DNA of 64,000 bases from Fictibacillus halophilus (GTDB taxonomy: Bacteria; Bacillota; Bacilli; Bacillales; Fictibacillaceae). The position numbers and the translations under genes are program-made. Shown here one piece after another: positions 1-64,000 of the stretch; positions within the stretch are counted from its first letter, which is position 1, and every line of letters starts with the position of its first letter. The notes beneath the pieces are model-generated. The model did not search any database. It was not told where the DNA came from and worked only from the letters and a program-made list of their open reading frames with translations. Location: assembly GCF_016401385.1 (NCBI RefSeq), contig NZ_JAEACF010000001.1:2356001-2420000 (forward strand), given 5' to 3'.

Positions 1-282
1 GATACTGTCAAATATATTTTGAAGCTTCATTCGGCTTGCTTCTAATTCAGCAAACGTTTCTTGATGATTTAAGATTTCCTGCTCTAAATTTATTGCATAA
101 CTATCTTTTACGATCAGCATTTTATAAATCAAAATTGCAAAAAGAACAACAATTCCTAGATCAATCCCATACATCAAGTAGCTCTGATTGTACATTAATC
201 CAATTGTGCTTACAGTATGTAAGGTAAACAAAACTGCTATGATATAGGTCCATTTTTTTGTTTTTGCGTGTTTTAATGGCAT
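1..282 (-). CDS. N-terminal part of a membrane sensor protein (PAS/kinase-like), cut by the window edge
   Basis: Reading leftward from an ATG at 282 there is an open frame of 94 codons that runs off the window. The ATG has a GGAGG ribosome binding site 7 bases upstream. The protein starts with a short basic stretch, has two hydrophobic segments (about residues 12-31 and 38-53), then a charged, probably coiled-coil stretch ending in LQNIFDSI, which is how PAS domains of sensor kinases and diguanylate cyclases often begin. I infer a membrane sensor; the catalytic part lies outside the window, so kinase or cyclase cannot be decided. Confidence 0.7.
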   Translation of the reverse strand, partial: MPLKHAKTKKWTYIIAVLFTLHTVSTIGLMYNQSYLMYGIDLGIVVLFAILIYKMLIVKDSYAINLEQEILNHQETFAELEASRMKLQNIFDSI

Positions 283-374
283 TTGTAAGCCTCCAAGGCT
301 AATAAGTATACCCTTTCTATCGGCTATTTCTTGGAAATTTAAACATTCTTTAATAAAGTAAACATACACATCAA

Positions 375-410
375 AAAACTCTCTGCTCAAGTCTTTGAGC
401 AGAGAGTTTT
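375..410 (-). terminator. Rho-independent terminator after the rhodanese gene
   Basis: A stem of about 16 bp (AACTCTCTGCTCAA paired with its complement, small loop) is followed on the minus strand by a run of six T. It closes the leuS-rhodanese transcript. Confidence 0.9.
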
Positions 411-413
411 ATT

Positions 414-713
414 TTAGTCTTTATTATATTCCAACATACCGCCAGTCATATTCTTCACCTTAAATCCATGATCTTGCAGGAAATAAGCTACATTCTCACT
501 GCGTCGTCCGGAACGGCAGACGATGATGTGTTCTTCGTCTTTGTTTATTTCATCTAATCGAACGGGTATCTCACCCATTTTAATATGAGTTGCCTCTGGG
601 ATCTTCCCTTCAGCTACTTCTTCATCTTCACGAACATCAATTAGAGAAATCTTTTTACCCTCTTGGAGCAATTGCTTAACTTCTGACGGTGAAATTTCTT
701 TTAATTCTTCCAT
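414..713 (-). CDS. ytwF: Single-domain rhodanese-like sulfurtransferase
   Basis: The 99-residue protein is one rhodanese domain. The active loop CRSGRR (Cys about residue 66) carries the catalytic cysteine that would accept a persulfide; the DVRE motif near residue 27 is typical of the fold. Two start codons are possible; the ATG at 713 is preferred because AAAGGAGG lies 9 bases upstream, while the ATG at 719 is only 3 bases away. It lies 15 bases behind leuS and is probably cotranscribed. The same rhodanese-leuS adjacency (YtwF) exists in B. subtilis. The physiological sulfur acceptor is unknown. Confidence 0.88.
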   Translation of the reverse strand: MEELKEISPSEVKQLLQEGKKISLIDVREDEEVAEGKIPEATHIKMGEIPVRLDEINKDEEHIIVCRSGRRSENVAYFLQDHGFKVKNMTGGMLEYNKD

Positions 714-728
714 GAGCATGTGCCTCCT

Positions 729-3149
729 TTAATTCGCTACGATATTCACAAGCTTACCTGGAACTGTAATGACTTTGCGAATCGTCTTTCCTTCAATGCT
801 TTGTTGAACGGATTCATCTTTTAAAGCAGCCTCTTCCATATCAGAACCACTGATGTTTGCGGCAATCGTCATCTTCGCTTTAAGTTTGCCGTTCACTTGC
901 ACAACAATTTCAACTTCATTTTCTACTAGTTGCGCTTCATCCCAAACTGGCCAAGAAGCATAAGCGATACTGCCTTCTCCACCTAGCATTTCCCAAAGCT
1001 CTTCGCAAATATGCGGAGCGATCGGGGAAAGCATCTTAACAAAACCTTGCATGAAATCTTTTGGAAGAACTTCCTGCTTGTTCGCTTCATTAACAAATAC
1101 CATCAATTGTGAAATGGCTGTATTAAAGCGAAGCCCTTCATAATCTTCAGTTACTTTCTTAACCGTCATATGATAAAGACGATTGAAGGCTTCAGTTCCA
1201 TTTGTATCTTGAATAGAAGGATTTATCTTCTCTCCATCTTCAGCAAGAAGTAATCTCCAAACACGATCAAGGAATCTGCGAGCTCCATCTAAACCAGTTG
1301 TGCTCCATGCGATGGAAGCATCAAGTGGACCCATGAACATCTCATACAAACGTAGTGTATCTGCACCATGGCTTGATACAATCTCATCAGGATTCACAAC
1401 GTTTCCTTTAGATTTACTCATCTTTTCATTATTCTCCCCAAGAATCATTCCTTGGTTGAAAAGTTTTTGGAAAGGCTCTTTTGTCGGAACGATACCAAGA
1501 TCATACATAACCTTGTGCCAGAAACGAGCATAAAGAAGATGCAGCACCGCGTGCTCCGCTCCACCAATATAAATATCAACTGGTAGCCAATGCTTCAACT
1601 TTTCAGGAGATGCTAATTGCTCCTCATTTTTCGGATCGATATAACGAAGATAATACCAACAGCTTCCTGCCCATTGCGGCATCGTATTCGTTTCACGACG
1701 TCCTTTCTTTCCTGTTTCAGGATCTACAACGTTTACCCACTCTTCTACGTTAGCAAGTGGGGATTCTCCTGTTCCTGAAGGTTTGATCTCTTTAACAACC
1801 GGTAGAAGAAGAGGAAGCTGATCTTCTGAAACCGTCGACATCGTGCCATCTTCCCAGTGGATGACCGGGATTGGCTCGCCCCAATAACGCTGACGAGAGA
1901 ATAACCAGTCACGAAGACGATACGTGATCTTCTTCTCACCTTTTTTGTTCTCAGAAAGCCATTCGTTCATCGTTGTAATCGCTTCTTCTTTTTGCATGCC
2001 ATTCAAGAAATCAGAATTTACGTGTTCACCATCACCTGTGTACGCTTCATCTAATACATTTCCGCCAGCAACCACTTCTGCGATCGGAAGTTCAAACTTA
2101 ACCGCGAACTCGTGGTCACGTTCATCATGCGCAGGAACCGCCATGATTGCACCCGTTCCATAGCTTGCTAGAACATAGTCTGCAATCCAGATCGGAAGTT
2201 TTGCACCTGTTACAGGATGAATAGCATATGCACCGGTAAATACACCAGACTTTTCTTTTGCAAGTTCTGTACGTTCAAGATCAGACTTTGTTTCTACTTG
2301 TCTTTGATAAGCCGTTACTGACTCTTTTTGGTCTTCAGTTACAATATCGTTTACTAGTTTATTTTCAGGAGCTAGCACTAAGTATGTTGCACCAAAAAGT
2401 GTATCTGGTCGTGTTGTGAAAACAGTGATCTTAGAAGAATGTCCATCAACGTCAAAGTGGACTTCTGCTCCCTCTGATCGGCCGATCCAGTTTCGCTGCA
2501 TGTCTTTCAAGCTCTCAGGCCAATCTAGTTCATCTAGATCTTCTAACAGTCTGTCAGCGTATGCTGTAATTTTAAGCATCCATTGTCTCATAGGTTTACG
2601 AACGACAGGATGACCTCCGCGTTCACTTTTCCCATCAATGACTTCTTCGTTTGCAAGTACTGTTCCAAGCGCTTCACACCAGTTCACAGGTACTTCATCT
2701 ACATACGCAAGTCCTTTTTTATAAAGCTGGATAAAAATCCATTGTGTCCACTTGTAATAAGAAGGATCAGTTGTGTTTACTTCACGATCCCAGTCATAAG
2801 AGAAACCAAGCTCTTTAATCTGTCTGCGGAACGTGTTGATGTTTGTTTCTGTAAATTCTGCTGGGTCGTTTCCTGTATCAAGCGCATACTGTTCTGCAGG
2901 AAGTCCAAAAGCATCCCATCCCATCGGATGAAGCACATTGTATCCTTGCATACGCTTCATTCTAGATAGTATATCTGTCGCCGTGTAACCTTCCGGGTGA
3001 CCTACGTGAAGGCCTGCTCCAGATGGATAAGGAAACATATCTAGCGCGTAAAATTTCTTTTTATCATATTCTTCTTTTGTTTGGAACGTTTTGTTCTCAT
3101 CCCAGAACTGCTGCCACTTTTTCTCGATTGTTTTGTGGTTATAATACAT
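729..3149 (-). CDS. leuS: Leucyl-tRNA synthetase
   Basis: Class I aminoacyl-tRNA synthetase that charges tRNA-Leu in the cytoplasm. At 806 residues it has the usual bacterial LeuRS length. The HIGH-type motif HVGH is at residues 48-51, the KMSKS motif appears intact, and the editing (CP1) domain with the [15 protein letters not shown] block (Thr/Asp editing pocket) lies between. AAGGAGG sits 9 bases before the ATG. The gene is preceded by a T-box leader, so its expression should rise when uncharged tRNA-Leu accumulates. The downstream rhodanese shares the transcript. Confidence 0.98.
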
Positions 3150-3185
3150 AACCGATCCTCCTTAAAAAACTGTACTTTTAAAAAC

Positions 3186-3456
3186 AAAAAACCTTCCGCC
3201 CCTAATAAACATTAGGGACGAAAGGTTAGTTAACAATTTAAACCTGCCGCGGTACCACCCTGATTAATGCAAAAAATCGCATTCACTCGGAAACATACCT
3301 TAACGCGGCGAACGGCAAGCATTACTTCATTCACACTTGCAACTAAAGGGCGAGTTCAAAAAAGTCCGGGTTGACTTGCACCAGCCGTCAACTCTCTATC
3401 ATTTCCATTCTTTTTTTACTATTCCCTATCATCGTTATTAAAAAATTTAGATGTTA
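3186..3456 (-). promoter_or_regulatory. T-box riboswitch of leuS (leucine type)
   Basis: The minus strand carries the invariant T-box sequence AGGGTGGTACCGCG (3261-3248), followed by a strong intrinsic terminator (3227-3190 plus T-run) that overlaps it as competing antiterminator. Upstream, a stem I region with the context GAACTCGCC offers CTC (3354-3352), a leucine codon, as the likely specifier. Uncharged tRNA-Leu is expected to stabilise the antiterminator and allow leuS transcription. Confidence 0.95.
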
Positions 3457-3462
3457 ATTTGT

Positions 3463-3491
3463 ATTTTATGAATAACTCCCTAAATTGTCAA
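3463..3491 (-). promoter_or_regulatory. SigA-type promoter of the leuS leader
   Basis: Minus strand TTGACA (3491-3486), 17-base spacer, TAAAAT (3468-3463). The predicted start of transcription is just upstream of the T-box leader. Confidence 0.8.
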
Positions 3492-3561
3492 GGTTGTTCA
3501 TAAGTATAATAACCTATTTTTACCACTTTCAAACAGAGGCTATATCGCTGTAAGCGGTATC

Positions 3562-3621
3562 TTGACAAACGTTAAGGAGCTGTTTAATGTAATGTTAACT
3601 GCAATTATTTTTATGTTAACA
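3562..3621 (+). promoter_or_regulatory. bioY promoter with BirA operator
   Basis: TTGACA (3562-3567), 17 bases, TAATGT (3585-3590) form the promoter. Directly downstream lies TGTTAAC (3593-3599), 15 bases, GTTAACA (3615-3621), a perfect match to the bipartite biotin operator bound by BirA-biotinyl-AMP in Bacilli. The operator covers the transcription start, so biotin should repress bioY. Confidence 0.9.
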
Positions 3622-3644
3622 TTTTAAAAAGGGGTGCAACAAAC

Positions 3645-4214
3645 ATGCATGAAAGTAATCAAAAACTGAAGATGTCACTATACGCAGCACTTATGGCAGG
3701 AATTACAGCGATCCTCGCGCAACTGACTATCCCTCTCCCGGTAGTTCCAATTACGGGACAGACTTTAGCGATTGGGCTTTGCGCAACCATTTTAGGTCGG
3801 AAATACGGTACACTAGCTGTTATGATCTATGTCACAATGGGTGCGATCGGTCTCCCCGTTTTCTCTGAAGCTAAAGGTGGATTCATGGTCCTGATCGGTC
3901 CAACAGGTGGTTATATCGTCGGCTTTATCATAGCTGCTTATTTCACTGGCCTCATTTTAGAGAAGACAAGTTTTACTCTAATGCCTGCTATTGTTGCAAA
4001 CGTTGTGGGTATGGTGATCACACTTGTTTTTGGTGCCGTTCAATTAAAGTTTATTGCAAGCCTTAGCTGGGAACAAGCGATGAGTGGCGGTGTTATTCCT
4101 TTTTTGCTCGTCGGAGTAATCAAAGCCATTTTAGCAGCTGTTCTTGGCGTTACGATCAGAAGAAGATTAATGTCAGCTAAACTGCTTCCAAAAGAAGAGA
4201 CAAGAGCCGCTTAA
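3645..4214 (+). CDS. bioY: BioY biotin transporter (ECF substrate-binding subunit)
   Basis: The 189-residue hydrophobic protein has six predicted membrane segments and the BioY signature around LPVVPITGQTLAI (residues 31-43) and GPTGGYIVGF. BioY is the biotin-specific S component of ECF transporters and works in the plasma membrane, alone or with a shared EcfAAT module encoded elsewhere. It is monocistronic: a BirA operator precedes it and a terminator follows it. AAAAGGGG lies upstream of the ATG. The regulation and the sequence agree on biotin as substrate. Confidence 0.95.
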   Translation: MHESNQKLKMSLYAALMAGITAILAQLTIPLPVVPITGQTLAIGLCATILGRKYGTLAVMIYVTMGAIGLPVFSEAKGGFMVLIGPTGGYIVGFIIAAYFTGLILEKTSFTLMPAIVANVVGMVITLVFGAVQLKFIASLSWEQAMSGGVIPFLLVGVIKAILAAVLGVTIRRRLMSAKLLPKEETRAA

Positions 4215-4230
4215 TTCATCAAAATATAAA

Positions 4231-4270
4231 CCAAGAGACCGTGATTATCCTATCACGGTCTCTTGGTTTT
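4231..4270. terminator. Bidirectional terminator between bioY and the MFS gene
   Basis: A perfect 14-bp stem (CCAAGAGACCGTGA and complement) is followed by TTTTT on the plus strand and is AT-rich on the other side. It separates two convergent genes. Confidence 0.9.
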
Positions 4271-4286
4271 TCATTATCTATAATTC

Positions 4287-5483
4287 TCAAGAAGCTTGTT
4301 GAGGAACTTCAGTTTGCATAATGGCATGTCGACTCTTGCTGTATATGATCGTTAAAATGAAAGCAAGTACCATCAGACCAATAATCGTTTGAAACAATAC
4401 GGATATGTTGAAAATATCTGCAATCATTCCCCCAAACAACGGTCCGAGCATCCTTCCCCCTGTGGCTGTTGAGTTTACGATTCCTTGATAGAATCCGGCT
4501 CTGCCTTCAGGAGCGAGCTCTGCTGCGATGGAAGGAACGCCCGGCCAAACGAGCATCTCACCAACAGTGAGTACAATCATCGCCAACATAAAGCCACTAA
4601 AGTCTTTCGCATTTCCCACCATCACAAAAGAAATGACGAATATACAATATCCGACCAAAATTTGCGATGTTGTTGAATGCAGCCATTTTTTCAGGAAAAG
4701 ATTTACTAATGGCTGACCGAGAACGATAAACACACCATTAACGGTCCAGAGTAAACTATACATTTTCAGACTTACCCCTAGTGATTGAGTATAAGCGGCG
4801 ATCGTGGACTGCCACTGAACATAACCGATCCAAGCCAACAGATATCCTCCGCATAAAATCAATAGTGCTATAAACGCTTCTTTGTTATGAATTCTTTTAC
4901 GTTGAGAGAAGACTGTCTGTACAGAAGCTTCATCAGTTTTATCGATTCCTTTAAAACCGAACAACACAATAATAAAAAATACAAAAGAAAGAGTGGAACA
5001 ACTGATGAAAGAGAGTGTAAAAGAATAAGAAGCTGCAAAACCACCAAGGGCAGCCCCGAGTGCTACCCCTACATTCTGAGCAATATAGATTCTATTAAAA
5101 GCCTTTCTTCCACCCTCTCTCCACATCGTTCCTGCTAATGCATACATAGAGGGAAAGACGATTCCCATTCCAAAGCCCATAAAAACAAGAAGGACACTGT
5201 ACATCCAAAAATCATGAAACCAGATTAATAAGAAGGAAGTTGTAAATGAAATGGAGACTCCAAGCATAATCGTTTTGTAGCCTCCTAATTTATCAAACAA
5301 TAATCCTCCCGTTAAGTTGCCGATGATTCCGGCACCGGAATTCAACAGAAGAACAATTCCTGCTACGGTAAGTGATTTACCAAGGTGTTCATGTATAAAA
5401 ATCGTATTGATCGGCCACAAGAAACTTGAGCCCGTCACATTAAGCGCCATTCCAATAATGAGCAGCCATACTTTCGCTGGCAT
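4287..5483 (-). CDS. yttB: MFS transporter, YttB-like
   Basis: The 398-residue protein has about 12 membrane segments in two halves and the MFS loop 2-3 motif GGLLFDKLGGYK (residues about 59-70). The N-terminal MPAKVWLLIIGMALNVTG resembles B. subtilis YttB, which lies near leuS in that species; this assignment is from memory. GGGGG with a 6-base gap precedes the ATG. The substrate is unknown; the family includes drug and small-molecule exporters. The gene stands alone between a convergent bioY and a divergent mnmL. Confidence 0.85.
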   Translation of the reverse strand: MPAKVWLLIIGMALNVTGSSFLWPINTIFIHEHLGKSLTVAGIVLLLNSGAGIIGNLTGGLLFDKLGGYKTIMLGVSISFTTSFLLIWFHDFWMYSVLLVFMGFGMGIVFPSMYALAGTMWREGGRKAFNRIYIAQNVGVALGAALGGFAASYSFTLSFISCSTLSFVFFIIVLFGFKGIDKTDEASVQTVFSQRKRIHNKEAFIALLILCGGYLLAWIGYVQWQSTIAAYTQSLGVSLKMYSLLWTVNGVFIVLGQPLVNLFLKKWLHSTTSQILVGYCIFVISFVMVGNAKDFSGFMLAMIVLTVGEMLVWPGVPSIAAELAPEGRAGFYQGIVNSTATGGRMLGPLFGGMIADIFNISVLFQTIIGLMVLAFILTIIYSKSRHAIMQTEVPQQAS

Positions 5484-5648
5484 ATAAATCCCCCGCTTGC
5501 TAACTAAGATGTCTTAAACCACTCTGTATTTTATTCCTTTTTCCTGCACTTTACAATTTGAAAGTACTGACAACTCACTTTGCCGCTCACACTGCGAACA
5601 TGCTACAATGTCATATGGTGCTCATCACCGTATGAAGGAGTGAGAAAG

Positions 5649-7217
<1,569 letters not shown>

Positions 7218-7272
7218 TCAGGATTCAGAAACTGGTCGTCATATATACACCACATGGGGTATTATGCGTCAT

Positions 7273-7377
7273 CAATCCAGAAATTTAAGCACGCAATCCA
7301 AAAATTCCGGCTGGTTATCCACGAGATTTGCCTCTCAATCCAAAAGTTTTTGTCTTTTATCCACGAGTTTACGTTCC
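7273..7377. repeat. Five tandem degenerate 21-bp units
   Basis: Units begin at 7273, 7294, 7315, 7336 and 7357. Each starts with (C/T)(A/T)ATCCA followed by a purine-rich core and a variable 3' half; two sub-types alternate (CAATCCA and TTATCCACGAG). Read on the plus strand from 7254 they give a 74-codon frame made of heptads such as SIQKFKH, AIQKFRL, VIHEICL, SIQKFLS and FIHEFTF. I see no ribosome binding site for that frame, so I call a DNA repeat rather than a gene. Confidence 0.6.
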
Positions 7378-7450
7378 TCGACAAATTAAGCAATAGTTAC
7401 TATCCTCACATACCCCTGCTACATGCGAAGCACATGGCTCGACATTACTT

Positions 7451-8521
7451 TTATGAGAGGGAAGGTTTTAATCTTTGATATAGTTTTCGATTTACATAAA
7501 AGAAGTAACTCGTGGCGCCTCCCACTTTAACGAGCTTTGCCGCCATCTTTTTGATTCCAGGGCTCTCAGATACCTTTCGATCTGCAAGATAGATTCCTAA
7601 GAGACCTCTTTGGATCAAACGGTGAAACCTTGAGTTAGGCAGGTTTGCACAGCTTTTCTCTGCTTTTTCGGCAAAATAAACCATACGCTCTAGCATATGC
7701 TGATCATTCTTATAATACGTACAAAAATTCAGATCGCCCTCTAACTTGTCCTCATTCTGATCAATAAAATAATCCAAAAGAATATGAAGACCTTGTAGCC
7801 ATGGAAAGTAGCCCTTCTTTATCGTTGCAGCAGATTCTTTCGTAAAATTCCCTTGAAAGGCATAGCTTACTAAACAGAAAATGCCAAGCGTTGAACCTGC
7901 ACAAGCTGAAAATTCGTACCAAGTTATATCTGGTAGAACGGATTGATACTCTCCAAACCAACTGATTAGTCGTGGTTCTCTCTCTTGGACGATCACATGT
8001 TTATGTACTTGCAGGTCACAATAGATCGAAGCAAGTCCGATGAGTTCACTTGCAATATTCGGATAAGCTTTCATCTCTGATAAAACATTTTGACACGTGT
8101 AGACAAGCTCGTTTAAATAACCGCCGTCGTCCTGCTCTTCTCTGTAACGATAATAATTGGTTGGAACAGCGCCAGGAGATAAAGCATGAAACATACTTTC
8201 ATGAAGGGCTCGGAAATCTTTTTCATTCAGTGAAGTGCTTCTGTCACAAAGGTTATCTAAATAGTCGCTGATCGTTTGGTACGCTACCACAAACTCGATG
8301 GCTTTTTTGCGCTGGTTACCTGCTAGCAGTGTAAGGATAGCTCCCCCTTCACAGTGAAACATCTTATCCGAAATGCTGCTAACCGCCTGTTTTCTTAGTT
8401 CAGGGTTTGGAATCTTTTCAGCTCTATCATGCCAGGTCTTCAGCAGATGACTAACGGCAGGAAAAATATGTGTGTAAACGGAATACATCAATCCCCAAGG
8501 GTGAACCGGAACTTTGTTCAT
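7451..8521 (-). CDS. ytpB: Tetraprenyl-beta-curcumene synthase (DUF2600)
   Basis: The 356-residue protein matches B. subtilis YtpB. That enzyme converts all-trans-heptaprenyl or tetraprenyl diphosphate to linear or monocyclic sesquarterpenes, membrane lipids made during sporulation. YTIS/DYLDNLCDRST near residues 80-95 is the aspartate-rich, metal-binding region. AAAGGAG lies before the ATG. It is followed in the same direction by nothing and preceded by ytpA 41 bases upstream, the B. subtilis order, so ytpA-ytpB are probably cotranscribed. Confidence 0.93.
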   Translation of the reverse strand: MNKVPVHPWGLMYSVYTHIFPAVSHLLKTWHDRAEKIPNPELRKQAVSSISDKMFHCEGGAILTLLAGNQRKKAIEFVVAYQTISDYLDNLCDRSTSLNEKDFRALHESMFHALSPGAVPTNYYRYREEQDDGGYLNELVYTCQNVLSEMKAYPNIASELIGLASIYCDLQVHKHVIVQEREPRLISWFGEYQSVLPDITWYEFSACAGSTLGIFCLVSYAFQGNFTKESAATIKKGYFPWLQGLHILLDYFIDQNEDKLEGDLNFCTYYKNDQHMLERMVYFAEKAEKSCANLPNSRFHRLIQRGLLGIYLADRKVSESPGIKKMAAKLVKVGGATSYFFYVNRKLYQRLKPSLS

Positions 8522-8562
8522 AAAGAGGGCTCCTTTTGTTTATGTCTTCCTTACCTTTTTCC

Positions 8563-9351
8563 TTAATCGATCTCACTATGCAGAAAAAGAAATTTTTTCA
8601 CATAATTAAACACTTGATCTCTTTCTGGTTCGTTTAATACTTCATGATACAGTGACGGAAATTCTTTATACCATTTTTCTTCTAGTCCTACGGCGTTAAA
8701 CCATTGCTGTACTTTCATTTTGTCCACGATTCGGTCATCACCCGCTTGCAAAAGCATTAAAGGTACATTTGGAAAGTCTTTATAATGATCAAAAGCATGT
8801 TTAATCGATCCGATCAACTCGCGGTACCACCTGACAGAAACTTTTTTCACGATCAATTTATCCTCTTTATCACGAATACGTATCTCTTCGTTCCTTGTTG
8901 CACTTCCTTCAGGTAAATTAGTAGCTAACCGGACACTCGGAGCGAGTTTGTTTAAAAGAACGGAAACCGCTTCTTTCCCTTTTGATGGGTAATGAACTAA
9001 ACCTAAACAAGGAGAGGATAAGATAACTGCTTTTACACTTAGTCGTTTTACCATCAAGGTTCTTATCACAGCTAATCCACCCATGCTATGTCCTAAAATA
9101 TATATAGGGAGGCCTAGTGTCTCTGCTTCTAGATACCATTGTTCAATCGTGTGAATATAATCGTCGAATGCATCAATATGCCCTCTTCTTCTTGTCGTCG
9201 TACCTTGACCTGGAAGATCACCTGAAACACAATGAAAGCCCGCTTCGTTCAATTGTTTAATCACCCACTCATACCTGCCGTGATGTTCATTTGCTCCATG
9301 TACGACAACGATCGTTCCGATGGCGTCTCTTTTTGTTTTCCACGTCCACAT
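8563..9351 (-). CDS. ytpA: Alpha/beta-hydrolase, YtpA-type lysophospholipase
   Basis: The 262-residue protein has the monoglyceride-lipase-like fold: HGANEHHGRY (oxyanion region), the nucleophile elbow GHSMGG with Ser89, the acid in AGDDRIVD and the histidine in LYHEVLNEPERD. YtpA of B. subtilis is a lysophospholipase associated with the antibiotic bacilysocin. I start at 9351 (MWTW), which has GAGGGTGG upstream and matches the YtpA start; the in-frame ATG at 9375 has no ribosome site. Substrate is inferred from family only. Confidence 0.9.
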   Translation of the reverse strand: MWTWKTKRDAIGTIVVVHGANEHHGRYEWVIKQLNEAGFHCVSGDLPGQGTTTRRRGHIDAFDDYIHTIEQWYLEAETLGLPIYILGHSMGGLAVIRTLMVKRLSVKAVILSSPCLGLVHYPSKGKEAVSVLLNKLAPSVRLATNLPEGSATRNEEIRIRDKEDKLIVKKVSVRWYRELIGSIKHAFDHYKDFPNVPLMLLQAGDDRIVDKMKVQQWFNAVGLEEKWYKEFPSLYHEVLNEPERDQVFNYVKKFLFLHSEID

Positions 9352-9435
9352 TTCTCCACCCTCTTCTCTATTCATAAGACTTGGTGATTTGCTAAACTAT
9401 AATTAGATAAATCATAATATTAGGAGTGTGTAACT

Positions 9436-9954
9436 ATGATCTACCCATTCGGAGATAAACAACCTAAGATTTCAGAAACTGCCTTTATTGCAGACTATGT
9501 TACCATTACGGGCGATGTTCAGATTGGCGAAAATTCTTCTATTTGGTTTAATACATCCATAAGAGGAGATGTTTCCCCGACGATTATCGGAAATTATGTA
9601 AACGTTCAAGATAATTCTGTTCTTCATCAAAGCCCGAACCGCCCTCTTCATTTAAAAGACGGTGTTACCGTTGGTCATAGCGTCATATTACATAGTTGTA
9701 TCATTGAAGAGAACGCATTGATCGGCATGGGTTCACTCATACTTGATGGAGCTCACATCGGAGAAGGAGCTTTTATAGGTGCAGGAAGTCTTGTTCCTCC
9801 CGGAAAAAAGATACCACCTAATACCTTAGCTTTTGGTCGGCCAGCTAAGGTGATCAGAGAGTTAACAGAAGAAGATATTACGGACATGAATCGAATTCGT
9901 CGTGAGTATTACGAGAAAGGGCAGTATTATAAATCCTTGCAGCCTAAACGTTAA
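9436..9954 (+). CDS. ytoA: Gamma-carbonic-anhydrase-family protein YtoA
   Basis: The 172-residue protein is a left-handed beta-helix of hexapeptide repeats (ITGDVQIGENSSIW, IGENALIGMGSLI). Three histidines (about residues 62, 78 and 84 in VLHQ, VGHS and ILHS contexts) are the zinc ligands of the gamma-CA family. Members are usually trimers; many, including YtoA and YrdA, have no proven carbonic anhydrase activity. AGGAGTG lies 8 bases before the ATG. Its last 11 bases overlap the convergent VOC gene. Confidence 0.92.
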   Translation: MIYPFGDKQPKISETAFIADYVTITGDVQIGENSSIWFNTSIRGDVSPTIIGNYVNVQDNSVLHQSPNRPLHLKDGVTVGHSVILHSCIIEENALIGMGSLILDGAHIGEGAFIGAGSLVPPGKKIPPNTLAFGRPAKVIRELTEEDITDMNRIRREYYEKGQYYKSLQPKR

Positions 9955-10315
9955 ACTCGATTAGGTTACCATCAGGATCACTCACAAAAACCTGGTGCCA
10001 CTCTGTTTTGTTTGTTGGTTTATTTACATAAGGAATGTTATGAAAATCTAATGTTTTTAATAGCTTGTCCATATCTGTAACTCTTATCGCAAAATGACCG
10101 TCTCTGCTATCGATCTCAGTCGTATTTCTCCTAGCCTTACCTTTAGGATGAACGATCAAATGAAGCTGCGTGTCACCAATATCATACCAAACGCCTGGAA
10201 AATCAAATTGCGGGCGTTTTTTGTTTTTTCCAAATCCTAAAATTTCTTCATAAAAATCAATCGATCGTTCAATATCTGTGACAAGTAACGATACATGATG
10301 AATACCTGAATACAT
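9944..10315 (-). CDS. VOC-superfamily (glyoxalase/bleomycin-resistance-like) protein
   Basis: The 123-residue protein has two beta-alpha-beta-beta-beta modules with metal-ligand positions at HHVSLLV (residue 6), HLIV (about 53), HFAIRV (about 74) and NLIEFNV (Glu about 121). This is the layout of glyoxalase I-like and FosB-like enzymes. A glyoxalase role is possible but the substrate cannot be told. AGAGGTGG precedes the ATG. It is convergent with and overlaps ytoA. Confidence 0.85.
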   Translation of the reverse strand: MYSGIHHVSLLVTDIERSIDFYEEILGFGKNKKRPQFDFPGVWYDIGDTQLHLIVHPKGKARRNTTEIDSRDGHFAIRVTDMDKLLKTLDFHNIPYVNKPTNKTEWHQVFVSDPDGNLIEFNV

Positions 10316-10347
10316 ATTTGTTCCACCTCTTTATCTTTCATAATGTT

Positions 10348-10378
10348 TTGCGTTCCATTTTAGCACAATTGAACGCAA
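10348..10378. promoter_or_regulatory. Inverted repeat upstream of the VOC gene, possible operator
   Basis: TTGCGTTC, 15 bases, GAACGCAA form an 8-bp inverted repeat. On the minus strand a TAAAAT (-10-like) lies between the arms, so the repeat would straddle the promoter of the VOC gene. No known regulator could be assigned. Confidence 0.4.
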
Positions 10379-10514
10379 TACGTGGTTTCTGAGATTGACA
10401 ACGTTCATTATTCAGAGATTAGGATATTTATAATAAATTCATACTGTCTTCATGTTCCCCTTACAATAGCGTTTTATTATTATAGTATCGGACAAAAAAG
10501 TAAGGGGGATATTC

Positions 10515-11066
10515 ATGACAAAAGTAATCGATTGGCTTTATGAAAAAGAGTGTACATTTTTCCGACTTATTAATGGAAGATTGCACAGAAATTCAATGGA
10601 TCATTTCTTTCACTTGTGGACACATCTTGGTGGTGCAACAGCTACCATCTCAACAAGTATTCTGCTTCTGTTATTTCTCCCTATGCATTTGAAGTCTTGG
10701 GGGATCGTTTGTTTGCTGTCATTATTGATCAGCCACATTCCTGTTGCGATTTCTAAGAAGATGTATCCAAGAAAGAGACCTTATTTAAGTCTTCCAGATA
10801 CAAACATCGGTGATAACCCGTTAAAAGATCATTCGTTTCCATCCGGTCATACAACAGCTATTTTTTCAATTGTTACACCATTAATTCTACTAAATCCTTT
10901 TATCGGAATATTTTTATTGGTTGCTGCTCTTTTAGTTGCCATTTCCCGTATGTATTTAGGTCTTCACTATCCTTCTGATGTGCTTGCAGGAATGATTTTA
11001 GGCATCAGTTCCAGCTTCTTTTCATTGTTTTTAGTAAATAGCTTTATCTTACCTTACTTCCTATAA
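10515..11066 (+). CDS. PAP2-family membrane phosphatase
   Basis: The 183-residue protein has about five membrane segments and the three PAP2 motifs in order: KKMYPRKRP (K-x6-RP), HSFPSGHTT (PSGH) and SRMYLGLHYPSD (SR-x5-H-x3-D). These hold the phosphate and the nucleophilic and acid/base histidines. Undecaprenyl-diphosphate or phosphatidate/PGP phosphatase are both possible. AAGGGGG precedes the ATG. It is followed after 15 bases by a glycosyltransferase, which suggests lipid or envelope glycolipid metabolism. Confidence 0.92.
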   Translation: MTKVIDWLYEKECTFFRLINGRLHRNSMDHFFHLWTHLGGATATISTSILLLLFLPMHLKSWGIVCLLSLLISHIPVAISKKMYPRKRPYLSLPDTNIGDNPLKDHSFPSGHTTAIFSIVTPLILLNPFIGIFLLVAALLVAISRMYLGLHYPSDVLAGMILGISSSFFSLFLVNSFILPYFL

Positions 11067-11081
11067 AAAGGAGATGAAGAA

Positions 11082-12241
11082 ATGAAGCTTGCTCTGTTTT
11101 CGGATACGTTTCACCCGCAAGTTAATGGTGTTGCTCGTACATTAAAAAGACTTACAAATTATTTAGAGACAAATGAAGTTGAATATAAAGTAATCATGCC
11201 CTCGTTTGAAGTGAGCCCCAAAACAGCACAAGATCAATATTATGCAATGAAAAGCCTGCCACTCTTTTTATACCCCGAGTGCAGGCTTGCCATTCCCCAA
11301 TTGCGAGCATTGAACGGCGAACTGCACAAATTCAAGCCAGACCTCCTTCACGTAGCTACACCTTTTAACATCGGACTATTTGGAATGAGATATGGAAAGA
11401 AAGAAAAGATTCCCATGGTCGCCTCTTATCACACACATTTTGACCGCTATCTTGTACACTACCACCGTGATCTATTACTTCCCTTACTTTGGCGTTATTT
11501 ACAATGGTTTCATAGACCTTTTGAAAAAATCTTTGTTCCGAGTGAAGAAACGAAAAATGTTTTGTACTCGAAAAGTTTTATAAATGTTGAAATATGGTCA
11601 AGAGGAGTTGACTGTAACATGTTCACCCCTCAAAATCGTGATTACTCTGTCAGAGAAAAATATAACATCTCTAAAAAGTATATCTTTTTGTATGTCGGCA
11701 GACTCGCACCGGAGAAAGGTCTAGATGTATTACAAGAAATCATAAACAAGTTACCCTCTTCTTTAAAAGAGTGTGTCCATTGGTTAATTGTCGGTGATGG
11801 TCCTGATCGAAACGTGGTTGATCAGTGGGAGAAAAAGCATTCAAATGTAACCTGTACAGGTTATCTATCCGGAGAAGAGCTTGCACGTGTTTATGCTTCT
11901 TCCGATCTTTTCGTCTTCCCCTCTTCTACAGAAACGTTTGGCAATGTTGTTCTTGAAGCGGCTCATCTGGATTGCCTGCCATGGTTGCGGATTCAGGCGG
12001 AGTAACTGAAATTGTCCAAGATGGTGTTACGGGGTGCATCTGTAAAGCTAGAGAACCTGACTCATTCATTCAAAATATTATTTCTATTATGGAAGATCCA
12101 ACGCTCTTGCGTTCTATGAAAATAAAAGCAAGAAATTATGCGATGACTAAATCTTGGTCATTTATTTTTGGGAATCTTTTGATGCAGTATGAGGAAGTTA
12201 TTTTTACGAAGAAGAATAAAAATAAAACAATCATTGCGTAG
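11082..12241 (+). pseudogene. GT4-family glycosyltransferase, broken by a one-base frameshift
   Basis: The N-terminal part (11082 onward, 293 good residues) and the C-terminal part (in frame from about 11963 to 12241) together make a complete GT4 enzyme of about 386 residues, similar to MgtA/PimB-like mannosyl- or glucosyltransferases. The N half has FSDTFHPQVNGVART and YVGRLAPEKGLDVL, and the E-x7-E motif begins at SSTETFGNVVLEAA. One base is missing at 11961-11963: restoring it gives EAASSGLPAMVADSGG, while the current frame reads into a nonsense tail ending at 12005. It could be a real inactivation or a sequencing error. AAAAGGAG precedes the start; it follows the PAP2 gene. Confidence 0.88.
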
Positions 12242-12289
12242 CAGGCGCAAGATGAATATTAAGATATCCCTATATTTTAATTTTTATAT

Positions 12290-12330
12290 CCCCCTGATAA
12301 ACATTAGCGGTTCAAATGTTTATCAGGGGG
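12290..12330. repeat. Perfect 16-bp inverted repeat without a T-run
   Basis: CCCCCTGATAAACATT (12290-12305), 9-base loop, AATGTTTATCAGGGGG (12315-12330). Neither side is followed by T residues, so it does not look like an intrinsic terminator. It lies between the broken glycosyltransferase and the metK terminator. Confidence 0.8.
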
Positions 12331-12474
12331 ACACCAAGAATTTTACACGAGGTAATCACAATTATATCCGTCAATAAGGTACATTTTTTTCAGTAAAACT
12401 TCTGATTAATTCCTTATTTAAAAATTTTTTCGATTTTCAACAGATCCTCCTTAACTGACGGATCACTACAAAAA

Positions 12475-12504
12475 AAGCAGACTTCCATTAGGAAGTCTGC
12501 TTTA
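12475..12504 (-). terminator. Terminator of metK
   Basis: AAAGCAGACTTCC and its complement pair across a 3-4 base loop, followed on the minus strand by seven T. Confidence 0.93.
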
Positions 12505-12512
12505 ACATATCA

Positions 12513-13718
12513 TTAAATATTCGCTTGTTTCTTAAGCTCTGCAGCTTTATCTGTGTTTTCCCAAGGAAGATTGATGTCAGTACGTCCGAAGTGGCCGTAT
12601 GCAGCAGTTTGCTTGTAGATCGGACGGCGAAGATCAAGCATCTTAATGATTCCAGCCGGACGAAGATCGAAGTTGTTGCGAACTAGTTCTACAAGAACTT
12701 CTTCAGAAACTTTTCCTGTTTCAAAAGTGTTTACAGCGATTGAAACGGGTTGAGCTACACCGATTGCATAAGCAAGCTGAACTTCTACTTTGTCAGCTAG
12801 ACCTGATGCTACGATGTTCTTAGCTACATAACGAGCAGCATAAGCAGCTGAACGGTCAACTTTAGTTGCGTCCTTACCTGAGAATGCACCGCCACCGTGA
12901 CGAGCATATCCACCGTAAGTATCAACGATGATCTTACGGCCAGTAAGACCAGCATCACCTTGTGGTCCACCGATTACGAAACGGCCAGTTGGGTTGATGA
13001 AGTATTTTGTGTTCTCGTCGATCAACTCAGCAGGAACAACAGGTGTGATTACTTTTTCTTTGATGTCTCTTTGAATTTCTTCAAGTGTGTTCTCAGGGTG
13101 ATGCTGAGTAGAAATGACGATTGTGTCGATACGTACTGGCTTATCGTTCTCATCATACTCAACAGTTACTTGAGTTTTTCCATCTGGACGTAAGTATGGA
13201 ATCTCTTCAGTCTTACGAACTTCTGTAAGACGACGAGATAATTTATGAGCTAGCGAGATTGGAAGAGGCATAAGCTCTTCTGTTTCGTTACACGCAAATC
13301 CGAACATTAGACCTTGGTCACCTGCACCGATTGCTTCGATTTCAGCATCTGTCATAGAACCTTCTCTTGCTTCAAGAGCTTGGTCAACACCCATCGCGAT
13401 ATCAGCAGATTGCTCATCGATAGAAGTTAATACTGCACACGTTTCAGAATCGAAACCATATTTTGCACGATCATAACCGATTTCTTTAATTGTCTCACGT
13501 ACAACTTTTGGGATATCTACATAAGTAGAAGTTGTGATTTCACCTGCAACAAGTACAAGACCTGTAGTTACAGATGTTTCACATGCTACACGAGCATTTG
13601 CATCATTAGCTAAAATTTCATCTAGAATCGCATCTGAGATCTGATCACAGATCTTATCTGGATGGCCTTCTGTAACGGATTCTGATGTAAATAAACGACG
13701 ACTAACTTTTTTGGACAA
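12513..13718 (-). CDS. metK: S-adenosylmethionine synthetase
   Basis: The 401-residue enzyme makes SAM from methionine and ATP in the cytoplasm. [12 protein letters not shown] (residues 18-29, ATP and metal site), [10 protein letters not shown] and the P-loop-like GGGAFSGKD are intact. The start is TTG (13718-13716), supported by AAAGGGAGG 8 bases upstream; no better codon exists. An S-box (SAM-I) riboswitch lies in its leader, so high SAM shuts expression off. The order metK-pckA (divergent) is that of B. subtilis. Confidence 0.98.
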
Positions 13719-13811
13719 GTTAATATCCTCCCTTTAACTGCTTTCAGTATGATACGGTACTTTATTCTTATCTATTTTACACAGTTTATGTTCTTAACCT
13801 GAAAAAGGCAT

Positions 13812-14025
13812 AAAAAAAGCCCTTCCCTGTTTCACATACATTCACGAGGGAAAAGGTTTTAAAACCATAATGCCTTCAACCTCTTATTGTCCAAGGTTAT
13901 TTTCACCTTGCAGGTTAGCACCTTTTCATTTCCAGTGGCGTTATTGTTACCACTTTCATGTCGGTTGCTGGGTTTCATAGGGCCTGTCCCTCCACCTACT
14001 CAGAATAAGAGTAGCCGTTCTCGAA
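13812..14025 (-). promoter_or_regulatory. SAM-I (S-box) riboswitch of metK
   Basis: The minus strand shows the S-box core GGTGGAGGGACAGGCCC, GAAACCCAGCAACC, and the later GGTGCTAACCTGC, followed by an intrinsic terminator whose stem is GAGGGAAAAGG/CCCTTCCCTG and ends in seven T. SAM binding is expected to favour termination. Confidence 0.96.
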
Positions 14026-14027
14026 AT

Positions 14028-14056
14028 ATGATAGCGTAATGAGCACTCTCTGTCAA
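14028..14056 (-). promoter_or_regulatory. SigA-type promoter of metK
   Basis: Minus strand TTGACA (14056-14051), 17-base spacer, TATCAT (14033-14028), immediately upstream of the S-box leader. Confidence 0.8.
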
Positions 14057-14105
14057 TAGAAAACCCTATGAATAGCAATTAGTTTAGAGTATTATATTCT
14101 ATAGA

Positions 14106-14121
14106 ATGAAAGCGTTTTAAA
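14106..14121. promoter_or_regulatory. cre-like site between metK and pckA
   Basis: ATGAAAGCGTTTTAAA differs from the CcpA consensus WTGNAANCGNWNNCWW at one position (A for C). It lies about 110 bases upstream of the pckA promoter. Whether CcpA uses it is unknown. Confidence 0.4.
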
Positions 14122-14215
14122 TAAGATGGATAATTCACATGATTTTAATCTTTTTTTAGGAAGCAAGAACTTTTTTGATGCACTTTCATAAAATAGTATA
14201 CATTATTTAATTCAA

Positions 14216-14226
14216 TGTGTTATACT
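14216..14226 (+). promoter_or_regulatory. CcpN box over the pckA -10 region
   Basis: TGTGTTATACT matches the B. subtilis CcpN consensus TRTGHYATAYW at every position and overlaps the probable -10 hexamer TATACT (14221-14226). CcpN represses gapB and pckA during glycolytic growth in B. subtilis. Confidence 0.75.
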
Positions 14227-14272
14227 AATTTTCGAATATATCACTCTAGGATAAAGGATGGTACTGTCTCAT

Positions 14273-15856
14273 ATGAATACTTTGGAATTTACGACAACCT
14301 TAAACGATCTTGTGACCCGTGAAACAACTCACCAGAACTTACCTGTTCCGGTTTTAGTAGAAAAATCTCTTCAGCGTAACGAGGGCATCCTTACATCCAC
14401 AGGAGCACTTCAAGCTACAACGGGGAAATATACAGGCCGTTCCCCTGAGGATAAATTTATCGTTGAAGATGCTTCCATTAAAGATTCAATCGATTGGGGA
14501 AAGGTAAATAAGCCATTTTCACCAGAAAACTTTGATAAATTATACAAAAAAGTCCTCCAATACTTAGGGAATAAAGAAGAATTATTCGTATTTAAAGGGT
14601 TTGCTGGTGCAGACCGCGAGTATCGCCTTCCTATCCAAGTAATCAATGAGTATGCATGGCATAACCTTTTTGCTCATCAAATGTTTGTGCGCCCGAACCA
14701 CGATGAGCTAGATACTCATGAATCTCAATTCACAGTTGTTTCAGCGCCAGGATTTCAAGCTAACCCGGCTGAAGATGGAACAAACTCCGAGACATTTATT
14801 ATCGTTTCTTTCGAGAAGAAAATTGTTTTGATCGGTGGTACTGAGTACGCAGGTGAAATTAAAAAATCTGTATTCTCTGTCATGAACTACATTCTACCTG
14901 AAAAAGGCATTCTATCTATGCACTGTTCTGCAAACGTTGGGAATGAAGGAGATGTGGCTTTATTTTTCGGACTATCCGGAACTGGAAAAACTACTTTATC
15001 TGCTGACCCGAATCGTCGTTTGATCGGAGATGATGAGCATGGTTGGGCTAACACTGGTGTCTTCAATATCGAAGGTGGATGTTATGCTAAAACAATCGAC
15101 CTCTCTAAAGAAAAAGAACCACAAATTTGGAACGCGATTCGTTTTGGAAGTGTTTTAGAGAATGTGATGATCGACCCAGTTACGAGAGAAGCTGATTATA
15201 AAGATTCTTCACTAACAGAAAACACACGCGCAGCGTATCCTGTTGATGCTATTCCAAATATTATTCAACCAAGTGTCGCAGGACACCCGAACACAATCAT
15301 CTTCTTAACAGCTGACGCATTCGGTGTACTGCCTCCAATCAGCAAACTTACTAAAGAACAAGCAATGTATCACTTCTTATCAGGATACACAAGCAAACTA
15401 GCAGGAACAGAAAGAGGCGTAACATCACCACAAGCTACGTTCTCAACATGTTTCGGCGCACCATTCCTGCCACTCCCTGCTACCGTTTATGCTGAGATGC
15501 TTGGCAAGAAAATCGATCAGCACAACGTTCAAGTATATCTTGTTAACACAGGTTGGTCAGGTGGAGAATACGGCATTGGAAGTCGTATGAATCTAGGTCA
15601 TACACGTGCTATGGTGCAGGCTGCTTTAGAAGGTGAACTTGCTTCTGTCGAAACAGTCGTAGATCCTATATTTGGACTTCATATTCCTACACATTGCCCT
15701 GGTGTACCAGATCAAGTTCTTCAACCGAAGAAAACGTGGAAAGATCAAGATGCTTATGATGTTAAAGCCAAAGAGCTAGCAAGCCAATTTAATGCCAACT
15801 TCGAAAAATTCAAATCAGTTTCACTTGAGATCTCTCAAGCTGGACCGCTCGTTTAA
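14273..15856 (+). CDS. pckA: ATP-dependent phosphoenolpyruvate carboxykinase
   Basis: The enzyme converts oxaloacetate plus ATP to PEP and CO2 and is the entry step of gluconeogenesis. From the ATG at 14273 it has 527 residues, the length of B. subtilis PckA; AAAGGATGG lies 11 bases upstream. An ATG at 14258 would add five residues. The kinase-1a P-loop [11 protein letters not shown], the [12 protein letters not shown] substrate loop and the metal-binding DDEHGW are intact. It is monocistronic, with a CcpN box on its promoter and its own terminator. Confidence 0.98.
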
Positions 15857-15869
15857 TACACTGTATAAG

Positions 15870-15900
15870 AACCTTCCATTCTAGCAATGGAAGGTTTTTT
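15870..15900 (+). terminator. Terminator of pckA
   Basis: AACCTTCCATT pairs with AATGGAAGGTT, followed by TTTTTT. Confidence 0.93.
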
Positions 15901-15954
15901 GATTTTGTACATTATCTTGGCGTTAAAGCCAATAAACAAAAAAAGGAGCTAAAG

Positions 15955-16755
15955 TCACATTTCAGCTCCTTTTCCATGTCCTTTCATCCATGCACATAAA
16001 GCATATGTAATCTTTCGGTTCTCTTTTGGCGGAAAATAATGTGTGTACTCGGGATAGATCCATGTTTCACATGGCTTTTTGAGTTCTTTTAGCTTTTTTT
16101 CAATCTTAAGTGTATGTTCTACACTTACATTTTTATCTTTCATGCCGTGAATGCAAAGTAAGGGTGTATCTAATTTCTCACAATAGTTAAGAGGCGAGCG
16201 CCACTCAAATTCTTCTGGATATTTCTCTGGTGTTCCTCCAATAACTCTCTTCATCATCCTGCGCAGATCTTCTCTCTCTTCATACGTGATGGCCATATCA
16301 GTCACACCGCCCCATGTTACAACAGAACGAATCTCAGGATATTTCATTGCTGTAAATAACGCCATAGGACCTCCTCGAGAAAATCCGAACACATGAATGT
16401 CCTCTGGATCTACTTTTGGAAACTGCTTTAATATCTCATAAGCCGCAAAAGCATCTGTTCGATCCTCCCCAGCAAAATCTTCGTTACCTTCTCCCCCTTG
16501 ATTTCCTCGATAATAGGGAGCCATCACAACAAAGCCTTGTGAAGCAAACTGTATGATCCTAGCAATTCTAACCATTCCAACAGACTTGATTCCGCCTCTT
16601 AGATAAAGGAAACCCGGAAAAGGTCCTTTTCCTTCTGGTAAAGCTGCTAAGCCTTTTATTTTTAACCCATCATTTAGATAAGTGACGACATACAAGCGAA
16701 TGGTAGGATGTGGAGAAGGAAATCGCTGCCACTCAATCATTTTTGCTTTTTTCAT
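15955..16755 (-). CDS. ytmA: Alpha/beta-hydrolase, YtmA-like (prolyl-oligopeptidase type)
   Basis: The 266-residue cytoplasmic protein has the S9-like hydrolase core: nucleophile elbow GFSRGG with Ser126, an acid in HGMKDKNVS and a histidine in YTHYFPP. No signal peptide is present. GGAGTG precedes the ATG. B. subtilis YtmA lies in the same position between pckA and ytlA. Peptidase or esterase activity cannot be told apart from sequence. The gene is divergent from ytlA. Confidence 0.88.
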   Translation of the reverse strand: MKKAKMIEWQRFPSPHPTIRLYVVTYLNDGLKIKGLAALPEGKGPFPGFLYLRGGIKSVGMVRIARIIQFASQGFVVMAPYYRGNQGGEGNEDFAGEDRTDAFAAYEILKQFPKVDPEDIHVFGFSRGGPMALFTAMKYPEIRSVVTWGGVTDMAITYEEREDLRRMMKRVIGGTPEKYPEEFEWRSPLNYCEKLDTPLLCIHGMKDKNVSVEHTLKIEKKLKELKKPCETWIYPEYTHYFPPKENRKITYALCAWMKGHGKGAEM

Positions 16756-16858
16756 TCCTACACTCCTTTATTTTTGTGGGCAAACACACATTTGCACCAA
16801 TCACATACATTATTACATAAAAGTCATGACTTCATCCCTATGTGCAGGAGGATACCAT

Positions 16859-17863
16859 ATGAAATATTTCAAAAGAAAACTAACGATTTTTTTTACCTGT
16901 TTACTAGCTTTCTCCATGCTGCTGGCAGGGTGCAATACCTCAAGCCCTAAAAAAGAAAAAGTCAGAATTGCGGAAGTGACACGCTCTATTTTTTATGCTC
17001 CACAATATGTTGCCATAGAAAAAGGCTTTTTTAAAGAAGAAGGTTTGGACGTTGAGCTGACTACCACCTGGGGCGGCGACAAAACGATGACGGCTCTTCT
17101 ATCAGATGGAGCAGACGTAGCACTCGTTGGTTCTGAAACAACGATCTATGTACATGCACAAGAATCTACAGATCCTGTTATTAACTTTGCACAGCTTACT
17201 CAGACAGACGGTACATTTTTAGTTGCAAGGAAAAAGCCTGAATTCTTTTCGTGGGATCAGCTTAAAGGCAGTACTTTCCTAGGACAGCGTAAAGGCGGTA
17301 TGCCACAGATGGCAGGTGAGTTTGGTATAAAGAAACACGGAATCGACCCTAAGAAAGATCTAACTATGATTCAAAATATTGATTTTGCCAACATTGCAAA
17401 TGCCTTTGCATCTGGAACTGGAGATTATGTTCAACTATTTGAGCCTCAAGCAAGTCTTTTTGAGCAAGAAGGAATCGGGCATATCGTTGCTTCGTTCGGC
17501 GCCGAGTCTGGAAAAATTCCTTATACAACATTCATGGCAAAACAAAGCTATTTAAAAGAAAATAAAGAAACATTGGAGAAATTCACAAAAGGTTTATATA
17601 AAGCGCAGTTATGGGTCGAGAACCATTCGGCAAAAGAGATCGCAAAAGTAATCGCACCTTATTTTGAAGATACCCCGGTGGAACTAATTGAAACCGTAGT
17701 AGATCGATACAAGAGTCAGCACAGTTTTGCTCTGAATCCGGTTTTAGATGAAGAAGAGTGGAACAACTTACAAACTATTATGGATGAAGCGGGAGAACTT
17801 CCGAAGAAAGTGGATTATAAGATTCTTGTTGATACTTCATTAGCAAAAAAGGCTATCAAATAA
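16859..17863 (+). CDS. ytlA: Substrate-binding lipoprotein of an ABC importer (NMT1/ThiY-SsuA-like)
   Basis: The 334-residue protein starts at an ATG with AGGAGG 7 bases upstream and has a lipoprotein signal ending in the lipobox LLAGC (Cys about residue 26). The mature part matches the NMT1/SsuA-like periplasmic-binding fold (FYAPQYVAIEKGFFKEEGLDVEL). YtlA, YtlC and YtlD form an importer of the taurine/nitrate/thiamine-precursor class. Members bind pyrimidines, sulfonates or similar compounds; the ligand here is unknown. No riboswitch is visible upstream. Confidence 0.88.
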   Translation: MKYFKRKLTIFFTCLLAFSMLLAGCNTSSPKKEKVRIAEVTRSIFYAPQYVAIEKGFFKEEGLDVELTTTWGGDKTMTALLSDGADVALVGSETTIYVHAQESTDPVINFAQLTQTDGTFLVARKKPEFFSWDQLKGSTFLGQRKGGMPQMAGEFGIKKHGIDPKKDLTMIQNIDFANIANAFASGTGDYVQLFEPQASLFEQEGIGHIVASFGAESGKIPYTTFMAKQSYLKENKETLEKFTKGLYKAQLWVENHSAKEIAKVIAPYFEDTPVELIETVVDRYKSQHSFALNPVLDEEEWNNLQTIMDEAGELPKKVDYKILVDTSLAKKAIK

Positions 17864-17900
17864 AGGGTAACATCCGCCTCTGTATACAGAAATGACCAAA

Positions 17901-17939
17901 GTGAGCTTCTTGTAGCATTTTTCACACGAGAAGCTTCAC
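17901..17939. repeat. Inverted repeat in the ytlA-ytlC gap
   Basis: GTGAGCTTCT and AGAAGCTTCAC can pair with a single bulge across an 18-base loop. No T-run follows. It may protect the ytlA 3' end or only be chance. Confidence 0.35.
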
Positions 17940-17984
17940 AGCTGGTTTGTTGGAATTTCAAATACAAAATCAGGAGGGATCGTC

Positions 17985-18764
17985 GTGGCTTTATTACAAC
18001 TAAAATCTGTCGGGCAAACTTACTTTTCAAAAACGTCTGCCACAACGGCCTTAGAAGATATTTCGCTTTCTGTACAAGAAGGAGAGTTTATATCCTTATT
18101 AGGACCAAGCGGGTGTGGTAAATCTACACTTCTATCTATGATCGCTGGTCTACTCACTCCAACGGTCGGATCAGTAACGGTGAATAATCAACAGGTTACT
18201 TCTCCGCATCCAAAGATCGGTTACATGCTTCAGCAAGATTATCTTTTTCCATGGAAAACGATTCAAGATAACATAACGCTTGGTTTGAAACTGAGAAATC
18301 AGCATTCATTGGAGAACGTTCAAGCGGCAATAAAACTTCTCAAAGAGATCGGATTAGATCATACGTTAACAAAATATCCTTCAGAGCTTTCTGGAGGAAT
18401 GAGACAGAGAGTGGCGCTTGTTCGAACACTCGCCACACAGCCTAAGATTCTCTTACTCGATGAACCTTTCTCAGCACTAGACTACCAAACGAAGTTAAAG
18501 CTTGAAGATCTCGTATCCTCTACCTTAAGAGAACATAGAAAAACGGCCATCTTAGTTACACATGATATTGGTGAGGCTATCGCGATGAGCGATAACGTTA
18601 TCTTATTATCAACAAATCCTGGACGAATTTTCAGGACATTTAAAATGCCAGAAACATTAAGGGCTCTCCCTCCATTTGAAGCTCGTCAGCATCCAGACTT
18701 TTCTGCAACCTTTCAGCAAATATGGGAGGAGTTGGAGCACATTGAACAAAACGATAAAGAGTAA
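17985..18764 (+). CDS. ytlC: ABC importer ATP-binding protein
   Basis: The 259-residue ATPase has Walker [11 protein letters not shown]-loop in MLQQDYLF, the signature LSGGMRQR and Walker [13 protein letters not shown], then the switch His in VTHD. The start is GTG with AGGAGGGA upstream. It is most like the SsuB/TauB/ThiZ class, matching its SBP (ytlA) and permease (ytlD) neighbours. A 121-base gap separates it from ytlA. Confidence 0.93.
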
Positions 18765-19548
18765 GATACACCAAGAGTATCTGGAATCGTTAAAAAAAGA
18801 GAATCGAAATATCCGCCTTGTTCAACTTTTTATTTTTATCAGCTTTTTCTTGATATGGGAAATTTCATCTCTCTGGGGATGGATCAACCCTTTACTGTTT
18901 AGTTCACCAACGAAGATTGGATCTCTTTTTATTGAAAAAATTGGTGATGGATCACTTTATATTCACGTTATTTTCACTCTAGGTGAGACTGTACTAGGAT
19001 TCATATTAGGTACATTGTTAGGGACGTTACTTGCAGCCCTTCTATGGTGGTCACCATTTCTATCTAAAGTTCTTGATCCATATCTTGTTGTTCTAAACGC
19101 CATGCCCAAAGTAGCGTTAGGACCCATATTGATCGTTGCGATTGGACCGAACTTTGGTTCGATTATTGCGATGGGGATCTTAATCTCGATCATCATTACG
19201 ACCCTCGTCGTTTATACGGCTTTTCAAAATGTGGATGCCAACTATATTAAAGTGGTTCGATCTTTTGGAGGAAATAAAAAACAGGGCTTTAAGGAGGTTA
19301 TCCTTCCAGCCTGTTTTCCAAATATCATATCTTCTTTAAAAGTAAATGTGGGGTTGTCATGGGTAGGTGTCATCGTAGGAGAGTTCCTAGTATCCAAACA
19401 AGGTCTAGGGTATATGATTATCTACGGATTCCAAGTATTTAACTTCACACTCGTGCTAATGAGCCTCTTGATCATTGCCGTTATGGCAACCGTCATGTAT
19501 CAAGGCGTCGAATGGCTTGAACGAAAACTTATTAAACATCGCGTATGA
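18742..19548 (+). CDS. ytlD: ABC importer permease
   Basis: The 268-residue membrane protein has about six membrane segments and the EAA loop around [22 protein letters not shown] start at TTG 18742, with GGAGGAG upstream and a length close to B. subtilis YtlD; an ATG at 18676 would lengthen it and overlap ytlC by 89 bases. With the TTG start the overlap with ytlC is 23 bases. It completes the ytlACD transporter. Confidence 0.9.
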
Positions 19549-19557
19549 TCTGTAATA

Positions 19558-20037
19558 CTAGGCCAGGGAATGCTGAAGGGCGTATTTCATACTCTCTTTT
19601 AGCACCTGGTCTTTCATCATAAAACTGAACGCCTTATCCATAGATATATCTTCAGGTAACTCACTCATCAAGACCGGCCCATTCGTTTCAAAGTAACGAT
19701 GCTTTAAAAGAATCTTATCCACAGTGGCCACATAAATATTCTTAATGATCTTTCCGCCTTTTCCATCGACAAAGTACTGACCAATATATTTAAGATCTGA
19801 TACTCTTCCACCTGTTTCTTCAAAAACTTCCCGAACGGCCGCTTCGTCTGCGGTTTCTCCTGGTTCCACCTTTCCACCCGGAAATTCAATTCCACGTCTC
19901 GGATGCTCAGTCAGCAACCATTGATCTTTAAATTTACACAAACACCACACGTGTTTAGGCGTATCCGAAAAGGGGTGGTCTGAAAACGACAATTGTACAG
20001 TGTTGTTATAAAAATCTTTAAACGTAATTATATCCAT
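19558..20037 (-). CDS. ytkD: NUDIX hydrolase YtkD
   Basis: The 159-residue protein carries a complete Nudix box, GKVEPGETADEAAVREVFEE plus TGG (G-x5-E-x7-REVxEExG), which binds the catalytic magnesium ions. YtkD of B. subtilis hydrolyses (oxo-)dGTP and has also been studied as RNA 5'-pyrophosphohydrolase. The ATG at 20037 has GGAG 7 bases upstream; GTG at 20040 is the alternative. It is convergent with ytlD, 9 bases away. Confidence 0.92.
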   Translation of the reverse strand: MDIITFKDFYNNTVQLSFSDHPFSDTPKHVWCLCKFKDQWLLTEHPRRGIEFPGGKVEPGETADEAAVREVFEETGGRVSDLKYIGQYFVDGKGGKIIKNIYVATVDKILLKHRYFETNGPVLMSELPEDISMDKAFSFMMKDQVLKESMKYALQHSLA

Positions 20038-20192
20038 CACACTACTCCATCTCGACTGTTTCCTTTATTGTAAAGTTCACAACATTTAAAGTCCATTTGT
20101 TTTGTTTGCTACTCTCTAAACTTGCACTGCTAAGAGCTAGAAACTTACCTCTTCCTATTATGTAACAATCCGAGTCTATTCAATCTAATCGT

Positions 20193-20222
20193 AAAAAAAC
20201 ATGGGTTGTGACACCCATGTTT
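20193..20222 (-). terminator. Terminator of the 179-residue secreted-protein gene
   Basis: AACATGGGT pairs with ACCCATGTT, followed by seven T on the minus strand; the stem touches the stop codon. Confidence 0.9.
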
Positions 20223-20760
20223 AATCTACAGATGCAAATGTAATGATCCATTTCCCATTAAGATACTCATAACCTAAAGTAATTTCATATGATCCATAAA
20301 GATCAGACTCGTTTTTTTGGTGAACTCTATATGAATGATCTGAAAGCTGTTTAATAATGACAGGTTCACTATCTTCCAGCCATGGTGGAAGCTCAGTTGG
20401 AATGATGTATAGGGAACTTTCTCGTTCCTCAAACAAACCATCCGTATAATAAGCAGCTAGATCTTTAGACACAAAATTCGTTAAGTAAGTCATATATTCT
20501 TCTTTATTAGAATAATTTAAAACCCTATAGTTTTCATCGGTATCTTGCTTTAGTGCTTCAATAAAGAGATTCGCCTGTTTCTTCGCAATATCCTCCGTAA
20601 ATACAGGTACAGTTTGTTTTTCTTTCGTTTCTTCAGCCGTTACTGGCTGAGTGATAATTTTGTCTGAGGCACCGGATTTTTCTTGAACGTTTACAGGAAT
20701 GTTAGGGACAATGATGAATGATAGCATAACAGCCAAACATAGTGCTAGAAAAGCTTTCAT
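20221..20760 (-). CDS. Exported protein of unknown function
   Basis: The 179-residue protein has a hydrophobic N-terminal segment (residues 3-20) that may be a signal peptide or anchor. It is followed by a polar linker and a 120-residue domain with ELPPWLEDSEPVIIKQLSD and a closing YEYLNGKWIITFASVD. The end resembles small NTF2-like or DUF4878-like domains, but this is a guess. No lipobox is seen. GGTG lies 7 bases before the ATG. Monocistronic. Confidence 0.75.
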   Translation of the reverse strand: MKAFLALCLAVMLSFIIVPNIPVNVQEKSGASDKIITQPVTAEETKEKQTVPVFTEDIAKKQANLFIEALKQDTDENYRVLNYSNKEEYMTYLTNFVSKDLAAYYTDGLFEERESSLYIIPTELPPWLEDSEPVIIKQLSDHSYRVHQKNESDLYGSYEITLGYEYLNGKWIITFASVD

Positions 20761-20876
20761 GACATTTCACCGCCTGACATTGTTTTCTTACTATAATCTA
20801 TTCACTGATTTCAAAATTCTAAACCCTTTTAAAATAATCGTTGAAAGTGCTACCATAAATGACTACACCAATCTCA

Positions 20877-21161
20877 TTAACTTGCTCTTTTATACTTTTT
20901 ACTTTTCTTACCGATCTCATACAATCCTGTTGCGGCTAAGCCTGCTATTCCTCCAGACCACAACCGTAATTCTACATTCATCTCTGTAACAGGAGCAGCT
21001 AACAATCCGATAATCAATCCCATAAAAAAACTAATAATGGGTATATATTTTTTCGGAATCGGGAAAGTACGTTTTAAGAGCTCCATCATAGCTGTCACCA
21101 AAGGAGCTAATAGTGATGAAAACATGAGAACTTGCTCCAACAGGACCACCCCCCTTTTCAT
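20877..21161 (-). CDS. Holin-like small membrane protein (Listeria phage A118 holin type)
   Basis: The protein (94 residues from the ATG at 21161; AAAGGAAGG 8 bases upstream) has two or three membrane segments with ELLKRTFPIPKKYIPIISF between them and LWSGGIAGLAATGLYEIG, features I know from A118-type holins and their chromosomal homologues such as B. subtilis YtkC. A TTG at 21140, preceded by GGGGGGTGG, would give LEQVLMFSSLLAP as start and fits the family better, so the start is uncertain. No other phage gene is near. Confidence 0.7.
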   Translation of the reverse strand: MKRGVVLLEQVLMFSSLLAPLVTAMMELLKRTFPIPKKYIPIISFFMGLIIGLLAAPVTEMNVELRLWSGGIAGLAATGLYEIGKKSKKYKRAS

Positions 21162-21353
21162 AAGCACGACCTTCCTTTAGTAACTTAAAGATTCAAGCTT
21201 CATAACTTATTTCCTGCCAAAATAAAAAATTACTTTTTGTCCTAAGCGTCATATAACAGTTTGCATAAAATAAAGTGCCATGATTTTTTTCGGTTATTTT
21301 ATTGAAATGAGTCAATACTATTGGTAATGAAAGGCAAGACAGGAGTGAGTTTT

Positions 21354-21566
21354 ATGGTAAAAGGCGACGATCTTTTTTTAATACGCTTAGAAGCAAACGA
21401 AATTTCCTGGTGGGAGTATGCTAGAAATGTTTCACCAGTTTCCAGACCAAAACAATATCTAACGTATTGGTCATTCTTAAAAAATCGAGGTAAGTTACCA
21501 AGAAGGTTAGTAAAAGAAGCGGAATGGCGTATGGAAGCTAGAAGAAAAGGGTTATTAGATACATGA
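21354..21566 (+). CDS. Small protein of unknown function (70 residues)
   Basis: GGAGTGAG lies 8 bases before the ATG at 21354; an in-frame ATG at 21321 has no ribosome site. The protein is basic and aromatic in the middle (ISWWEYARNV, YLTYWSFLKNRG) and ends with an arginine-rich helix (AEWRMEARRKG). It has no signal or membrane segment. I do not recognise the family. A good terminator follows. Confidence 0.7.
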   Translation: MVKGDDLFLIRLEANEISWWEYARNVSPVSRPKQYLTYWSFLKNRGKLPRRLVKEAEWRMEARRKGLLDT

Positions 21567-21576
21567 TACTTAACGT

Positions 21577-21620
21577 AAAAAGCAAAAGACCCTGTGAAAG
21601 GGCCTTTTGCTTTATTTTTT
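21577..21620. terminator. Bidirectional terminator between two small genes
   Basis: AAAGCAAAAG...CCC pairs with GGG...CTTTTGCTTT, followed by an ATTTTTTT run. The two flanking genes converge on it. Confidence 0.88.
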
Positions 21621-21808
21621 TAATTATGTAACTTTCTTAAAAGTCCGTTCAACCTTCTCACTTTTGATTCATAACCTGGCTTGAGCTCGTATTCTAAATC
21701 CTTTAGCTCAGAATCAACAACCTCATAAGCATACCCTTGACTCAACAGTGCTTCAATTAACAATTCTTTATCTTCATCTGTAAGGTTTACTTTCACTTTC
21801 GTACCCAA
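21620..21808 (-). CDS. Small acidic protein of unknown function (62 residues)
   Basis: The start is TTG (21808) with AGAGGGGG 8 bases upstream. The protein is mostly helical and acidic (LTDEDKELLIEALLSQG, VVDSELKDLEYEL), with a basic C-terminus (KVRRLNGLLRKLH). No family recognised. It ends at the shared terminator. Confidence 0.65.
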   Translation of the reverse strand: MGTKVKVNLTDEDKELLIEALLSQGYAYEVVDSELKDLEYELKPGYESKVRRLNGLLRKLHN

Positions 21809-21900
21809 TTGTTAATCCCCCTCTCGTATATGCATCCATTATAACGTGGGGGTTCTGTCCTTATCCTTACTAAAAATTTGGAAATTTTGAAATTCAACTT

Positions 21901-22086
21901 TTAACTTGTAATAAACACCCAGGCGATCGCACCTATAATGATTAGAATATTAGTAAAAACATCTATGATTCTGTTATCTTTTTTAAGCTTGTTTCCAGTA
22001 AAAAATAACAAGAGAGCAATAAAAAAAATGGTTGCAAAATAGAATCCAATCGCTGACCAAGAAAAAAATAATAAGTGCTGATTCAA
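21901..22086 (-). CDS. 61-residue two-helix membrane protein under a c-di-GMP riboswitch
   Basis: The start is TTG (22086-22084) with AGGGGGG 7 bases upstream. Two membrane segments (about residues 5-28 and 42-60) are joined by a short basic loop (NKLKKDNRII), predicting both termini on the outside. I do not recognise the family. A class I cyclic-di-GMP riboswitch lies 44 bases upstream of the start codon, so the gene is likely part of the sessile/motile switch. No clear terminator follows in the 90 bases before the next gene. Confidence 0.7.
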   Translation of the reverse strand: MNQHLLFFSWSAIGFYFATIFFIALLLFFTGNKLKKDNRIIDVFTNILIIIGAIAWVFITS

Positions 22087-22129
22087 TAATATCCCCCCTA
22101 AATGAATTCATAAACCGAAGGATAATTTC

Positions 22130-22212
22130 GTAAGGTAGCTGGCTGGCATATTGTAAAATGAAACCCCTATAGCTTTGCGTCCTCATTTTTCAATGAGTTT
22201 GCCTTTATCAAA
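22130..22212 (-). promoter_or_regulatory. Cyclic-di-GMP-I (GEMM-I) riboswitch
   Basis: The minus strand reads AAAGGCAAACTCATT, GAAA tetraloop, AATGAGGACGCAAAGC, then TATAGGGG...ATGCCAGCCAGCTACC. GGCAAA, the GAAA-capped P2 stem and GGACGCAAAGC are the diagnostic parts of the GEMM-I aptamer. An extended -10 (TGATATAAT) lies about 60 bases upstream. No intrinsic terminator is seen before the gene; TATCC (22124-22120) can pair with GGATA next to the ribosome site (22094-22090), so control may be on translation. Confidence 0.88.
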
Positions 22213-22339
22213 CGATTTATGGCAGTTTGTCTTAACGATTACATAAAAATAATCACACGAGACATTCTTCCTATTTTTTAGGTATATTATATCAGAAAAT
22301 AGTTAAGAGGACTTATTATTTTTTTACTATTTAAAAGAT

Positions 22340-22528
22340 TTAACTTATATGATTTTCTTGATCAATAAATTGAGCATTCTTCCACTCTAACTCTAGTTCG
22401 CTTAAGGTAAAATCAGTTAGATATCTATGATCTTCATACCCATATAAACCTCTATGAATAAGGTGTTGAATAAGTCGTTGTTTACGTCCTTCCACCGCTC
22501 TTCGCAGTTGTCCTTTATGGGAATCCAT
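22340..22528 (-). CDS. FbpA-like small basic protein
   Basis: The 62-residue protein starts at the ATG at 22528, with AAAGGAG 8 bases upstream. The layout (RRAVEGRKQRLIQHLIHRGLYG, then LSELELEWK) resembles the Fur-regulated basic protein FbpA family, small partners of the Fur/FsrA iron-sparing response in B. subtilis. A sequence with GATAACAATAAC upstream is only a weak Fur-box match, so iron control is uncertain. Confidence 0.65.
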   Translation of the reverse strand: MDSHKGQLRRAVEGRKQRLIQHLIHRGLYGYEDHRYLTDFTLSELELEWKNAQFIDQENHIS

Positions 22529-22605
22529 ATAAAATCTTCTCCTTTTGTGAACGTTATTGTTATCTATTCTAACCACATAAAAGAAGATTCAAGCTTATAT
22601 GCAAA

Positions 22606-22637
22606 CAAAAAAGTTCCCTTATAAGAAAAGGAACTTT
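22606..22637 (-). terminator. Terminator of the 54-codon gene
   Basis: AAGTTCCTT pairs with AAGGGAACTT, followed on the minus strand by a run of T. Confidence 0.75.
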
Positions 22638-22651
22638 CAACGAGATTCGTT

Positions 22652-22816
22652 CTAGTGTAAGACAGACTTACTCCATTGTTCATAAACCGAATTAGGGGCA
22701 TTCCAGCATAGCCAGGAAACCATGGTTTTAATTCCATGTTGACTTACTTCCCAGTACTCCCAGCGTCGTTTGGAGAGATTTTCATAAATTCCTGTTTCAT
22801 TTACCCAACCGTCCAT
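22652..22816 (-). CDS. Tryptophan-rich 54-residue protein of unknown function
   Basis: An ATG at 22816 with AGGAGG exactly 8 bases upstream opens a 54-codon frame ending in TAG at 22652, followed by its own terminator. The protein has seven Trp (MDGWVNETGIYENLSKRRW, YWEV, MVSWLCWNAP, YEQWSK) and no membrane segment. The complete set of signals (ribosome site, frame, terminator) argues for a real gene. I do not recognise the family. Confidence 0.7.
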   Translation of the reverse strand: MDGWVNETGIYENLSKRRWEYWEVSQHGIKTMVSWLCWNAPNSVYEQWSKSVLH

Positions 22817-22983
22817 ATCAAACGCCTCCTATTCATCTGCTTTATAAAAAATTCTTTTTTCCTCTGTCATTTCCTCTTTTTTAGGGTTTGTAAAACTTCG
22901 ACAAAAGGAAACATAATTTTACATGAGCCTGTTGTTATTGTACTAATAAACAATAGATGTCATACATAACGAGGGAGATGAAA

Positions 22984-23559
22984 ATGAAATTGTGGGAATT
23001 ACCAACTCTAGATCTAGCAAAAGAACTTCTAGGTATGAAGTTGATACATATTGATGATGACGCAATAATTTCTGGATATATTGTGGAAACAGAAGCCTAT
23101 CTAGGACCTGAAGATCGAGCTGCTCATTCCTTTAACAACCGAAGAACAGCTAGAACAGAAGTGATGTACGGTGAAGCAGGTACGATTTACACTTATTTTA
23201 TTTATGGAATGCATGTTTGCTTTAATATCGTTTCCGGCCCTGTTAATAAACCTGAAGCTATACTCATTAGAGCTATTCAACCTAATGAGGGAATAGAAAG
23301 AATGAGGGAAAGACGAGCAAGAGTAAAGAATGAGATTATGCTTACAAATGGACCAGGTAAACTGAGTAAAGCAATGGGATTCACATTAAGTGATAATGGT
23401 AAGAAGATCAATGAGGGAAATATACGAGTAGAAGAAGGAATGATAGTAGTACAGAATGAAATTATCTCAGGTCCTCGTATCGGAATACAATATGCCGAAG
23501 AAGCCGTTCATTATCCTTATCGGTTCTGGATAAAAAACAACCCTTACGTATCACGTTAA
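22984..23559 (+). CDS. DNA-3-methyladenine glycosylase (AAG/MPG family)
   Basis: The 191-residue protein removes alkylated purines in base-excision repair. ETEAYLGPEDRAAH contains the catalytic Glu, and NRRTARTEVMYGEAGTIYTY and NGPGKLSKAMG are AAG family blocks. I start at 22984, 6 bases after GGGAG; two upstream in-frame ATGs (22957, 22978) are badly spaced. Related to B. subtilis YxlJ. Its stop overlaps that of the convergent membrane-protein gene inside a shared terminator. Confidence 0.94.
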   Translation: MKLWELPTLDLAKELLGMKLIHIDDDAIISGYIVETEAYLGPEDRAAHSFNNRRTARTEVMYGEAGTIYTYFIYGMHVCFNIVSGPVNKPEAILIRAIQPNEGIERMRERRARVKNEIMLTNGPGKLSKAMGFTLSDNGKKINEGNIRVEEGMIVVQNEIISGPRIGIQYAEEAVHYPYRFWIKNNPYVSR

Positions 23560-23576
23560 TACGCAGGGTTGTTTTC
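23534..23576. terminator. Shared terminator over two convergent stop codons
   Basis: AACAACCCT...TACG pairs with ...CGCAGGGTTGTT, with A-rich 5' and TTTTC 3' flanks. The stop codons of both convergent genes (23556-23559) lie in the loop. Confidence 0.75.
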
Positions 23577-24245
23577 TTTGTTCGTTGAAACCGTAACATC
23601 TTCTTCCTGCATGTAATCAACCGTGGTTGTTCGGTTGGTATCTTGCATCCATGCTAGGTGATGATACGTTTGTTTTTTCATAGAAACGTATTTAGCTTGC
23701 ATAATCAACAGCCAGGAAAGAATGAAAAGTGCTGTTTTTAATACATTTTCCGCAGTAAGTGCAGCTACCTCAATCGGTAGTACATTCACTGAAATACTAG
23801 AAATCAATCCTATTACAACAGCGCCTAAGATGAACAATGGCTGGTTGGTACGTAAAAATCTCAGTCGATGCTGCAAGTAGTTCTGTAGTGACAAACGTTC
23901 TTGAGTATTGAACTGAAGGTATCTACTCTTAGCCGATTTGGCATTGGCCAATAATCCTTTAGATCGATCTTTCTTCCAAAGTGATTTCATAAATAAGGTG
24001 AATTCAATATCACTAGCGGGTTCGTTAATCATTTTTCTGTGAATAAAATTATGAGCTTGATAGAAGGTAAGTGCGTTCTGTACAAGCCTAAGTAATACGT
24101 ATCCTGCGATGATCGTAAGTGAAAAGACAAACCAAAAAGAGTTCATCGCGCTCTCTGTTAACTCGATGATAGGATGAATAACGGTTTGAATCTGTACCCA
24201 TATGATCTTTGCAGCAAGTGTTAATATCTCTAGCCATTTTTCCAA
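23556..24245 (-). CDS. Membrane protein of unknown function
   Basis: The protein (229 residues from TTG 24245, which has GGAG 8 bases upstream; a GTG at 24254 overlaps the ribosome site) has one or two N-terminal membrane segments (about residues 35-58), a basic middle part (SLWKKDRSKGLLANAKSAKSR), two more membrane segments (about 137-190) and a polar tail. No family recognised. It stands alone and is convergent with the glycosylase. Confidence 0.7.
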   Translation of the reverse strand: MEKWLEILTLAAKIIWVQIQTVIHPIIELTESAMNSFWFVFSLTIIAGYVLLRLVQNALTFYQAHNFIHRKMINEPASDIEFTLFMKSLWKKDRSKGLLANAKSAKSRYLQFNTQERLSLQNYLQHRLRFLRTNQPLFILGAVVIGLISSISVNVLPIEVAALTAENVLKTALFILSWLLIMQAKYVSMKKQTYHHLAWMQDTNRTTTVDYMQEEDVTVSTNKENNPAY

Positions 24246-24352
24246 GAAGATCACTCCGAAATCTCATTATGTATCTTCTTATTTTACCATGATTTTTCAC
24301 CAGTGCTTACATTTATTTACTCAACATTAAAAAACTAGGGAAATCGGCATAT

Positions 24353-24384
24353 AAAAAAGCCGCAGAGGTTTAACCCCTGCGGCC
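24353..24384 (-). terminator. Terminator of the dicarboxylate symporter gene
   Basis: GCCGCAGGGGTT pairs with AACCTCTGCGGC, followed by TTTTTTAT on the minus strand. Confidence 0.93.
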
Positions 24385-24399
24385 GTTTATTGTGTTTAT

Positions 24400-25635
24400 T
24401 TACGCACTAACTTCTTGATCACGAGTTCCAAGATGTTTGTCTTCACCTTTATCAACGATTACTGCACATGCAGCATCACCTGTAATGTTAACAGCTGTTC
24501 TTAGCATATCAAGAAGTCTATCAACACCTAGGATTAAAGCAATACCCTCAACAGGTAATCCTACAGAGTTCAATACCATCGCTAACATGATCAGTCCAAC
24601 TCCAGGAACACCAGCTGTACCGATACTAGCAAGCACTGCAGTTAAAATAACAGTAAGCATCTCTGTAATACCTAAATTAACATCGTATACTTGCGCAATA
24701 AAAATCGTTGCAACACCTTGCATGATGGCTGTTCCATCCATGTTAATTGTTGCACCAAGCGGTTGAACAAAACCACTGATTGATTTTCGAACACCCAGAT
24801 TTTCTTGAGCTGTTTTCATTGAGATTGGGAGTGTTGCATTCGAACTTGACGTACTGAATGCTACTGACATTGCTGGTGCAAAGCCTTTAAAGAACCAAAT
24901 CGGGCTCTTCTTTGCTAAGAGAGCAATTGAACCTCCATAGGCTACAACAGAGTGAATGAAAAGAGCTAAAATAACTACACTCATATATAAGCCCATTGCT
25001 TTAATGGCATCCATTCCTTGGCTTCCGACAGCAGAAGCAATTAATGCAAATGCGCCATATGGAGCAAACTTCATAACCACGTTTACAAGGTACATCATAA
25101 TATCGTTACCTTGTTCAATTAGATCCATAATCCCTTTTGTTTTACTACCCAGCATCGTTAGAGCGAATCCTACAAAAACTGAAAATGCGATAATTTGAAG
25201 CATATCACCTTCAGCCATAGCTTGAATAGGATTAGTAGGAATGATATTGAGTAATGTATCTGTTACTGCTGGTGCTTCTTGTTGCTCAAACTTTGCACCT
25301 TCTGTTTCAAAGTCCCCAACACCTGGTTTAAAGATGAGTGCTAAAGCCATAGCAATAATAATTGCGATTGTAGTTGTTGCTAAAAAGTAACCGACTGTTT
25401 TGGCACCTACTCTTCCAAGTTTCTTCGGATCACCTAATCCTGCTGTTCCAAGTACGATTGAAAAGAATACAATCGGAACGACTAACATTTTAATCAGATT
25501 TAAAAATAACGTTCCGACTGGCTTGAATACGTATTTATCAAGCACAGAAAATGCATCTGGAAAGGCTAAATTTAGAATAAGACCTGCAACTACCCCAAGT
25601 GCCAGAGCGACCAAGATTTTTGTAGATAATTTCAT
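24400..25635 (-). CDS. Sodium/proton:glutamate-aspartate (dicarboxylate) symporter, GltT/GltP/DctP type
   Basis: The 411-residue protein has eight membrane segments and two re-entrant loops of the DAACS family. The serine-rich AFSTSSSNATLP (hairpin 1), the substrate/sodium site NMDGTAIMQ and GVPGVG (hairpin 2) and the NITGDAAC stretch of TM8 are intact. A glutamate/aspartate substrate is likely (Arg in LRTAVN, Asp in GD). AAAGGGGG lies before the ATG at 25635. A cyclic-di-AMP riboswitch with terminator precedes it. Confidence 0.93.
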   Translation of the reverse strand: MKLSTKILVALALGVVAGLILNLAFPDAFSVLDKYVFKPVGTLFLNLIKMLVVPIVFFSIVLGTAGLGDPKKLGRVGAKTVGYFLATTTIAIIIAMALALIFKPGVGDFETEGAKFEQQEAPAVTDTLLNIIPTNPIQAMAEGDMLQIIAFSVFVGFALTMLGSKTKGIMDLIEQGNDIMMYLVNVVMKFAPYGAFALIASAVGSQGMDAIKAMGLYMSVVILALFIHSVVAYGGSIALLAKKSPIWFFKGFAPAMSVAFSTSSSNATLPISMKTAQENLGVRKSISGFVQPLGATINMDGTAIMQGVATIFIAQVYDVNLGITEMLTVILTAVLASIGTAGVPGVGLIMLAMVLNSVGLPVEGIALILGVDRLLDMLRTAVNITGDAACAVIVDKGEDKHLGTRDQEVSA

Positions 25636-25724
25636 CAAAAAATACCCCCTTTATTAAATTTTCAAAATATTTAACTCGTGACTGAAGAGAAATATTACTA
25701 ATATATGCCCTATTTGTTGCATAT

Positions 25725-25958
25725 AAAAACCCACCGAAAATAGAGAGGATTTTCCGTGGGAATACACAGCTACACATAGACTTATCCCATGTGTAGAGTT
25801 CTCTCTCCAAAAACGCTTACGAGGTTAGCTGTCGGATTAGGAAATTGAGAGTTGTCCCTTTTGCTTACGCGCAAATTCATCCCAAGGCTTAGAAGCCATA
25901 ATGTGGTTCCCCCGCTCCTGAATATTCAATCGAATAGAACATCAGGATTCAGCGAATC
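25725..25958 (-). promoter_or_regulatory. Cyclic-di-AMP (ydaO/yuaA) riboswitch with terminator
   Basis: The aptamer (25958-25813) has TCGCTGAATCCTGA, GAGCGGGGGAACC, TTGGGATGAATT, AAGGGACAACTCTC, TCCGACAGCTAACC and the closing TCGTAAGCG, all hallmarks of the ydaO motif. After a small hairpin (25796-25770) comes a terminator, CCCACGGAAAAT/ATTTTCGGTGGG plus TTTTT (25760-25725). GGAGAGAG just after the aptamer could pair with the terminator loop as antiterminator. High c-di-AMP should stop transcription of the symporter. Confidence 0.92.
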
Positions 25959-25975
25959 ATATATCATATACTGTA

Positions 25976-26005
25976 ATGTTATCAACATACATAAAATGAT
26001 GTCAA
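25976..26005 (-). promoter_or_regulatory. Promoter of the riboswitch-symporter transcript
   Basis: Minus strand TTGACA (26005-26000), 18-base spacer, TAACAT (25981-25976), about 20 bases before the aptamer. Confidence 0.65.
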
Positions 26006-26141
26006 GGAAACTTGCTATACTTATTTCTTCCAATTAATTGTTTCATGATGAATGTTTTTCCAGATTCTCACTTCTACCCCATAAGCATGTGAGAAAAAAC
26101 GAATGATGTATAAGGTTCTATTTTTCAGGGAGGTATTGTAA

Positions 26142-26336
26142 ATGAAAATTGTATTTTATGAAAAAGGTGAATTAAGTATTATCGTTGGAGCATCCAAGTT
26201 AAAAGGTGAACTTACGATTGAACAAATAAAGAACGAAAGCGAAAAAAAAGCAAAAGAACTGGGTGAATTGTTAGGACGAGAAATCGGATTCTTAATCGAC
26301 ATGAACGGAAAACTAGATACTCAATTCAAAAAATAA
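26142..26336 (+). CDS. Small protein of unknown function (64 residues)
   Basis: AGGGAGG lies 9 bases before the ATG. The protein has a short N-terminal beta part (MKIVFYEKGELSIIVG) and a charged helix (EQIKNESEKKAKELGELLG). It has no signal or membrane segment. A perfect terminator follows. No family recognised. Confidence 0.75.
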   Translation: MKIVFYEKGELSIIVGASKLKGELTIEQIKNESEKKAKELGELLGREIGFLIDMNGKLDTQFKK

Positions 26337-26359
26337 AAACCGGGATATCCCGGTTTTTT
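26337..26359. terminator. Bidirectional terminator before the iron ABC operon end
   Basis: AAACCGGG ATAT CCCGGTTT followed by TTTTG; it serves the small gene and the convergent ABC operon. Confidence 0.9.
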
Positions 26360-26361
26360 GT

Positions 26362-27075
26362 TTAAACGTATGCTAGCGATAACTTTTCTTTATTCCTTTT
26401 CAAAACCATTTCAGGACGTCCTTCATCTTGAATCTTCCCATCGTTTACTAGTATGATTCGGTCTCCTATAGCACGAGCATCCTCTTCATCATGAGTAACA
26501 AAGATAGAAGTGATTCCAGTACGTTTAAGAATTTCCTGTAGTTCATCCCTAATCTGTAATTGAAGCTTAGAATCGAGATTGCTAAAAGGCTCATCGAACA
26601 TGATCAAAGATGGGTTTGGAGCCATAGCTCTTGCTAGTGCAACACGCTGCTGCTGCCCACCACTCAATTCATAAGGATAACGAGAAGCATAATCTTCCAT
26701 ACCCACAATAGCTAATAATTCTTCCATTCGCGATTGCTTCTGTTTACGATTCATTTTCGTTAGGCCAAATTTGATATTCTTTTCAACAGTCATATGAGGG
26801 AACAAAGCATAATCTTGAAAAACCAAACCAACACCACGTTTTTCTGGCTGAACAAAACGGAATGTATCGTTCATAACTGCCTGATCGATTAGGATCGACC
26901 CTTTTGATGGCACTTCTAGTCCTGCTATCAGACGAAGTAACGTACTTTTCCCACTTCCGCTTTCCCCTAAGATTACCGAAACTTCTCCCTGCTTAAAGCT
27001 TAGAGATAGATTTTCGAACAAAGGTTCACGCGAATTCTTGTAATGAAATGTTAGGTCTTTGATTTGAACAAACAT
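26362..27075 (-). CDS. Iron(III) ABC importer ATP-binding protein (FbpC-like)
   Basis: The 237-residue ATPase has Walker A GESGSGKST, the Q-loop FQDYALFPHM, signature LSGGQQQR, Walker B LIMFDEPFSNLD and the His switch VTHDEED. I start at ATG 27075, with AAAGGAG 9 bases upstream; it overlaps the permease stop by one base (TAATG). It lacks the long C-terminal TOBE part of full-length FbpC. With its neighbours it forms a Fur-regulated iron importer. Confidence 0.92.
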   Translation of the reverse strand: MFVQIKDLTFHYKNSREPLFENLSLSFKQGEVSVILGESGSGKSTLLRLIAGLEVPSKGSILIDQAVMNDTFRFVQPEKRGVGLVFQDYALFPHMTVEKNIKFGLTKMNRKQKQSRMEELLAIVGMEDYASRYPYELSGGQQQRVALARAMAPNPSLIMFDEPFSNLDSKLQLQIRDELQEILKRTGITSIFVTHDEEDARAIGDRIILVNDGKIQDEGRPEMVLKRNKEKLSLAYV

Positions 27076-28715
27076 TATTTTGGCTCCTTTTCTAATACTC
27101 TGTGTAAAAAGAAAATCGAAAGTGCACTTATACAAATAATCACCATTGATGAAACAGAGGCTTCGTGAATACGTTCGTCACTTGCATATTGAAATGTTTT
27201 TGTAGCCAACGTGTAAAAATTAAAAGGCTGTAGGATAAGAGTAAGAGGCAGCTCTTTTAAAATATCTACAAAAACAAGAATGAACCCCCCAGCAATCGCT
27301 CCTTTGATCATCTTGATATCTACTTTAAAAAATGTCTTCGTTACTGACATCCCTAACGTTCTTGAAGCTTCTGTGAAAACTGTTCCTACTTTATCAAAAC
27401 CTGACTCAATCGAGTTAAAACCGACCGCAAGAAAGCGAACAACATAGGCAAAGATCAGCATACTAATACTGAGGCTCAGTACAAGAGTAGGCTCTAATCC
27501 AAGCCATTCGTATAACGTAATTACCTTTTCGTCCAGTGATAGAAATAAAGTCAGTACGCCGATTGCGATTACAGCTCCAGGAATCGAATAGCCTAAAACC
27601 GTTATTTTGGAAAATACCTTCCCTCCCCAACCTTTTGACAGACGACTAAAGTTAGCGATGATTAAGGCCACGATAATGATTAGAACTGAACCTATACCCG
27701 CAACAAAAACTGAGTTCCAAATCAAGTCTGCAAATGTAGCACTTAAAATGACGTCATATGTCATATACACCCAATGTAAAAGCTGTATAAAAGGAATTCC
27801 GAAAGCTAGAGCAAATAAAGAAATAAAAAAGCTTAGTACAGCGTATTTTTTCCAACCTTTAAGTTCTTTTGGTTCTAAGGGCCGTACTTTTGAAGTGGAA
27901 TAGCTATACTGCTTCCTACCCCTTATTACTTTTTCAAGGATTAAGATCAAAATTACAATCAACATTAAAGTACCCGCTAACTTGATAGCTGAATAGATAT
28001 CTCCCATTCCGAACCAAGCTTGAAATATGGCAGTACTAAACGTTTGGATACCAAAATATTTAACTACACCGTAATCATTAAAGACTTCAAGAATAACTAG
28101 ACTAACGCCACCAACGATCGCTGCACGAGACACAGGCAGCACGACTTGTATAAATGTCATGAACGAACCTTTTCCTAACAAACGCGCATTCTCGATCAGT
28201 GATGATGACTGATTTTCTAAGAAGCTTCTTGTAATGATATAAACATAGGGATAAAGAAACATCGTAAAAATGAAAACAGCACCTGGTATGTTCATGATGT
28301 CAAAAAACTTTTGGTCTACTTTTATACCAAACTGGTTTCTTAATGTCGTCTGAATGACTCCTGTATAGTTTAGAATGCCATGGTACGTATAAGCTCCAAT
28401 ATAAGGTGGTATTGCAAGAGGAAGTATGAGACCCCATTTAAAGAATCGGTGCATGGGAACTTTATATGCAGAAACTAGCCATGCTGCACTCACCCCGATC
28501 AACACTGTGAAAAGGCCAGTGAAACTAACTAGCGTCACAGAATTCACGATATAATTTTTCAACATAAATTCTTTTATATGTTCCCAATTCTCATTACTCT
28601 CAGCGAATAACTGAACCATGATGAGCAAAGCTGGTAAAAGGATTAGAATAGAAAAAATCACACTAAGCAAAGCCCAACTATTAAACTGTGATCTCATTTT
28701 TCGAATTAGATACAA
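27075..28715 (-). CDS. Iron(III) ABC importer permease (FbpB-like, fused two-domain)
   Basis: The protein (about 546 residues) has two permease modules of about six membrane segments each, as in FbpB/SfuB/FutB. EAA-type loops lie near ENARLLGKGSFMTFIQVVLP and TEASRTLGMS. TTG at 28715 has AAGAAGG 8-9 bases upstream; GTG at 28724 is too close to that site and an ATG at 28697 is the other option. A 90-base gap separates it from the binding-protein gene. Confidence 0.9.
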   Translation of the reverse strand: MYLIRKMRSQFNSWALLSVIFSILILLPALLIMVQLFAESNENWEHIKEFMLKNYIVNSVTLVSFTGLFTVLIGVSAAWLVSAYKVPMHRFFKWGLILPLAIPPYIGAYTYHGILNYTGVIQTTLRNQFGIKVDQKFFDIMNIPGAVFIFTMFLYPYVYIITRSFLENQSSSLIENARLLGKGSFMTFIQVVLPVSRAAIVGGVSLVILEVFNDYGVVKYFGIQTFSTAIFQAWFGMGDIYSAIKLAGTLMLIVILILILEKVIRGRKQYSYSTSKVRPLEPKELKGWKKYAVLSFFISLFALAFGIPFIQLLHWVYMTYDVILSATFADLIWNSVFVAGIGSVLIIIVALIIANFSRLSKGWGGKVFSKITVLGYSIPGAVIAIGVLTLFLSLDEKVITLYEWLGLEPTLVLSLSISMLIFAYVVRFLAVGFNSIESGFDKVGTVFTEASRTLGMSVTKTFFKVDIKMIKGAIAGGFILVFVDILKELPLTLILQPFNFYTLATKTFQYASDERIHEASVSSMVIICISALSIFFLHRVLEKEPK

Positions 28716-28811
28716 AATTTTCACCTTCTTTACTCATCAGCATTGATCTCGTTGTTTGTTTTACATGGAATTAGCCGTATCACAAATCGTGATACGGCAA
28801 AGTATTAACAT

Positions 28812-29894
28812 TTATTTCCAGCTAACTTCATTCATAATTTTAACAGCGTCTGCATTGTTTTCACCTAGCTTAGAAAGGTTAAGATCTTGTTCTTTAAAGT
28901 TACCCCAAGATTTTAAAAGCTCTGAAGGTTCAACTTCTTTATTAACAGGATACTCGTAGTTTGCTTCAGCAAATACTTTTTGAACTTTAGGACTAGATAG
29001 ATATTCCACCAACTCAATAGCATTCTCTTTGTTCTTAGCGTGTTTCGTTACACCTATACCACTAATATTGATGTGCGTACCTGTTGTTTCTTGGTTAGGG
29101 AAAAATACACTTAATTGTTTAGCAACTTTCACTTCTTCAGGATCTTCTGAGTTAAGCATCTGACCAAAATAGTAAGAGTTCATGATGGCAACATCACCTT
29201 CACCTGCAACGATACCTTTAGCTTGGTCACGGTCACCACCTTGTGGATCACGAGCCATGTTGTTCACGATTCCTTCTGCCCACTTCTTCGCTTCATCTTT
29301 TCCATTTAATGCAATAAATGAAGATACTAATGATTGATTATAGATGTTTTCAGACGAACGGATCAGTACTTTACCTTTCCATTTGTCTTCAGTTAATGCT
29401 TCATAAGTAGATAGTTCAGACTGGTCGACTTTTTTCTTATCGTATACGATAACACGTGCACGCTTTGTTAGACCAAACCATTCATTATCTTTATCTCTTA
29501 AATTCTCAGGAATATTCTTATTCAATGTATCACTTTCAACACTTTGCAATAAGTCTTTATCTTTTGCCCAGTGTAAACGACCAGCATCAGATGTGAAGAA
29601 AAGATCTCCTTTTGTTGCTTTCCCTTCTCTTGAAAGACGCTCGATTAATTCATCTTCTTCACCTTTAATAAGGTTGACTTTGATTCCAGTCTCTTTCGTG
29701 AAATCCGCAAATATTTTATCATCAACGTCATAGTGACGACTTGTATATAAATTTACTTCTCCGCTTTTCTTATCTTCTTTTTTTGCATCGTTGTTACTTG
29801 AACTTGCACCCTCGTTTGATTTACCACAGCCAGCCAAAACTAGAGCAGCTAGTACAACCATAACAAAAGCAGTAAAAATGTTCTTTTTTAACAT
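28812..29894 (-). CDS. Iron(III)-binding lipoprotein of an ABC importer (FutA/FbpA-like)
   Basis: The 360-residue protein has a lipoprotein signal ending in LVLAGC (Cys about residue 23) and the ferric-binding fold: VNLYTSRHYDVDDKIF at the start and the tyrosine pair in IMNSYYFGQML (about residues 238-248) that usually binds iron. AAGGAG precedes the ATG. Two Fur boxes lie on its promoter. It heads the operon with permease and ATPase genes; the ligand may be free ferric iron or a ferric-citrate-like chelate. Confidence 0.93.
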   Translation of the reverse strand: MLKKNIFTAFVMVVLAALVLAGCGKSNEGASSSNNDAKKEDKKSGEVNLYTSRHYDVDDKIFADFTKETGIKVNLIKGEEDELIERLSREGKATKGDLFFTSDAGRLHWAKDKDLLQSVESDTLNKNIPENLRDKDNEWFGLTKRARVIVYDKKKVDQSELSTYEALTEDKWKGKVLIRSSENIYNQSLVSSFIALNGKDEAKKWAEGIVNNMARDPQGGDRDQAKGIVAGEGDVAIMNSYYFGQMLNSEDPEEVKVAKQLSVFFPNQETTGTHINISGIGVTKHAKNKENAIELVEYLSSPKVQKVFAEANYEYPVNKEVEPSELLKSWGNFKEQDLNLSKLGENNADAVKIMNEVSWK

Positions 29895-29925
29895 AAGTCA
29901 GTTACTCCTTCTATGTATAAGTAAT

Positions 29926-29980
29926 TGAAAACGATTATCAACTTCACTTCTAATTATAATGATAATCATTCTCAAGTCAA
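29926..29980 (-). promoter_or_regulatory. Promoter of the iron importer with two Fur boxes
   Basis: The minus strand shows TTGACT (29980-29975), 16 bases, TATAAT (29958-29953). The spacer holds TGAGAATGATTATCA (29974-29960), a near-perfect Fur box, and a second box TGATAATCGTTTTCA (29940-29926) follows the start site. Both fit the 7-1-7 consensus TGATAATNATTATCA with two mismatches or fewer. Confidence 0.9.
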
Positions 29981-30041
29981 TTGTTTTTTTAATATTTTTT
30001 CTAATAGATTGTTGCTTTTCATATCTTTATCTCCTTTGACA

Positions 30042-30245
30042 GTTGATTGAAGTGGAAGGTCCGAGACTCCTATGGGACAGGCGGGCAGTTCGAAGAGTGA
30101 AGTGGCTCGTTCAGCAAAAGGTGAATGGATTCGAAGGCGCATTTTGTTCATCACGAGTCATTTAACTTTTGATCTAGTCACTGCTACGAATGTGGCTCAC
30201 CGCCTCCACCGCGGAAAGCGAACATCTGGAACGGAAATCCACTAC
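30042..30245. repeat. Degenerate Bacillaceae intergenic repeat element
   Basis: One end reads GTTGATTGAAGTGGAAGG then CGAGACTCCTATGGGA; the other end reads GGCTCACCGCC, CCGCGGAAAGCGAACATCTGG and AACGGAAATCCACTAC. These blocks are those of a dispersed repeat I know from many Bacillaceae genomes, in which the central part is shorter. Here the centre (about 30085-30190) is unlike the usual copy. It contains short frames but no supported gene. Confidence 0.6.
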
Positions 30246-30292
30246 TTCCAAAGAGCAATAAAGTATACGAAAACCGCTTTTAAAAATGAAAT

Positions 30293-30329
30293 CAAAAAAA
30301 TCTCTTAGAAGTTTCAACTTCTAAGAGAT
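30293..30329 (-). terminator. Terminator of the SGNH hydrolase gene
   Basis: ATCTCTTAGAAG and CTTCTAAGAGAT pair across a 6-base loop, followed by seven T on the minus strand. Confidence 0.93.
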
Positions 30330-31069
30330 CATTCCTGGTTTAAAGGCTTCCACTGGTTGTAAACCCAGTTTCCTAACCTGTTATATCCCCTTCTATTTGG
30401 GTGAATAGAATCGGAAAAGTATAGTTCTTTCTCAACATTTTCATAAAGTTCAAAAGTGGAAATGTACTTTGTAAGCGTGCTTTCTTTGCTTGCTTCTACG
30501 ATTGCCTCGTTCCAAGACCTAATACTATCTGCAGCTGTTGGGTCGTACTCTTTTCCGAAATAAGGATTATAAAGACCCAATACATAGACTGGCGCAAACG
30601 AATTATTTTCCCTCACAACTGTCAGAGTTTTACTTAAATTGTTTCTTAGCTTTTCTTTTCCAAGTACTAATTTCTGCTGAGGCAACTGGCGAAAGTTCCA
30701 GCCTGCAGCCTGGCGAAAATCATTGGTACCTATAAAAACAAATATATGATCCGCTTGTCTTAATGACTTGATCACTACTCCATTATCCAATTGTCTTAAT
30801 AATTGGTCAGAACGTTGTCCACTGATGCCAAAATTATTAATGATTACATTTCTGCCTGTTTGCTGCTGAATATTTCTCTTAACGATACCAATATAACCTG
30901 TTTTGGATGGGTCACCAACTCCGTATGTCAAAGAGTCTCCTAGTGCCACAACCTTCAGAGTTTGTGTATCACTTGCCCCTTCAGTTTCTCCATAAAATTG
31001 AAAGATCAGGAATAGTATGAGGGCTAATCCTGCACCACCAATTAACCATTTCTTTGATACTTTCCGCAC
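30329..31069 (-). CDS. SGNH/GDSL-family hydrolase, membrane-anchored or secreted
   Basis: The 246-residue protein has an N-terminal hydrophobic segment (residues 9-25) and the SGNH blocks in order: ALGDSLTYG (Ser about 46), the glycine block NFGISGQRS, GTNDF and DSIHPNRRGY (Asp/His). This is a lipase/acylhydrolase or deacetylase outside the membrane, similar to B. subtilis YpmR. The start is GTG 31069 with AGGA upstream. Monocistronic or behind the 52-codon gene upstream. Confidence 0.88.
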   Translation of the reverse strand: MRKVSKKWLIGGAGLALILFLIFQFYGETEGASDTQTLKVVALGDSLTYGVGDPSKTGYIGIVKRNIQQQTGRNVIINNFGISGQRSDQLLRQLDNGVVIKSLRQADHIFVFIGTNDFRQAAGWNFRQLPQQKLVLGKEKLRNNLSKTLTVVRENNSFAPVYVLGLYNPYFGKEYDPTAADSIRSWNEAIVEASKESTLTKYISTFELYENVEKELYFSDSIHPNRRGYNRLGNWVYNQWKPLNQE

Positions 31070-31143
31070 ATCAAGTCCTCGATTCTAGTTATTGTTATCT
31101 TACTTTTTACCATAACGAGGGAAAATATCAAGTAATGAATGTG

Positions 31144-31302
31144 TTATTTCAATCGATAATCTTCAGATGTAAGCGATGTATCTTCCCAAAGATTTTCTTG
31201 ATCATATTGGTAAGAATCTTTTTTTACGAATGTATGAATCAACATAGCAACTCCTCCACACAATAGGCTTGCAGGTACTAAGGTGATTAGAAAACCAGTC
31301 AT
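31144..31302 (-). CDS. 52-residue single-span membrane protein of unknown function
   Basis: ATG at 31302 with AGGAGGGA 5 bases upstream opens a 52-codon frame ending in TAA. The protein has one membrane segment (MTGFLITLVPASLLCGGVAM, residues 1-24) and an acidic cytoplasmic or external tail (QENLWEDTSLTSEDY). It lies 75 bases upstream of the SGNH hydrolase gene on the same strand, so they may be cotranscribed. No family recognised. Confidence 0.65.
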   Translation of the reverse strand: MTGFLITLVPASLLCGGVAMLIHTFVKKDSYQYDQENLWEDTSLTSEDYRLK

Positions 31303-31435
31303 CTACATCCCTCCTGTACCAAACTATATGAGGGGCAATATATGTTTATGAAACGAATAAAATATTTTATTTCCTCTATATAAATAGTGATTAAGGGTAT
31401 ACAGGTAAAGAAGAATTATAATGGAGGTGCCTTTT

Positions 31436-32125
31436 GTGGGTTTATTATTTACTTTGCTTTATTTTGCAATCATAGCAATTGTTATTGAAATCAACGTTCT
31501 GCTATTCACGCTAACTGGCTTAAAAAAAGAAATTGCTCGCTTTCAAGTCATCTCAATGTTTACTGCTACTGGTTTCACGACCGGAGAATCTGAATTGATT
31601 CTGGAGCATCCCGTTCGCAGACGTCTAAGTACGTTTCTTATACTGTTCGGAGTTTTTTCATTAGCGGTTATCATCTCATCGATAAGCAACATATTATCAG
31701 ATGAATTTCGTTCGATCGAGCTCGGAATCATTATTTTAGTACTCATCAGTTTATACTTAATCTTAAGCATCCCTAAACTAAAAAAATACATGAAACATTC
31801 TTTTGAGAGTCATATGGAAAAAAGTTATAACCTAGCAGATCTTCCCTTAAGAGATGTTATGTATTTTGAAGAAGATGATATTGTTGTAGAACTTCCCATT
31901 CACAAGGATTCTAAGATTATGGGGAAAAAATTAAAAGATGTTATTCAAGTGGATGACGATTTAATTGTTCTATTCATTAAACGAGGAGATGTAACGGTAA
32001 GAAAAGATAGTTACACAACAGAAATTCAAGAAGGAGACATGTTGGTCTTATACGGTCACCAAAGCTCTCTTCAAGAACGATTTAATGAAGAGATGGATGA
32101 ATTAAAATCTAAAAAAGATGCGTAG
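31436..32125 (+). CDS. Membrane protein with C-terminal RCK_C (TrkA-C) domain
   Basis: The 229-residue protein has three membrane segments in the first 115 residues (including a KtrB-like MFTATGFTTGESEL stretch) and an RCK_C domain at about 140-220 (VVELPIHKDSKIMGKKLKDV, VTVRKDSYTTEIQEGD). RCK_C domains of KtrC and CpaA bind c-di-AMP in Firmicutes. I start at GTG 31436, where GGAGGTG lies upstream; an ATG at 31421 overlaps that ribosome site. A role in potassium or cation transport is inferred. Monocistronic with terminator. Confidence 0.8.
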   Translation: MGLLFTLLYFAIIAIVIEINVLLFTLTGLKKEIARFQVISMFTATGFTTGESELILEHPVRRRLSTFLILFGVFSLAVIISSISNILSDEFRSIELGIIILVLISLYLILSIPKLKKYMKHSFESHMEKSYNLADLPLRDVMYFEEDDIVVELPIHKDSKIMGKKLKDVIQVDDDLIVLFIKRGDVTVRKDSYTTEIQEGDMLVLYGHQSSLQERFNEEMDELKSKKDA

Positions 32126-32135
32126 GATTCAAAAT

Positions 32136-32165
32136 GAGAAGTGATTTTTCACTTCTCTTTATTTT
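32136..32165 (+). terminator. Terminator of the RCK_C gene
   Basis: GAGAAGTGA pairs with TCACTTCTC around TTTT, followed by TTTATTTTT. Confidence 0.88.
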
Positions 32166-32218
32166 TCTGATCCAACCCCCTAAAAACAGAAAATATAAGC
32201 GAAAATAACTTTAGATAG

Positions 32219-32247
32219 TAAAAAAGAACCTCTTTTTGAAGAGATCC
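32219..32247 (-). terminator. Terminator of the small gene at 32252
   Basis: GGATCTCTT pairs with AAGAGGTTC (two G-U pairs), followed by TTTTTT on the minus strand. Confidence 0.75.
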
Positions 32248-32251
32248 TTAA

Positions 32252-32482
32252 TTAACCAACTTCTCTAACTTTATCTGGTACGAATGATAACAATAAAGAA
32301 ATAATATTATTAATTTGCTCAGGCGTTATATGTATACCATCGTTTGCCAAAAGTTCTTCTTTTAGCTTGATAATTGAATCTACTTCATCAAGTCTTGCAT
32401 CACTCAAGCAATGGTCGATCGTGTTCAATAATTCCAACAACTGATTGTTTTTATTGGTTATGTAATATGTAGTATCCACCAA
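32252..32482 (-). CDS. Small protein of unknown function (about 76 residues)
   Basis: Two starts fit the AGGGGGTG ribosome site: TTG 32482 and GTG 32479. The longer frame up to 32602 has no ribosome site and unusual composition. The protein is helical and soluble (NQLLELLNTIDHCLSDARLDEVDSI would be its first helices) and ends in LLSFVPDKVREVG. No family recognised. A terminator follows. Confidence 0.65.
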   Translation of the reverse strand: MVDTTYYITNKNNQLLELLNTIDHCLSDARLDEVDSIIKLKEELLANDGIHITPEQINNIISLLLSFVPDKVREVG

Positions 32483-32702
32483 CAAACACCCCCTACTACT
32501 AACTATTATTATCGAAACTAAGGTCATTTTCCTACAAAAACAATTCGTCAAATGACGACATATCTTACTTTTTATGGATTTTACCCTATAATACCTACAC
32601 ATTTATGTCGAATGAAGTCGAAGAAACAGGAAATAAGTCCCATCCTAGCCTTAACAGTTAACTATTTCCATTAAAAAGTTTACATTTAAAACTAAAATTA
32701 CT

Positions 32703-33347
32703 TTAGTTAAATAACTTTGATAGAGAAGCAAATGGAGATTCATTTCCTTCAGACTTTGTTTTATAAACCAACTTTTCCGGTTCAAAAAGCTTTGATTCTA
32801 AGAAAGAAGTCGGATTTTTTACAAATTTGATGTTCCTATGAATTTTAGCAAGGATTCTGGCTGTGTTAATGGCATCATCAAGTGCTCTATGTTTGGATCC
32901 TTCATAAACCAGCTCCATCGCCTGAAGAGCGCGTGACAAGCCGTACCGAAATCCTTTTTCACTATCGTGAAGGATACTAAAATGAAATTGCAGATCATTA
33001 TGATTAATAATCCAATCCGTGTCTGCTTTATGAAAAGTTGAATCTGTAATGAGCGCCCACTTATCTTCTGGTCCCCAAGAACAAAGGTAATACTCTTCTT
33101 GGCCGATCCAAGATCTAAAGTTTTCAATTGCCTCTGTATAAACAGGAGCAGAAATCAAATCTTTTTTGGTGATTCCAGTTAAATTTGTAATTCGTGTATT
33201 CAACTTATCCATTTTTGGTTGAACGAATGATTGAAACGTATCCAATATTTTAAGTTCACCATCAACTTCAATCATCCGAATGGCACCAATCTCAATAATC
33301 TCTGAGAGCCGGTTTGTCATCTCTAAATCATACACAATATACTGCAT
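32703..33347 (-). CDS. DEDDh-family 3'-5' exonuclease
   Basis: The 214-residue protein has the RNase T/DnaQ-type exonuclease motifs: Exo I YDLEMT (Asp/Glu), Exo II with NHNDLQFH and Exo III HRALDDAINTA (His/Asp). It resembles KapD and other stand-alone exonucleases acting on DNA or RNA ends; the natural substrate is unknown. ATG 33347 is 7 bases after AGGTG; ATG 33353 and an upstream ATG at 33371 are less well placed. About 60 C-terminal residues lie beyond the exonuclease fold. Confidence 0.85.
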   Translation of the reverse strand: MQYIVYDLEMTNRLSEIIEIGAIRMIEVDGELKILDTFQSFVQPKMDKLNTRITNLTGITKKDLISAPVYTEAIENFRSWIGQEEYYLCSWGPEDKWALITDSTFHKADTDWIINHNDLQFHFSILHDSEKGFRYGLSRALQAMELVYEGSKHRALDDAINTARILAKIHRNIKFVKNPTSFLESKLFEPEKLVYKTKSEGNESPFASLSKLFN

Positions 33348-33371
33348 CCTCATACACCTGCCCTTCTGCAT

Positions 33372-33700
33372 TCATGCCTTAAATGGATGTCTACCATATA
33401 TTGTAGTTGATTTGTTAATAAAATGAAATATTACTATAGGTATTTAAAGGATAATCATTCCTATAAATTACTGGAACCCCACTTCTTGCATGCATTGTAA
33501 AAGTAAACCTCACGTGCGATCTTTACCCATCTTCCAAGTATATTCTTATTTTATGAAAATGAGGGACTTAAATGTCATTCTATTCTGAAAAGGATAAAAG
33601 TTTCTTCATCTGCCAAACTTTTCATTTTCAATTTATGTACTCTTTTGTTACCATTGAAAGTGTCTGTTTAACAATATGAACTACATAATGAGGGAGTATC
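33372..33700. other. Intergenic region without a confident gene
   Basis: This AT-rich stretch lies between divergent genes and should hold both promoters. A 35-codon frame (33572-33679) with GAGGGA upstream is visible, but its composition (many Phe, Ser, Thr) is not convincing. GATAATCATTCC near 33450 is a partial Fur-box-like sequence only. Confidence 0.5.
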
Positions 33701-34369
33701 ATGAAAAAACTTACAACATTATTTCTTATAATTGGGTTACTTTTTGTAACAGCTTGTTCTAAGGATACGAAACAAAATGAACAAGGAGCTTCAGAAACAA
33801 AAGCCGACAACAAGGAAGATTCTACTGACAGTTCCATTTCTGAGCCAGAAAAAGAAGATTCAGAAGCAACAGAGACAACAACTACTGAAGAAGAAAACAG
33901 CACAGCTGAAGGTGAAACAGAAAGTGCTGATAGCGAACAAAAAGACTATCTAACTAGCGAACATCAATTTGTTGCTAGTGAACTAACAAATTCTACCGAA
34001 AAACAAATAAGTGATAGATGGGGTAAACCTACCCGATCAGAAAAGATTCAGTTCCGCTACCCTGGCACTACAGAATTTGTTCCAGCTATCGTCAACTATT
34101 ACCAGAATGATAAATATGCGGTAACGTTTGTAGAAGGAAAAGCTGCTCGTCTTGTTTATTCTGTAATCGATGAAGAAATCATGTTTAATGATGAAGAAAT
34201 GACGAGAGCTCTTGAACTTGCGGGTCTACCTGTAGATGTTGAAGAAACAACGGACACAGACACAGCTTATGTGTACAACGACCTGGGTAATGTATATGAA
34301 GTTACGATGTTCTCAAAAGGTGAATTCGTAGATTACTTATACATTATCTTAGATGAAGCATACAAATAG
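33701..34369 (+). CDS. Lipoprotein of unknown function with acidic linker
   Basis: The 222-residue protein has a lipoprotein signal ending in LFVTAC (Cys 19), a 60-residue Glu/Ser/Thr-rich linker (ATETTTTEEENSTAEGE) and a C-terminal domain (about 85-222) starting with TSEHQFVASELTNSTEKQIS. DRWGKPTRSEKIQFRYPG and DEEIMFNDEEMTRALELAGL look like a small extracytoplasmic domain of the DUF4309 or similar kind, which I cannot name with certainty. GAGGGAG lies 6 bases before the ATG. Confidence 0.8.
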   Translation: MKKLTTLFLIIGLLFVTACSKDTKQNEQGASETKADNKEDSTDSSISEPEKEDSEATETTTTEEENSTAEGETESADSEQKDYLTSEHQFVASELTNSTEKQISDRWGKPTRSEKIQFRYPGTTEFVPAIVNYYQNDKYAVTFVEGKAARLVYSVIDEEIMFNDEEMTRALELAGLPVDVEETTDTDTAYVYNDLGNVYEVTMFSKGEFVDYLYIILDEAYK

Positions 34370-34494
34370 ACTACTTTTTGACGACAACTCTCTTAAAATG
34401 AGGCGTTTATCACCGTTTCTATGCTCATCCTACTTGCATAAAATGAGTTGAGGAGAGAAATCGGCTTCTCACACGCAAGAAGAGGAGTGAAAAT

Positions 34495-34665
34495 ATGTCG
34501 TCAAGAAAGTACTGTTCTGATAGCTTTACGCTTTATGTGGTACTATTCGTGCTGCTCATTATTGTCGGAGCCGTCTCGTTTAACGGAAACTGCTGTGTTT
34601 ATTCTTACCCTTGTTCCTATGGATACGCAGCAAACGTACCAGTAAGCGGTTATTGGAACGTGTAA
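34495..34665 (+). CDS. 56-residue YjcZ-like small membrane protein
   Basis: ATG 34495 with AGAGGAGTG upstream opens a 56-codon frame ending in TAA at 34665, followed by a terminator. The segment FTLYVVLFVLLIIVGAVSF (residues 11-29) is close to the FALIVVLFILLIIVGA core of YjcZ-family sporulation proteins, and the tail is Cys/Tyr/Gly-rich (GNCCVYSYPCSYGY), as in spore-coat-associated small proteins. A sporulation role is inferred from that similarity alone. Confidence 0.7.
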   Translation: MSSRKYCSDSFTLYVVLFVLLIIVGAVSFNGNCCVYSYPCSYGYAANVPVSGYWNV

Positions 34666-34674
34666 TAAAGAAGT

Positions 34675-34711
34675 GACCACCATTTTCTTTAAGAAGATGG
34701 TGGTCTTTTTT
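34675..34711. terminator. Bidirectional terminator ending the amino-sugar operon
   Basis: GACCACCAT pairs with ATGGTGGTC, followed by TTTTTT on the plus strand. It also stands at the end of nagP on the minus strand. Confidence 0.88.
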
Positions 34712-34717
34712 ATAGCT

Positions 34718-36124
34718 TTATAGCTTATCTCTCATACAATCTGCGATCGGTTCTACCTCTGACCCTACAACCACCTGAATATTTTGGTTATTAAGCTTAA
34801 TCAGACCTTTTGATCCTGCTTTTTTTAGAGCTTCTTCATCAACCTCTGAAAAATCTTTAATCTGAACTCGTAATCTAGTAATACAGTTTTCAAGCAGCAC
34901 GATATTGTCTTTTCCACCGAGTGCACTCAAATAAGCTGACGCTGCCGTTTCGTACTTTTCACTCGCGGTAGAAGTAGCTGCAGCTTCTGATACAATCGCT
35001 TCTTCATCTTCTCTGCCTGGTGTTTTTAAATTTAATTTTACGATCAAGTAACGGAATATAGCGTAGTAAAGGACAAAATAAACCGCACCCATCGGAAGTA
35101 GCAACCAACCATTCTGTGAGATCCCAATATTTAAGAAATAATCAATCGCTCCTGCAGAAAACGTGAAACCATGATGAATATCTAATAGTACTGCAACGGA
35201 CATAGAAACAGCTGTTAAAACAGCGTGAATTACATACAATAAAGGTGATAAGAACATGAAAGCAAATTCGATTGGTTCTGTGATTCCAGTTACAAAGGAA
35301 GTGAGTGCTAAACTACCTAACATTCCCGCAACTGCTTTCTTCCGATGTTTTTTTGCTGTATGAATCATGGCTAAACAAGCAGCCGGCAATCCGAACATCA
35401 TTACTGGAAAGAATCCAGCCATATAAAAGCCTGCTTTTGGGTCGCCAGCAAAGAATCTCGATAGGTCACCTGTAAATACTTTCCCATTTTCCCCTGTGAA
35501 TTCACCAAATACAAACCATAAAAAGCTGTTGAGTACATGGTGAAGTCCGAGTGGAATCAACAAGCGGTTAAAGAAACCGAATATTCCTGCCCCGATTGCA
35601 CCTGCACTTGTAATCCAAGTACCAACGTTCTCTAACATCATCTGAAGATATGGCCAGATAAATCCGAAAACAAGCGCTAAAAGTACCATCGTTCCAGCCG
35701 TTACGATCGGAACAAATCGTTTACCTCCAAAGAATGAAAGCCATTCTGGAAGCTTCGTATTATAAAATTTATTATATAAAAGTCCGGCTATAACCCCTGC
35801 GAGAATACCTCCTAAAACAGACATATCAAATTTTCCGTCATAATTCAGGTTTACTTCGGCAAATGTTTTTGCTCCTTCTGTTAATACAAAGTAACCGATT
35901 GCTCCTGCAAGTCCAGCAGCTCCACTTCCATCTCTGGATAGACCTACTGCAACTCCTATCGCAAATAATAGTGCTAGATGACCGAATATCGCATTACCTG
36001 ACGCAACTAAGAATGGTACATCTAATAAATCGTCTTGACCAAAACGTAGCAAAAGTCCAGCTGCAGGAAGAACTGCAATCGGAAGCATGAGCGCCCGACC
36101 GATCCGCTGTAAGAAACCTAACAT
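34718..36124 (-). CDS. nagP: PTS EIIBC, N-acetylglucosamine-type (NagP)
   Basis: The 468-residue protein has a glucose-family EIIC domain (GITEPIEFAFMFLSP, residues about 275-290) followed by an EIIB domain whose phosphorylation cysteine is in ENCITRLRV (about Cys414). It lacks EIIA, as B. subtilis NagP does. It imports and phosphorylates GlcNAc to GlcNAc-6-P at the membrane. ATG 36124 is 8 bases after GAGGGG; a GTG at 36142 overlaps the murQ stop. The nag genes around it support GlcNAc as substrate. Confidence 0.92.
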   Translation of the reverse strand: MLGFLQRIGRALMLPIAVLPAAGLLLRFGQDDLLDVPFLVASGNAIFGHLALLFAIGVAVGLSRDGSGAAGLAGAIGYFVLTEGAKTFAEVNLNYDGKFDMSVLGGILAGVIAGLLYNKFYNTKLPEWLSFFGGKRFVPIVTAGTMVLLALVFGFIWPYLQMMLENVGTWITSAGAIGAGIFGFFNRLLIPLGLHHVLNSFLWFVFGEFTGENGKVFTGDLSRFFAGDPKAGFYMAGFFPVMMFGLPAACLAMIHTAKKHRKKAVAGMLGSLALTSFVTGITEPIEFAFMFLSPLLYVIHAVLTAVSMSVAVLLDIHHGFTFSAGAIDYFLNIGISQNGWLLLPMGAVYFVLYYAIFRYLIVKLNLKTPGREDEEAIVSEAAATSTASEKYETAASAYLSALGGKDNIVLLENCITRLRVQIKDFSEVDEEALKKAGSKGLIKLNNQNIQVVVGSEVEPIADCMRDKL

Positions 36125-36138
36125 AGTACCTACCCCTC

Positions 36139-37044
36139 TCACTTTTGAGTGAAATTACGTATCGCTTCTTTTAACTTTCCTTTATGCTGATCTAGTTGCA
36201 ATTTGGCTTCATGTGGAGCGACCCCTGTAACAAGCTGAAAAATGGCAGCCTTTGTGTTGCCCCCTTGGTCTTGCAAAGCCATTTCTGCTTCTTCTTCTGT
36301 TGCGCCAGAAGCTTCAACAATAATATTTTTAGCACGCTGAACTAATTTCTCATTTGTGGGTTGAACATCTACCATAAGATTGCTGTACACCTTACCCCAT
36401 CTCACCATGCTGGCTGTACTGATCATGTTCAACACAAGCTTTTGAGCGGTACCTGCTTTCATTCGGGTAGAGCCTGTGACCACTTCTGGCCCCGTTATAA
36501 CAGGAATGCCAATATCCGCAAGCTTCTCCATCGGTGAATCTGAAGAACACACAAGAGCTGCTGTAAATGCTTCTTTTGTTTTGGCATACTTCATCGCTCC
36601 TAAGCAATAAGGGGTTCTGCCAGAAGCCGCAATAGCTACAACAACATCCTTTTCTGTTAGATTTAGAGCTTTAAGATCGGATTCACCTAACTCTGCATCA
36701 TCTTCGGCTCCTTCGATCGCATGCTGAAGGGCATACTCACCGCCCGCTATCACACCTACTACTAACTTTGGATCTGTACCGTATGTGGGAGGACACTCTG
36801 ATGCATCCAACACACCTAATCGTCCACTTGTTCCAGCACCTATATAGATCAATCGACCTTCATTTTCAAAAGCTGTGACCACTTTTTCAACGACAAAACT
36901 TATTTCTTTTAAAACAGGAGTAATACAACTGGCTACTCCCAGATCGGCTTCGTGTATTTTTTGGATCACTTCTAAAGTTGTAAGTTCATCAATTGTTACC
37001 GTGTCAGGATTTCTTTTTTCTGTAGCCAATTTGGTTAAGTCCAT
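36139..37044 (-). CDS. murQ: N-acetylmuramic acid 6-phosphate etherase
   Basis: The 301-residue enzyme cleaves the lactyl ether of MurNAc-6-P to GlcNAc-6-P and D-lactate. The SIS domain shows IYIGAGTSGRLGVLDASE (residues about 62-79) with the catalytic Glu, and VAIAASGRTPYC. AAAGGAG lies before the ATG. It sits between mupG and nagP in the operon, and its product feeds NagA and NagB encoded in the same transcript. Confidence 0.96.
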   Translation of the reverse strand: MDLTKLATEKRNPDTVTIDELTTLEVIQKIHEADLGVASCITPVLKEISFVVEKVVTAFENEGRLIYIGAGTSGRLGVLDASECPPTYGTDPKLVVGVIAGGEYALQHAIEGAEDDAELGESDLKALNLTEKDVVVAIAASGRTPYCLGAMKYAKTKEAFTAALVCSSDSPMEKLADIGIPVITGPEVVTGSTRMKAGTAQKLVLNMISTASMVRWGKVYSNLMVDVQPTNEKLVQRAKNIIVEASGATEEEAEMALQDQGGNTKAAIFQLVTGVAPHEAKLQLDQHKGKLKEAIRNFTQK

Positions 37045-37080
37045 CTTGATCTCCTTTAAATGGTTATGATTTAATAGATT

Positions 37081-38139
37081 TTATTTCACTTTGGAATGCA
37101 GCAGCACAAATCTCTTGCCACTTCCAACTTTCTTCATCAGTGACAAGCTCTCTTGTTTGATACGTCCTGCTACATTCGTTTTAGTATCAGCAGGAATATC
37201 TCCTAAACAAATCTGAAGTTCACCCGCATATCTACCATATAACTCGTTTTCAACCGTTATCGTTCCTTCATTAAATACATCTAACTCATGAGCTTCTGGT
37301 TGAAATTTAGAAGGCAGTTGTCGTGACTCAACGGACCGAATCACATATTCTGCAGCATCCATCCTATTCGTGTGAACCATGTTGTCGAATATCTCGTATC
37401 CTTTATTAAAATCGGCATAAAGAGGGACTGTACCTTCCATTACAAACTTTAATTCTTGCAGAGTTTTGTTCGTAAGGTTTAAATCTCCTACACAGATTTT
37501 GTCCGTATTCATTTCTTGAAGTTCTAATGCAGCAAGTGTTGGTGAAACATGTCTGTGATTCTCAATCGTAGGTAGCCCTACATGTAGTGGTCCGCGTAAT
37601 TGTTCATCACCTTGAATGAATGCCATCGTTTGGATTCCATACCGATGAAACAGAGCATTTCTCTCATAAAGATATTGCTTTGATATGCCGGTAAACGGCT
37701 TTGGATAAAAGTTGTGCCAAGCTTCTGTTTGATGTGGTTGAAGTCCCTCATCCATTAACTTCTTAAGCTGTTCTTCATCAATGGTACTAGCATTCAAACC
37801 AATTTTAAGATGGTGAGACAGCCAAGCGATCTGCTTGGCTGTAAACCCATAATCCATCCTGATGCCCGAAATGCCCCACTCTGTTATGGAAGGCAGTTCA
37901 TTAAATGATAAACCCAACCGCTCAAGAGAAGCTGGTGAAACATCTGCCATTACTTCCATATGAAACTCTTGAGCGGTTTTTCCTAACCATTTAACTTGCT
38001 TAACGTAATCCACATCCCTCTCTTCAGGTATATGAAGAGAGGTAAAGATGTATTGAAATCCGCTCACAGCGGCTTTCTCCATCCAGTTTTTATTAAAAGT
38101 GTCTGATTCACTCAGATAGATTGAAATCCCATAACACAA
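37081..38139 (-). CDS. mupG: 6-phospho-N-acetylmuramidase, MupG/DUF871 family
   Basis: The 352-residue protein has an N-terminal TIM-barrel of the DUF871 type (SIYLSESD, FTSLHIPEE, GLNASTI) and a C-terminal cyclophilin-like domain (about 245-352). MupG of Staphylococcus aureus hydrolyses MurNAc-6P-GlcNAc in the cytoplasm after uptake by MurP. The start is TTG 38139, 8 bases after AGGAG, 20 bases behind the murP stop; longer frames have no ribosome site. Its place between murP and murQ supports the role. Confidence 0.9.
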   Translation of the reverse strand: MCYGISIYLSESDTFNKNWMEKAAVSGFQYIFTSLHIPEERDVDYVKQVKWLGKTAQEFHMEVMADVSPASLERLGLSFNELPSITEWGISGIRMDYGFTAKQIAWLSHHLKIGLNASTIDEEQLKKLMDEGLQPHQTEAWHNFYPKPFTGISKQYLYERNALFHRYGIQTMAFIQGDEQLRGPLHVGLPTIENHRHVSPTLAALELQEMNTDKICVGDLNLTNKTLQELKFVMEGTVPLYADFNKGYEIFDNMVHTNRMDAAEYVIRSVESRQLPSKFQPEAHELDVFNEGTITVENELYGRYAGELQICLGDIPADTKTNVAGRIKQESLSLMKKVGSGKRFVLLHSKVK

Positions 38140-38158
38140 AACGTTCACTCCTGATTCG

Positions 38159-39532
38159 TTAGATGTCTTTTGCCATGCTCTCTTTAAATCCAAACGTCCA
38201 TGTGAATAAGAATCCGAAGAAATAAGCAATTACTAATCCTACTAAATAGAGAACCATTTCATTCGCATTAACAAGAAACACGAGTGGAATGCCTGATACA
38301 CCGATGGCAATTGTTGCGACTTCATAAAACGCTTGGAACGCTCCCCCGACTGCTGCCCCTAAACATGCTGTTAAAAACGGTCGTCCGAGCGGAAGAGTAA
38401 CACCAAAGATTAACGGCTCTCCGATTCCAAGCATACCTACAGGTAATCCACCTTTAATAACTTTACGAAGACGCTGGTTCTTTGTCTTAAAGTAGATCGC
38501 GAATGCAGCACCAACTTGCCCTGCTCCACCCATCGCTAAAATCGGTAAAAGCGGATCATCACCGATCGTGTTAATTAGCTCCATGTGTACTGGCGTTAAA
38601 CCTTGATGCAATCCTGTTACAACTAATGGAAGGAATGTACCTGCTAAGATAAGTCCAGAGAAAATACCGCCAATATCAATTAAGTTCAACAAACCTTTTG
38701 TAATTAAATCTGACAAGAATCCGCCTACTGGCTGAAGTACGAATAGCGTAGCAAAACCTGTAATTAATAACGCCAATGTTGGCGTAACAATAATGTCAAT
38801 TGAAGGGTGTACAAACTTTCTAATACGTTTTTCCAAAAAGGCGATTAAAACCGCGGCAAGCATTACACCAATTAATCCACCACGTCCTACTACTAACGGA
38901 TCTCCAAAAAGGGTAATATTCGCAAGACCTGGGTTGATAAGCAGAATACCTGCTGCTCCACCTAATGCTGGAGTTCCACCAAATTCTTTAGCCGTATTGA
39001 TACCAACAAACACAGCTAGATAACTAAAAACTCCCCATCCAATTAAGCTAAGCATCTGCATGATTGAAGATTCTGGGTCAGCACCACTTCTTACAGCTAC
39101 GTTTGAAAATCCAGCTATTAAACCAGACGCTACGATTGCTGGAATCAGCGGAATAAAGATGCTCGCGATCTTGCGTAGAAACTGTTTGAAAGGTGTTGCA
39201 TTCTTTTTATTGATGGCATCCTTATTCATCCGAGCCATCTGTTCAAGGTCCATGGGATCTGTCTCATCAAGCGATTGAATGTTCATACCTGTTTCTTCGC
39301 TCATCGCAAGCGTGACACGATTAACAATCCCAGGGCCAACAATGATCTGCAACGTATCATCTTCAACGACACCCAACACACCATCTACTTCTTTAAGACC
39401 TTTTAGATCTGCTTTAGACGGATCGTGTAAATTAACCCGAATTCTTGTCATACAGTGCATCAACGATTGGATGTTTGAAGAACCTCCAAGCTTCTCAATG
39501 ATGCTATGAGCCATTTGCTGCTCTTTCCCCAT
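38159..39532 (-). CDS. murP: PTS EIIBC, MurNAc / MurNAc-GlcNAc type (MurP)
   Basis: The 457-residue protein has an N-terminal EIIB domain (phospho-Cys27 in LMHCMTRIRV) and a glucose/sucrose-family EIIC domain (GIGEPLIFGV at about residue 375). This B-C order with no EIIA is that of MurP. It should import and 6-phosphorylate MurNAc or MurNAc-GlcNAc; mupG and murQ follow at once. AAAAGGGGG precedes the ATG, and a cre site lies in the 50-base gap before it. Confidence 0.93.
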   Translation of the reverse strand: MGKEQQMAHSIIEKLGGSSNIQSLMHCMTRIRVNLHDPSKADLKGLKEVDGVLGVVEDDTLQIIVGPGIVNRVTLAMSEETGMNIQSLDETDPMDLEQMARMNKDAINKKNATPFKQFLRKIASIFIPLIPAIVASGLIAGFSNVAVRSGADPESSIMQMLSLIGWGVFSYLAVFVGINTAKEFGGTPALGGAAGILLINPGLANITLFGDPLVVGRGGLIGVMLAAVLIAFLEKRIRKFVHPSIDIIVTPTLALLITGFATLFVLQPVGGFLSDLITKGLLNLIDIGGIFSGLILAGTFLPLVVTGLHQGLTPVHMELINTIGDDPLLPILAMGGAGQVGAAFAIYFKTKNQRLRKVIKGGLPVGMLGIGEPLIFGVTLPLGRPFLTACLGAAVGGAFQAFYEVATIAIGVSGIPLVFLVNANEMVLYLVGLVIAYFFGFLFTWTFGFKESMAKDI

Positions 39533-39548
39533 GCTTCTTCCCCCTTTT

Positions 39549-39564
39549 AGTAAACGCTTTCATT
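39549..39564. promoter_or_regulatory. cre site upstream of murP
   Basis: On the minus strand ATGAAAGCGTTTACTA matches the CcpA consensus WTGNAANCGNWNNCWW completely. It lies between the nagR stop and the murP start, so it could act as a roadblock or on an internal promoter. Confidence 0.75.
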
Positions 39565-39584
39565 TTTATATAAAACGCCATTTG

Positions 39585-40304
39585 TTAGCGTTTCATATCA
39601 ATCATAAATTTGTAGCGATCGCCTCGATACACCGACTGAACAAGTTCTAGAGGCCTTCCTGATGTTAAATAAGTTTGTCTCTTAATCAGAAGAACTGCTG
39701 CGCCTTTTGTAATTTCGAGTATCTCGCTTTCCACTTCACGCGAAATGGACGCTTCTAAACTTTGTGTCGCATAATCTATAACAAAGCCTGCATTCTCAAC
39801 TTCAGAATACAAAGACCCTTGTTTTACGTGTGATTCGTTTAATTCAAGGAGATCAACCGGAACATAAGTCGTCTCGAACGCCATTGGAATTTCATTTGCG
39901 AGGCGAACACGTTTAATCTCATATATTTCTTGATTCTCTTCAATTTCAAGTGCTGTTGCTACTCTTCTTTCAGCAGCTATTTTTTGGAAAGATATGAGTC
40001 TTGATGCTGGTTTATAGCCTCGAGATTTCATGTCTTCAGTAAAACTCGTAAGACCTAAAAGCTTCTGTTCTATTTTATTGGCAGAAACAAAAGTACCTTT
40101 TCCTTTTTGGCGGGTTAAGTAGCCATCATTCACAAGATTATTGATAGCCTGCCGGACTGTCATGCGGCTTACTTCATAGTTCTCAGCAAACTCTCTTTCA
40201 GAAGGTATCATGGTTTCAGACTCCCATTCGCCTTTATCAATCTTTTGTTTGATCGCCTCTTCAATCTGAAAATAAAGTGGCATTGGTGATGTTTTATCTA
40301 TCAT
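39585..40304 (-). CDS. nagR: GntR/HutC-family regulator, NagR (YvoA)-like
   Basis: The 239-residue protein has an N-terminal winged helix (YEVSRMTVRQAINNLVNDGY, then LTRQKGKGTFVS) and a UTRA effector domain (about 85-235). NagR of B. subtilis represses nag genes and is released by glucosamine-6-P or GlcNAc-6-P. It is the last of nagA-nagB-nagR and lies before murP, so it would control its own operon. Two matching operators are present at 42261 and 45804. Confidence 0.93.
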   Translation of the reverse strand: MIDKTSPMPLYFQIEEAIKQKIDKGEWESETMIPSEREFAENYEVSRMTVRQAINNLVNDGYLTRQKGKGTFVSANKIEQKLLGLTSFTEDMKSRGYKPASRLISFQKIAAERRVATALEIEENQEIYEIKRVRLANEIPMAFETTYVPVDLLELNESHVKQGSLYSEVENAGFVIDYATQSLEASISREVESEILEITKGAAVLLIKRQTYLTSGRPLELVQSVYRGDRYKFMIDMKR

Positions 40305-40312
40305 AAAAATAC

Positions 40313-41032
40313 TTAACTCTCCTCTTCTAAAAGACTCCTCGCACCATCGTCAGCTAACACAGTAACGTTAGGATGTTGATTAAGTACTGTCGCAGGTACA
40401 TCGGAATTCAGGGTACCTTGAAATAATTCTCTTAGTGCTCTAGCTTTTTTTTCACCAGAGGCAAGAAGCAGAATTTCTTTACTTTCAAGGATCGTACTGA
40501 TCCCCATCGTAATCGCTTCTCTCGGCTGTTTCTCATGCGTAAAATACTTCGCGTTCGCGCTTAATGTGGATTCTGTTAATTCGACTACATGCGTTCGCGA
40601 ACTAAAATCTGTACCAGGTTCATTAAATCCGATGTGACCGTTCTCTCCAATACCGAGCACCTGTAAATCAATACCGCCTAGCTCTTTAATTACTTCTTCA
40701 TACCGCCTGCATTCTTTTTCAAGGTCGTAAGCTTCACCATCTGGGAGATGAGTTTGATTCTTAGGTATTCCGATATGGTCGAATAAGTTTTTTTGCATGT
40801 AATCATGGTAAGCTCTGGAACCTACATATTCGTCAAGGTTTACAGTGTGCACATGTGAATAGGACTGCTTATACTCTTTACTATATTTTGAAAGGTGTCG
40901 GTACATGCCTAAAGGTGTCCTCCCCGTAGCAAGACCAAGCACAATTCTTTCTGAACTCTTTATTTTTGAAAACACATATTCAGCTGCCATTCTACTAAGC
41001 TCTTCTTCATCGGAAACCTTGATCAATCTCAA
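40313..41032 (-). CDS. nagB: Glucosamine-6-phosphate deaminase
   Basis: The 239-residue enzyme converts GlcN-6-P to fructose-6-P and ammonia. LGLATGRTPLGMYR (phosphate loop), NLDEYVG (catalytic Asp) and GIGENGHIGFNEPG (His/Glu) are conserved. The start is TTG 41032, with AAAGGGGG 7 bases upstream; it overlaps the nagA stop by four bases (TTGA), so translation is probably coupled. A longer upstream frame exists but lies inside nagA. Confidence 0.96.
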   Translation of the reverse strand: MRLIKVSDEEELSRMAAEYVFSKIKSSERIVLGLATGRTPLGMYRHLSKYSKEYKQSYSHVHTVNLDEYVGSRAYHDYMQKNLFDHIGIPKNQTHLPDGEAYDLEKECRRYEEVIKELGGIDLQVLGIGENGHIGFNEPGTDFSSRTHVVELTESTLSANAKYFTHEKQPREAITMGISTILESKEILLLASGEKKARALRELFQGTLNSDVPATVLNQHPNVTVLADDGARSLLEEES

Positions 41033-42216
41033 ACTCGTTCCCCCTTTCGATGATAGACAAGCTCGCCTCGACAAAAAGTCATAAGCACATCGCATTCCGT
41101 GGTCAACACCGTAATATCCGCGTCTTTACCTACTGAAAGACTTCCTTTTCGGTCGAAGACCCGCAGCTCTTTTGCTGCATTCTCACTCGTCATTCTCACA
41201 ATATCCGACCAAGAGCAATGCGTATAATCCAACATATTTTTAACAGCCATGTTCATCGGTAAGATACTTCCTGCTAGTGTTCCATCAATTAATCTAGCTT
41301 CATTACCTGTTACGGTTACTTTCTGTCCACCGAGCGTATAAGTTCCTTCACCTAAACCTTTTGCTCTCATCGAATCCGTAATCAGAATCGTTCGTTCTGG
41401 ACCAGTAGAATGATAGGCTAGTCGAATCATCTCAGGGCTAGCATGAACACCATCCACGATCATCTCAACCTTCAATTCTTGCTGTAAGAGTGCTGCACCA
41501 GCAACTCCTGGATCTCGATGATGCATTCCACGCATACCGTTAAATAAATGAGTGACGTGAGAAATACCAGCTTCAATCCCATTTTTCACTTCTAAAAACG
41601 AACTGTCACTATGACCGATCGACGCGATCACATTTTGTGAAGATAAGTACTTTGTAAGCTCTAATCCACCATCCATTTCAGGCGCCAACGTAACGAGTTT
41701 TATTTGATCATCAGCACTTTTTTGCAACTCTTTAAATAGGTGTGCGTCTGGCCGCTGAATGAAAGGCGTAGGCTGTGCCCCCGCTCGTTTTGGAGAAATA
41801 AAAGGCCCTTCAAGGTGAATACCGAGCATTTCAGCAGCTGAACTTCGAGATTGTTTCATGAAGTTTGCAGCAGTATTCAGTGCGTTATGAATAACAGATG
41901 TTTCTTCAGTCATCGTTGTTGCTAAAAAAGAGGTCGTTCCCTCTGATGGTAGATGTTTGGAGATAATCTCTAGCGCTTCTTGCGTTCCGTCCATACAATC
42001 TGCTCCAGCAGCTCCATGAATATGAATGTCAATCATGCCAGGAATGATAACAGAGTCTTGAGGCATGTTAAACCTAATAACATCTTCATCTGTTGAAAAG
42101 GGGTTTGTAGTACCAACATAGTGAATCTTATCGTTCTTCATCCACACATATCCGTTATTAACGAGCTGGCCTTCTTCGTTAATCAAGTTCCCAATTAGTA
42201 AAATATTAGGCTTCAT
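41029..42216 (-). CDS. nagA: N-acetylglucosamine-6-phosphate deacetylase
   Basis: The 395-residue amidohydrolase makes GlcN-6-P from GlcNAc-6-P. The metal site DIHIHGAAGAD, HLEGPF (Glu), IGHSD, and ITDSM (catalytic Asp) are present. ATG 42216 is 5 bases after AAAGGGGAG; GTG 42222 is the alternative. It is the first gene of the nagA-nagB-nagR-murP-mupG-murQ-nagP operon and has a NagR operator about 45 bases upstream of its start. Confidence 0.97.
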   Translation of the reverse strand: MKPNILLIGNLINEEGQLVNNGYVWMKNDKIHYVGTTNPFSTDEDVIRFNMPQDSVIIPGMIDIHIHGAAGADCMDGTQEALEIISKHLPSEGTTSFLATTMTEETSVIHNALNTAANFMKQSRSSAAEMLGIHLEGPFISPKRAGAQPTPFIQRPDAHLFKELQKSADDQIKLVTLAPEMDGGLELTKYLSSQNVIASIGHSDSSFLEVKNGIEAGISHVTHLFNGMRGMHHRDPGVAGAALLQQELKVEMIVDGVHASPEMIRLAYHSTGPERTILITDSMRAKGLGEGTYTLGGQKVTVTGNEARLIDGTLAGSILPMNMAVKNMLDYTHCSWSDIVRMTSENAAKELRVFDRKGSLSVGKDADITVLTTECDVLMTFCRGELVYHRKGERV

Positions 42217-42260
42217 GTCCACTCCCCTTTATCACTTTATGCCTAGACTAACATTCTTAT

Positions 42261-42280
42261 GACTAGTTGTCTATACCAGT
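42261..42280 (-). promoter_or_regulatory. NagR-type operator upstream of nagA
   Basis: On the minus strand ACTGGTATAGACAACTAGTC. It resembles the dre element (TGGTCTAGACCA-like) bound by NagR/DasR. The 18-base core TGGTATAGACAACTAGTC recurs exactly upstream of nagZ (45804-45823) and nowhere else that I noticed in the window. Confidence 0.85.
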
Positions 42281-42295
42281 CAGAAAATTCAAATA

Positions 42296-42334
42296 AAAAG
42301 CTAAGACTAAAGAAACCGCCTTAGCTTTTTCTCA
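42296..42334 (-). terminator. Terminator of the nagZ-namZ transcript
   Basis: AAAAAGCTAAG pairs with CTTAGCTTTTT around a 13-base loop, followed by ATTTG on the minus strand. It separates nagZ-namZ from nagA. Confidence 0.85.
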
Positions 42335-42337
42335 AAC

Positions 42338-43591
42338 TTAATACAATAAATATCTTTTTCTTACATCTTTAAAATCATCAAGTTCTTGATCATATCGAGA
42401 AACGATGTCATCTACTGTTCGCCCTGTTTCTATATATTCTCGAACCCATCCGTTTCCTGATAACAGATCAAAGAAAGAAATTCCTCTACTATCTTCTGCT
42501 CTAAATGCAAAATCATTTGGGTACAGATCATGAATGGCTTTTACAAGTGTGATTCCAGTAAGCACGGGTTGAAATAACTTTTCATCCTTTACATGAATCT
42601 CCACTCCGTGAGATAGCTTCCCTGCATGCTTAGATGAAGCCGGTGTAAACGAGGCTGCTCTAAAAGAAACACCAGGCAAAGCTTCTTTATTTAAATTCTC
42701 AGCTAACTGATCTCCGTTAATAAATGGAGCACCTATCAGTTCAAACGGCTTAGTCGTTCCACGACCTTCTGAAACATTCGTCCCTTCGATCAGCGCACTT
42801 CCAGGATACACAAGTGCCGTATCTTTTGTAGGCATGTTAGGAGAAGGCAATACCCACTCAAGTCCACTATCTTCATAACTCCAGGATCTCTTCCATCCTT
42901 TCATCTCTATCACTTTTAAATCCGCACCAATATCAAACTCATTGTTAAATAATTTCGCCAACTCTCCTACAGTCATTCCATGCCTCAACGGAATTGGATA
43001 AAGACCGACAAAGGAAGAATACGCTGGATCTAATACTGGCCCTTCTACTTCATTACCTCCAAGTGGATTCGGACGATCCAATACGACAAATGGTATACCG
43101 TTCTCTTTTGCTGCCTCCATCGCATAAGCCATCGTGTAAATATACGTATAGAAACGCGTACCTACATCTTGTATATCGAAAACCAAAACATCAATACCTT
43201 CAAGCATCTCAGGAGTTGGCTTTTTCGTTGCTCCATACAAACTATAAACAGGAAGGCCCGTTTTCGGATCATTGTAGAATTCTACATATTCTCCTGCTTG
43301 TGCACTCCCACGCACCCCATGTTCAGGTCCATATAATGCTTTTAGCTCAATATCCGGATGTTTATATAAAACATCAACGATACTGTTCAAGTTGCGATCT
43401 ACTCCAGTCGGGTTTGTGATTAATCCGACTTTCTTACCCTTTAATACCTTCATGTCATGGTTCAGCAGTTGTTCTAAGCTTGTCTTAAATCTTTTCTTGT
43501 GATCAAAACCGTTTTGATTCGTAGCTTGTGCACCAGGCAGTATGACAGAGAATAACATCAATATCGTTAAAAAAACTCCCCATTTTCTCAT
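42338..43591 (-). CDS. namZ: Exo-beta-N-acetylmuramidase NamZ (DUF1343)
   Basis: The 417-residue protein has a signal peptide (residues 1-23, cleavage near AQA) and a DUF1343 domain with NPTGVDR, YGPEHGVRG, DIQDVGTRFYTYIYTM and VLDRPNPLGG. NamZ (YbbC) of B. subtilis releases terminal MurNAc from peptidoglycan fragments outside the cell. It follows nagZ by 17 bases, as in B. subtilis ybbD-ybbC. Its product could be taken up by MurP encoded nearby. Confidence 0.94.
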   Translation of the reverse strand: MRKWGVFLTILMLFSVILPGAQATNQNGFDHKKRFKTSLEQLLNHDMKVLKGKKVGLITNPTGVDRNLNSIVDVLYKHPDIELKALYGPEHGVRGSAQAGEYVEFYNDPKTGLPVYSLYGATKKPTPEMLEGIDVLVFDIQDVGTRFYTYIYTMAYAMEAAKENGIPFVVLDRPNPLGGNEVEGPVLDPAYSSFVGLYPIPLRHGMTVGELAKLFNNEFDIGADLKVIEMKGWKRSWSYEDSGLEWVLPSPNMPTKDTALVYPGSALIEGTNVSEGRGTTKPFELIGAPFINGDQLAENLNKEALPGVSFRAASFTPASSKHAGKLSHGVEIHVKDEKLFQPVLTGITLVKAIHDLYPNDFAFRAEDSRGISFFDLLSGNGWVREYIETGRTVDDIVSRYDQELDDFKDVRKRYLLY

Positions 43592-43608
43592 CGACTATTT
43601 CCCTCCTA

Positions 43609-45687
43609 TTAGTAGCTTTCGCCATGACCGAACGGATAAAGAATTTTTTCTAAACCATCTTCATAGATCGTAACAGGCAGCTTACCTGAAGGGTTGTTTA
43701 TTCCAAATATCGTTTCTGCTGCCGCTCTAAAGCTAGCATCTCTGAAGCTGTATTGTGCAAGATAAGCTGAAACTTCAGGAAACGCCATAATATCATATGG
43801 ATTTCTTATACCTACAGCTGCTGTTTTACCCGGTGATGCAGCAATAATTTGGTTAACCATCTGCATCTGTGGAGACGACGGTAGTCGCCCAGAAACGGTA
43901 GACGTATGAGTTCCTAGCACAACAAGATCGGCATCTTTTACTTTTTGTAGTTGTTCTGCATTTAAAGGTTTATCCGCTTTGATCAACTCTACCGATGAGT
44001 GGTGAGCAGCTAACGCTTGTTGAAGGTTCTCGATATAGGTGTTGCCAATGACCACTACCGAATCGACCTCGTTCTTATTAACCGGTAAAAGATTATCGTT
44101 CTTCACAAGTGTGATTGACTTTCTTGCTACTTCATTCTCTAAAGCCTTATGATCTTGGTTTCCAACGACTTCTTCTGCGTGTTCAATTTTTTCTTCGACT
44201 GGCGTCTCGCTTACTTGTTTGTAAATTCCTCGATTCGCTTTTAACGTCAATAGACGCTCAACCGATTGATTCAATCTTTTTTCTGTAATTTCACCATTAT
44301 CCACTGCCTGATACAGTCCATTTGCGACTTCTTCTAATCCCACTGGCATTAGTACGATGTCTGTTCCAGCATTTACTGCACGAATAGCAGTATCAACTGG
44401 ACCAAAGTGATCTACTATGGCTTTCATATTTAGTGCATCTGTAGAAATAACGCCTTTAAAGCCCATTTCTTTTCGCACCAAATTCGTTAATACTTCATAG
44501 GACAATGTGGCTGGAAGATTGATTTCTGTTCCATCTTTTTTAGAAATAACAGTGGTCGGATCAATTTTAGGGAATGTTACATGAGCTGTTAATATAGCAT
44601 CAATATAGTTATTGATCGCTTGCTGGAAAGGATATAGTTCAACTTCTAGGAGTCTCTCCTTTTCATGAGGAACAGAAGGCAGACCTAAATGAGAATCTAC
44701 TGCTGTGTCTCCATGACCTGGGAAGTGCTTAGCCGTTGCAGCCATACCAGAATTTTGTAATCCCTTAATATAAGCAGTTCCTAAATCAGCGACTAGTTGT
44801 GGATCTTCACCGAATGAACGAACACCAATGACAGGGTTGTCTGGATTATTATTTACATCCAATGCTGGAGCTAGGTTCATGTTGATTCCTAATGAATGGA
44901 GTTCTGATCCAATGGCATGTCCGACAGATTCCGCCATCTCCGTTGATCTTGTGGCACCAAGCGCCATATTTCCTGGGAAATCGGTACCGCTCTGCAAACG
45001 TGTCACAATTCCACCTTCTTGGTCGATTGATACCAATAAACCATAATCTTCATTTGCCTTTTTATATTCATCGACTAATCTAACTGTCTGCTCTGTTGTT
45101 ACTACATTTTCCCTAAATAGAATAACTCCACCTAGGTGGTATTTTTTTACAATCTCTCTAATCTCATCGTTCATTTCCGTTACAGGTTTCCCTTTCCAAT
45201 TACGGAAATCTGGCATTAACATCTGGCCTACCTTTTCTTTTACTGTCATAGACTTAATCGCTTTTGTGATCACGTCATTTTTAGGGTTATTTTGTTTTAG
45301 GAATTCAGCCTTTCCATGTTTAACACGTATTCCAATCTTATCGAACGACTTCCCATCTGTAACTACGATCATTGTAGTCCCATTCTTACCGTTTAAGCTT
45401 ACAAAGCCATCATTGTTCACTGAGGCAACCTTTTTATTCAGTGATTTCCATATTAGTTGATCTGTCACTTCGACATATGTTCCATCTTTACTTGTTAACA
45501 ATGCGGCTAGATCTACGGTTTCACCATTAATGTCTTTACTAAGTTGCGGCATATTTTGAGCGATGATTAAACCTTCATTGCCTTTATGTTGGGTTGAAAC
45601 ACCTTCTGCCTTCCCAACCCCTGCAAACATAGGAACGATCAAAAGGGAAATTAAAAGAACATACCGAATGCTTATTGATGATTTCAC
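43609..45687 (-). CDS. nagZ: Exo-beta-N-acetylglucosaminidase NagZ (GH3), secreted
   Basis: The 692-residue protein has a signal peptide (residues 1-28, ending GKAEG), an Ig-like segment of about 95 residues, a GH3 TIM barrel and a C-terminal domain, the two-domain form of Bacillus NagZ. The barrel has KHFPGHGDTAVDSHLGLP with the Asp/His catalytic dyad and STDALNM (nucleophile Asp). The Ig-like part makes it longer than B. subtilis NagZ (642 residues from memory). GTG 45687 has AAGGAGG 8 bases upstream. It starts the nagZ-namZ transcript. Confidence 0.95.
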   Translation of the reverse strand: MKSSISIRYVLLISLLIVPMFAGVGKAEGVSTQHKGNEGLIIAQNMPQLSKDINGETVDLAALLTSKDGTYVEVTDQLIWKSLNKKVASVNNDGFVSLNGKNGTTMIVVTDGKSFDKIGIRVKHGKAEFLKQNNPKNDVITKAIKSMTVKEKVGQMLMPDFRNWKGKPVTEMNDEIREIVKKYHLGGVILFRENVVTTEQTVRLVDEYKKANEDYGLLVSIDQEGGIVTRLQSGTDFPGNMALGATRSTEMAESVGHAIGSELHSLGINMNLAPALDVNNNPDNPVIGVRSFGEDPQLVADLGTAYIKGLQNSGMAATAKHFPGHGDTAVDSHLGLPSVPHEKERLLEVELYPFQQAINNYIDAILTAHVTFPKIDPTTVISKKDGTEINLPATLSYEVLTNLVRKEMGFKGVISTDALNMKAIVDHFGPVDTAIRAVNAGTDIVLMPVGLEEVANGLYQAVDNGEITEKRLNQSVERLLTLKANRGIYKQVSETPVEEKIEHAEEVVGNQDHKALENEVARKSITLVKNDNLLPVNKNEVDSVVVIGNTYIENLQQALAAHHSSVELIKADKPLNAEQLQKVKDADLVVLGTHTSTVSGRLPSSPQMQMVNQIIAASPGKTAAVGIRNPYDIMAFPEVSAYLAQYSFRDASFRAAAETIFGINNPSGKLPVTIYEDGLEKILYPFGHGESY

Positions 45688-45707
45688 AATACTAACCTCC
45701 TTAGAAT

Positions 45708-45723
45708 TTGGTAGCGCTTTCTT
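45708..45723. promoter_or_regulatory. cre-like site upstream of nagZ
   Basis: On the minus strand AAGAAAGCGCTACCAA, one mismatch to WTGNAANCGNWNNCWW (A for T at position 2). It lies 21 bases before the nagZ start codon, so CcpA could block elongation. Confidence 0.6.
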
Positions 45724-45803
45724 TCTTTGTCACTTTTCGGTAGAAAAAAAGCGGTTCCTGTCGTAAGAAGACAAAACAGAACTTAAGTCCTTGAAACCAC
45801 TAG

Positions 45804-45823
45804 GACTAGTTGTCTATACCAAT
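45804..45823 (-). promoter_or_regulatory. NagR-type operator upstream of nagZ
   Basis: On the minus strand ATTGGTATAGACAACTAGTC, sharing an uninterrupted 18-base core with the site before nagA. It lies about 115 bases upstream of the nagZ start, so nagZ-namZ probably belongs to the same regulon. Confidence 0.85.
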
Positions 45824-45988
45824 TTGTCGAACTATACTTTTAAGGTAAGAAAGACTTATATTATTTTTAAACGTTTATCCATAGAGTTAAATCTTTAAGT
45901 GCAAGATTTAAGGTGAATATTTGGCAATGTTTGTTTATCATTATTTGAATTAAAAACGGGTGTTATGTAAAATTATCCAAAAAAGGAC

Positions 45989-46017
45989 TTGCTCCGTTTT
46001 CTGAATAATTATATACT
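45989..46017 (+). promoter_or_regulatory. Promoter of the tRNA-Ala gene
   Basis: TTGCTC (45989-45994), 17 bases, TATACT (46012-46017), ending 20 bases before the mature tRNA. Confidence 0.65.
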
Positions 46018-46037
46018 TTTCTATGTCAGTAATAACT

Positions 46038-46113
46038 GGGGGCTTAGCTCAGCTGGGAGAGCGTTTGGCTGGCAGCCAAAAGGTCAGCGGTTCGATCCCG
46101 CTAGTCTCCACCA
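46038..46113 (+). tRNA. tRNA-Ala(GGC)
   Basis: A 76-nt cloverleaf with encoded CCA. The acceptor stem GGGGGCT/AGTCTCC carries the G3-U70 pair that marks alanine tRNAs; the anticodon loop CTGGCAG between TTTGG and CCAAA gives anticodon GGC (reads GCC and GCU-type codons); the T-arm is GCGGTTCGATCCCGC. It is a single tRNA gene with its own promoter and terminator. Confidence 0.97.
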
Positions 46114-46128
46114 TCATATAAGTGACCA

Positions 46129-46157
46129 TTCCCTTGAGATAGCTCAAGGGGTTTTTT
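46129..46157 (+). terminator. Terminator of the tRNA gene
   Basis: CCCTTGAG pairs with CTCAAGGG, followed by GTTTTTT. Confidence 0.9.
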
Positions 46158-46161
46158 AAAA

Positions 46162-46196
46162 CAAAAAAGTATCATGCGTGTACATCATGATACTTC
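46162..46196 (-). terminator. Terminator of the YndM-like gene
   Basis: AAGTATCATG pairs with CATGATACTT across an 8-base loop, followed by TTTTG on the minus strand. Confidence 0.85.
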
Positions 46197-46202
46197 ATGG
46201 AA

Positions 46203-46661
46203 CTATTCTTCTTCTCTATTTTTATTCCTTGGGTCCTGTTCTTCAGCAAATTCAGTTGCATAGCGAAAACCTGGTCTGAATCTTCTTTGTTGTCTCTGCG
46301 TTCTATCTTTATTTTTTGAAGGCATGTGCTTTAATAAGTATTGATGAACAAAAACTTCCGTAGCAGTAATAATACCTGCTGCGATTACACTTCCCCACGC
46401 AATCTGCAAATAACCATTTAACAGGATTGATCCAAAGATCCAAACCACTACATAAGCTAAAATAAACTCTGCCATTAACGTATTCGTCTTACCTATTCTT
46501 GGCAGGAGAATACGGTCAGCTACGATGTAAGTGATTGCAGTTGTCGTAACCGCAAAGGAAACGATGTCACTAATTGATGCGTCGAAGAAAAGATCAAGTC
46601 CAATCCAAAATGCGATTAAACACACCATTAATTTCATAATAATGACTTTTACTTGTTCCAT
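46203..46661 (-). CDS. yndM: YndM-family (DUF2512) membrane protein
   Basis: The 152-residue protein has four membrane segments in the first 110 residues (KLMVCLIAFWIGLDLF; ADRILLPRIG in a loop; LAYVVVWIFG) and a basic-acidic tail. This is the DUF2512/YndM layout; the function is unknown. AAAGGAGG lies 9 bases before the ATG. It is convergent with the tRNA transcript. Confidence 0.85.
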   Translation of the reverse strand: MEQVKVIIMKLMVCLIAFWIGLDLFFDASISDIVSFAVTTTAITYIVADRILLPRIGKTNTLMAEFILAYVVVWIFGSILLNGYLQIAWGSVIAAGIITATEVFVHQYLLKHMPSKNKDRTQRQQRRFRPGFRYATEFAEEQDPRNKNREEE

Positions 46662-47015
46662 AAAAGAAATCCTCCTTTATCTGTTCCTAGTTTGCAACAA
46701 ATAACGGAGGTTCATACTTCTTCATTTAAATGGATTTTCTACAACGTCTGATTTATTTAGATAGGCTGGAGAATCGTCTCATTTACCTTGTTTAGCATTG
46801 GACTTATCTTTCTATCGAACAAGAACAAGTTTAACCCTCCTCGACATACATGCTTAATAAATGACTTCTTTTAAACAAACAATCCACTATAGAGTTCGTA
46901 TTTTTAAGAAAAAATCGTTCTTGTAACATTTATGAAATATTTCTGTAATATTAGTGAAACCATATTAGCACTTCTCTCGTCTAATAAATAACAAGACATT
47001 GAGGAGGATATAACA
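46662..47015. other. Intergenic region between divergent genes
   Basis: It holds the promoters of the YndM-like and LysM-less secreted protein genes and a possible 23-codon frame listed separately. The stretch 46915-46970 is AT-rich with TTGTAACATTT and CTGTAATATTAG, possibly a promoter, but I could not assign hexamers with proper spacing. Confidence 0.5.
46757..46828 (-). CDS. Possible 23-residue peptide gene
   Basis: TTG at 46828 stands 7 bases after a perfect AGGAGG and opens a 23-codon frame (MFLFDRKISPMLNKVNETIL and three more residues) ending in TAA. The peptide could form an amphipathic helix. There is no terminator and no known relative, so only the ribosome site supports it. Confidence 0.3.
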   Translation of the reverse strand: MFLFDRKISPMLNKVNETILQPI

Positions 47016-47786
47016 TTGAAATTCAAAAAACGTACGGTGATTTTTACAGCAACTGCATTACTAACAATTGGAGTATTAAATAATAATGATTTTGAGAGCA
47101 AGGTAAAAGCGACAGAAACAAAAGTTCCTATTAAAAATGAGGCAATCGCTCCTAAACAATACAATGAAGCTGCAATAAAACAAAAGGATATTGAAGAAGA
47201 TGCAAAATTGCTAGCAGCATTGAAAGTGAACGTTCCTGTTCAACCTCAAAATGAAGAAGCAGTTCAAAAATCAGTTGAAAAAGAAAAAGTAGAACAGCCA
47301 CAGATTTCCGAAGAGCCTAAAGAAAATAAAACCCAAACAACAAAACCTGAACCAAAGCCTGCAGTTCAGCCACAAACAAAAAATGAGGAGGCAACACCTA
47401 AACAAGAAGAGCAAGCACAGTCGAATAAGCCTGAAACTAAAATCATCGACGGTTACACATATGTTAGTTTAATGGATGACACACATGAGAACTTAAAACA
47501 TTTAGTAGCCATCGCAAAGAAACATAATGCTTCTCTTTATGCGATTGAAGATAGTGATTGTTTTGTGATGTATGATAATTCTACCGATCAAATAATTTCG
47601 AGTTTTAGCACGGGTATCAATATGACTTCTATCGAAAACGTAGATGTTCTATACGATATGCACCCTACGATTAAAGAACAGATTCAAGAAGTCATCAAAA
47701 CGGGGGAAGCCATTCAAGTTAAACAGGATGAATTTAATGGCTACCACATTTCAAAAGTTGATGGGAAGATTAGAGTATCGTTTTAA
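47016..47786 (+). CDS. Secreted protein with Pro/Glu/Lys-rich linker, unknown function
   Basis: The start is TTG 47016, 8 bases after GAGGAGG. The 256-residue protein has a signal peptide (residues 1-33, ending VKATE), a long low-complexity middle part (about 60-140, rich in Pro, Gln, Glu, Lys) and a C-terminal domain of about 110 residues (YVSLMDDTHENLKHLVAIAK, NGYHISKVDGKIRVSF). The linker suggests a cell-wall-spanning protein. I do not recognise the C-terminal domain. A terminator follows. Confidence 0.8.
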   Translation: MKFKKRTVIFTATALLTIGVLNNNDFESKVKATETKVPIKNEAIAPKQYNEAAIKQKDIEEDAKLLAALKVNVPVQPQNEEAVQKSVEKEKVEQPQISEEPKENKTQTTKPEPKPAVQPQTKNEEATPKQEEQAQSNKPETKIIDGYTYVSLMDDTHENLKHLVAIAKKHNASLYAIEDSDCFVMYDNSTDQIISSFSTGINMTSIENVDVLYDMHPTIKEQIQEVIKTGEAIQVKQDEFNGYHISKVDGKIRVSF

Positions 47787-47794
47787 AAACATAG

Positions 47795-47822
47795 AAAAAA
47801 GCCCTATTTTGGGGCTTTTTTC
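47795..47822. terminator. Bidirectional terminator between convergent genes
   Basis: AAAAAAGCCC pairs with GGGGCTTTTTT around TATTTT; it serves both strands. Confidence 0.9.
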
Positions 47823-48233
47823 TTATTTCTTTATCTCTTTTAAAGCAACTACTTTCAGCGCCATCAGCTCATCATCGGTTACTTTTTCGAGCAATTTTTC
47901 ATATACCGCTACTTTTTCCTCTTCGTTTAATCCTTTACTTACCTTCTCTCGAATGGCAGCTAATTCTTGAATGGTGTATCTTTCAGAAATAAACTCAACA
48001 GCATCGTTTTTGGTTGTGAACGGTAATTTCTGTTTTGGCGGTGCACCTGTTTCTATGTACTTTCTAATCTCTGGGTCGTCTAGAAGTTTCGAGATTTCAT
48101 CTTCGTTCGACTTTAATTCTTTCGTGATTTCTGTCATCGCTTTTTCAGAAGCGTAATCCATCGTAAAGACGTACATAATGACACCTGTTGTGATAAAAAA
48201 CATCACTACAACACCTAACCACCATTTGATCAC
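47823..48233 (-). CDS. Single-span membrane protein with helical cytoplasmic domain
   Basis: The protein (136 residues from GTG 48233, which has GGGTG 5 bases upstream; the ATG at 48269 lacks a ribosome site) has one membrane segment (WWLGVVVMFFITTGVIMYVF) and a charged helical part of about 110 residues. EISKLLDDPEIRKYIETGA and SKGLNEEEKVAVYEKLLEKV are typical stretches. No family recognised. It is divergent from the phosphodiesterase gene. Confidence 0.7.
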   Translation of the reverse strand: MIKWWLGVVVMFFITTGVIMYVFTMDYASEKAMTEITKELKSNEDEISKLLDDPEIRKYIETGAPPKQKLPFTTKNDAVEFISERYTIQELAAIREKVSKGLNEEEKVAVYEKLLEKVTDDELMALKVVALKEIKK

Positions 48234-48404
48234 TTCATCACCCGCTATACAATGAGATAATTCATTCATAACATAACTTACAATGTTTGGAAAGGAAATG
48301 GTATGATTTTTTATAATTCACACATACACTTTACACGCGTTAGATTTCCGTATGCTATCATTTAATTTAGAATGGTTAATCTTAGCAACTTTTGGAGGAG
48401 TGTT

Positions 48405-49712
48405 ATGTCACGTCTAACCAATCATTTAGTGGTCATCTCATTTGACTGTCTTTCTTCTCTTGATTTCCCTTTGTTCGAGCAACTTCCGCATTTTAAAAAA
48501 ATTTTGAATCAAGGCTCATATTGCAAAAACGTAGAGACGATCTACCCTTCTGTAACGTATCCTTGTCATACTTCAATCGTTACAGGGCGTTTTCCTAAAA
48601 ATCACGGCATCGTAAATAATACGTTAACACAGCCGGGTAAAGCTTCGCCCGATTGGTATTGGCACAGAAAGCATATTAAAGGAACTACTTTATACGATGA
48701 GGCTAAAAAAGCAGGAATGACTACAGGTGCTCTATTATGGCCAGTCACCGCAAGAGCGAACATCGATTACAACATGCCTGAAATTTTTGCGAACCGGAAA
48801 TGGCATCACCAGATTCCTGTTTCTCTCTTAAACGGAAGTAAAAGATATCAACTTGATCTGAACCGCAGATTTGGACATCTGCGTAATGGGTTGAATCAGC
48901 CTGAGCTTGATGATTTTGTTCTGGAATCCACAATACATACGATTAAAACGAAAAAACCACAATTACTGCTAGTCCATTTTGTGGATCTCGATTCACAGAG
49001 GCACTATCATGGCTTTTCTTCTGATGAAGCAATGGATGCGATAAAAAGACATGACAACAGACTCGGCAGAATTTTTGAATCCTTACAGGAAGCCGGAATT
49101 TATGAAGAGACGACGATCGCCGTATTAGGAGATCATAGCGCACTCGATGAGAACAAGGCGATAAAACTGAATGTATTATTTAAGAAACAGAAATTAATAG
49201 AGACTGACTCGAAAGGGGCTATACAAAATTGGAAAGCCTATTGCAAAAGTTGTGATGGATCAGCATATATTTACCTTAAGGATTCATCTGATCTACAAAC
49301 AAAGGAGGTAGTGAAAAAACTTCTAAATCACTTATTGTCTGATGAAAGTAATGGTATTGAAAAGATTTACAATCAAGAACAAGCGGCTATAACAGGTGCT
49401 GATGATCGGTGTGCGTTCATGGTAGAAGCTAGACGAGGTTTTTATTTTAACGAGGAGCATGACGGCTCTTTTCTAAACGAAATTACAGATCAAGATGTGA
49501 GGGTAAAACGGTACACGCATGCTTGTCATGGATATTCTCCTGAAAAAGAAGATTACAATACTATTCTGTTATTAGCAGGTAAAGGGATAAAAAGAAATGT
49601 TGTTGTTCCTTCCATGCACTTAATCGATGAAGGACCAACGTTTGCTAAACTATTAGGTCTAGATTTAGGAAAAACGGATGGTAAAGTCGTACAAGATTTT
49701 TTAACCAACTAG
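48405..49712 (+). CDS. Alkaline-phosphatase-fold nucleotide pyrophosphatase/phosphodiesterase
   Basis: The 435-residue protein matches the type I phosphodiesterase/NPP family: ISFDCLS (metal Asp), the nucleophile threonine in YPSVTYPCHTSIVTG, HFVDLDSQRHYHG and GDHSALDEN (metal ligands). No signal peptide, so it acts in the cytoplasm on nucleotides, nucleotide sugars or phosphodiesters. The ATG at 48405 has GGAGGAG upstream; a longer frame from 48372 has no ribosome site. It is followed after 36 bases by an MFS gene. Confidence 0.9.
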   Translation: MSRLTNHLVVISFDCLSSLDFPLFEQLPHFKKILNQGSYCKNVETIYPSVTYPCHTSIVTGRFPKNHGIVNNTLTQPGKASPDWYWHRKHIKGTTLYDEAKKAGMTTGALLWPVTARANIDYNMPEIFANRKWHHQIPVSLLNGSKRYQLDLNRRFGHLRNGLNQPELDDFVLESTIHTIKTKKPQLLLVHFVDLDSQRHYHGFSSDEAMDAIKRHDNRLGRIFESLQEAGIYEETTIAVLGDHSALDENKAIKLNVLFKKQKLIETDSKGAIQNWKAYCKSCDGSAYIYLKDSSDLQTKEVVKKLLNHLLSDESNGIEKIYNQEQAAITGADDRCAFMVEARRGFYFNEEHDGSFLNEITDQDVRVKRYTHACHGYSPEKEDYNTILLLAGKGIKRNVVVPSMHLIDEGPTFAKLLGLDLGKTDGKVVQDFLTN

Positions 49713-49748
49713 TTTTTACTGAATTCTAGTATAGAGAGGACAAAACCT

Positions 49749-51020
49749 ATGAAACGGTTTACGAAAGAAGAGAATAGCTGGATGTACTATGATTGGGCAA
49801 ACTCAGCGTATTCAATCATTATCTCAACAGCTGTATTTCCTTTGTTCTTTAAAGCAGCTGCGACAAATGCAGGAGTCAGTTCATCGGATTCCACAGCTTA
49901 TTTGGGGTATACAATCGCGATCGCTACATTTATATTAGCGATGCTGAGCCCTGTACTAGGAACAATTGCAGATTATAAAGGATTAAAGAAACGATTCTTC
50001 ACATTCTTTTTTGCACTTGGTCTTATTTCTACCGCATCATTAGCTTTTATCCCAAGTGATCAATGGCTCTTATTATTAATTTTTTATACGCTAACTGCGA
50101 TCGGTTCTAGCGGATCCAATGTCTTTTATGATGCTTTTATTACCGATGTAACAACGGAAGAAAGAATGAACAGAGTTTCTTCTAGAGGATTCGGATTAGG
50201 ATATATCGGGAGTACGATTCCTTTTTTAATCAGTATCGCAATCATTGTGTTGGCACAAAATGAAGTTCTGCCGATCTCAACTACAATAGCAAGTAAAATC
50301 GCCTTTTTGATCACTGCGATTTGGTGGGGAATTTTTACGATTCCTATGTTGAAGAACGTTTATCAAAAATACGGTATCGAACGCGAACCAAAGCCTTTGA
50401 TCAACAGCTTTAAGCGTTTAGGTAAAACAATGAAAGAAATTAGAAAGTATCGGGCTCTGTTTTTATTTCTACTCGCTTATTTCTTTTATATCGATGGAGT
50501 CGGAACGATTATTACGATGTCCACAGCTTACGGTTCCGATCTTGGCATTAGTTCTACTAACCTTTTAATCATTCTTTTTGTCACACAAGTCGTCGCTGCC
50601 CCTTTTGCCATTCTATACGGAAGGTTAGCAGAAAGATTTACAGGTAAGAAGATGCTTTACGTTGGAATAGTGGTCTACATTATCGTTTGTATTTATGCTT
50701 ATTTCTTAAAAACAACAATGGATTTCTGGATTCTAGCCATGCTAGTGGCTACGTCTCAAGGTGGAATTCAAGCGTTAAGCCGTGCCTATTTTGCTAAATT
50801 AGTTCCGAAAGAAAACTCGAACGAATTCTTTGGCTTTTATAATATTTTCGGAAAGTTCGCATCCATTATGGGACCGTTGTTAATCGCCGTAACCGCTCAA
50901 GTGACTGGAAACTCTGCTAGTGCTGTGTTCAGCCTTGTGGTTCTGTTCATCATTGGTATTACGATTCTTATGTTTGTTCCAGAACCGAAAGTAGATTCAT
51001 CTCATACGATCAGTGCATAG
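49749..51020 (+). CDS. yxiO: MFS transporter of the Atg22/YxiO family
   Basis: The 423-residue protein has 12 membrane segments and the family N-terminus SWMYYDWANSAYS (residues 9-21), with DAFITDV and GGIQALSRAYFAKLVP further on. The family includes vacuolar Atg22 amino acid effluxers and B. subtilis YxiO; bacterial substrates are unknown. GAGAGGA precedes the ATG. It may be cotranscribed with the phosphodiesterase. A terminator follows. Confidence 0.88.
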   Translation: MKRFTKEENSWMYYDWANSAYSIIISTAVFPLFFKAAATNAGVSSSDSTAYLGYTIAIATFILAMLSPVLGTIADYKGLKKRFFTFFFALGLISTASLAFIPSDQWLLLLIFYTLTAIGSSGSNVFYDAFITDVTTEERMNRVSSRGFGLGYIGSTIPFLISIAIIVLAQNEVLPISTTIASKIAFLITAIWWGIFTIPMLKNVYQKYGIEREPKPLINSFKRLGKTMKEIRKYRALFLFLLAYFFYIDGVGTIITMSTAYGSDLGISSTNLLIILFVTQVVAAPFAILYGRLAERFTGKKMLYVGIVVYIIVCIYAYFLKTTMDFWILAMLVATSQGGIQALSRAYFAKLVPKENSNEFFGFYNIFGKFASIMGPLLIAVTAQVTGNSASAVFSLVVLFIIGITILMFVPEPKVDSSHTISA

Positions 51021-51021
51021 A

Positions 51022-51066
51022 AAAAAACTGCTCTCTAGGACAAAACCTAGCGAGCAGTTTTTTTTT
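51022..51066. terminator. Bidirectional terminator between yxiO and the M14 peptidase gene
   Basis: AAACTGCTC...CTAGG pairs with CCTAG..GAGCAGTTT around ACAAAA, followed by a long T-run; both genes converge on it. Confidence 0.9.
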
Positions 51067-51069
51067 GAA

Positions 51070-52260
51070 CTATTTTACAATCCACTTTGGTCCAAGGATG
51101 GTTTGAATGCGATAAAAATTACCATATGCTGCATTCGCTTTATACGTCCCTGGATACAGGCTCGCTGCTGCCATCTTATGATTTACATGAGGACGATCAT
51201 GCAAAGGAACTCTTTGAGTAAGCGTAATGGTTTTCGTTAAAGGTGTAATACGTTTCTCCCAACGCTTATCCCCTTCTACTGCCATATAAAGTCCAGCCTT
51301 TTTGTTTCTTGTCCACTCTTCGTTAATGATTGTGATCGGTGGATTCGTCTCACCTGCATATGGAGCAAGTTCAAACGTGAAGCCAGGACGTTTAAAGGTT
51401 TGAATAAACCAGTCTTTGTATCCACCACCACTTGATAACTGTGTATCAGGAGGAATGAGTCGATAGCCTGTCATGTTTGCCAGGGCCGTACCAAGCGTTT
51501 TGTCCCCTTCAAAGGTGTTTGTTCCATAATTAAAATGGTAGTATAGTATTCTTCCAGCTGTATGATAAGAATTGGTGATTTCAGGATCTACTAAATATGT
51601 AAGAGCAGACACCGCTTTTGCTTCTTTTGTTACAAGTGGAGCACTCCCCTTGTAGTCTTTGTAAGAAGGCGCTTTTGCATTATTTGAAATCTGTTCCCAA
51701 CGCGCAGGATATTGTCTGTTCAGATCAATCCCTTGTGCGTTCGACTTCCATCTTTTAAAATCCTTGCTTCCACCATTCATCTTGATGAGGTTAGCATGAG
51801 CTGTTGCAGGAAAAGCAGATAAGCCTTTTTGCTGAAGTGTGACACCATCTGGGTTAGTCATTGGTACAAACCAGATCGACGTATTATTCAATACGTTTGC
51901 CACATTGTAACCGTCCATCGTACTGTTCGATACATAGCGTTCACTATATTGATCGATCATTTCCATTACGATATTTGTCGTCATCCACTCTCTGGCATGA
52001 TGGGATGCATTGTAAAGAACTGTTGCATCACCTCTCCCCAGCTTCACCGCCCAGATGTCCCTGCCATACGGAGTTTTTCCAAGAGACCGGTATTGGACTA
52101 ATCCAGGATATTTTTGAGCAAGGGTTTTAATGTTACTCGTCATCGTTTCATATGTATACGTTTGATTTGGATTTACATAGCTTGCTGCTTCTCCCTTATA
52201 ACTCCAAAGCGATAAGCTTCCAAGCAATATCCCCATTAACACCGCTAAACCTTTTTTCAA
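51070..52260 (-). CDS. Secreted M14-family zinc carboxypeptidase
   Basis: The 396-residue protein has a signal peptide (residues 1-26, ending GEAAS), an M14 domain with the zinc ligands HHARE and the later SYHTAG, substrate residues in GIDLNRQYPARW and catalytic Glu in FTFELAPY, and a C-terminal SH3-like wall-binding region (about 315-396). It may cut gamma-D-glutamyl-diaminopimelate bonds or protein C-termini. TTG 52260 is 8 bases after AAGGAG; the ATG at 52284 overlaps that site. Confidence 0.9.
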   Translation of the reverse strand: MKKGLAVLMGILLGSLSLWSYKGEAASYVNPNQTYTYETMTSNIKTLAQKYPGLVQYRSLGKTPYGRDIWAVKLGRGDATVLYNASHHAREWMTTNIVMEMIDQYSERYVSNSTMDGYNVANVLNNTSIWFVPMTNPDGVTLQQKGLSAFPATAHANLIKMNGGSKDFKRWKSNAQGIDLNRQYPARWEQISNNAKAPSYKDYKGSAPLVTKEAKAVSALTYLVDPEITNSYHTAGRILYYHFNYGTNTFEGDKTLGTALANMTGYRLIPPDTQLSSGGGYKDWFIQTFKRPGFTFELAPYAGETNPPITIINEEWTRNKKAGLYMAVEGDKRWEKRITPLTKTITLTQRVPLHDRPHVNHKMAAASLYPGTYKANAAYGNFYRIQTILGPKWIVK

Positions 52261-52525
52261 ATTCTTCTCTCCTTCCAAAAGCACTCTATTATTATTTGGA
52301 TATATTAATAGTATAGATAAGGAAATGTATAGCTTCGCATGAGGATAGTCGCCTTTAATATTTCAATTTGATTACTGCAATTAAGTCAAATTTCACATAA
52401 ATTTGGTATATAAAAGTAAATAAAAAGCTTTATTGTATAAATTTATTCATATTCGGTTTTGCTTGCTTCAAATTATGGGAAGAGTATTAGGACGAGGATG
52501 ACATAATGAAGAGGGAATGCAGAAA

Positions 52526-53422
52526 ATGAATGAGAATCAGACCAGTACTTCTAAAAAAAAAGCAGCTGTTCCAGATCGGCAATACTTTTTTCCAGTACAG
52601 ATTATTGAATATTTTATTGAAGAAGGCAAAGCTTCTTTACAGGTTACTAACTTAGCACAATTCATTTTATCTTTTATGGCAGGAGCTTTTATCGCCTTTG
52701 GCGCACTAGGTTCTGTTTTGTTATCCATGGGCGTAGACACAACAGGTACCTATAACCTCTTATCTGGTGTTGGTTTCGCGATCGGCTATACGATGATTTT
52801 TCTATCAGGCTCGATTCTTTTTACAGAGATCAATGTCTTACTGCCAAGTTATATTTTACAAAGTAAGTACTGGATCAGTAAAAAGGTACTGCGGTTTTGG
52901 GGAATCTGTTATATTGGTAACTTTTTAGGCGCACTATTTGTTGGGTTTCTCCTAAATATGTCAGGCTCATTAGACAAAGAATTTTATGAGACACTTTTGA
53001 AATTCATGGAAAAAAAGATGGAGTTTACTGAACGAGGAACATGGGGTTGGTTTCAAGTACTGTTCTCTGGTATTCTTGCAAACTGGCTCATCGGAATTGC
53101 AGCTGTTCTGGCTACCGCAGCACGCGATGTAATGGGTAAAATATTTGGTATCCTTTTACCGGTTATCATATTTGAAGCAGGAAATTTCCAACACGCCGTG
53201 GCGAATATGGGGTATTTTAGCATCACCGTGCTCGAAGGCTTTGAATACAGTTGGTATGAATTTATCCTTCTTAATTTAATTCCTGCTACGATCGGTAACT
53301 TAATTGGTGGAGGTATATTGGTGTCATTATTACTCTCCTTTGCTTTTAAAGACGACATTGATGATGATATCGTAAAAGAAGAAGAAGAGGAAGTTGAGAA
53401 ATTAAAACATAAGATGGAATAG
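52526..53422 (+). CDS. Formate/nitrite transporter (FNT) family channel
   Basis: The 298-residue protein has six membrane segments in the region 45-270 and FNT landmarks (FMAGAFIAFGALG, LSGSILFTEINVLLPS, GNFLGALFVGFLL, NLIPATIGNLIGGGILV). The N-terminal 30 and C-terminal 25 residues are highly charged (KEEEEEVEKLKHKM). Formate, nitrite or hydrosulfide are known substrates; this one is unassigned. ATG 52526 is 8 bases after GAGGGA; ATG 52517 abuts that site. Confidence 0.9.
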   Translation: MNENQTSTSKKKAAVPDRQYFFPVQIIEYFIEEGKASLQVTNLAQFILSFMAGAFIAFGALGSVLLSMGVDTTGTYNLLSGVGFAIGYTMIFLSGSILFTEINVLLPSYILQSKYWISKKVLRFWGICYIGNFLGALFVGFLLNMSGSLDKEFYETLLKFMEKKMEFTERGTWGWFQVLFSGILANWLIGIAAVLATAARDVMGKIFGILLPVIIFEAGNFQHAVANMGYFSITVLEGFEYSWYEFILLNLIPATIGNLIGGGILVSLLLSFAFKDDIDDDIVKEEEEEVEKLKHKME

Positions 53423-53437
53423 TAAAAGAAACTTCTA

Positions 53438-53475
53438 AACACCTTTATTGTGATATACAGTAAAGGTGTTTTTTG
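53438..53475 (+). terminator. Terminator of the FNT gene
   Basis: AACACCTTTA pairs with TAAAGGTGTT across a 13-base loop, followed by TTTTG. Confidence 0.88.
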
Positions 53476-53519
53476 TTAGAGTTTCAGTAAGAATATGATT
53501 TTTTATAGGAGATGAACCA

Positions 53520-54428
53520 ATGCCTTATCAAACGAAACTTGCTTTTACATATGTAGCGATCGGCGCATCTCTTTGGGGAATTATCGGTTTCTTCGTTAAA
53601 GAGCTCTCCTTGGCAGGTTTTACATCGTTACAAATCGTCTTTTTAAGAGCTGCTAGCGCATTTCTATTATTCCTTGCATGGATTGTTTTTAAGAACCCTG
53701 CTCTACTAAGGATTCAGTTAAAAGATACTTGGTATTTCTTAGGTACGGGGATATTAAGTGTATCCTTTTTTAATTGGTGTTATTTTACGACTATTCAAAC
53801 GTCATCACTCGCTATTGCAGCTATTCTTTTATATACAGCTCCAGCTTTTGTGCTTGTGATTTCAGCAATTGTATTTAAAGAACAGTTAACCCGTCAGAAG
53901 CTGTTTGCCCTCGCCGCTACTTTCTTGGGCTGTACACTCGTCTCAGGTTTGTTCTCTGCTCAATTAGAACTTTCACTGACGAGTCTTTTAATAGGTTTAG
54001 GAGCAGGTTTTGGCTATTCCCTTTACAGTATTTTTGGAAAGTTAGCTAGTCAAAAATATGAAACATTAACCATCAGCATCTACACTTTTTTCTTTGCCTT
54101 GCTTGCTCTATATCCTATCAGTGATATAATCTCTACTGATATCCAGGTTTTTAGCCCCTTCGTTGTAATGAATGTAATCGGTCTTGGTCTTTTTCCAACC
54201 GTATTTGCCTACTGGTTCTACACACAAGGTTTACAGCAGATGGACGCAAGCAAAGCATCTATTGTATCTACTATTGAACCTGTTGTAGCTACCTTGATGG
54301 GTATAGTGTTATACAAAGAATCCATTTCATTTGTTCAAAGTATCGGTATTCTATTCGTATTGGGTGCCGTTCTTATGTTACAAGAACGAACAAGAAAAAA
54401 CATTCAAATCTCCGCCGTTCAAAAATAG
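53520..54428 (+). CDS. DMT-superfamily (EamA) transporter
   Basis: The 302-residue protein has ten membrane segments in two EamA repeats (GASLWGIIGFFVKELS ... LLYTAPAFVLVISAIVFKE and the second FGYSLYSIFGKLASQ ... GIVLYKESISF). Relatives export amino acids or purine/metabolite derivatives; the substrate is unknown. GGAGATG lies before the ATG. A shared terminator follows. Confidence 0.9.
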   Translation: MPYQTKLAFTYVAIGASLWGIIGFFVKELSLAGFTSLQIVFLRAASAFLLFLAWIVFKNPALLRIQLKDTWYFLGTGILSVSFFNWCYFTTIQTSSLAIAAILLYTAPAFVLVISAIVFKEQLTRQKLFALAATFLGCTLVSGLFSAQLELSLTSLLIGLGAGFGYSLYSIFGKLASQKYETLTISIYTFFFALLALYPISDIISTDIQVFSPFVVMNVIGLGLFPTVFAYWFYTQGLQQMDASKASIVSTIEPVVATLMGIVLYKESISFVQSIGILFVLGAVLMLQERTRKNIQISAVQK

Positions 54429-54434
54429 CAACAT

Positions 54435-54466
54435 AAAAAAGTGCAGCATTGTCGCTGCACTTTTTT
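54435..54466. terminator. Bidirectional terminator between EamA and amino acid ABC genes
   Basis: AAAAAAGTGCAGC pairs with GCTGCACTTTTTT around ATTGTC. Confidence 0.93.
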
Positions 54467-54472
54467 GTATCT

Positions 54473-55207
54473 TTATAGAATAGAGCTTAAGAAATCTTTC
54501 GTGCGTTCTTCTTTTGGCGCTTCAAAAAGCTCTTCTGGCTTACCTCTTTCCCAAATCTGTCCATCGTGCATGTAAACGACCTCATCTGCTACTTCTTTTG
54601 CAAACCCCATCTCATGGGTTACGACGACCATCGTCATGCCTTCTTGCGCAAGCTCTTTCATCGTGGCTAGCACTTCTCCTACAAGTTCTGGATCGAGTGC
54701 TGATGTAGGTTCATCAAACAGCATGATATCTGGTTTCATCGCAAGCGCTCTTGCAATAGCAACACGCTGCTTCTGTCCACCTGATAATTTGGCTGGATAA
54801 ACATGTGCTTTATCAGAAAGACCCACTTTCCCAAGTAAAGCTTTTGCTTCCTGTTCAGCTTCTGATTTATTTTGATTTTTCACATGAAGAGGAGCTTCCA
54901 TCACATTTTCCAATACCGTTTTGTGAGGAAATAAGTTAAAATGCTGAAAAACCATCCCAACTCTTTGACGTACTTCGTTTAAGTTATGTGTTTTAGGATC
55001 GATTTCTTCTCCTTCGATGACGATCTTACCACCATTTTTGATCTCTAGGAAATTGATGCATCGAAGCAGCGTGCTTTTTCCAGATCCACTAGCACCAATT
55101 AAGACGACTACTTCGCTCTCTTGTACGTTTAAATTCACTTCTTTTAATACTTCTAGATTTCCAAAACTCTTCTTTAAGTTTTCAATGCGTATCATCTCTT
55201 TTTTCAA
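54473..55207 (-). CDS. Polar amino acid ABC importer ATP-binding protein (GlnQ-like)
   Basis: The 244-residue ATPase has Walker [11 protein letters not shown]-loop in [11 protein letters not shown], signature LSGGQKQR, Walker [15 protein letters not shown] and His switch VTHEMG, all typical of the PAAT class. TTG 55207 is 8 bases after AGGAGG; GTG 55216 is too close and ATG 55195 has no site. It follows the permease by 12 bases. Confidence 0.93.
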
Positions 55208-55219
55208 ATCAGACACCTC

Positions 55220-55879
55220 CTATTCCCCAGCTGATAGTTTCTTTTCTAATAGATTAACAAGTAATGTGAAAAGAAGAACGAGTATTAGATAGTATAGTCC
55301 AACGATTATCAGGTACGTCATCTCATCAAATGTTCGGGATCCTTGTGTTGTTGCTATACTGAACAGCTCGTTAAGGGCAATAAACGATGCAAGTGATGAA
55401 TCCTTCAGACCGATAATAAATTGGTTGCCTAAAGGAGGTAGTGCTCGTTTAAAGGCTTGAGGCAGGATGATCCTTCTCATCGCCAACCCATACGTCATAC
55501 CTAAAGAGCGTCCTGCTTCCATCTGACCTTTGTCTACCGACTGAATTGAGCCTCTGAAGATCTCTGCAATATAAGCACCATTATGCATGGCAAGTCCAAA
55601 TGCTGCTGACCAGAAGGCGGAAATCCCTAATTCCGCCAGACCGAAGTAAAAGATAAAAATCTGTACGATCAGCGGTGTACCACGGATGAGTGCAATATAA
55701 ATATTCGCGATCCAATTTAGGACTTTGATTCCAGAGATTTTAAATAATGCAAATACAAGTCCAATCCCCGTACCTATTAAGATGGATACAAAGGTAAGTT
55801 GAAGCGTGATCCAAAGCCCCTTCATGAAGAGTGGATAACTTTCTACTAATACGTCTAAAATGTGTGCGAGATCAAACAT
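55220..55879 (-). CDS. Polar amino acid ABC importer permease (GlnP-like)
   Basis: The 219-residue permease has about five membrane segments and the HisM-type EAA motif EAGRSLGMTYGLAMRRIILP (residues about 121-140). IALIRGTPLIVQIFIFYFGL is the conserved N-terminal loop. AAAAGGGGAGG lies before the ATG. It stands between the binding-protein gene, from which an attenuating terminator separates it, and the ATPase gene. Confidence 0.93.
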   Translation of the reverse strand: MFDLAHILDVLVESYPLFMKGLWITLQLTFVSILIGTGIGLVFALFKISGIKVLNWIANIYIALIRGTPLIVQIFIFYFGLAELGISAFWSAAFGLAMHNGAYIAEIFRGSIQSVDKGQMEAGRSLGMTYGLAMRRIILPQAFKRALPPLGNQFIIGLKDSSLASFIALNELFSIATTQGSRTFDEMTYLIIVGLYYLILVLLFTLLVNLLEKKLSAGE

Positions 55880-55934
55880 GCCATTGTCCTCCCCTTTTCA
55901 TTCTCTTTGTGAATGGTGTTTAGATATGTTTGGA

Positions 55935-55975
55935 TAAAAGAAAGCCACCCTGCACGTAACTTCATGAGGGCGGCT
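55935..55975 (-). terminator. Partial terminator between binding-protein and permease genes
   Basis: On the minus strand AGCCGCCCT pairs with AGGGTGGCT (one G-U pair) around 15 bases, followed by TTCTTTT. It stands just after the stop codon of the binding-protein gene, where leaky termination commonly sets a high ratio of binding protein to membrane parts. Confidence 0.75.
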
Positions 55976-55981
55976 CCACCA

Positions 55982-56767
55982 TTATTCAGGCTTCTTCGTG
56001 ATATCAGCACCGACGTATTCTTCACTAAGCTTCGCGAGCTCACCGTTATCCTTCATTTTCTTTAATGCTTCATTAACCGCTTTTAACAATTCTTTATCTT
56101 CTTTTTTAATGGCGATCGCTTGTTCACTCGTACCAAGCTGCTCTTGTTCAACAATCTTAAACCCTTTTTCAATCGCTTGTTTACCCGTGATGGCGTCAGT
56201 AATAACGGCATCGTGTTTTCCTTCACTCAACGCACGCAATGCTGTGGCATCACTGTCATAGTTTTTAATTTGATCCGTAAAATCTTGTGCAGATTTTTCA
56301 TAGGTAGAACCTTTTGAAACAGCAACTTCTTTTCCTTTTAAATCTTCTTTTGTTTTAATATCACTGTCTGGTCGTGTAAAGATTACAGGACCTGAGTAAT
56401 AATAGGGCTCGCTGAAATTCACTGCTTTCTTTCGGTCTTCAGTGATTGTATGGCTTGCCACTGCTGCGTCAAAACGATCTGCCTTAATAGCGGATACAGC
56501 ACCGTGGAATTTAAACTTTTCTGGAACAGGCTTTAAGCCAAGCTCTTTTGCAATCGCCTTACCAACTGCAACATCAAATCCTGTTAGTTCCCCACCCTTA
56601 TCAACTGAACTAAATGGTGGAAACTCTCCTGATACAATGAAGTTAAATTCTCCTTCGTTCTTTAATTCTGGACCCCCGTCACTTGATTCACTGCTGCCAC
56701 ATGCAGCTAGTACAAACATTGAAAAAACAACAGCTAAAATTCCAATCTTCTTTTTGAAATCTTTCAT
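55982..56767 (-). CDS. Amino acid ABC importer substrate-binding lipoprotein
   Basis: The 261-residue protein has a lipoprotein signal ending in LAAC (Cys about residue 23) and an SBP_bac_3 domain: SGEFPPFSSVDKGGELTGFD, SHTITEDRKKAVNFSEPYYYS and GTSEQAIAIKKEDKELL. The ligand is a polar amino acid, possibly glutamine, arginine or cystine. GGAGG lies 6 bases before ATG 56767; the frame upstream to 56887 lacks a ribosome site. CTACCC/GTAGGG, a short inverted repeat at 56804-56820, precedes it. Confidence 0.92.
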   Translation of the reverse strand: MKDFKKKIGILAVVFSMFVLAACGSSESSDGGPELKNEGEFNFIVSGEFPPFSSVDKGGELTGFDVAVGKAIAKELGLKPVPEKFKFHGAVSAIKADRFDAAVASHTITEDRKKAVNFSEPYYYSGPVIFTRPDSDIKTKEDLKGKEVAVSKGSTYEKSAQDFTDQIKNYDSDATALRALSEGKHDAVITDAITGKQAIEKGFKIVEQEQLGTSEQAIAIKKEDKELLKAVNEALKKMKDNGELAKLSEEYVGADITKKPE

Positions 56768-56943
56768 TCTTATCCTCCTTGAGTTTCCCTTTTTGTAGAT
56801 CCCCCCTACCAGACAAGGGTAGCATGAATTAGAAATGTTCTCAATTTTACGCCAATTCTTATCTGTCAAAAAGATCAGATTTTTCATGCATCTTTTATAT
56901 GGTTACCCTTTACAAAAAACTCGTAAACACTTATTTAGCAAGC

Positions 56944-56979
56944 AAAAAAGCGCATTTCAGATAAACTGAATTGCGCTTT
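56944..56979 (-). terminator. Terminator of the histidine kinase gene
   Basis: AAGCGCAATTCAG pairs with CTGAAATGCGCTT around TTTAT, followed by TTTTG on the minus strand. Confidence 0.92.
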
Positions 56980-56990
56980 TTATAATCTAT

Positions 56991-58814
56991 TTATGGTAAT
57001 AGCTTTGTAGGCAACAATATTGTGACCGTAGTCCCGATATCTAACATACTTTCAAATGTAATGTTTCCATGATGATTTTCAATGATTTTCAGTGATACCA
57101 TCAGTCCTAATCCTATGCCTTTTTCTTTATTGGAATAGAAGGGTTCGCCCAGTCTTGCAAGCCGCTCCTCTCCAATCCCCACTCCTTGGTCGGTCACTTT
57201 AATAAAGACATAGCCTTCATCATGTGCTCCTGTTTCTACAAAGATAGTGCCTCCATTGTTCATGGATTCAATAGCATTCTTGATTACGTTTATGATTACT
57301 TGTTTAATTTGATTTCCTTCACAAAGTATCTGAGGCACGTTCATTAAATGCGTCTCGAATTGAACGTTATTAAGGTTCGCTTCTGAATCTAACAACGTGA
57401 TGGTCTGTTTAATAAAATCATTCACGTTTCTCTGTTGAAAGAAAGTTTCTTGATGCGGCTTGGCCAATACTAAAAATTCAGTAATGATTGATTCGATCCG
57501 GTCCATCTCTGATAAGATGATCTCACTATGAAGATCTTCCATATCTGCTTTCATAAGTTGGACAAATCCTTTAATACTAGTGAGTGGATTACGAATCTCG
57601 TGAGCAATACCTGCTGCAAGCTCACCAACGACTGTGAGTTTATCAGATTTTCTGAGCAATTCTTCTTTTTCTTTTAAATCTGTAATATCTTCTGAGATTC
57701 CTGCGATTCGATAGATCTCTTCCTCGTCATTAGTGATTGGAAATGCTCTTGTTCGGATCCAGCGGACTCTGTTATTTTTCCCATGTATCCGATATTCAAT
57801 CTGTGATTCACCTTTTGCGATTAATTTGATGAACGCTGAGACTGCTTCTTGATCCTCCGAGTGAACGTCTGTAAAAACAGACTCAATGAGTTCTCTCTCT
57901 TCAGCATCCCAAATTTGCTTAAAAGCCTTTGATATGTAAAGAAGCTGATGCGTTTTATAATCTTGCATCCAAAAGATGTCTTTTGCATTTTCAGCAAATT
58001 GACGGAACCTTTCCTCACTCTCTCGAAGTCCTAGTTCCATTCTCTTGCTTTGAGTGATATCTCTTGAAACGCCGACTATTCCTTCTACTTGACCTTGATC
58101 ATTTTTTATAGGAGACAAGATAGCTTGGTAATAGAGACGTTCACCACCACGCACATTACTCCATTCATAAAACTGAGATTTACCCTGCAAAACAAGACGA
58201 CATGCTTTTTCTTGACCTTCAGCAATCTCCGCGCCAAAAACTTCGCGAACGGTCTTCCCTAAAAAGTAGGATGGCTTCACACCATGTTTCTCCATCCATC
58301 GTCCATAGATGCCTGTATGTACAAAATTAGTGTCTAACGTAAAGACGGTGTCTTCCATTGAATTTACTAGCGAGTAAAAGCGTTGCTGACTGCGATTCAA
58401 CTTTTTTTCCGTACGTTTTAACTGCTGATTATCCGTTAGAGTGACAATGGATAGATCGCTCAAATTATTCTTAAGAGGAACGATTGAAACAGACAAAGAA
58501 GACGAAAAGCCTGTGTTGTTACAAATTAAATCTATTTCGACCTGATATTCTCGTGTTTTGTTTTTTACATGTTGAAGGTAAGCTTCTTTAAGTGACCACT
58601 TGTCACTGTTTGAATCTGTAATAAAGAACGGAAGCTCATATAGAAATGCGCCTTCAACTTCAGAATCCGTCAATCTTAACATGCCACACGCTTTTGTATT
58701 GGCATAAAGAATCGTGCCACATGGTTCTAAAACGATGATCCCGCTATTAACCGCTTCATAGAACGTGTGCATCATTTGTTTTTTATTTTGTAATTCAAAC
58801 GAAGTCTCTCGCAT
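56991..58814 (-). CDS. Soluble PAS-sensor histidine kinase
   Basis: The 607-residue protein has no membrane segment. Three PAS domains cover about residues 15-130, 140-255 and 265-380 (NSGIIVLEPCG, NSMEDTVFTLDTN, AENAKDIFWMQDYKT). The HisKA domain has the phosphorylated His in AAGIAHEIRNPLTSIKG, and the ATPase domain has VIKNAIESM (N box), VTDQGVGIGEE (G1) and GIGLGLMVS (G2). The layout is that of sporulation-type kinases (KinA/KinE) that feed Spo0F; no response regulator lies next to it. AAGGATG precedes the ATG. Confidence 0.9.
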   Translation of the reverse strand: MRETSFELQNKKQMMHTFYEAVNSGIIVLEPCGTILYANTKACGMLRLTDSEVEGAFLYELPFFITDSNSDKWSLKEAYLQHVKNKTREYQVEIDLICNNTGFSSSLSVSIVPLKNNLSDLSIVTLTDNQQLKRTEKKLNRSQQRFYSLVNSMEDTVFTLDTNFVHTGIYGRWMEKHGVKPSYFLGKTVREVFGAEIAEGQEKACRLVLQGKSQFYEWSNVRGGERLYYQAILSPIKNDQGQVEGIVGVSRDITQSKRMELGLRESEERFRQFAENAKDIFWMQDYKTHQLLYISKAFKQIWDAEERELIESVFTDVHSEDQEAVSAFIKLIAKGESQIEYRIHGKNNRVRWIRTRAFPITNDEEEIYRIAGISEDITDLKEKEELLRKSDKLTVVGELAAGIAHEIRNPLTSIKGFVQLMKADMEDLHSEIILSEMDRIESIITEFLVLAKPHQETFFQQRNVNDFIKQTITLLDSEANLNNVQFETHLMNVPQILCEGNQIKQVIINVIKNAIESMNNGGTIFVETGAHDEGYVFIKVTDQGVGIGEERLARLGEPFYSNKEKGIGLGLMVSLKIIENHHGNITFESMLDIGTTVTILLPTKLLP

Positions 58815-59041
58815 GTTCTACATCCTTGTTGAATTATTTTTAAAGTATTTACAAGAAATGCCTTTTCTCTATTTTTCTATTAAATACAAAAAAACACAAG
58901 TGTTATTTTCCTCTTTTTGGATTCGCATTAATGTTTATCCTTAAACACTCAGGATGGTATCGTACATGTTGATACTTCCAATGAAAAACAACTCTTGTAG
59001 AACATTGGTGAAATTCTTTTTTATTTACAGTTAGTAATATA

Positions 59042-59072
59042 GAAAAACACACTGACTATTTATCAGTGTGCT
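59042..59072 (-). terminator. Terminator of the NAD(P)H:FMN oxidoreductase gene
   Basis: CACACTGA pairs with TCAGTGTG, followed by TTTTTC on the minus strand; the stem includes the stop codon. Confidence 0.85.
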
Positions 59073-59607
59073 TCAATAAAGCTGTATTAAACGATAGAGC
59101 ATCTCCTAGGCTTTTAGAGTCGGATAATATCTCATGAGGTGCATTTGCTTCACCTATTAAATAGCCAACAAATTCAGTACCCAAAAAGTCGAATATATAT
59201 TGAAATTGCTGAATTAATGGTAGTCCCTTTATTCGAGGATAGTCTCCGCCCACTGTAATAACATAAGCTTTTTTTTCGCTCATTGCTTTCTTAAAGTTTA
59301 ATGTTTCATCTCTTAAGCTCTGTGAGAAACGATCTACAAAGTTTTTCATAACACCACTCATTCCATACCAGTAAACAGGTGTAGCAAAAATGAGTACGTC
59401 ATGCTGTAAGATCTGTCTGATCAATACTTCATAATCGTCGTCTACCTTAACAAATCCTCCTTCATCGTGGCGTTGATCATCTATAGGATTTATTTTGTAG
59501 TTTTTGAGGTAAAAAGAAGTAAACGGAATCCCGTCTAATGCCTTTTGAGTCAGAGCATCCGTATTTCCGTTTTCTCTAGAGCTTCCGTTGATTACTGCGA
59601 TTTTCAT
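59056..59607 (-). CDS. Flavodoxin-like NAD(P)H-dependent FMN oxidoreductase
   Basis: The 183-residue protein is of the NADPH-dependent FMN reductase/WrbA-like class: INGSSRENGNTD (FMN phosphate loop, residues 6-17) and TPVYWYGMSGVMKNFVDRF (flavin-ring loop). It resembles B. subtilis YwqN-type reductases that act on quinones, azo or nitro compounds. ATG 59607 has AAAGGTG upstream; GTG 59616 is less well placed. Monocistronic. Confidence 0.88.
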   Translation of the reverse strand: MKIAVINGSSRENGNTDALTQKALDGIPFTSFYLKNYKINPIDDQRHDEGGFVKVDDDYEVLIRQILQHDVLIFATPVYWYGMSGVMKNFVDRFSQSLRDETLNFKKAMSEKKAYVITVGGDYPRIKGLPLIQQFQYIFDFLGTEFVGYLIGEANAPHEILSDSKSLGDALSFNTALLKHTDK

Positions 59608-59726
59608 TCTTATCACCTTTCTGTTAAATGTCTTCTTTTTACTAGAATTTCTCTTGATTTTATAGTAATCTCATAAAAATTAAAAACAGAGAATAGAGTA
59701 AAAGATAACAAGTTAGGAGGTCTATA

Positions 59727-60077
59727 ATGATTGTATACACCATTATCTGCTTGGTTGCTTTCTATCTTCTAACAATATATGATTCTAAGAAGATGAAACA
59801 AGTAATCTGGCCTTTATATGGAATAATAGGTATCGTCTGCTTCATCTCCTTGTTCTCCTTAACACCTGATACCGTGACTTATGTATATTGGGTTAGATTG
59901 TTCTTTCTCGTCTTAACCATACCTGTGTTCATTCTTGTTGTTCGTAAAGTATGGCAGCTTAGTTCAGATACGACAAGATGGATTCAGTACATAGTCACAA
60001 ATCCTATTTCCATTCTATTTAACTTCACGCTCTGGTTATGCTGGAACATGTTTCCAATCTTTATGTATGTTCTATAA
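59727..60077 (+). CDS. Small four-span membrane protein of unknown function
   Basis: AGGAGG stands 8 bases before the ATG. The 116-residue protein has four hydrophobic segments (about 2-17, 27-45, 54-74, 92-114), a Lys/Tyr-containing first loop (YDSKKMKQ) and a Trp-rich end (LWLCWNMFPIF). No family recognised. A perfect 18-bp terminator stem follows. Confidence 0.75.
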   Translation: MIVYTIICLVAFYLLTIYDSKKMKQVIWPLYGIIGIVCFISLFSLTPDTVTYVYWVRLFFLVLTIPVFILVVRKVWQLSSDTTRWIQYIVTNPISILFNFTLWLCWNMFPIFMYVL

Positions 60078-60113
60078 ATTTATAGAAATTTATAGAACTC
60101 TATATAGGATTAC

Positions 60114-60154
60114 AAAATCAACCGTCTTCAGGTAAGCTGAAGACGGTTGATTTT
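60114..60154. terminator. Bidirectional terminator with perfect 18-bp stem
   Basis: AAAATCAACCGTCTTCAG pairs completely with CTGAAGACGGTTGATTTT around GTAAG. The two flanking genes converge here. Confidence 0.9.
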
Positions 60155-60190
60155 GGCTAGAGATGTCCTCTTCAGAAGGACAAAGAAGCA

Positions 60191-60463
60191 CTATTTGTCT
60201 TTGTCTGGGGTCTGACCCGGGGTCAGACCCCCTTGCATAAGCGAAAGCACTTCCTTAACAATCGTGTTTATCTTTTGGTTGATAAATTCATCTCCGAAGC
60301 TTTCTTTTGCTTGCCTGATTGCCGTTATGACTTCTTCATCATATTGAATCAACTCTTCATCATCTTCTGCTTCGTTGTACAAATCGATCATGCTGTCTAA
60401 ACCCTCTTGCATCCGGTCTATCGCTTCACTATATTTCTCTCGATCTTCCTTATTATATTTCAA
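60191..60463 (-). CDS. Small acidic helical protein whose 3' end runs through a palindrome
   Basis: TTG 60463 is 6 bases after AGGTG; GTG 60472 overlaps that site. The 90-residue protein is acidic and helical (YNEAEDDEELIQYDEEV, NTIVKEVLSLMQ). Its last 13 residues (GGLTPGQTPDKDK) are encoded largely by the GC-rich palindrome at 60207-60231, which suggests the original end was altered by insertion of that element. No family recognised. Confidence 0.65.
   Translation of the reverse strand: MKYNKEDREKYSEAIDRMQEGLDSMIDLYNEAEDDEELIQYDEEVITAIRQAKESFGDEFINQKINTIVKEVLSLMQGGLTPGQTPDKDK
60207..60231. repeat. GC-rich palindromic element (GGGGTCTGACCC type)
   Basis: GGGGTCTGACCC and GGGTCAGACCCC form a 12-bp inverted repeat with a single-base centre. 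This kind of GGTCTGACC palindrome is dispersed in several Bacillus genomes, to my knowledge. It is far richer in GC than its surroundings. Confidence 0.75.
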
Positions 60464-60634
60464 CTTCATCACCTAGTCTTAGCTTTTCCATCTATGAGTG
60501 CTATCAAACTCCATAATCATTTACTATCGTGACTTTCTTCCCTATTTTTTCGTATGAAAGTATACTATAATAATTTGGTTATTATTATCTTGAAATATAT
60601 TATTTTACATATTAGTCGGAAGGAGGGGGAACAA

Positions 60635-61066
60635 TTGATCCGCCGTTGGTTTACGAAAAAAAATAAATCATTGCAGCCTGCATTCGAAACAACGTCTTCC
60701 AATTCATCGTTGAGTCTATGCACGAATGCCACGGATGAACCAGATCCTGTAAAAGAAATATCGCATTTTAAAATGCGGCTAAAAGAGTATGGAATAGAGT
60801 TTAGTCACTTAGTCTCCAGCACTCCTAAGGATATTGAAAACAGACAGGAAGCCATAAAAGTTGCTGAAGAAATCTCAAAAGATCCTGAGATGCGGAATTA
60901 CTTTCTAACGTGGAAACGGTTGCCCCTTCTTCATAACGAAAGTACACAGCATCAAAAGCACACCATGAAAAAACAGCGAGAATACATAACCGCTCTTACC
61001 CTTATCTTTATTGAAAATTATCAAGTGTTGCTGCAATATGTTCCTGGCACGGGAGGAAAACACTAA
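60635..61066 (+). CDS. SigI-like protein with only the sigma-I C-terminal domain (no region 2)
   Basis: TTG 60635 is 4-6 bases after AAGGAGGGGG; upstream in-frame sequence to 60554 is hydrophobic and lacks a site. The 143-residue protein has a polar N-terminus (about 1-45) and then FKMRLKEYGIEFSHLVSSTP, ENRQEAIKVAEEISKDPEMR and REYITALTLIFIENY. These align with the C-terminal domain of B. subtilis SigI (QKQLKDYGLSFKELLENSP, QNAIKVA, RKYIIAMCIIITGDY). The sigma region 2 domain (about 120 residues), which binds core polymerase and the -10 box, is missing. It overlaps rsgI by one base. Confidence 0.85.
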   Translation: MIRRWFTKKNKSLQPAFETTSSNSSLSLCTNATDEPDPVKEISHFKMRLKEYGIEFSHLVSSTPKDIENRQEAIKVAEEISKDPEMRNYFLTWKRLPLLHNESTQHQKHTMKKQREYITALTLIFIENYQVLLQYVPGTGGKH

Positions 61067-62712
61067 TGAACAAAGCGATTATTGTAGAAGTTAACAAACG
61101 TCACGTCATCGTTCTTGCTGAGGGCGGAGAATTTAAAAAAATTAAAAATACCAATGCAGCTTATATGGTCGGTCAAGAAATCCGTCTTCCACTAAGACAA
61201 GAGAAGAAAAAATCTACTTTCTCTATCTTCATAAACTGGAAAACCGGTACTGCTGTAGCTCTGGCCATCTTTCTCTTGTTCTTCCAAGTACTTGCACCGA
61301 TATCAGGACCTGGGGCATATGCATATGTGGGCATAAACATGGATCCTAGTCTAGAATTAAAAATTGATGAAGATATGAAAGTTCTGGATATCTATGCTTA
61401 TAATCAGCAAGGACATATGGTTCTTGATCGATTAGACGATTGGGAAAATGAAAAGATTGATATTGTAACTGATCTTATTTTTGAGACGTGTGAAGACCTA
61501 GGTTATTTAAAGGCGAAGGAAGAAGTATTAATTACCACAACCTTATCAGAAGAAATACCTGCTGATAAAGAAAAAGAAATCAAACAACAAGTAAATAAAG
61601 TAATGACAGAGAAAGCTAAAAAGAAATCAATAGAGATGACCACGATCGTGATGAGTTCCAAAGAACGCGAGCAATCGAAGAAGATGAAAATGTCACCTGG
61701 TCATTATGCGATTTATAAAGCAGCTAAGAAGTCTGGTATGAAAATCACAAAGAATGAGATTTCAAGTCTTACTATTGAAGAAATCTCTGAAAAAGTGGGT
61801 CCAATTAAAGAGCTTTTAAAAGAGGATATTGAAACAGTGGATGCCTCTGAAAACAACAAAAAAGACCTTGTATACGAGCCACCTCTTCCTATCTTAGATT
61901 TAAAAGATTCGAGTAACGAGGTGAAAATTGAGCCGGAAGTAATTCCTGTCCAAGAAAAAATACAAGAACCTGAGAAAAAGAAAACGTTTGAATTACCTGT
62001 CAGTCATGCTGAAATTCCAGCAACTCCAAAAAAGGAAGAGAAGCCAGCTGAAAGACCAGTTAAGAGCGAGCAAGAAAAACATGTGAATAACCCTGCTACT
62101 TCTGGTGGAGAGCAGGACAAGAATACACACAAAGCACCTACTAAGAGTACACCTGTGGTCACTGCACCAAAGGAAGAGAAACACAAACAGGAACTACCTA
62201 AAGAGGATAAGCCTAAATCAGAAGTACCAAAAGAAAACATCCCTAAAGAAGCACCGAAGGAAGAGACTCCTAAGGTAGAAACGCCTAAAGAAAAACCTAA
62301 AGAGGAAACTCCTAAAGAAGAGACTCCTAAAGAAGAGACTCCTAAAGAGGAAACTCCTAAAGAAGAGGCTCCTAAAGAAGAGACTCCTAAAGAGGAGACT
62401 CCTAAAGAGGAGACTCCTAAAGAAGAGACTCCTAAAGAACATTGGATTTATATTGAAATTATTATTGATGGGATCATAATAGAAGTCCGCATTAAAGTAA
62501 CATCAGATGTTACTGATGCTGAATTAAAACAACAAGCATTAGCCACTTATCATCAAAATGCTTCACAAGAACATTCATGCCTTACACCAACTTCAGCATT
62601 CACTCAAGAAGTTGAGCAATCTGCTACTTCTGAAGAGCTACAACAAACTAAAGAGAATGAAGTTGGTTCTGACCCAGCCATTGAGGAACCACTTTTAGAA
62701 CAAGCTTCATAA
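61066..62712 (+). CDS. rsgI: RsgI-type anti-sigma-I factor with long disordered extracellular region
   Basis: The 548-residue protein has a cytoplasmic RsgI_N domain (residues 1-57), one membrane segment (about 66-87), a juxtamembrane autoproteolysis domain starting at AYVGINMDPSLELKID, helical parts to about 260, then a Pro/Glu/Lys/Thr-rich tail with nine perfect or near-perfect PKEET units (62296-62430) and a C-terminal segment HWIYIEIIIDGIIIEVRI. RsgI of B. subtilis senses wall defects through its disordered tail and holds SigI. The cleavage site usually reads N-P; here it is D-P. GGGAGG precedes the ATG. Confidence 0.92.
   Translation: MNKAIIVEVNKRHVIVLAEGGEFKKIKNTNAAYMVGQEIRLPLRQEKKKSTFSIFINWKTGTAVALAIFLLFFQVLAPISGPGAYAYVGINMDPSLELKIDEDMKVLDIYAYNQQGHMVLDRLDDWENEKIDIVTDLIFETCEDLGYLKAKEEVLITTTLSEEIPADKEKEIKQQVNKVMTEKAKKKSIEMTTIVMSSKEREQSKKMKMSPGHYAIYKAAKKSGMKITKNEISSLTIEEISEKVGPIKELLKEDIETVDASENNKKDLVYEPPLPILDLKDSSNEVKIEPEVIPVQEKIQEPEKKKTFELPVSHAEIPATPKKEEKPAERPVKSEQEKHVNNPATSGGEQDKNTHKAPTKSTPVVTAPKEEKHKQELPKEDKPKSEVPKENIPKEAPKEETPKVETPKEKPKEETPKEETPKEETPKEETPKEEAPKEETPKEETPKEETPKEETPKEHWIYIEIIIDGIIIEVRIKVTSDVTDAELKQQALATYHQNASQEHSCLTPTSAFTQEVEQSATSEELQQTKENEVGSDPAIEEPLLEQAS
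62296..62430 (+). repeat. Nine tandem 15-bp units encoding PKEET
   Basis: CCTAAAGA(A/G)GA(G/A)(A/G)CT is repeated nine times without interruption inside rsgI; one unit encodes PKEEA. Imperfect units extend upstream to about 62240. Repeat number is likely to vary between strains. Confidence 0.95.
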
Positions 62713-62720
62713 TGAAGTGA

Positions 62721-62753
62721 CCCCAGGACTAAGACTAGTCTTGGGGTTTTTGT
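62721..62753 (+). terminator. Terminator of the sigI-like/rsgI operon
   Basis: CCCCAGGACTA pairs with TAGTCTTGGGG (one G-U pair) around AGAC, followed by TTTTTG. Confidence 0.9.
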
Positions 62754-62815
62754 TTATATTCCGTATAGACACCTAACGTTTATGGCTATAGTGATAATAG
62801 GAGGAGAGTGTTTGT

Positions 62816-63583
62816 ATGCGGTCTATTTACTATGCTTATCTAAGAATGCCGATGCTGGTTCGCCTTGCCATTATTCTTTTTAGCATTCTAGTTTCAAGCG
62901 CTGTTTTAGCTCACCTCTTAGAGAAAGAAACATTCCCAACTATATTTGAAGGATTCTATTGGGCAGTGATTACGGCAGGCACAGTTGGATATGGCGACTT
63001 CACTCCGGAATCAACTCAAGTAAGGATACTTGCTATTTTCCTTGTATTCATCGGCGCGTCCTTTTTTGCCTTTTTAACGGTCCACTTGGCAAGTTCTGTT
63101 GTTAAAAGAGAAAATCGTTTTTTCGAGGGGAAAAGTATGTATAAAAACAAAGATCACTTTATTATAGTCGGATGGAATGAAAGAGCTAGACATACCATAC
63201 AAGCTCTCAAAGATAAACTCAAATCGAATCATATCGTTCTAATCGATGAGTCTTTAAAAGAAAACCCATTATATGTAGAAGGCATCCATTTTATTCATGC
63301 AAAGCCTAGTGAAGATCAAACGTGGAAGATGGCTCATGTTCAACAGGCACATACCATCCTTATTACGGCTGATGCAAACTTAAAGGAGTATGAAGCTGAT
63401 ATAAACACCATTCTCTCCATTCTAACAGCTAGAGGCTTAAATTCCACAGTATCTATTCATGCAGAAGTATTAACAACAGAGCAAACTACAAACGCCAAAC
63501 GCGCTGGTGCAGATCATATTATACACACGTCTAATCTTGCTTCAAAAGCGATGGTATCTAACCTTGTGAAAGAGATCTTATAA
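62816..63583 (+). CDS. Two-TM potassium channel with RCK_N (TrkA-N) domain
   Basis: The 255-residue protein has two membrane segments (about 14-34 and 73-93) flanking the pore helix and selectivity filter TAGTVGYGDF (residues 54-63). An RCK_N domain follows (HFIIVGWNERARHTIQALKD, LIDESL). Without RCK_C, it resembles B. subtilis YugO (KchA-like) but is shorter. It conducts potassium across the plasma membrane and may be gated by nucleotides. AGGAGGAG lies before the ATG; yugN is next to it, as in B. subtilis. Confidence 0.92.
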   Translation: MRSIYYAYLRMPMLVRLAIILFSILVSSAVLAHLLEKETFPTIFEGFYWAVITAGTVGYGDFTPESTQVRILAIFLVFIGASFFAFLTVHLASSVVKRENRFFEGKSMYKNKDHFIIVGWNERARHTIQALKDKLKSNHIVLIDESLKENPLYVEGIHFIHAKPSEDQTWKMAHVQQAHTILITADANLKEYEADINTILSILTARGLNSTVSIHAEVLTTEQTTNAKRAGADHIIHTSNLASKAMVSNLVKEIL

Positions 63584-63584
63584 G

Positions 63585-63620
63585 AAAAACAGATAGCCAC
63601 TAGGTCTATCTGTTTTTTAA
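63585..63620. terminator. Bidirectional terminator between the channel gene and yugN
   Basis: AAAAACAGATAG pairs with CTATCTGTTTTT around a 9-base loop. Confidence 0.9.
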
Positions 63621-64000
63621 TTTAAAACAGCTGTTTCTACCTTTTTCACTAAATCTTTGGCGATGCCAATCCACTTTTGATCAACCGTTGCATCGGGATC
63701 TTGTGGTTCTGAAAATTGATTAAAACTTCCTGAGATGTTCCCTGTTTCAGCATTATCATCAAGCCCTACCTGATATTTGTGAGCCAACAAAAAGGGTTCA
63801 CCAAATTGTATAGTCGTATCTTTTTTATCTAACTGTCCATCGATAGCTTTAAAAGGAATTCTTAAGAACGTGTATCCCACTTCATCATCAAGCTTATAAT
63901 CAAAATATCCATGATCATAATCCCAGTTTCCTCCGTAAGAGAAGCCCAAACCTTTCAATACATCTTCAGCTTCATTCAGTGCACAACACTCATTTTCAAG
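63617..64000 (-). CDS. yugN: YugN-family protein, 5' end beyond the window
   Basis: The open frame continues past 64000 (127 visible residues; the frame reads LENECCALNEAEDVLKGLG at the edge), so the TTG at 63958 inside it is not the start. The sequence GGNWDYDHGYFDYKLDDEVG, YTFLRIPFKAIDGQLD and IQFGEPFLLAHKYQVGLDD fits the YugN-like family of B. subtilis, cytoplasmic proteins of unknown function encoded next to the YugO channel. The conserved neighbourhood supports the name. Confidence 0.88.
   Translation of the reverse strand, partial: LENECCALNEAEDVLKGLGFSYGGNWDYDHGYFDYKLDDEVGYTFLRIPFKAIDGQLDKKDTTIQFGEPFLLAHKYQVGLDDNAETGNISGSFNQFSEPQDPDATVDQKWIGIAKDLVKKVETAVLN

Follow-up and report, generated by a model that had tools for sequence, protein, structure and literature searches.

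Anti-sigma factors are usually regarded as silencers of sigma factors; in known RsgI proteins the RsgI_N domain binds SigI, and region 2 of SigI (SigIN) makes the contacts to core RNA polymerase and the -10 element. RsgI grips the C-terminal domain of SigI (SigIC) and the flap tip of RNA polymerase uses the same face of SigIC (PMC10575876), and in the SigI6 open complex His171 is placed in the minor groove next to Lys170, Arg172 and Ser174, and Arg215 is among the residues placed in the major groove. The signal in known pairs is described as passing through periplasmic self-cleavage of RsgI, membrane cleavage by RseP and degradation by ClpXP, by which SigI is freed (PMC12203970), and recognition between RsgI and SigI as specific to the cognate pair (PMC10575876, PMC12203970). 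Three other systems are close to the present case. PhyR of the alphaproteobacteria has been described as a sigma-factor mimic that binds the anti-sigma factor NepR and frees a sigma factor, SigO-RsoA of Bacillus subtilis as a two-subunit sigma factor in which the pair starts transcription, and RsgI9 of Clostridium thermocellum as an orphan anti-sigma-I, an individual factor without a pair of its own (PMC12203970).

The locus considered here (Table 1) lies in the window, by which is meant the whole stretch of 64,000 nucleotides that was analysed, from the genome of Fictibacillus halophilus (3.92 Mb, 9 contigs). It resembles the SigI1/RsgI1 and SigI6/RsgI6 pairs of C. thermocellum and SigI/RsgI of B. 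subtilis in its SigIC fold, in its gene order and in the RsgI_N and RsgI_M domains of its anti-sigma partner, but it departs from them in that the SigI protein is short and without SigIN, the promoter-reading residues are replaced and RsgI_M carries Asp-Pro, not Asn-Pro. To judge from its sequence, the locus is built like a SigI-RsgI pair, yet it lacks two defining features of SigI as a sigma factor. As in PhyR, a sigma-derived domain may here meet an anti-sigma factor and not a promoter; PhyR combines sigma-2-like and sigma-4-like parts with a receiver, whereas the short SigI has one domain, no receiver and its own co-encoded membrane anti-sigma factor. As in SigO-RsoA, the -35 half of a sigma factor is a protein by itself, but the other half is known for that system, whereas no SigI-type region-2 partner of the short SigI was found in the genome. 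As with RsgI9, an RsgI has been retained without a known working SigI, although the account of RsgI9 has it as an orphan and here a region-2-less SigI is retained beside RsgI. A literature search of limited coverage, with several key SigI papers outside it, found no description of a region-2-less SigI; the original prediction that the arrangement has no described example thus stands for SigI within that search, but sigma mimicry by PhyR and the two subunits of SigO-RsoA are described precedents.

Table 1. Features of the short sigI-rsgI locus, in window coordinates.
Feature	Position	Strand	Evidence
mstX (Mistic), divergent neighbour, upstream bound of locus	60191..60472	-	Pfam PF11458, E 4e-32; tblastn
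Promoter-like stretch: TGACT 60530-60534, ATACTATAAT 60562-60571 (TATAAT 60566-60571)	60530..60571	+	alignment, count
Shine-Dalgarno AAGGAGGGGG	60620-60629	+	sequence; conserved in upstream alignment
Short sigI, 143 aa, SigI C-terminal domain only, TTG start	60635..61066	+	translation, NCBIfam, PDB, AlphaFold
N-terminal motif (M)IRRWFTKKNK, basic, conserved	60635..60667	+	alignment A3; pN/pS 0.26, residues 1-12
SigIC domain, residues 38-136, DNA-contact positions altered	60746..61042	+	NCBIfam, AlphaFold, alignment
rsgI partner, 548 aa	61066..62712	+	Pfam domains; one-base overlap with sigI stop (TAATG)
RsgI_N cytoplasmic domain	61066..61185	+	PF12791, residues 1-40, E 4e-13, above cut-off
RsgI_M extracytoplasmic domain	61318..61719	+	PF23750, residues 85-218, E 3e-28, 99.5 bits
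Terminator-like hairpin separating rsgI and channel gene	62719..62748	+	sequence scan
yugO-like potassium channel, downstream neighbour	62816..63583	+	PF07885 + PF02254
yugN-like gene, leaves window at its end, conserved synteny	63617..64000	-	PF08868, E 5e-49

Ten NCBIfam SigI models match the short SigI, each through its C-terminal half only (TIGR02895 over model positions 103-219 of 219, E 4e-23; NF006174 over 140-248 of 252, E 6.5e-24), and none of these matches reaches the curated cut-off set for the whole protein, which is what half a protein should give. Its three PDB matches are the SigI1 C-domain in the RsgI1-SigI1 complex (6ivu_B, E 1e-10) and the C-domains of full SigI1 and SigI6 in open complexes; Pfam gave no convincing family (E 0.001). 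The AlphaFold model has a predicted SigIC fold, a call that rests on Foldseek rank and further structure comparison since the E-values of the three SigI matches are weak (1.2e-3, 2e-2 and 0.36, with probabilities of 1.00, 1.00 and 0.99); no fold other than SigI stood out in the Foldseek search. Among the features that mark a SigI protein the C-terminal SigIC domain is present and the N-terminal SigIN domain, or region 2, is absent, and a receiver domain of the PhyR type is absent by Pfam from the 143 residues, which hold SigIC only. A profile search of 5.8 billion proteins, restricted to lengths of up to 1.75 times that of the query and to relatives sharing short exact words, gave 27 proteins at E <= 0.001, which range from 101 to 163 aa in length. 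In alignment A3, which joins 26 of them to the window protein (P0019, a 101-aa piece, was left out), all 26 other members match the same two SigI models.

The original prediction placed a 143-residue, SigIC-only gene at 60635 next to a full-length rsgI, and its coordinates, length and domain content hold. The absence of region 2 is likewise borne out, as the models match from profile position 103 on and all 25 orthologues are short; the mstX open reading frame starts (60472) 162 bases before the TTG, a gap into which a region-2 domain does not fit. The TTG start is supported by the conserved Shine-Dalgarno sequence, by exchange of the start codon at that very codon (TTG in 15 of 17 genomes, GTG in one and ATG in one) and by the conserved N-terminal motif, the Trp5 of which is found in 26 of the 27 aligned A3 members, the remaining member starting later. 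An alternative in-frame ATG (60554) gives a longer frame, but it sits inside the promoter-like stretch. The two words of that stretch, TGACT and ATACTATAAT, stand at an exact spacing of 32 in 22 of the 24 genomes compared from the two genera (16/17 in the window genus and 6/7 in the sister genus), the exceptions being G010, without ATACTATAAT, and G021, without TGACT. There is no recognised -35 in the stretch, and a scan with the sigma-70 consensus called no promoter upstream of short sigI. The SigI-type pattern, ACCCCC..AA N15 CGAA as given for the Bacillales consensus (PMC4711584), had no match upstream of short sigI in 24 genomes, nor, as a control, upstream of full sigI in 20 genomes, and because the control was also empty the search says nothing on autoregulation.

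The residues of SigIC that meet DNA have been altered. Position 171 is acidic in all 17 window-genus proteins (Glu in nine, Asp in eight) and Thr, Ser or Arg in the eight from the sister genus and the diverged G017, whereas among 61 distinct full-length SigI proteins it is His in 47, Gln in 13 and Ala in one, and never acidic. At position 215, where Lys stands in all 60 of the full-length SigI reaching it, the window genus has His or Leu (17/17) and the sister genus with G017 has Lys in seven and Arg in one; at position 218 Lys (17/17 in the window genus) stands against Glu or Asp in 60/60 full-length SigI. In the short family the helix-turn-helix (HTH) part is offset by one residue in the alignment, and single columns there are less certain. 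Since position 170 is still Lys in 13 of the 17 window-genus proteins and the altered HTH helix has remained basic, the short SigI may bind DNA to some extent. The alignment thus supports replacement, in the short SigI, of the residues reported to read SigI promoters, with position 170 mostly kept. His171 by itself was rejected as a marker of function, Gln being found there in 13 full-length SigI of one related group.

The RsgI partner is of full length, with a hydrophobic stretch at about residues 58-79 (judged by eye) separating RsgI_N from RsgI_M. The Asn-Pro of RsgI_M, which we take to be the self-cleavage motif, is found in the other RsgI of the genome but is replaced by Asp93-Pro94 in the window RsgI; Asp-Pro occurs at this putative cleavage site in 17/17 window-genus relatives and Glu-Pro in G017, and Asn-Pro is retained in six of the seven sister-genus genomes. 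An Asp-Pro RsgI would fit an anti-sigma factor with no sigma factor left to free, a suggestion that is not general given the Asn-Pro of the sister genus. The genes overlap or abut in 17 window-genus genomes (a one-base overlap in 14, abutting in two, a four-base overlap in one), but the overlap is not general, because in the sister genus one of seven has a four-base overlap and in the other six rsgI follows 9-13 bases after the sigI stop. The ClpXP signal has been described as an XAA degron in the RsgI membrane helix (PMC12203970); no such degron was seen in the membrane helix of the window RsgI (TAVALA), and the degron was dropped as an indicator because several relatives carry Ala-Ala, which makes it uninformative.

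In a sample of 198 genomes, for which the best matches were listed, short sigI was found in 18/18 genomes of the window genus, Fictibacillus, always upstream of the yugO-like gene. It occurs in the window's own genome and in 16 of the 17 others at 69-97% identity, and G017 has a strongly diverged form of 140 aa at the same place, overlapping rsgI. It was also found in all seven sister-genus genomes, at 29-38% identity depending on the alignment. The outcome in which the short form would be confined to this strain did not occur. Both GTDB genera are publicly named Fictibacillus. Among the matches listed, 26 were under 180 aa: 17 window-genus short forms, with that of the window's own genome among them, eight from the sister genus, of which one (G030:C12) was dropped, and G173. 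No short sigI was found in nine other family genomes (eight of g3, one of g4), each of which has a single SigI match, in long frames, and the G020 locus has no sigI-rsgI pair.

By pN/pS, the short sigI is under purifying selection. Its frame is open in 25/25 genomes, and the ratio (mean pN to mean pS, 17 genomes) is 0.26 for residues 1-12, 0.63 for the linker (13-37) and 0.16 for the C-domain; that of the rsgI partner is 0.22 for the cytoplasmic and membrane parts alike and 0.17 for RsgI_M, and the prediction that the pair is under selection is upheld by these figures. The same genome carries a second pair, a full-length SigI of 259 aa with an RsgI of 409 aa, so that the short sigI is an extra paralogue. 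The full sigI (16 genomes) has a pN/pS of 0.039 for SigIN and 0.013 for linker plus SigIC, and short sigI evolves far faster (0.16 against the latter figure); RsgI_N of the full pair gives 0.18 (15 genomes). The short SigI shares only 27% identity with the C-domain of the full SigI encoded in its genome. Of the 25 genomes with short sigI, 22 were checked for a full-length sigI (all but G021, G025 and G028), and each of them has one (G000-G018, G023, G027 and G030), although that of G013 is split into a frame of 217 aa and a detached 3' piece.

In a midpoint-rooted tree built from 47 SigIC domains, with 16 of its 44 inner branches drawn open and with G297 and G017 on long branches, the 12 short forms from Fictibacillus that were included group in one clade (98/96), apart from the full SigI of the family, which argues that the short gene was not recently cut from the resident sigI. 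On this tree the short sigI is an old, separate branch of SigI. A second group of short forms falls in another part; as far as the tree tells, the truncations within this group may be one event or several. In a phylum survey of 149 genomes (81 with a match, 109 matches listed) four of the listed matches were under 180 aa (G000, G202, G239 and G297), and G000 and G297 alone were upheld as short forms. G297 has a 170-aa SigIC-only gene overlapping a gene for an RsgI of 193 aa, the pair being flanked, by eye, by a DUF2905-like gene and queA. Beside a queA-like gene G347 has a 150-aa short SigI with a 243-aa RsgI, G351 a 143-aa short SigI with an RsgI ending after the membrane helix, and G346 a full SigI of 250 aa with an RsgI; G348 has a pair of the G351 kind. 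In G349, G350 and G353 SigIC, RsgI_N and the membrane helix form one open reading frame, and Pfam confirmed RsgI_N in that of G349, the sole frame of the three that was run. The fusions have no internal stops over the 185-186 codons compared, the stops in G350 and G353 lying upstream of this stretch; with no extracellular sensor and a weaker constraint (pN/pS 0.34-0.45) they may be on their way out. Position 171 in this group is Asn in G297, Asp in G347 and Ser in both G351 and G349; the full SigI of G346 has His there. The assemblies of this group are mostly fragmented. A profile search with the second group gave nine proteins, two of them under a name, one from Syntrophothermus lipocalidus and one from a Solirubrobacterales metagenome record.

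A number of look-alikes were dropped as short SigI. In G202 a region 2 stands immediately upstream in a different frame (a frameshift or split), G239 is cut by a contig end and G398 contains a run of N. G030:C12 is a degenerate copy of a full SigI near transposase-like ORFs, which retains Pro-Lys-His; L043, from the Lachnospiraceae, is of full length (254 aa), and G173 has a 120-aa SigIC-like ORF without an adjoining rsgI.

The reading that we favour, at a rough probability of 0.55, is that the short SigI is a promoter-blind sigma relic, retained as a dedicated partner of RsgI and no longer a sigma factor. An old SigI paralogue would have lost its region-2 half and its -35-reading residues, and kept the SigIC fold that RsgI grips. 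The short SigI and its co-encoded RsgI would be made together and go into a membrane complex, in which the short protein would occupy the cytoplasmic domain of RsgI or relay from it. Were a signal to free it, its RsgI-binding face would have a single known target left, the beta-flap tip of RNA polymerase; there the short protein could block another sigma factor but not direct transcription. We infer the mutual binding of the two proteins, their ratio, the persistence of the complex and its output. The dedicated-partner reading needs least, because the gene overlaps rsgI and natural SigIC-RsgI_N fusions occur in the other lineage, and the short SigI should not act as a sigma factor since it is without SigIN and the promoter-reading residues. 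By analogy with PhyR it may work like a sigma mimic, and amongst the three roles first proposed for it (decoy or titrator, adaptor, half of a split sigma factor) the adaptor fits best. More tentatively, and at rather less than even odds, a sigma/anti-sigma switch would have been converted in two separate lineages to a non-sigma membrane signalling complex with an output other than promoter selection. The sigma partner would then have retained its anti-sigma-binding domain only, one lineage would have fused both binding domains in a membrane-anchored form, and candidate outputs would be the stability or localisation of RsgI, or obstruction of the flap of RNA polymerase. Were the sole operon partner of a conserved RsgI indeed unable to act as a sigma factor, either the sensing half would have its own output or a sigma domain would have become a regulatory ligand; an on/off gene switch may have become another kind of membrane complex, and the natural fusions, together with short and full SigI in one genome, make the question directly testable.

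It might instead be supposed that an envelope signal makes RsgI release the short SigI, which would dock at the flap tip and, in an anti-sigma-like manner, block either sigma-A, at its region 4, or full SigI, at its C-domain. This is unlikely, in that the one-frame fusions of the second group tie SigIC to RsgI_N and the membrane, and the putative self-cleavage site reads Asp-Pro in all 17 close relatives; in its favour are the conserved core of SigIC, the retention by RsgI of both a cytoplasmic and an extracytoplasmic domain, and the solved complexes, in which the same SigIC face is described as binding both RsgI and the flap tip (PMC10575876). Still less probable is that the short SigI titrates the housekeeping RsgI and so frees full SigI. 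Mimicry of this type has been described for PhyR, the part retained is the domain that RsgI grips, and a full-length sigI is at hand in most of the short-sigI genomes. This proposal has been weakened, since the gene overlaps or abuts its own rsgI, co-expression with which would neutralise its product, since recognition is described as cognate-specific (PMC10575876, PMC12203970), and since identity to the C-domain of full SigI is low and the branch separate and old.

Slow decay of a redundant pair, its function lost and its sequence drifting, would account for the divergence of G017, for the faster evolution of short sigI and for the minimal RsgI and fusions of the second group, but the open frames, the constraint on the C-domain and the invariant columns and promoter-like word pair kept across two genera make it quite improbable. 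The split-sigma proposal, in which a region 2 encoded elsewhere would join the short SigI as in the two-subunit SigO-RsoA described in B. subtilis, draws on an orphan. PF04542 finds 27 region-2 domains in the genome, and one of these frames, by eye, is a region-2-only protein, ECF-like and of 112 aa (G000:C1:465139-465474). With SigI's own region 2 as query the full SigI scores E 8e-78 and the next match, a 233-aa frame, 2e-4; no strong SigI-type region 2 besides that of full SigI is present in the genome. The ECF-like orphan has intact relatives in 14 of 18 window-genus genomes (identity at least 53%), a relative with a stop in G014 and a 35% identical one in G017, and only weak matches to longer proteins in G007 and G009; a search of three genomes of the sister genus (G018, G021 and G023) showed none of the short type. 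All of these genomes have the short SigI, so that by these searches the distribution of the orphan does not track it. With the DNA-reading residues replaced as well, a split sigma factor is disfavoured and must be rated very improbable. That an error of sequencing or assembly, or a frameshift, hides region 2 has a negligible probability: nothing at this locus speaks for it, although such cases were met elsewhere (G202, G239, G398), and it is refuted by the relatives, 25/25 genomes agreeing, three of them (G004, G007 and G015) in one contig, and by the short distance to mstX.

The surroundings of the pair are conserved in part. The channel gene lies downstream of rsgI in 18/18 window-genus and 7/7 sister-genus genomes. 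By tblastn mstX was not found at the seven sister-genus loci (0/7), and it is present on the other side of the locus in 18/18 genomes of the window genus. In B. subtilis mstX and yugO have been described as a single two-gene operon (PMC3667857); here, unlike that arrangement, the sigI-rsgI pair lies between mstX and the yugO-like gene.

The leader of the short sigI gene, from the TATAAT-like box to the Shine-Dalgarno region, is nearly invariant throughout the genus when aligned, and its conservation is greater than a plain leader would need; it may hold an operator or a second promoter. Elsewhere in the window, and distant from any sigI gene, are four candidate SigI promoter-pattern matches, found with a relaxed Bacillales SigI pattern to which chance matches are possible.

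Coordinates of the features (G000 is the window's own genome)
Feature	Location	Remarks
Near-invariant part of leader	window 60572-60609	
Candidate SigI promoter-pattern matches	window 3199, 22093, 26077, 32176	+ strand
Orphan ECF-type sigma region-2 protein, 112 aa	G000:C1:465139-465474 (L079, L151)	region 2 present, region 4 absent
SigIC-like ORF, 120 aa	G173, L052:4143-4505	Asn at position 171 (SigI6 numbering)
SigI divided between a 97-aa and a 126-aa frame that overlap	G202, L158:3212-3842	

The orphan region-2 protein is intact in 14/18 Fictibacillus genomes; visual inspection of 3.2 kb at its locus revealed nothing resembling an anti-sigma gene. The SigIC-like ORF belongs to a genome from another family of the same order; region 2 was not seen upstream in three frames and RsgI was not recognised beside the ORF. 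In the Fictibacillus genome G013 (L127) the full-length sigI is apparently broken into a 217-aa frame and a separate 3' piece, which may reflect sequencing error or real loss, and the two-frame SigI of G202 may be a frameshift, an error or a truly split gene.

Six of the seven sister-genus loci (L045-L050) carry a CotH gene together with CotG- and CotB-like genes between rsgI and the channel gene, CotH being Pfam-confirmed for L045 only and the CotG and CotB likeness being judged by eye; these genes are absent from that interval in the seventh, G018. A possible link of the sigI-rsgI/channel locus with sporulation is suggested. Similar CotH- and CotG-like ORFs lie upstream of the channel gene in G020 (L141), a member of the same family whose locus is without sigI-rsgI.
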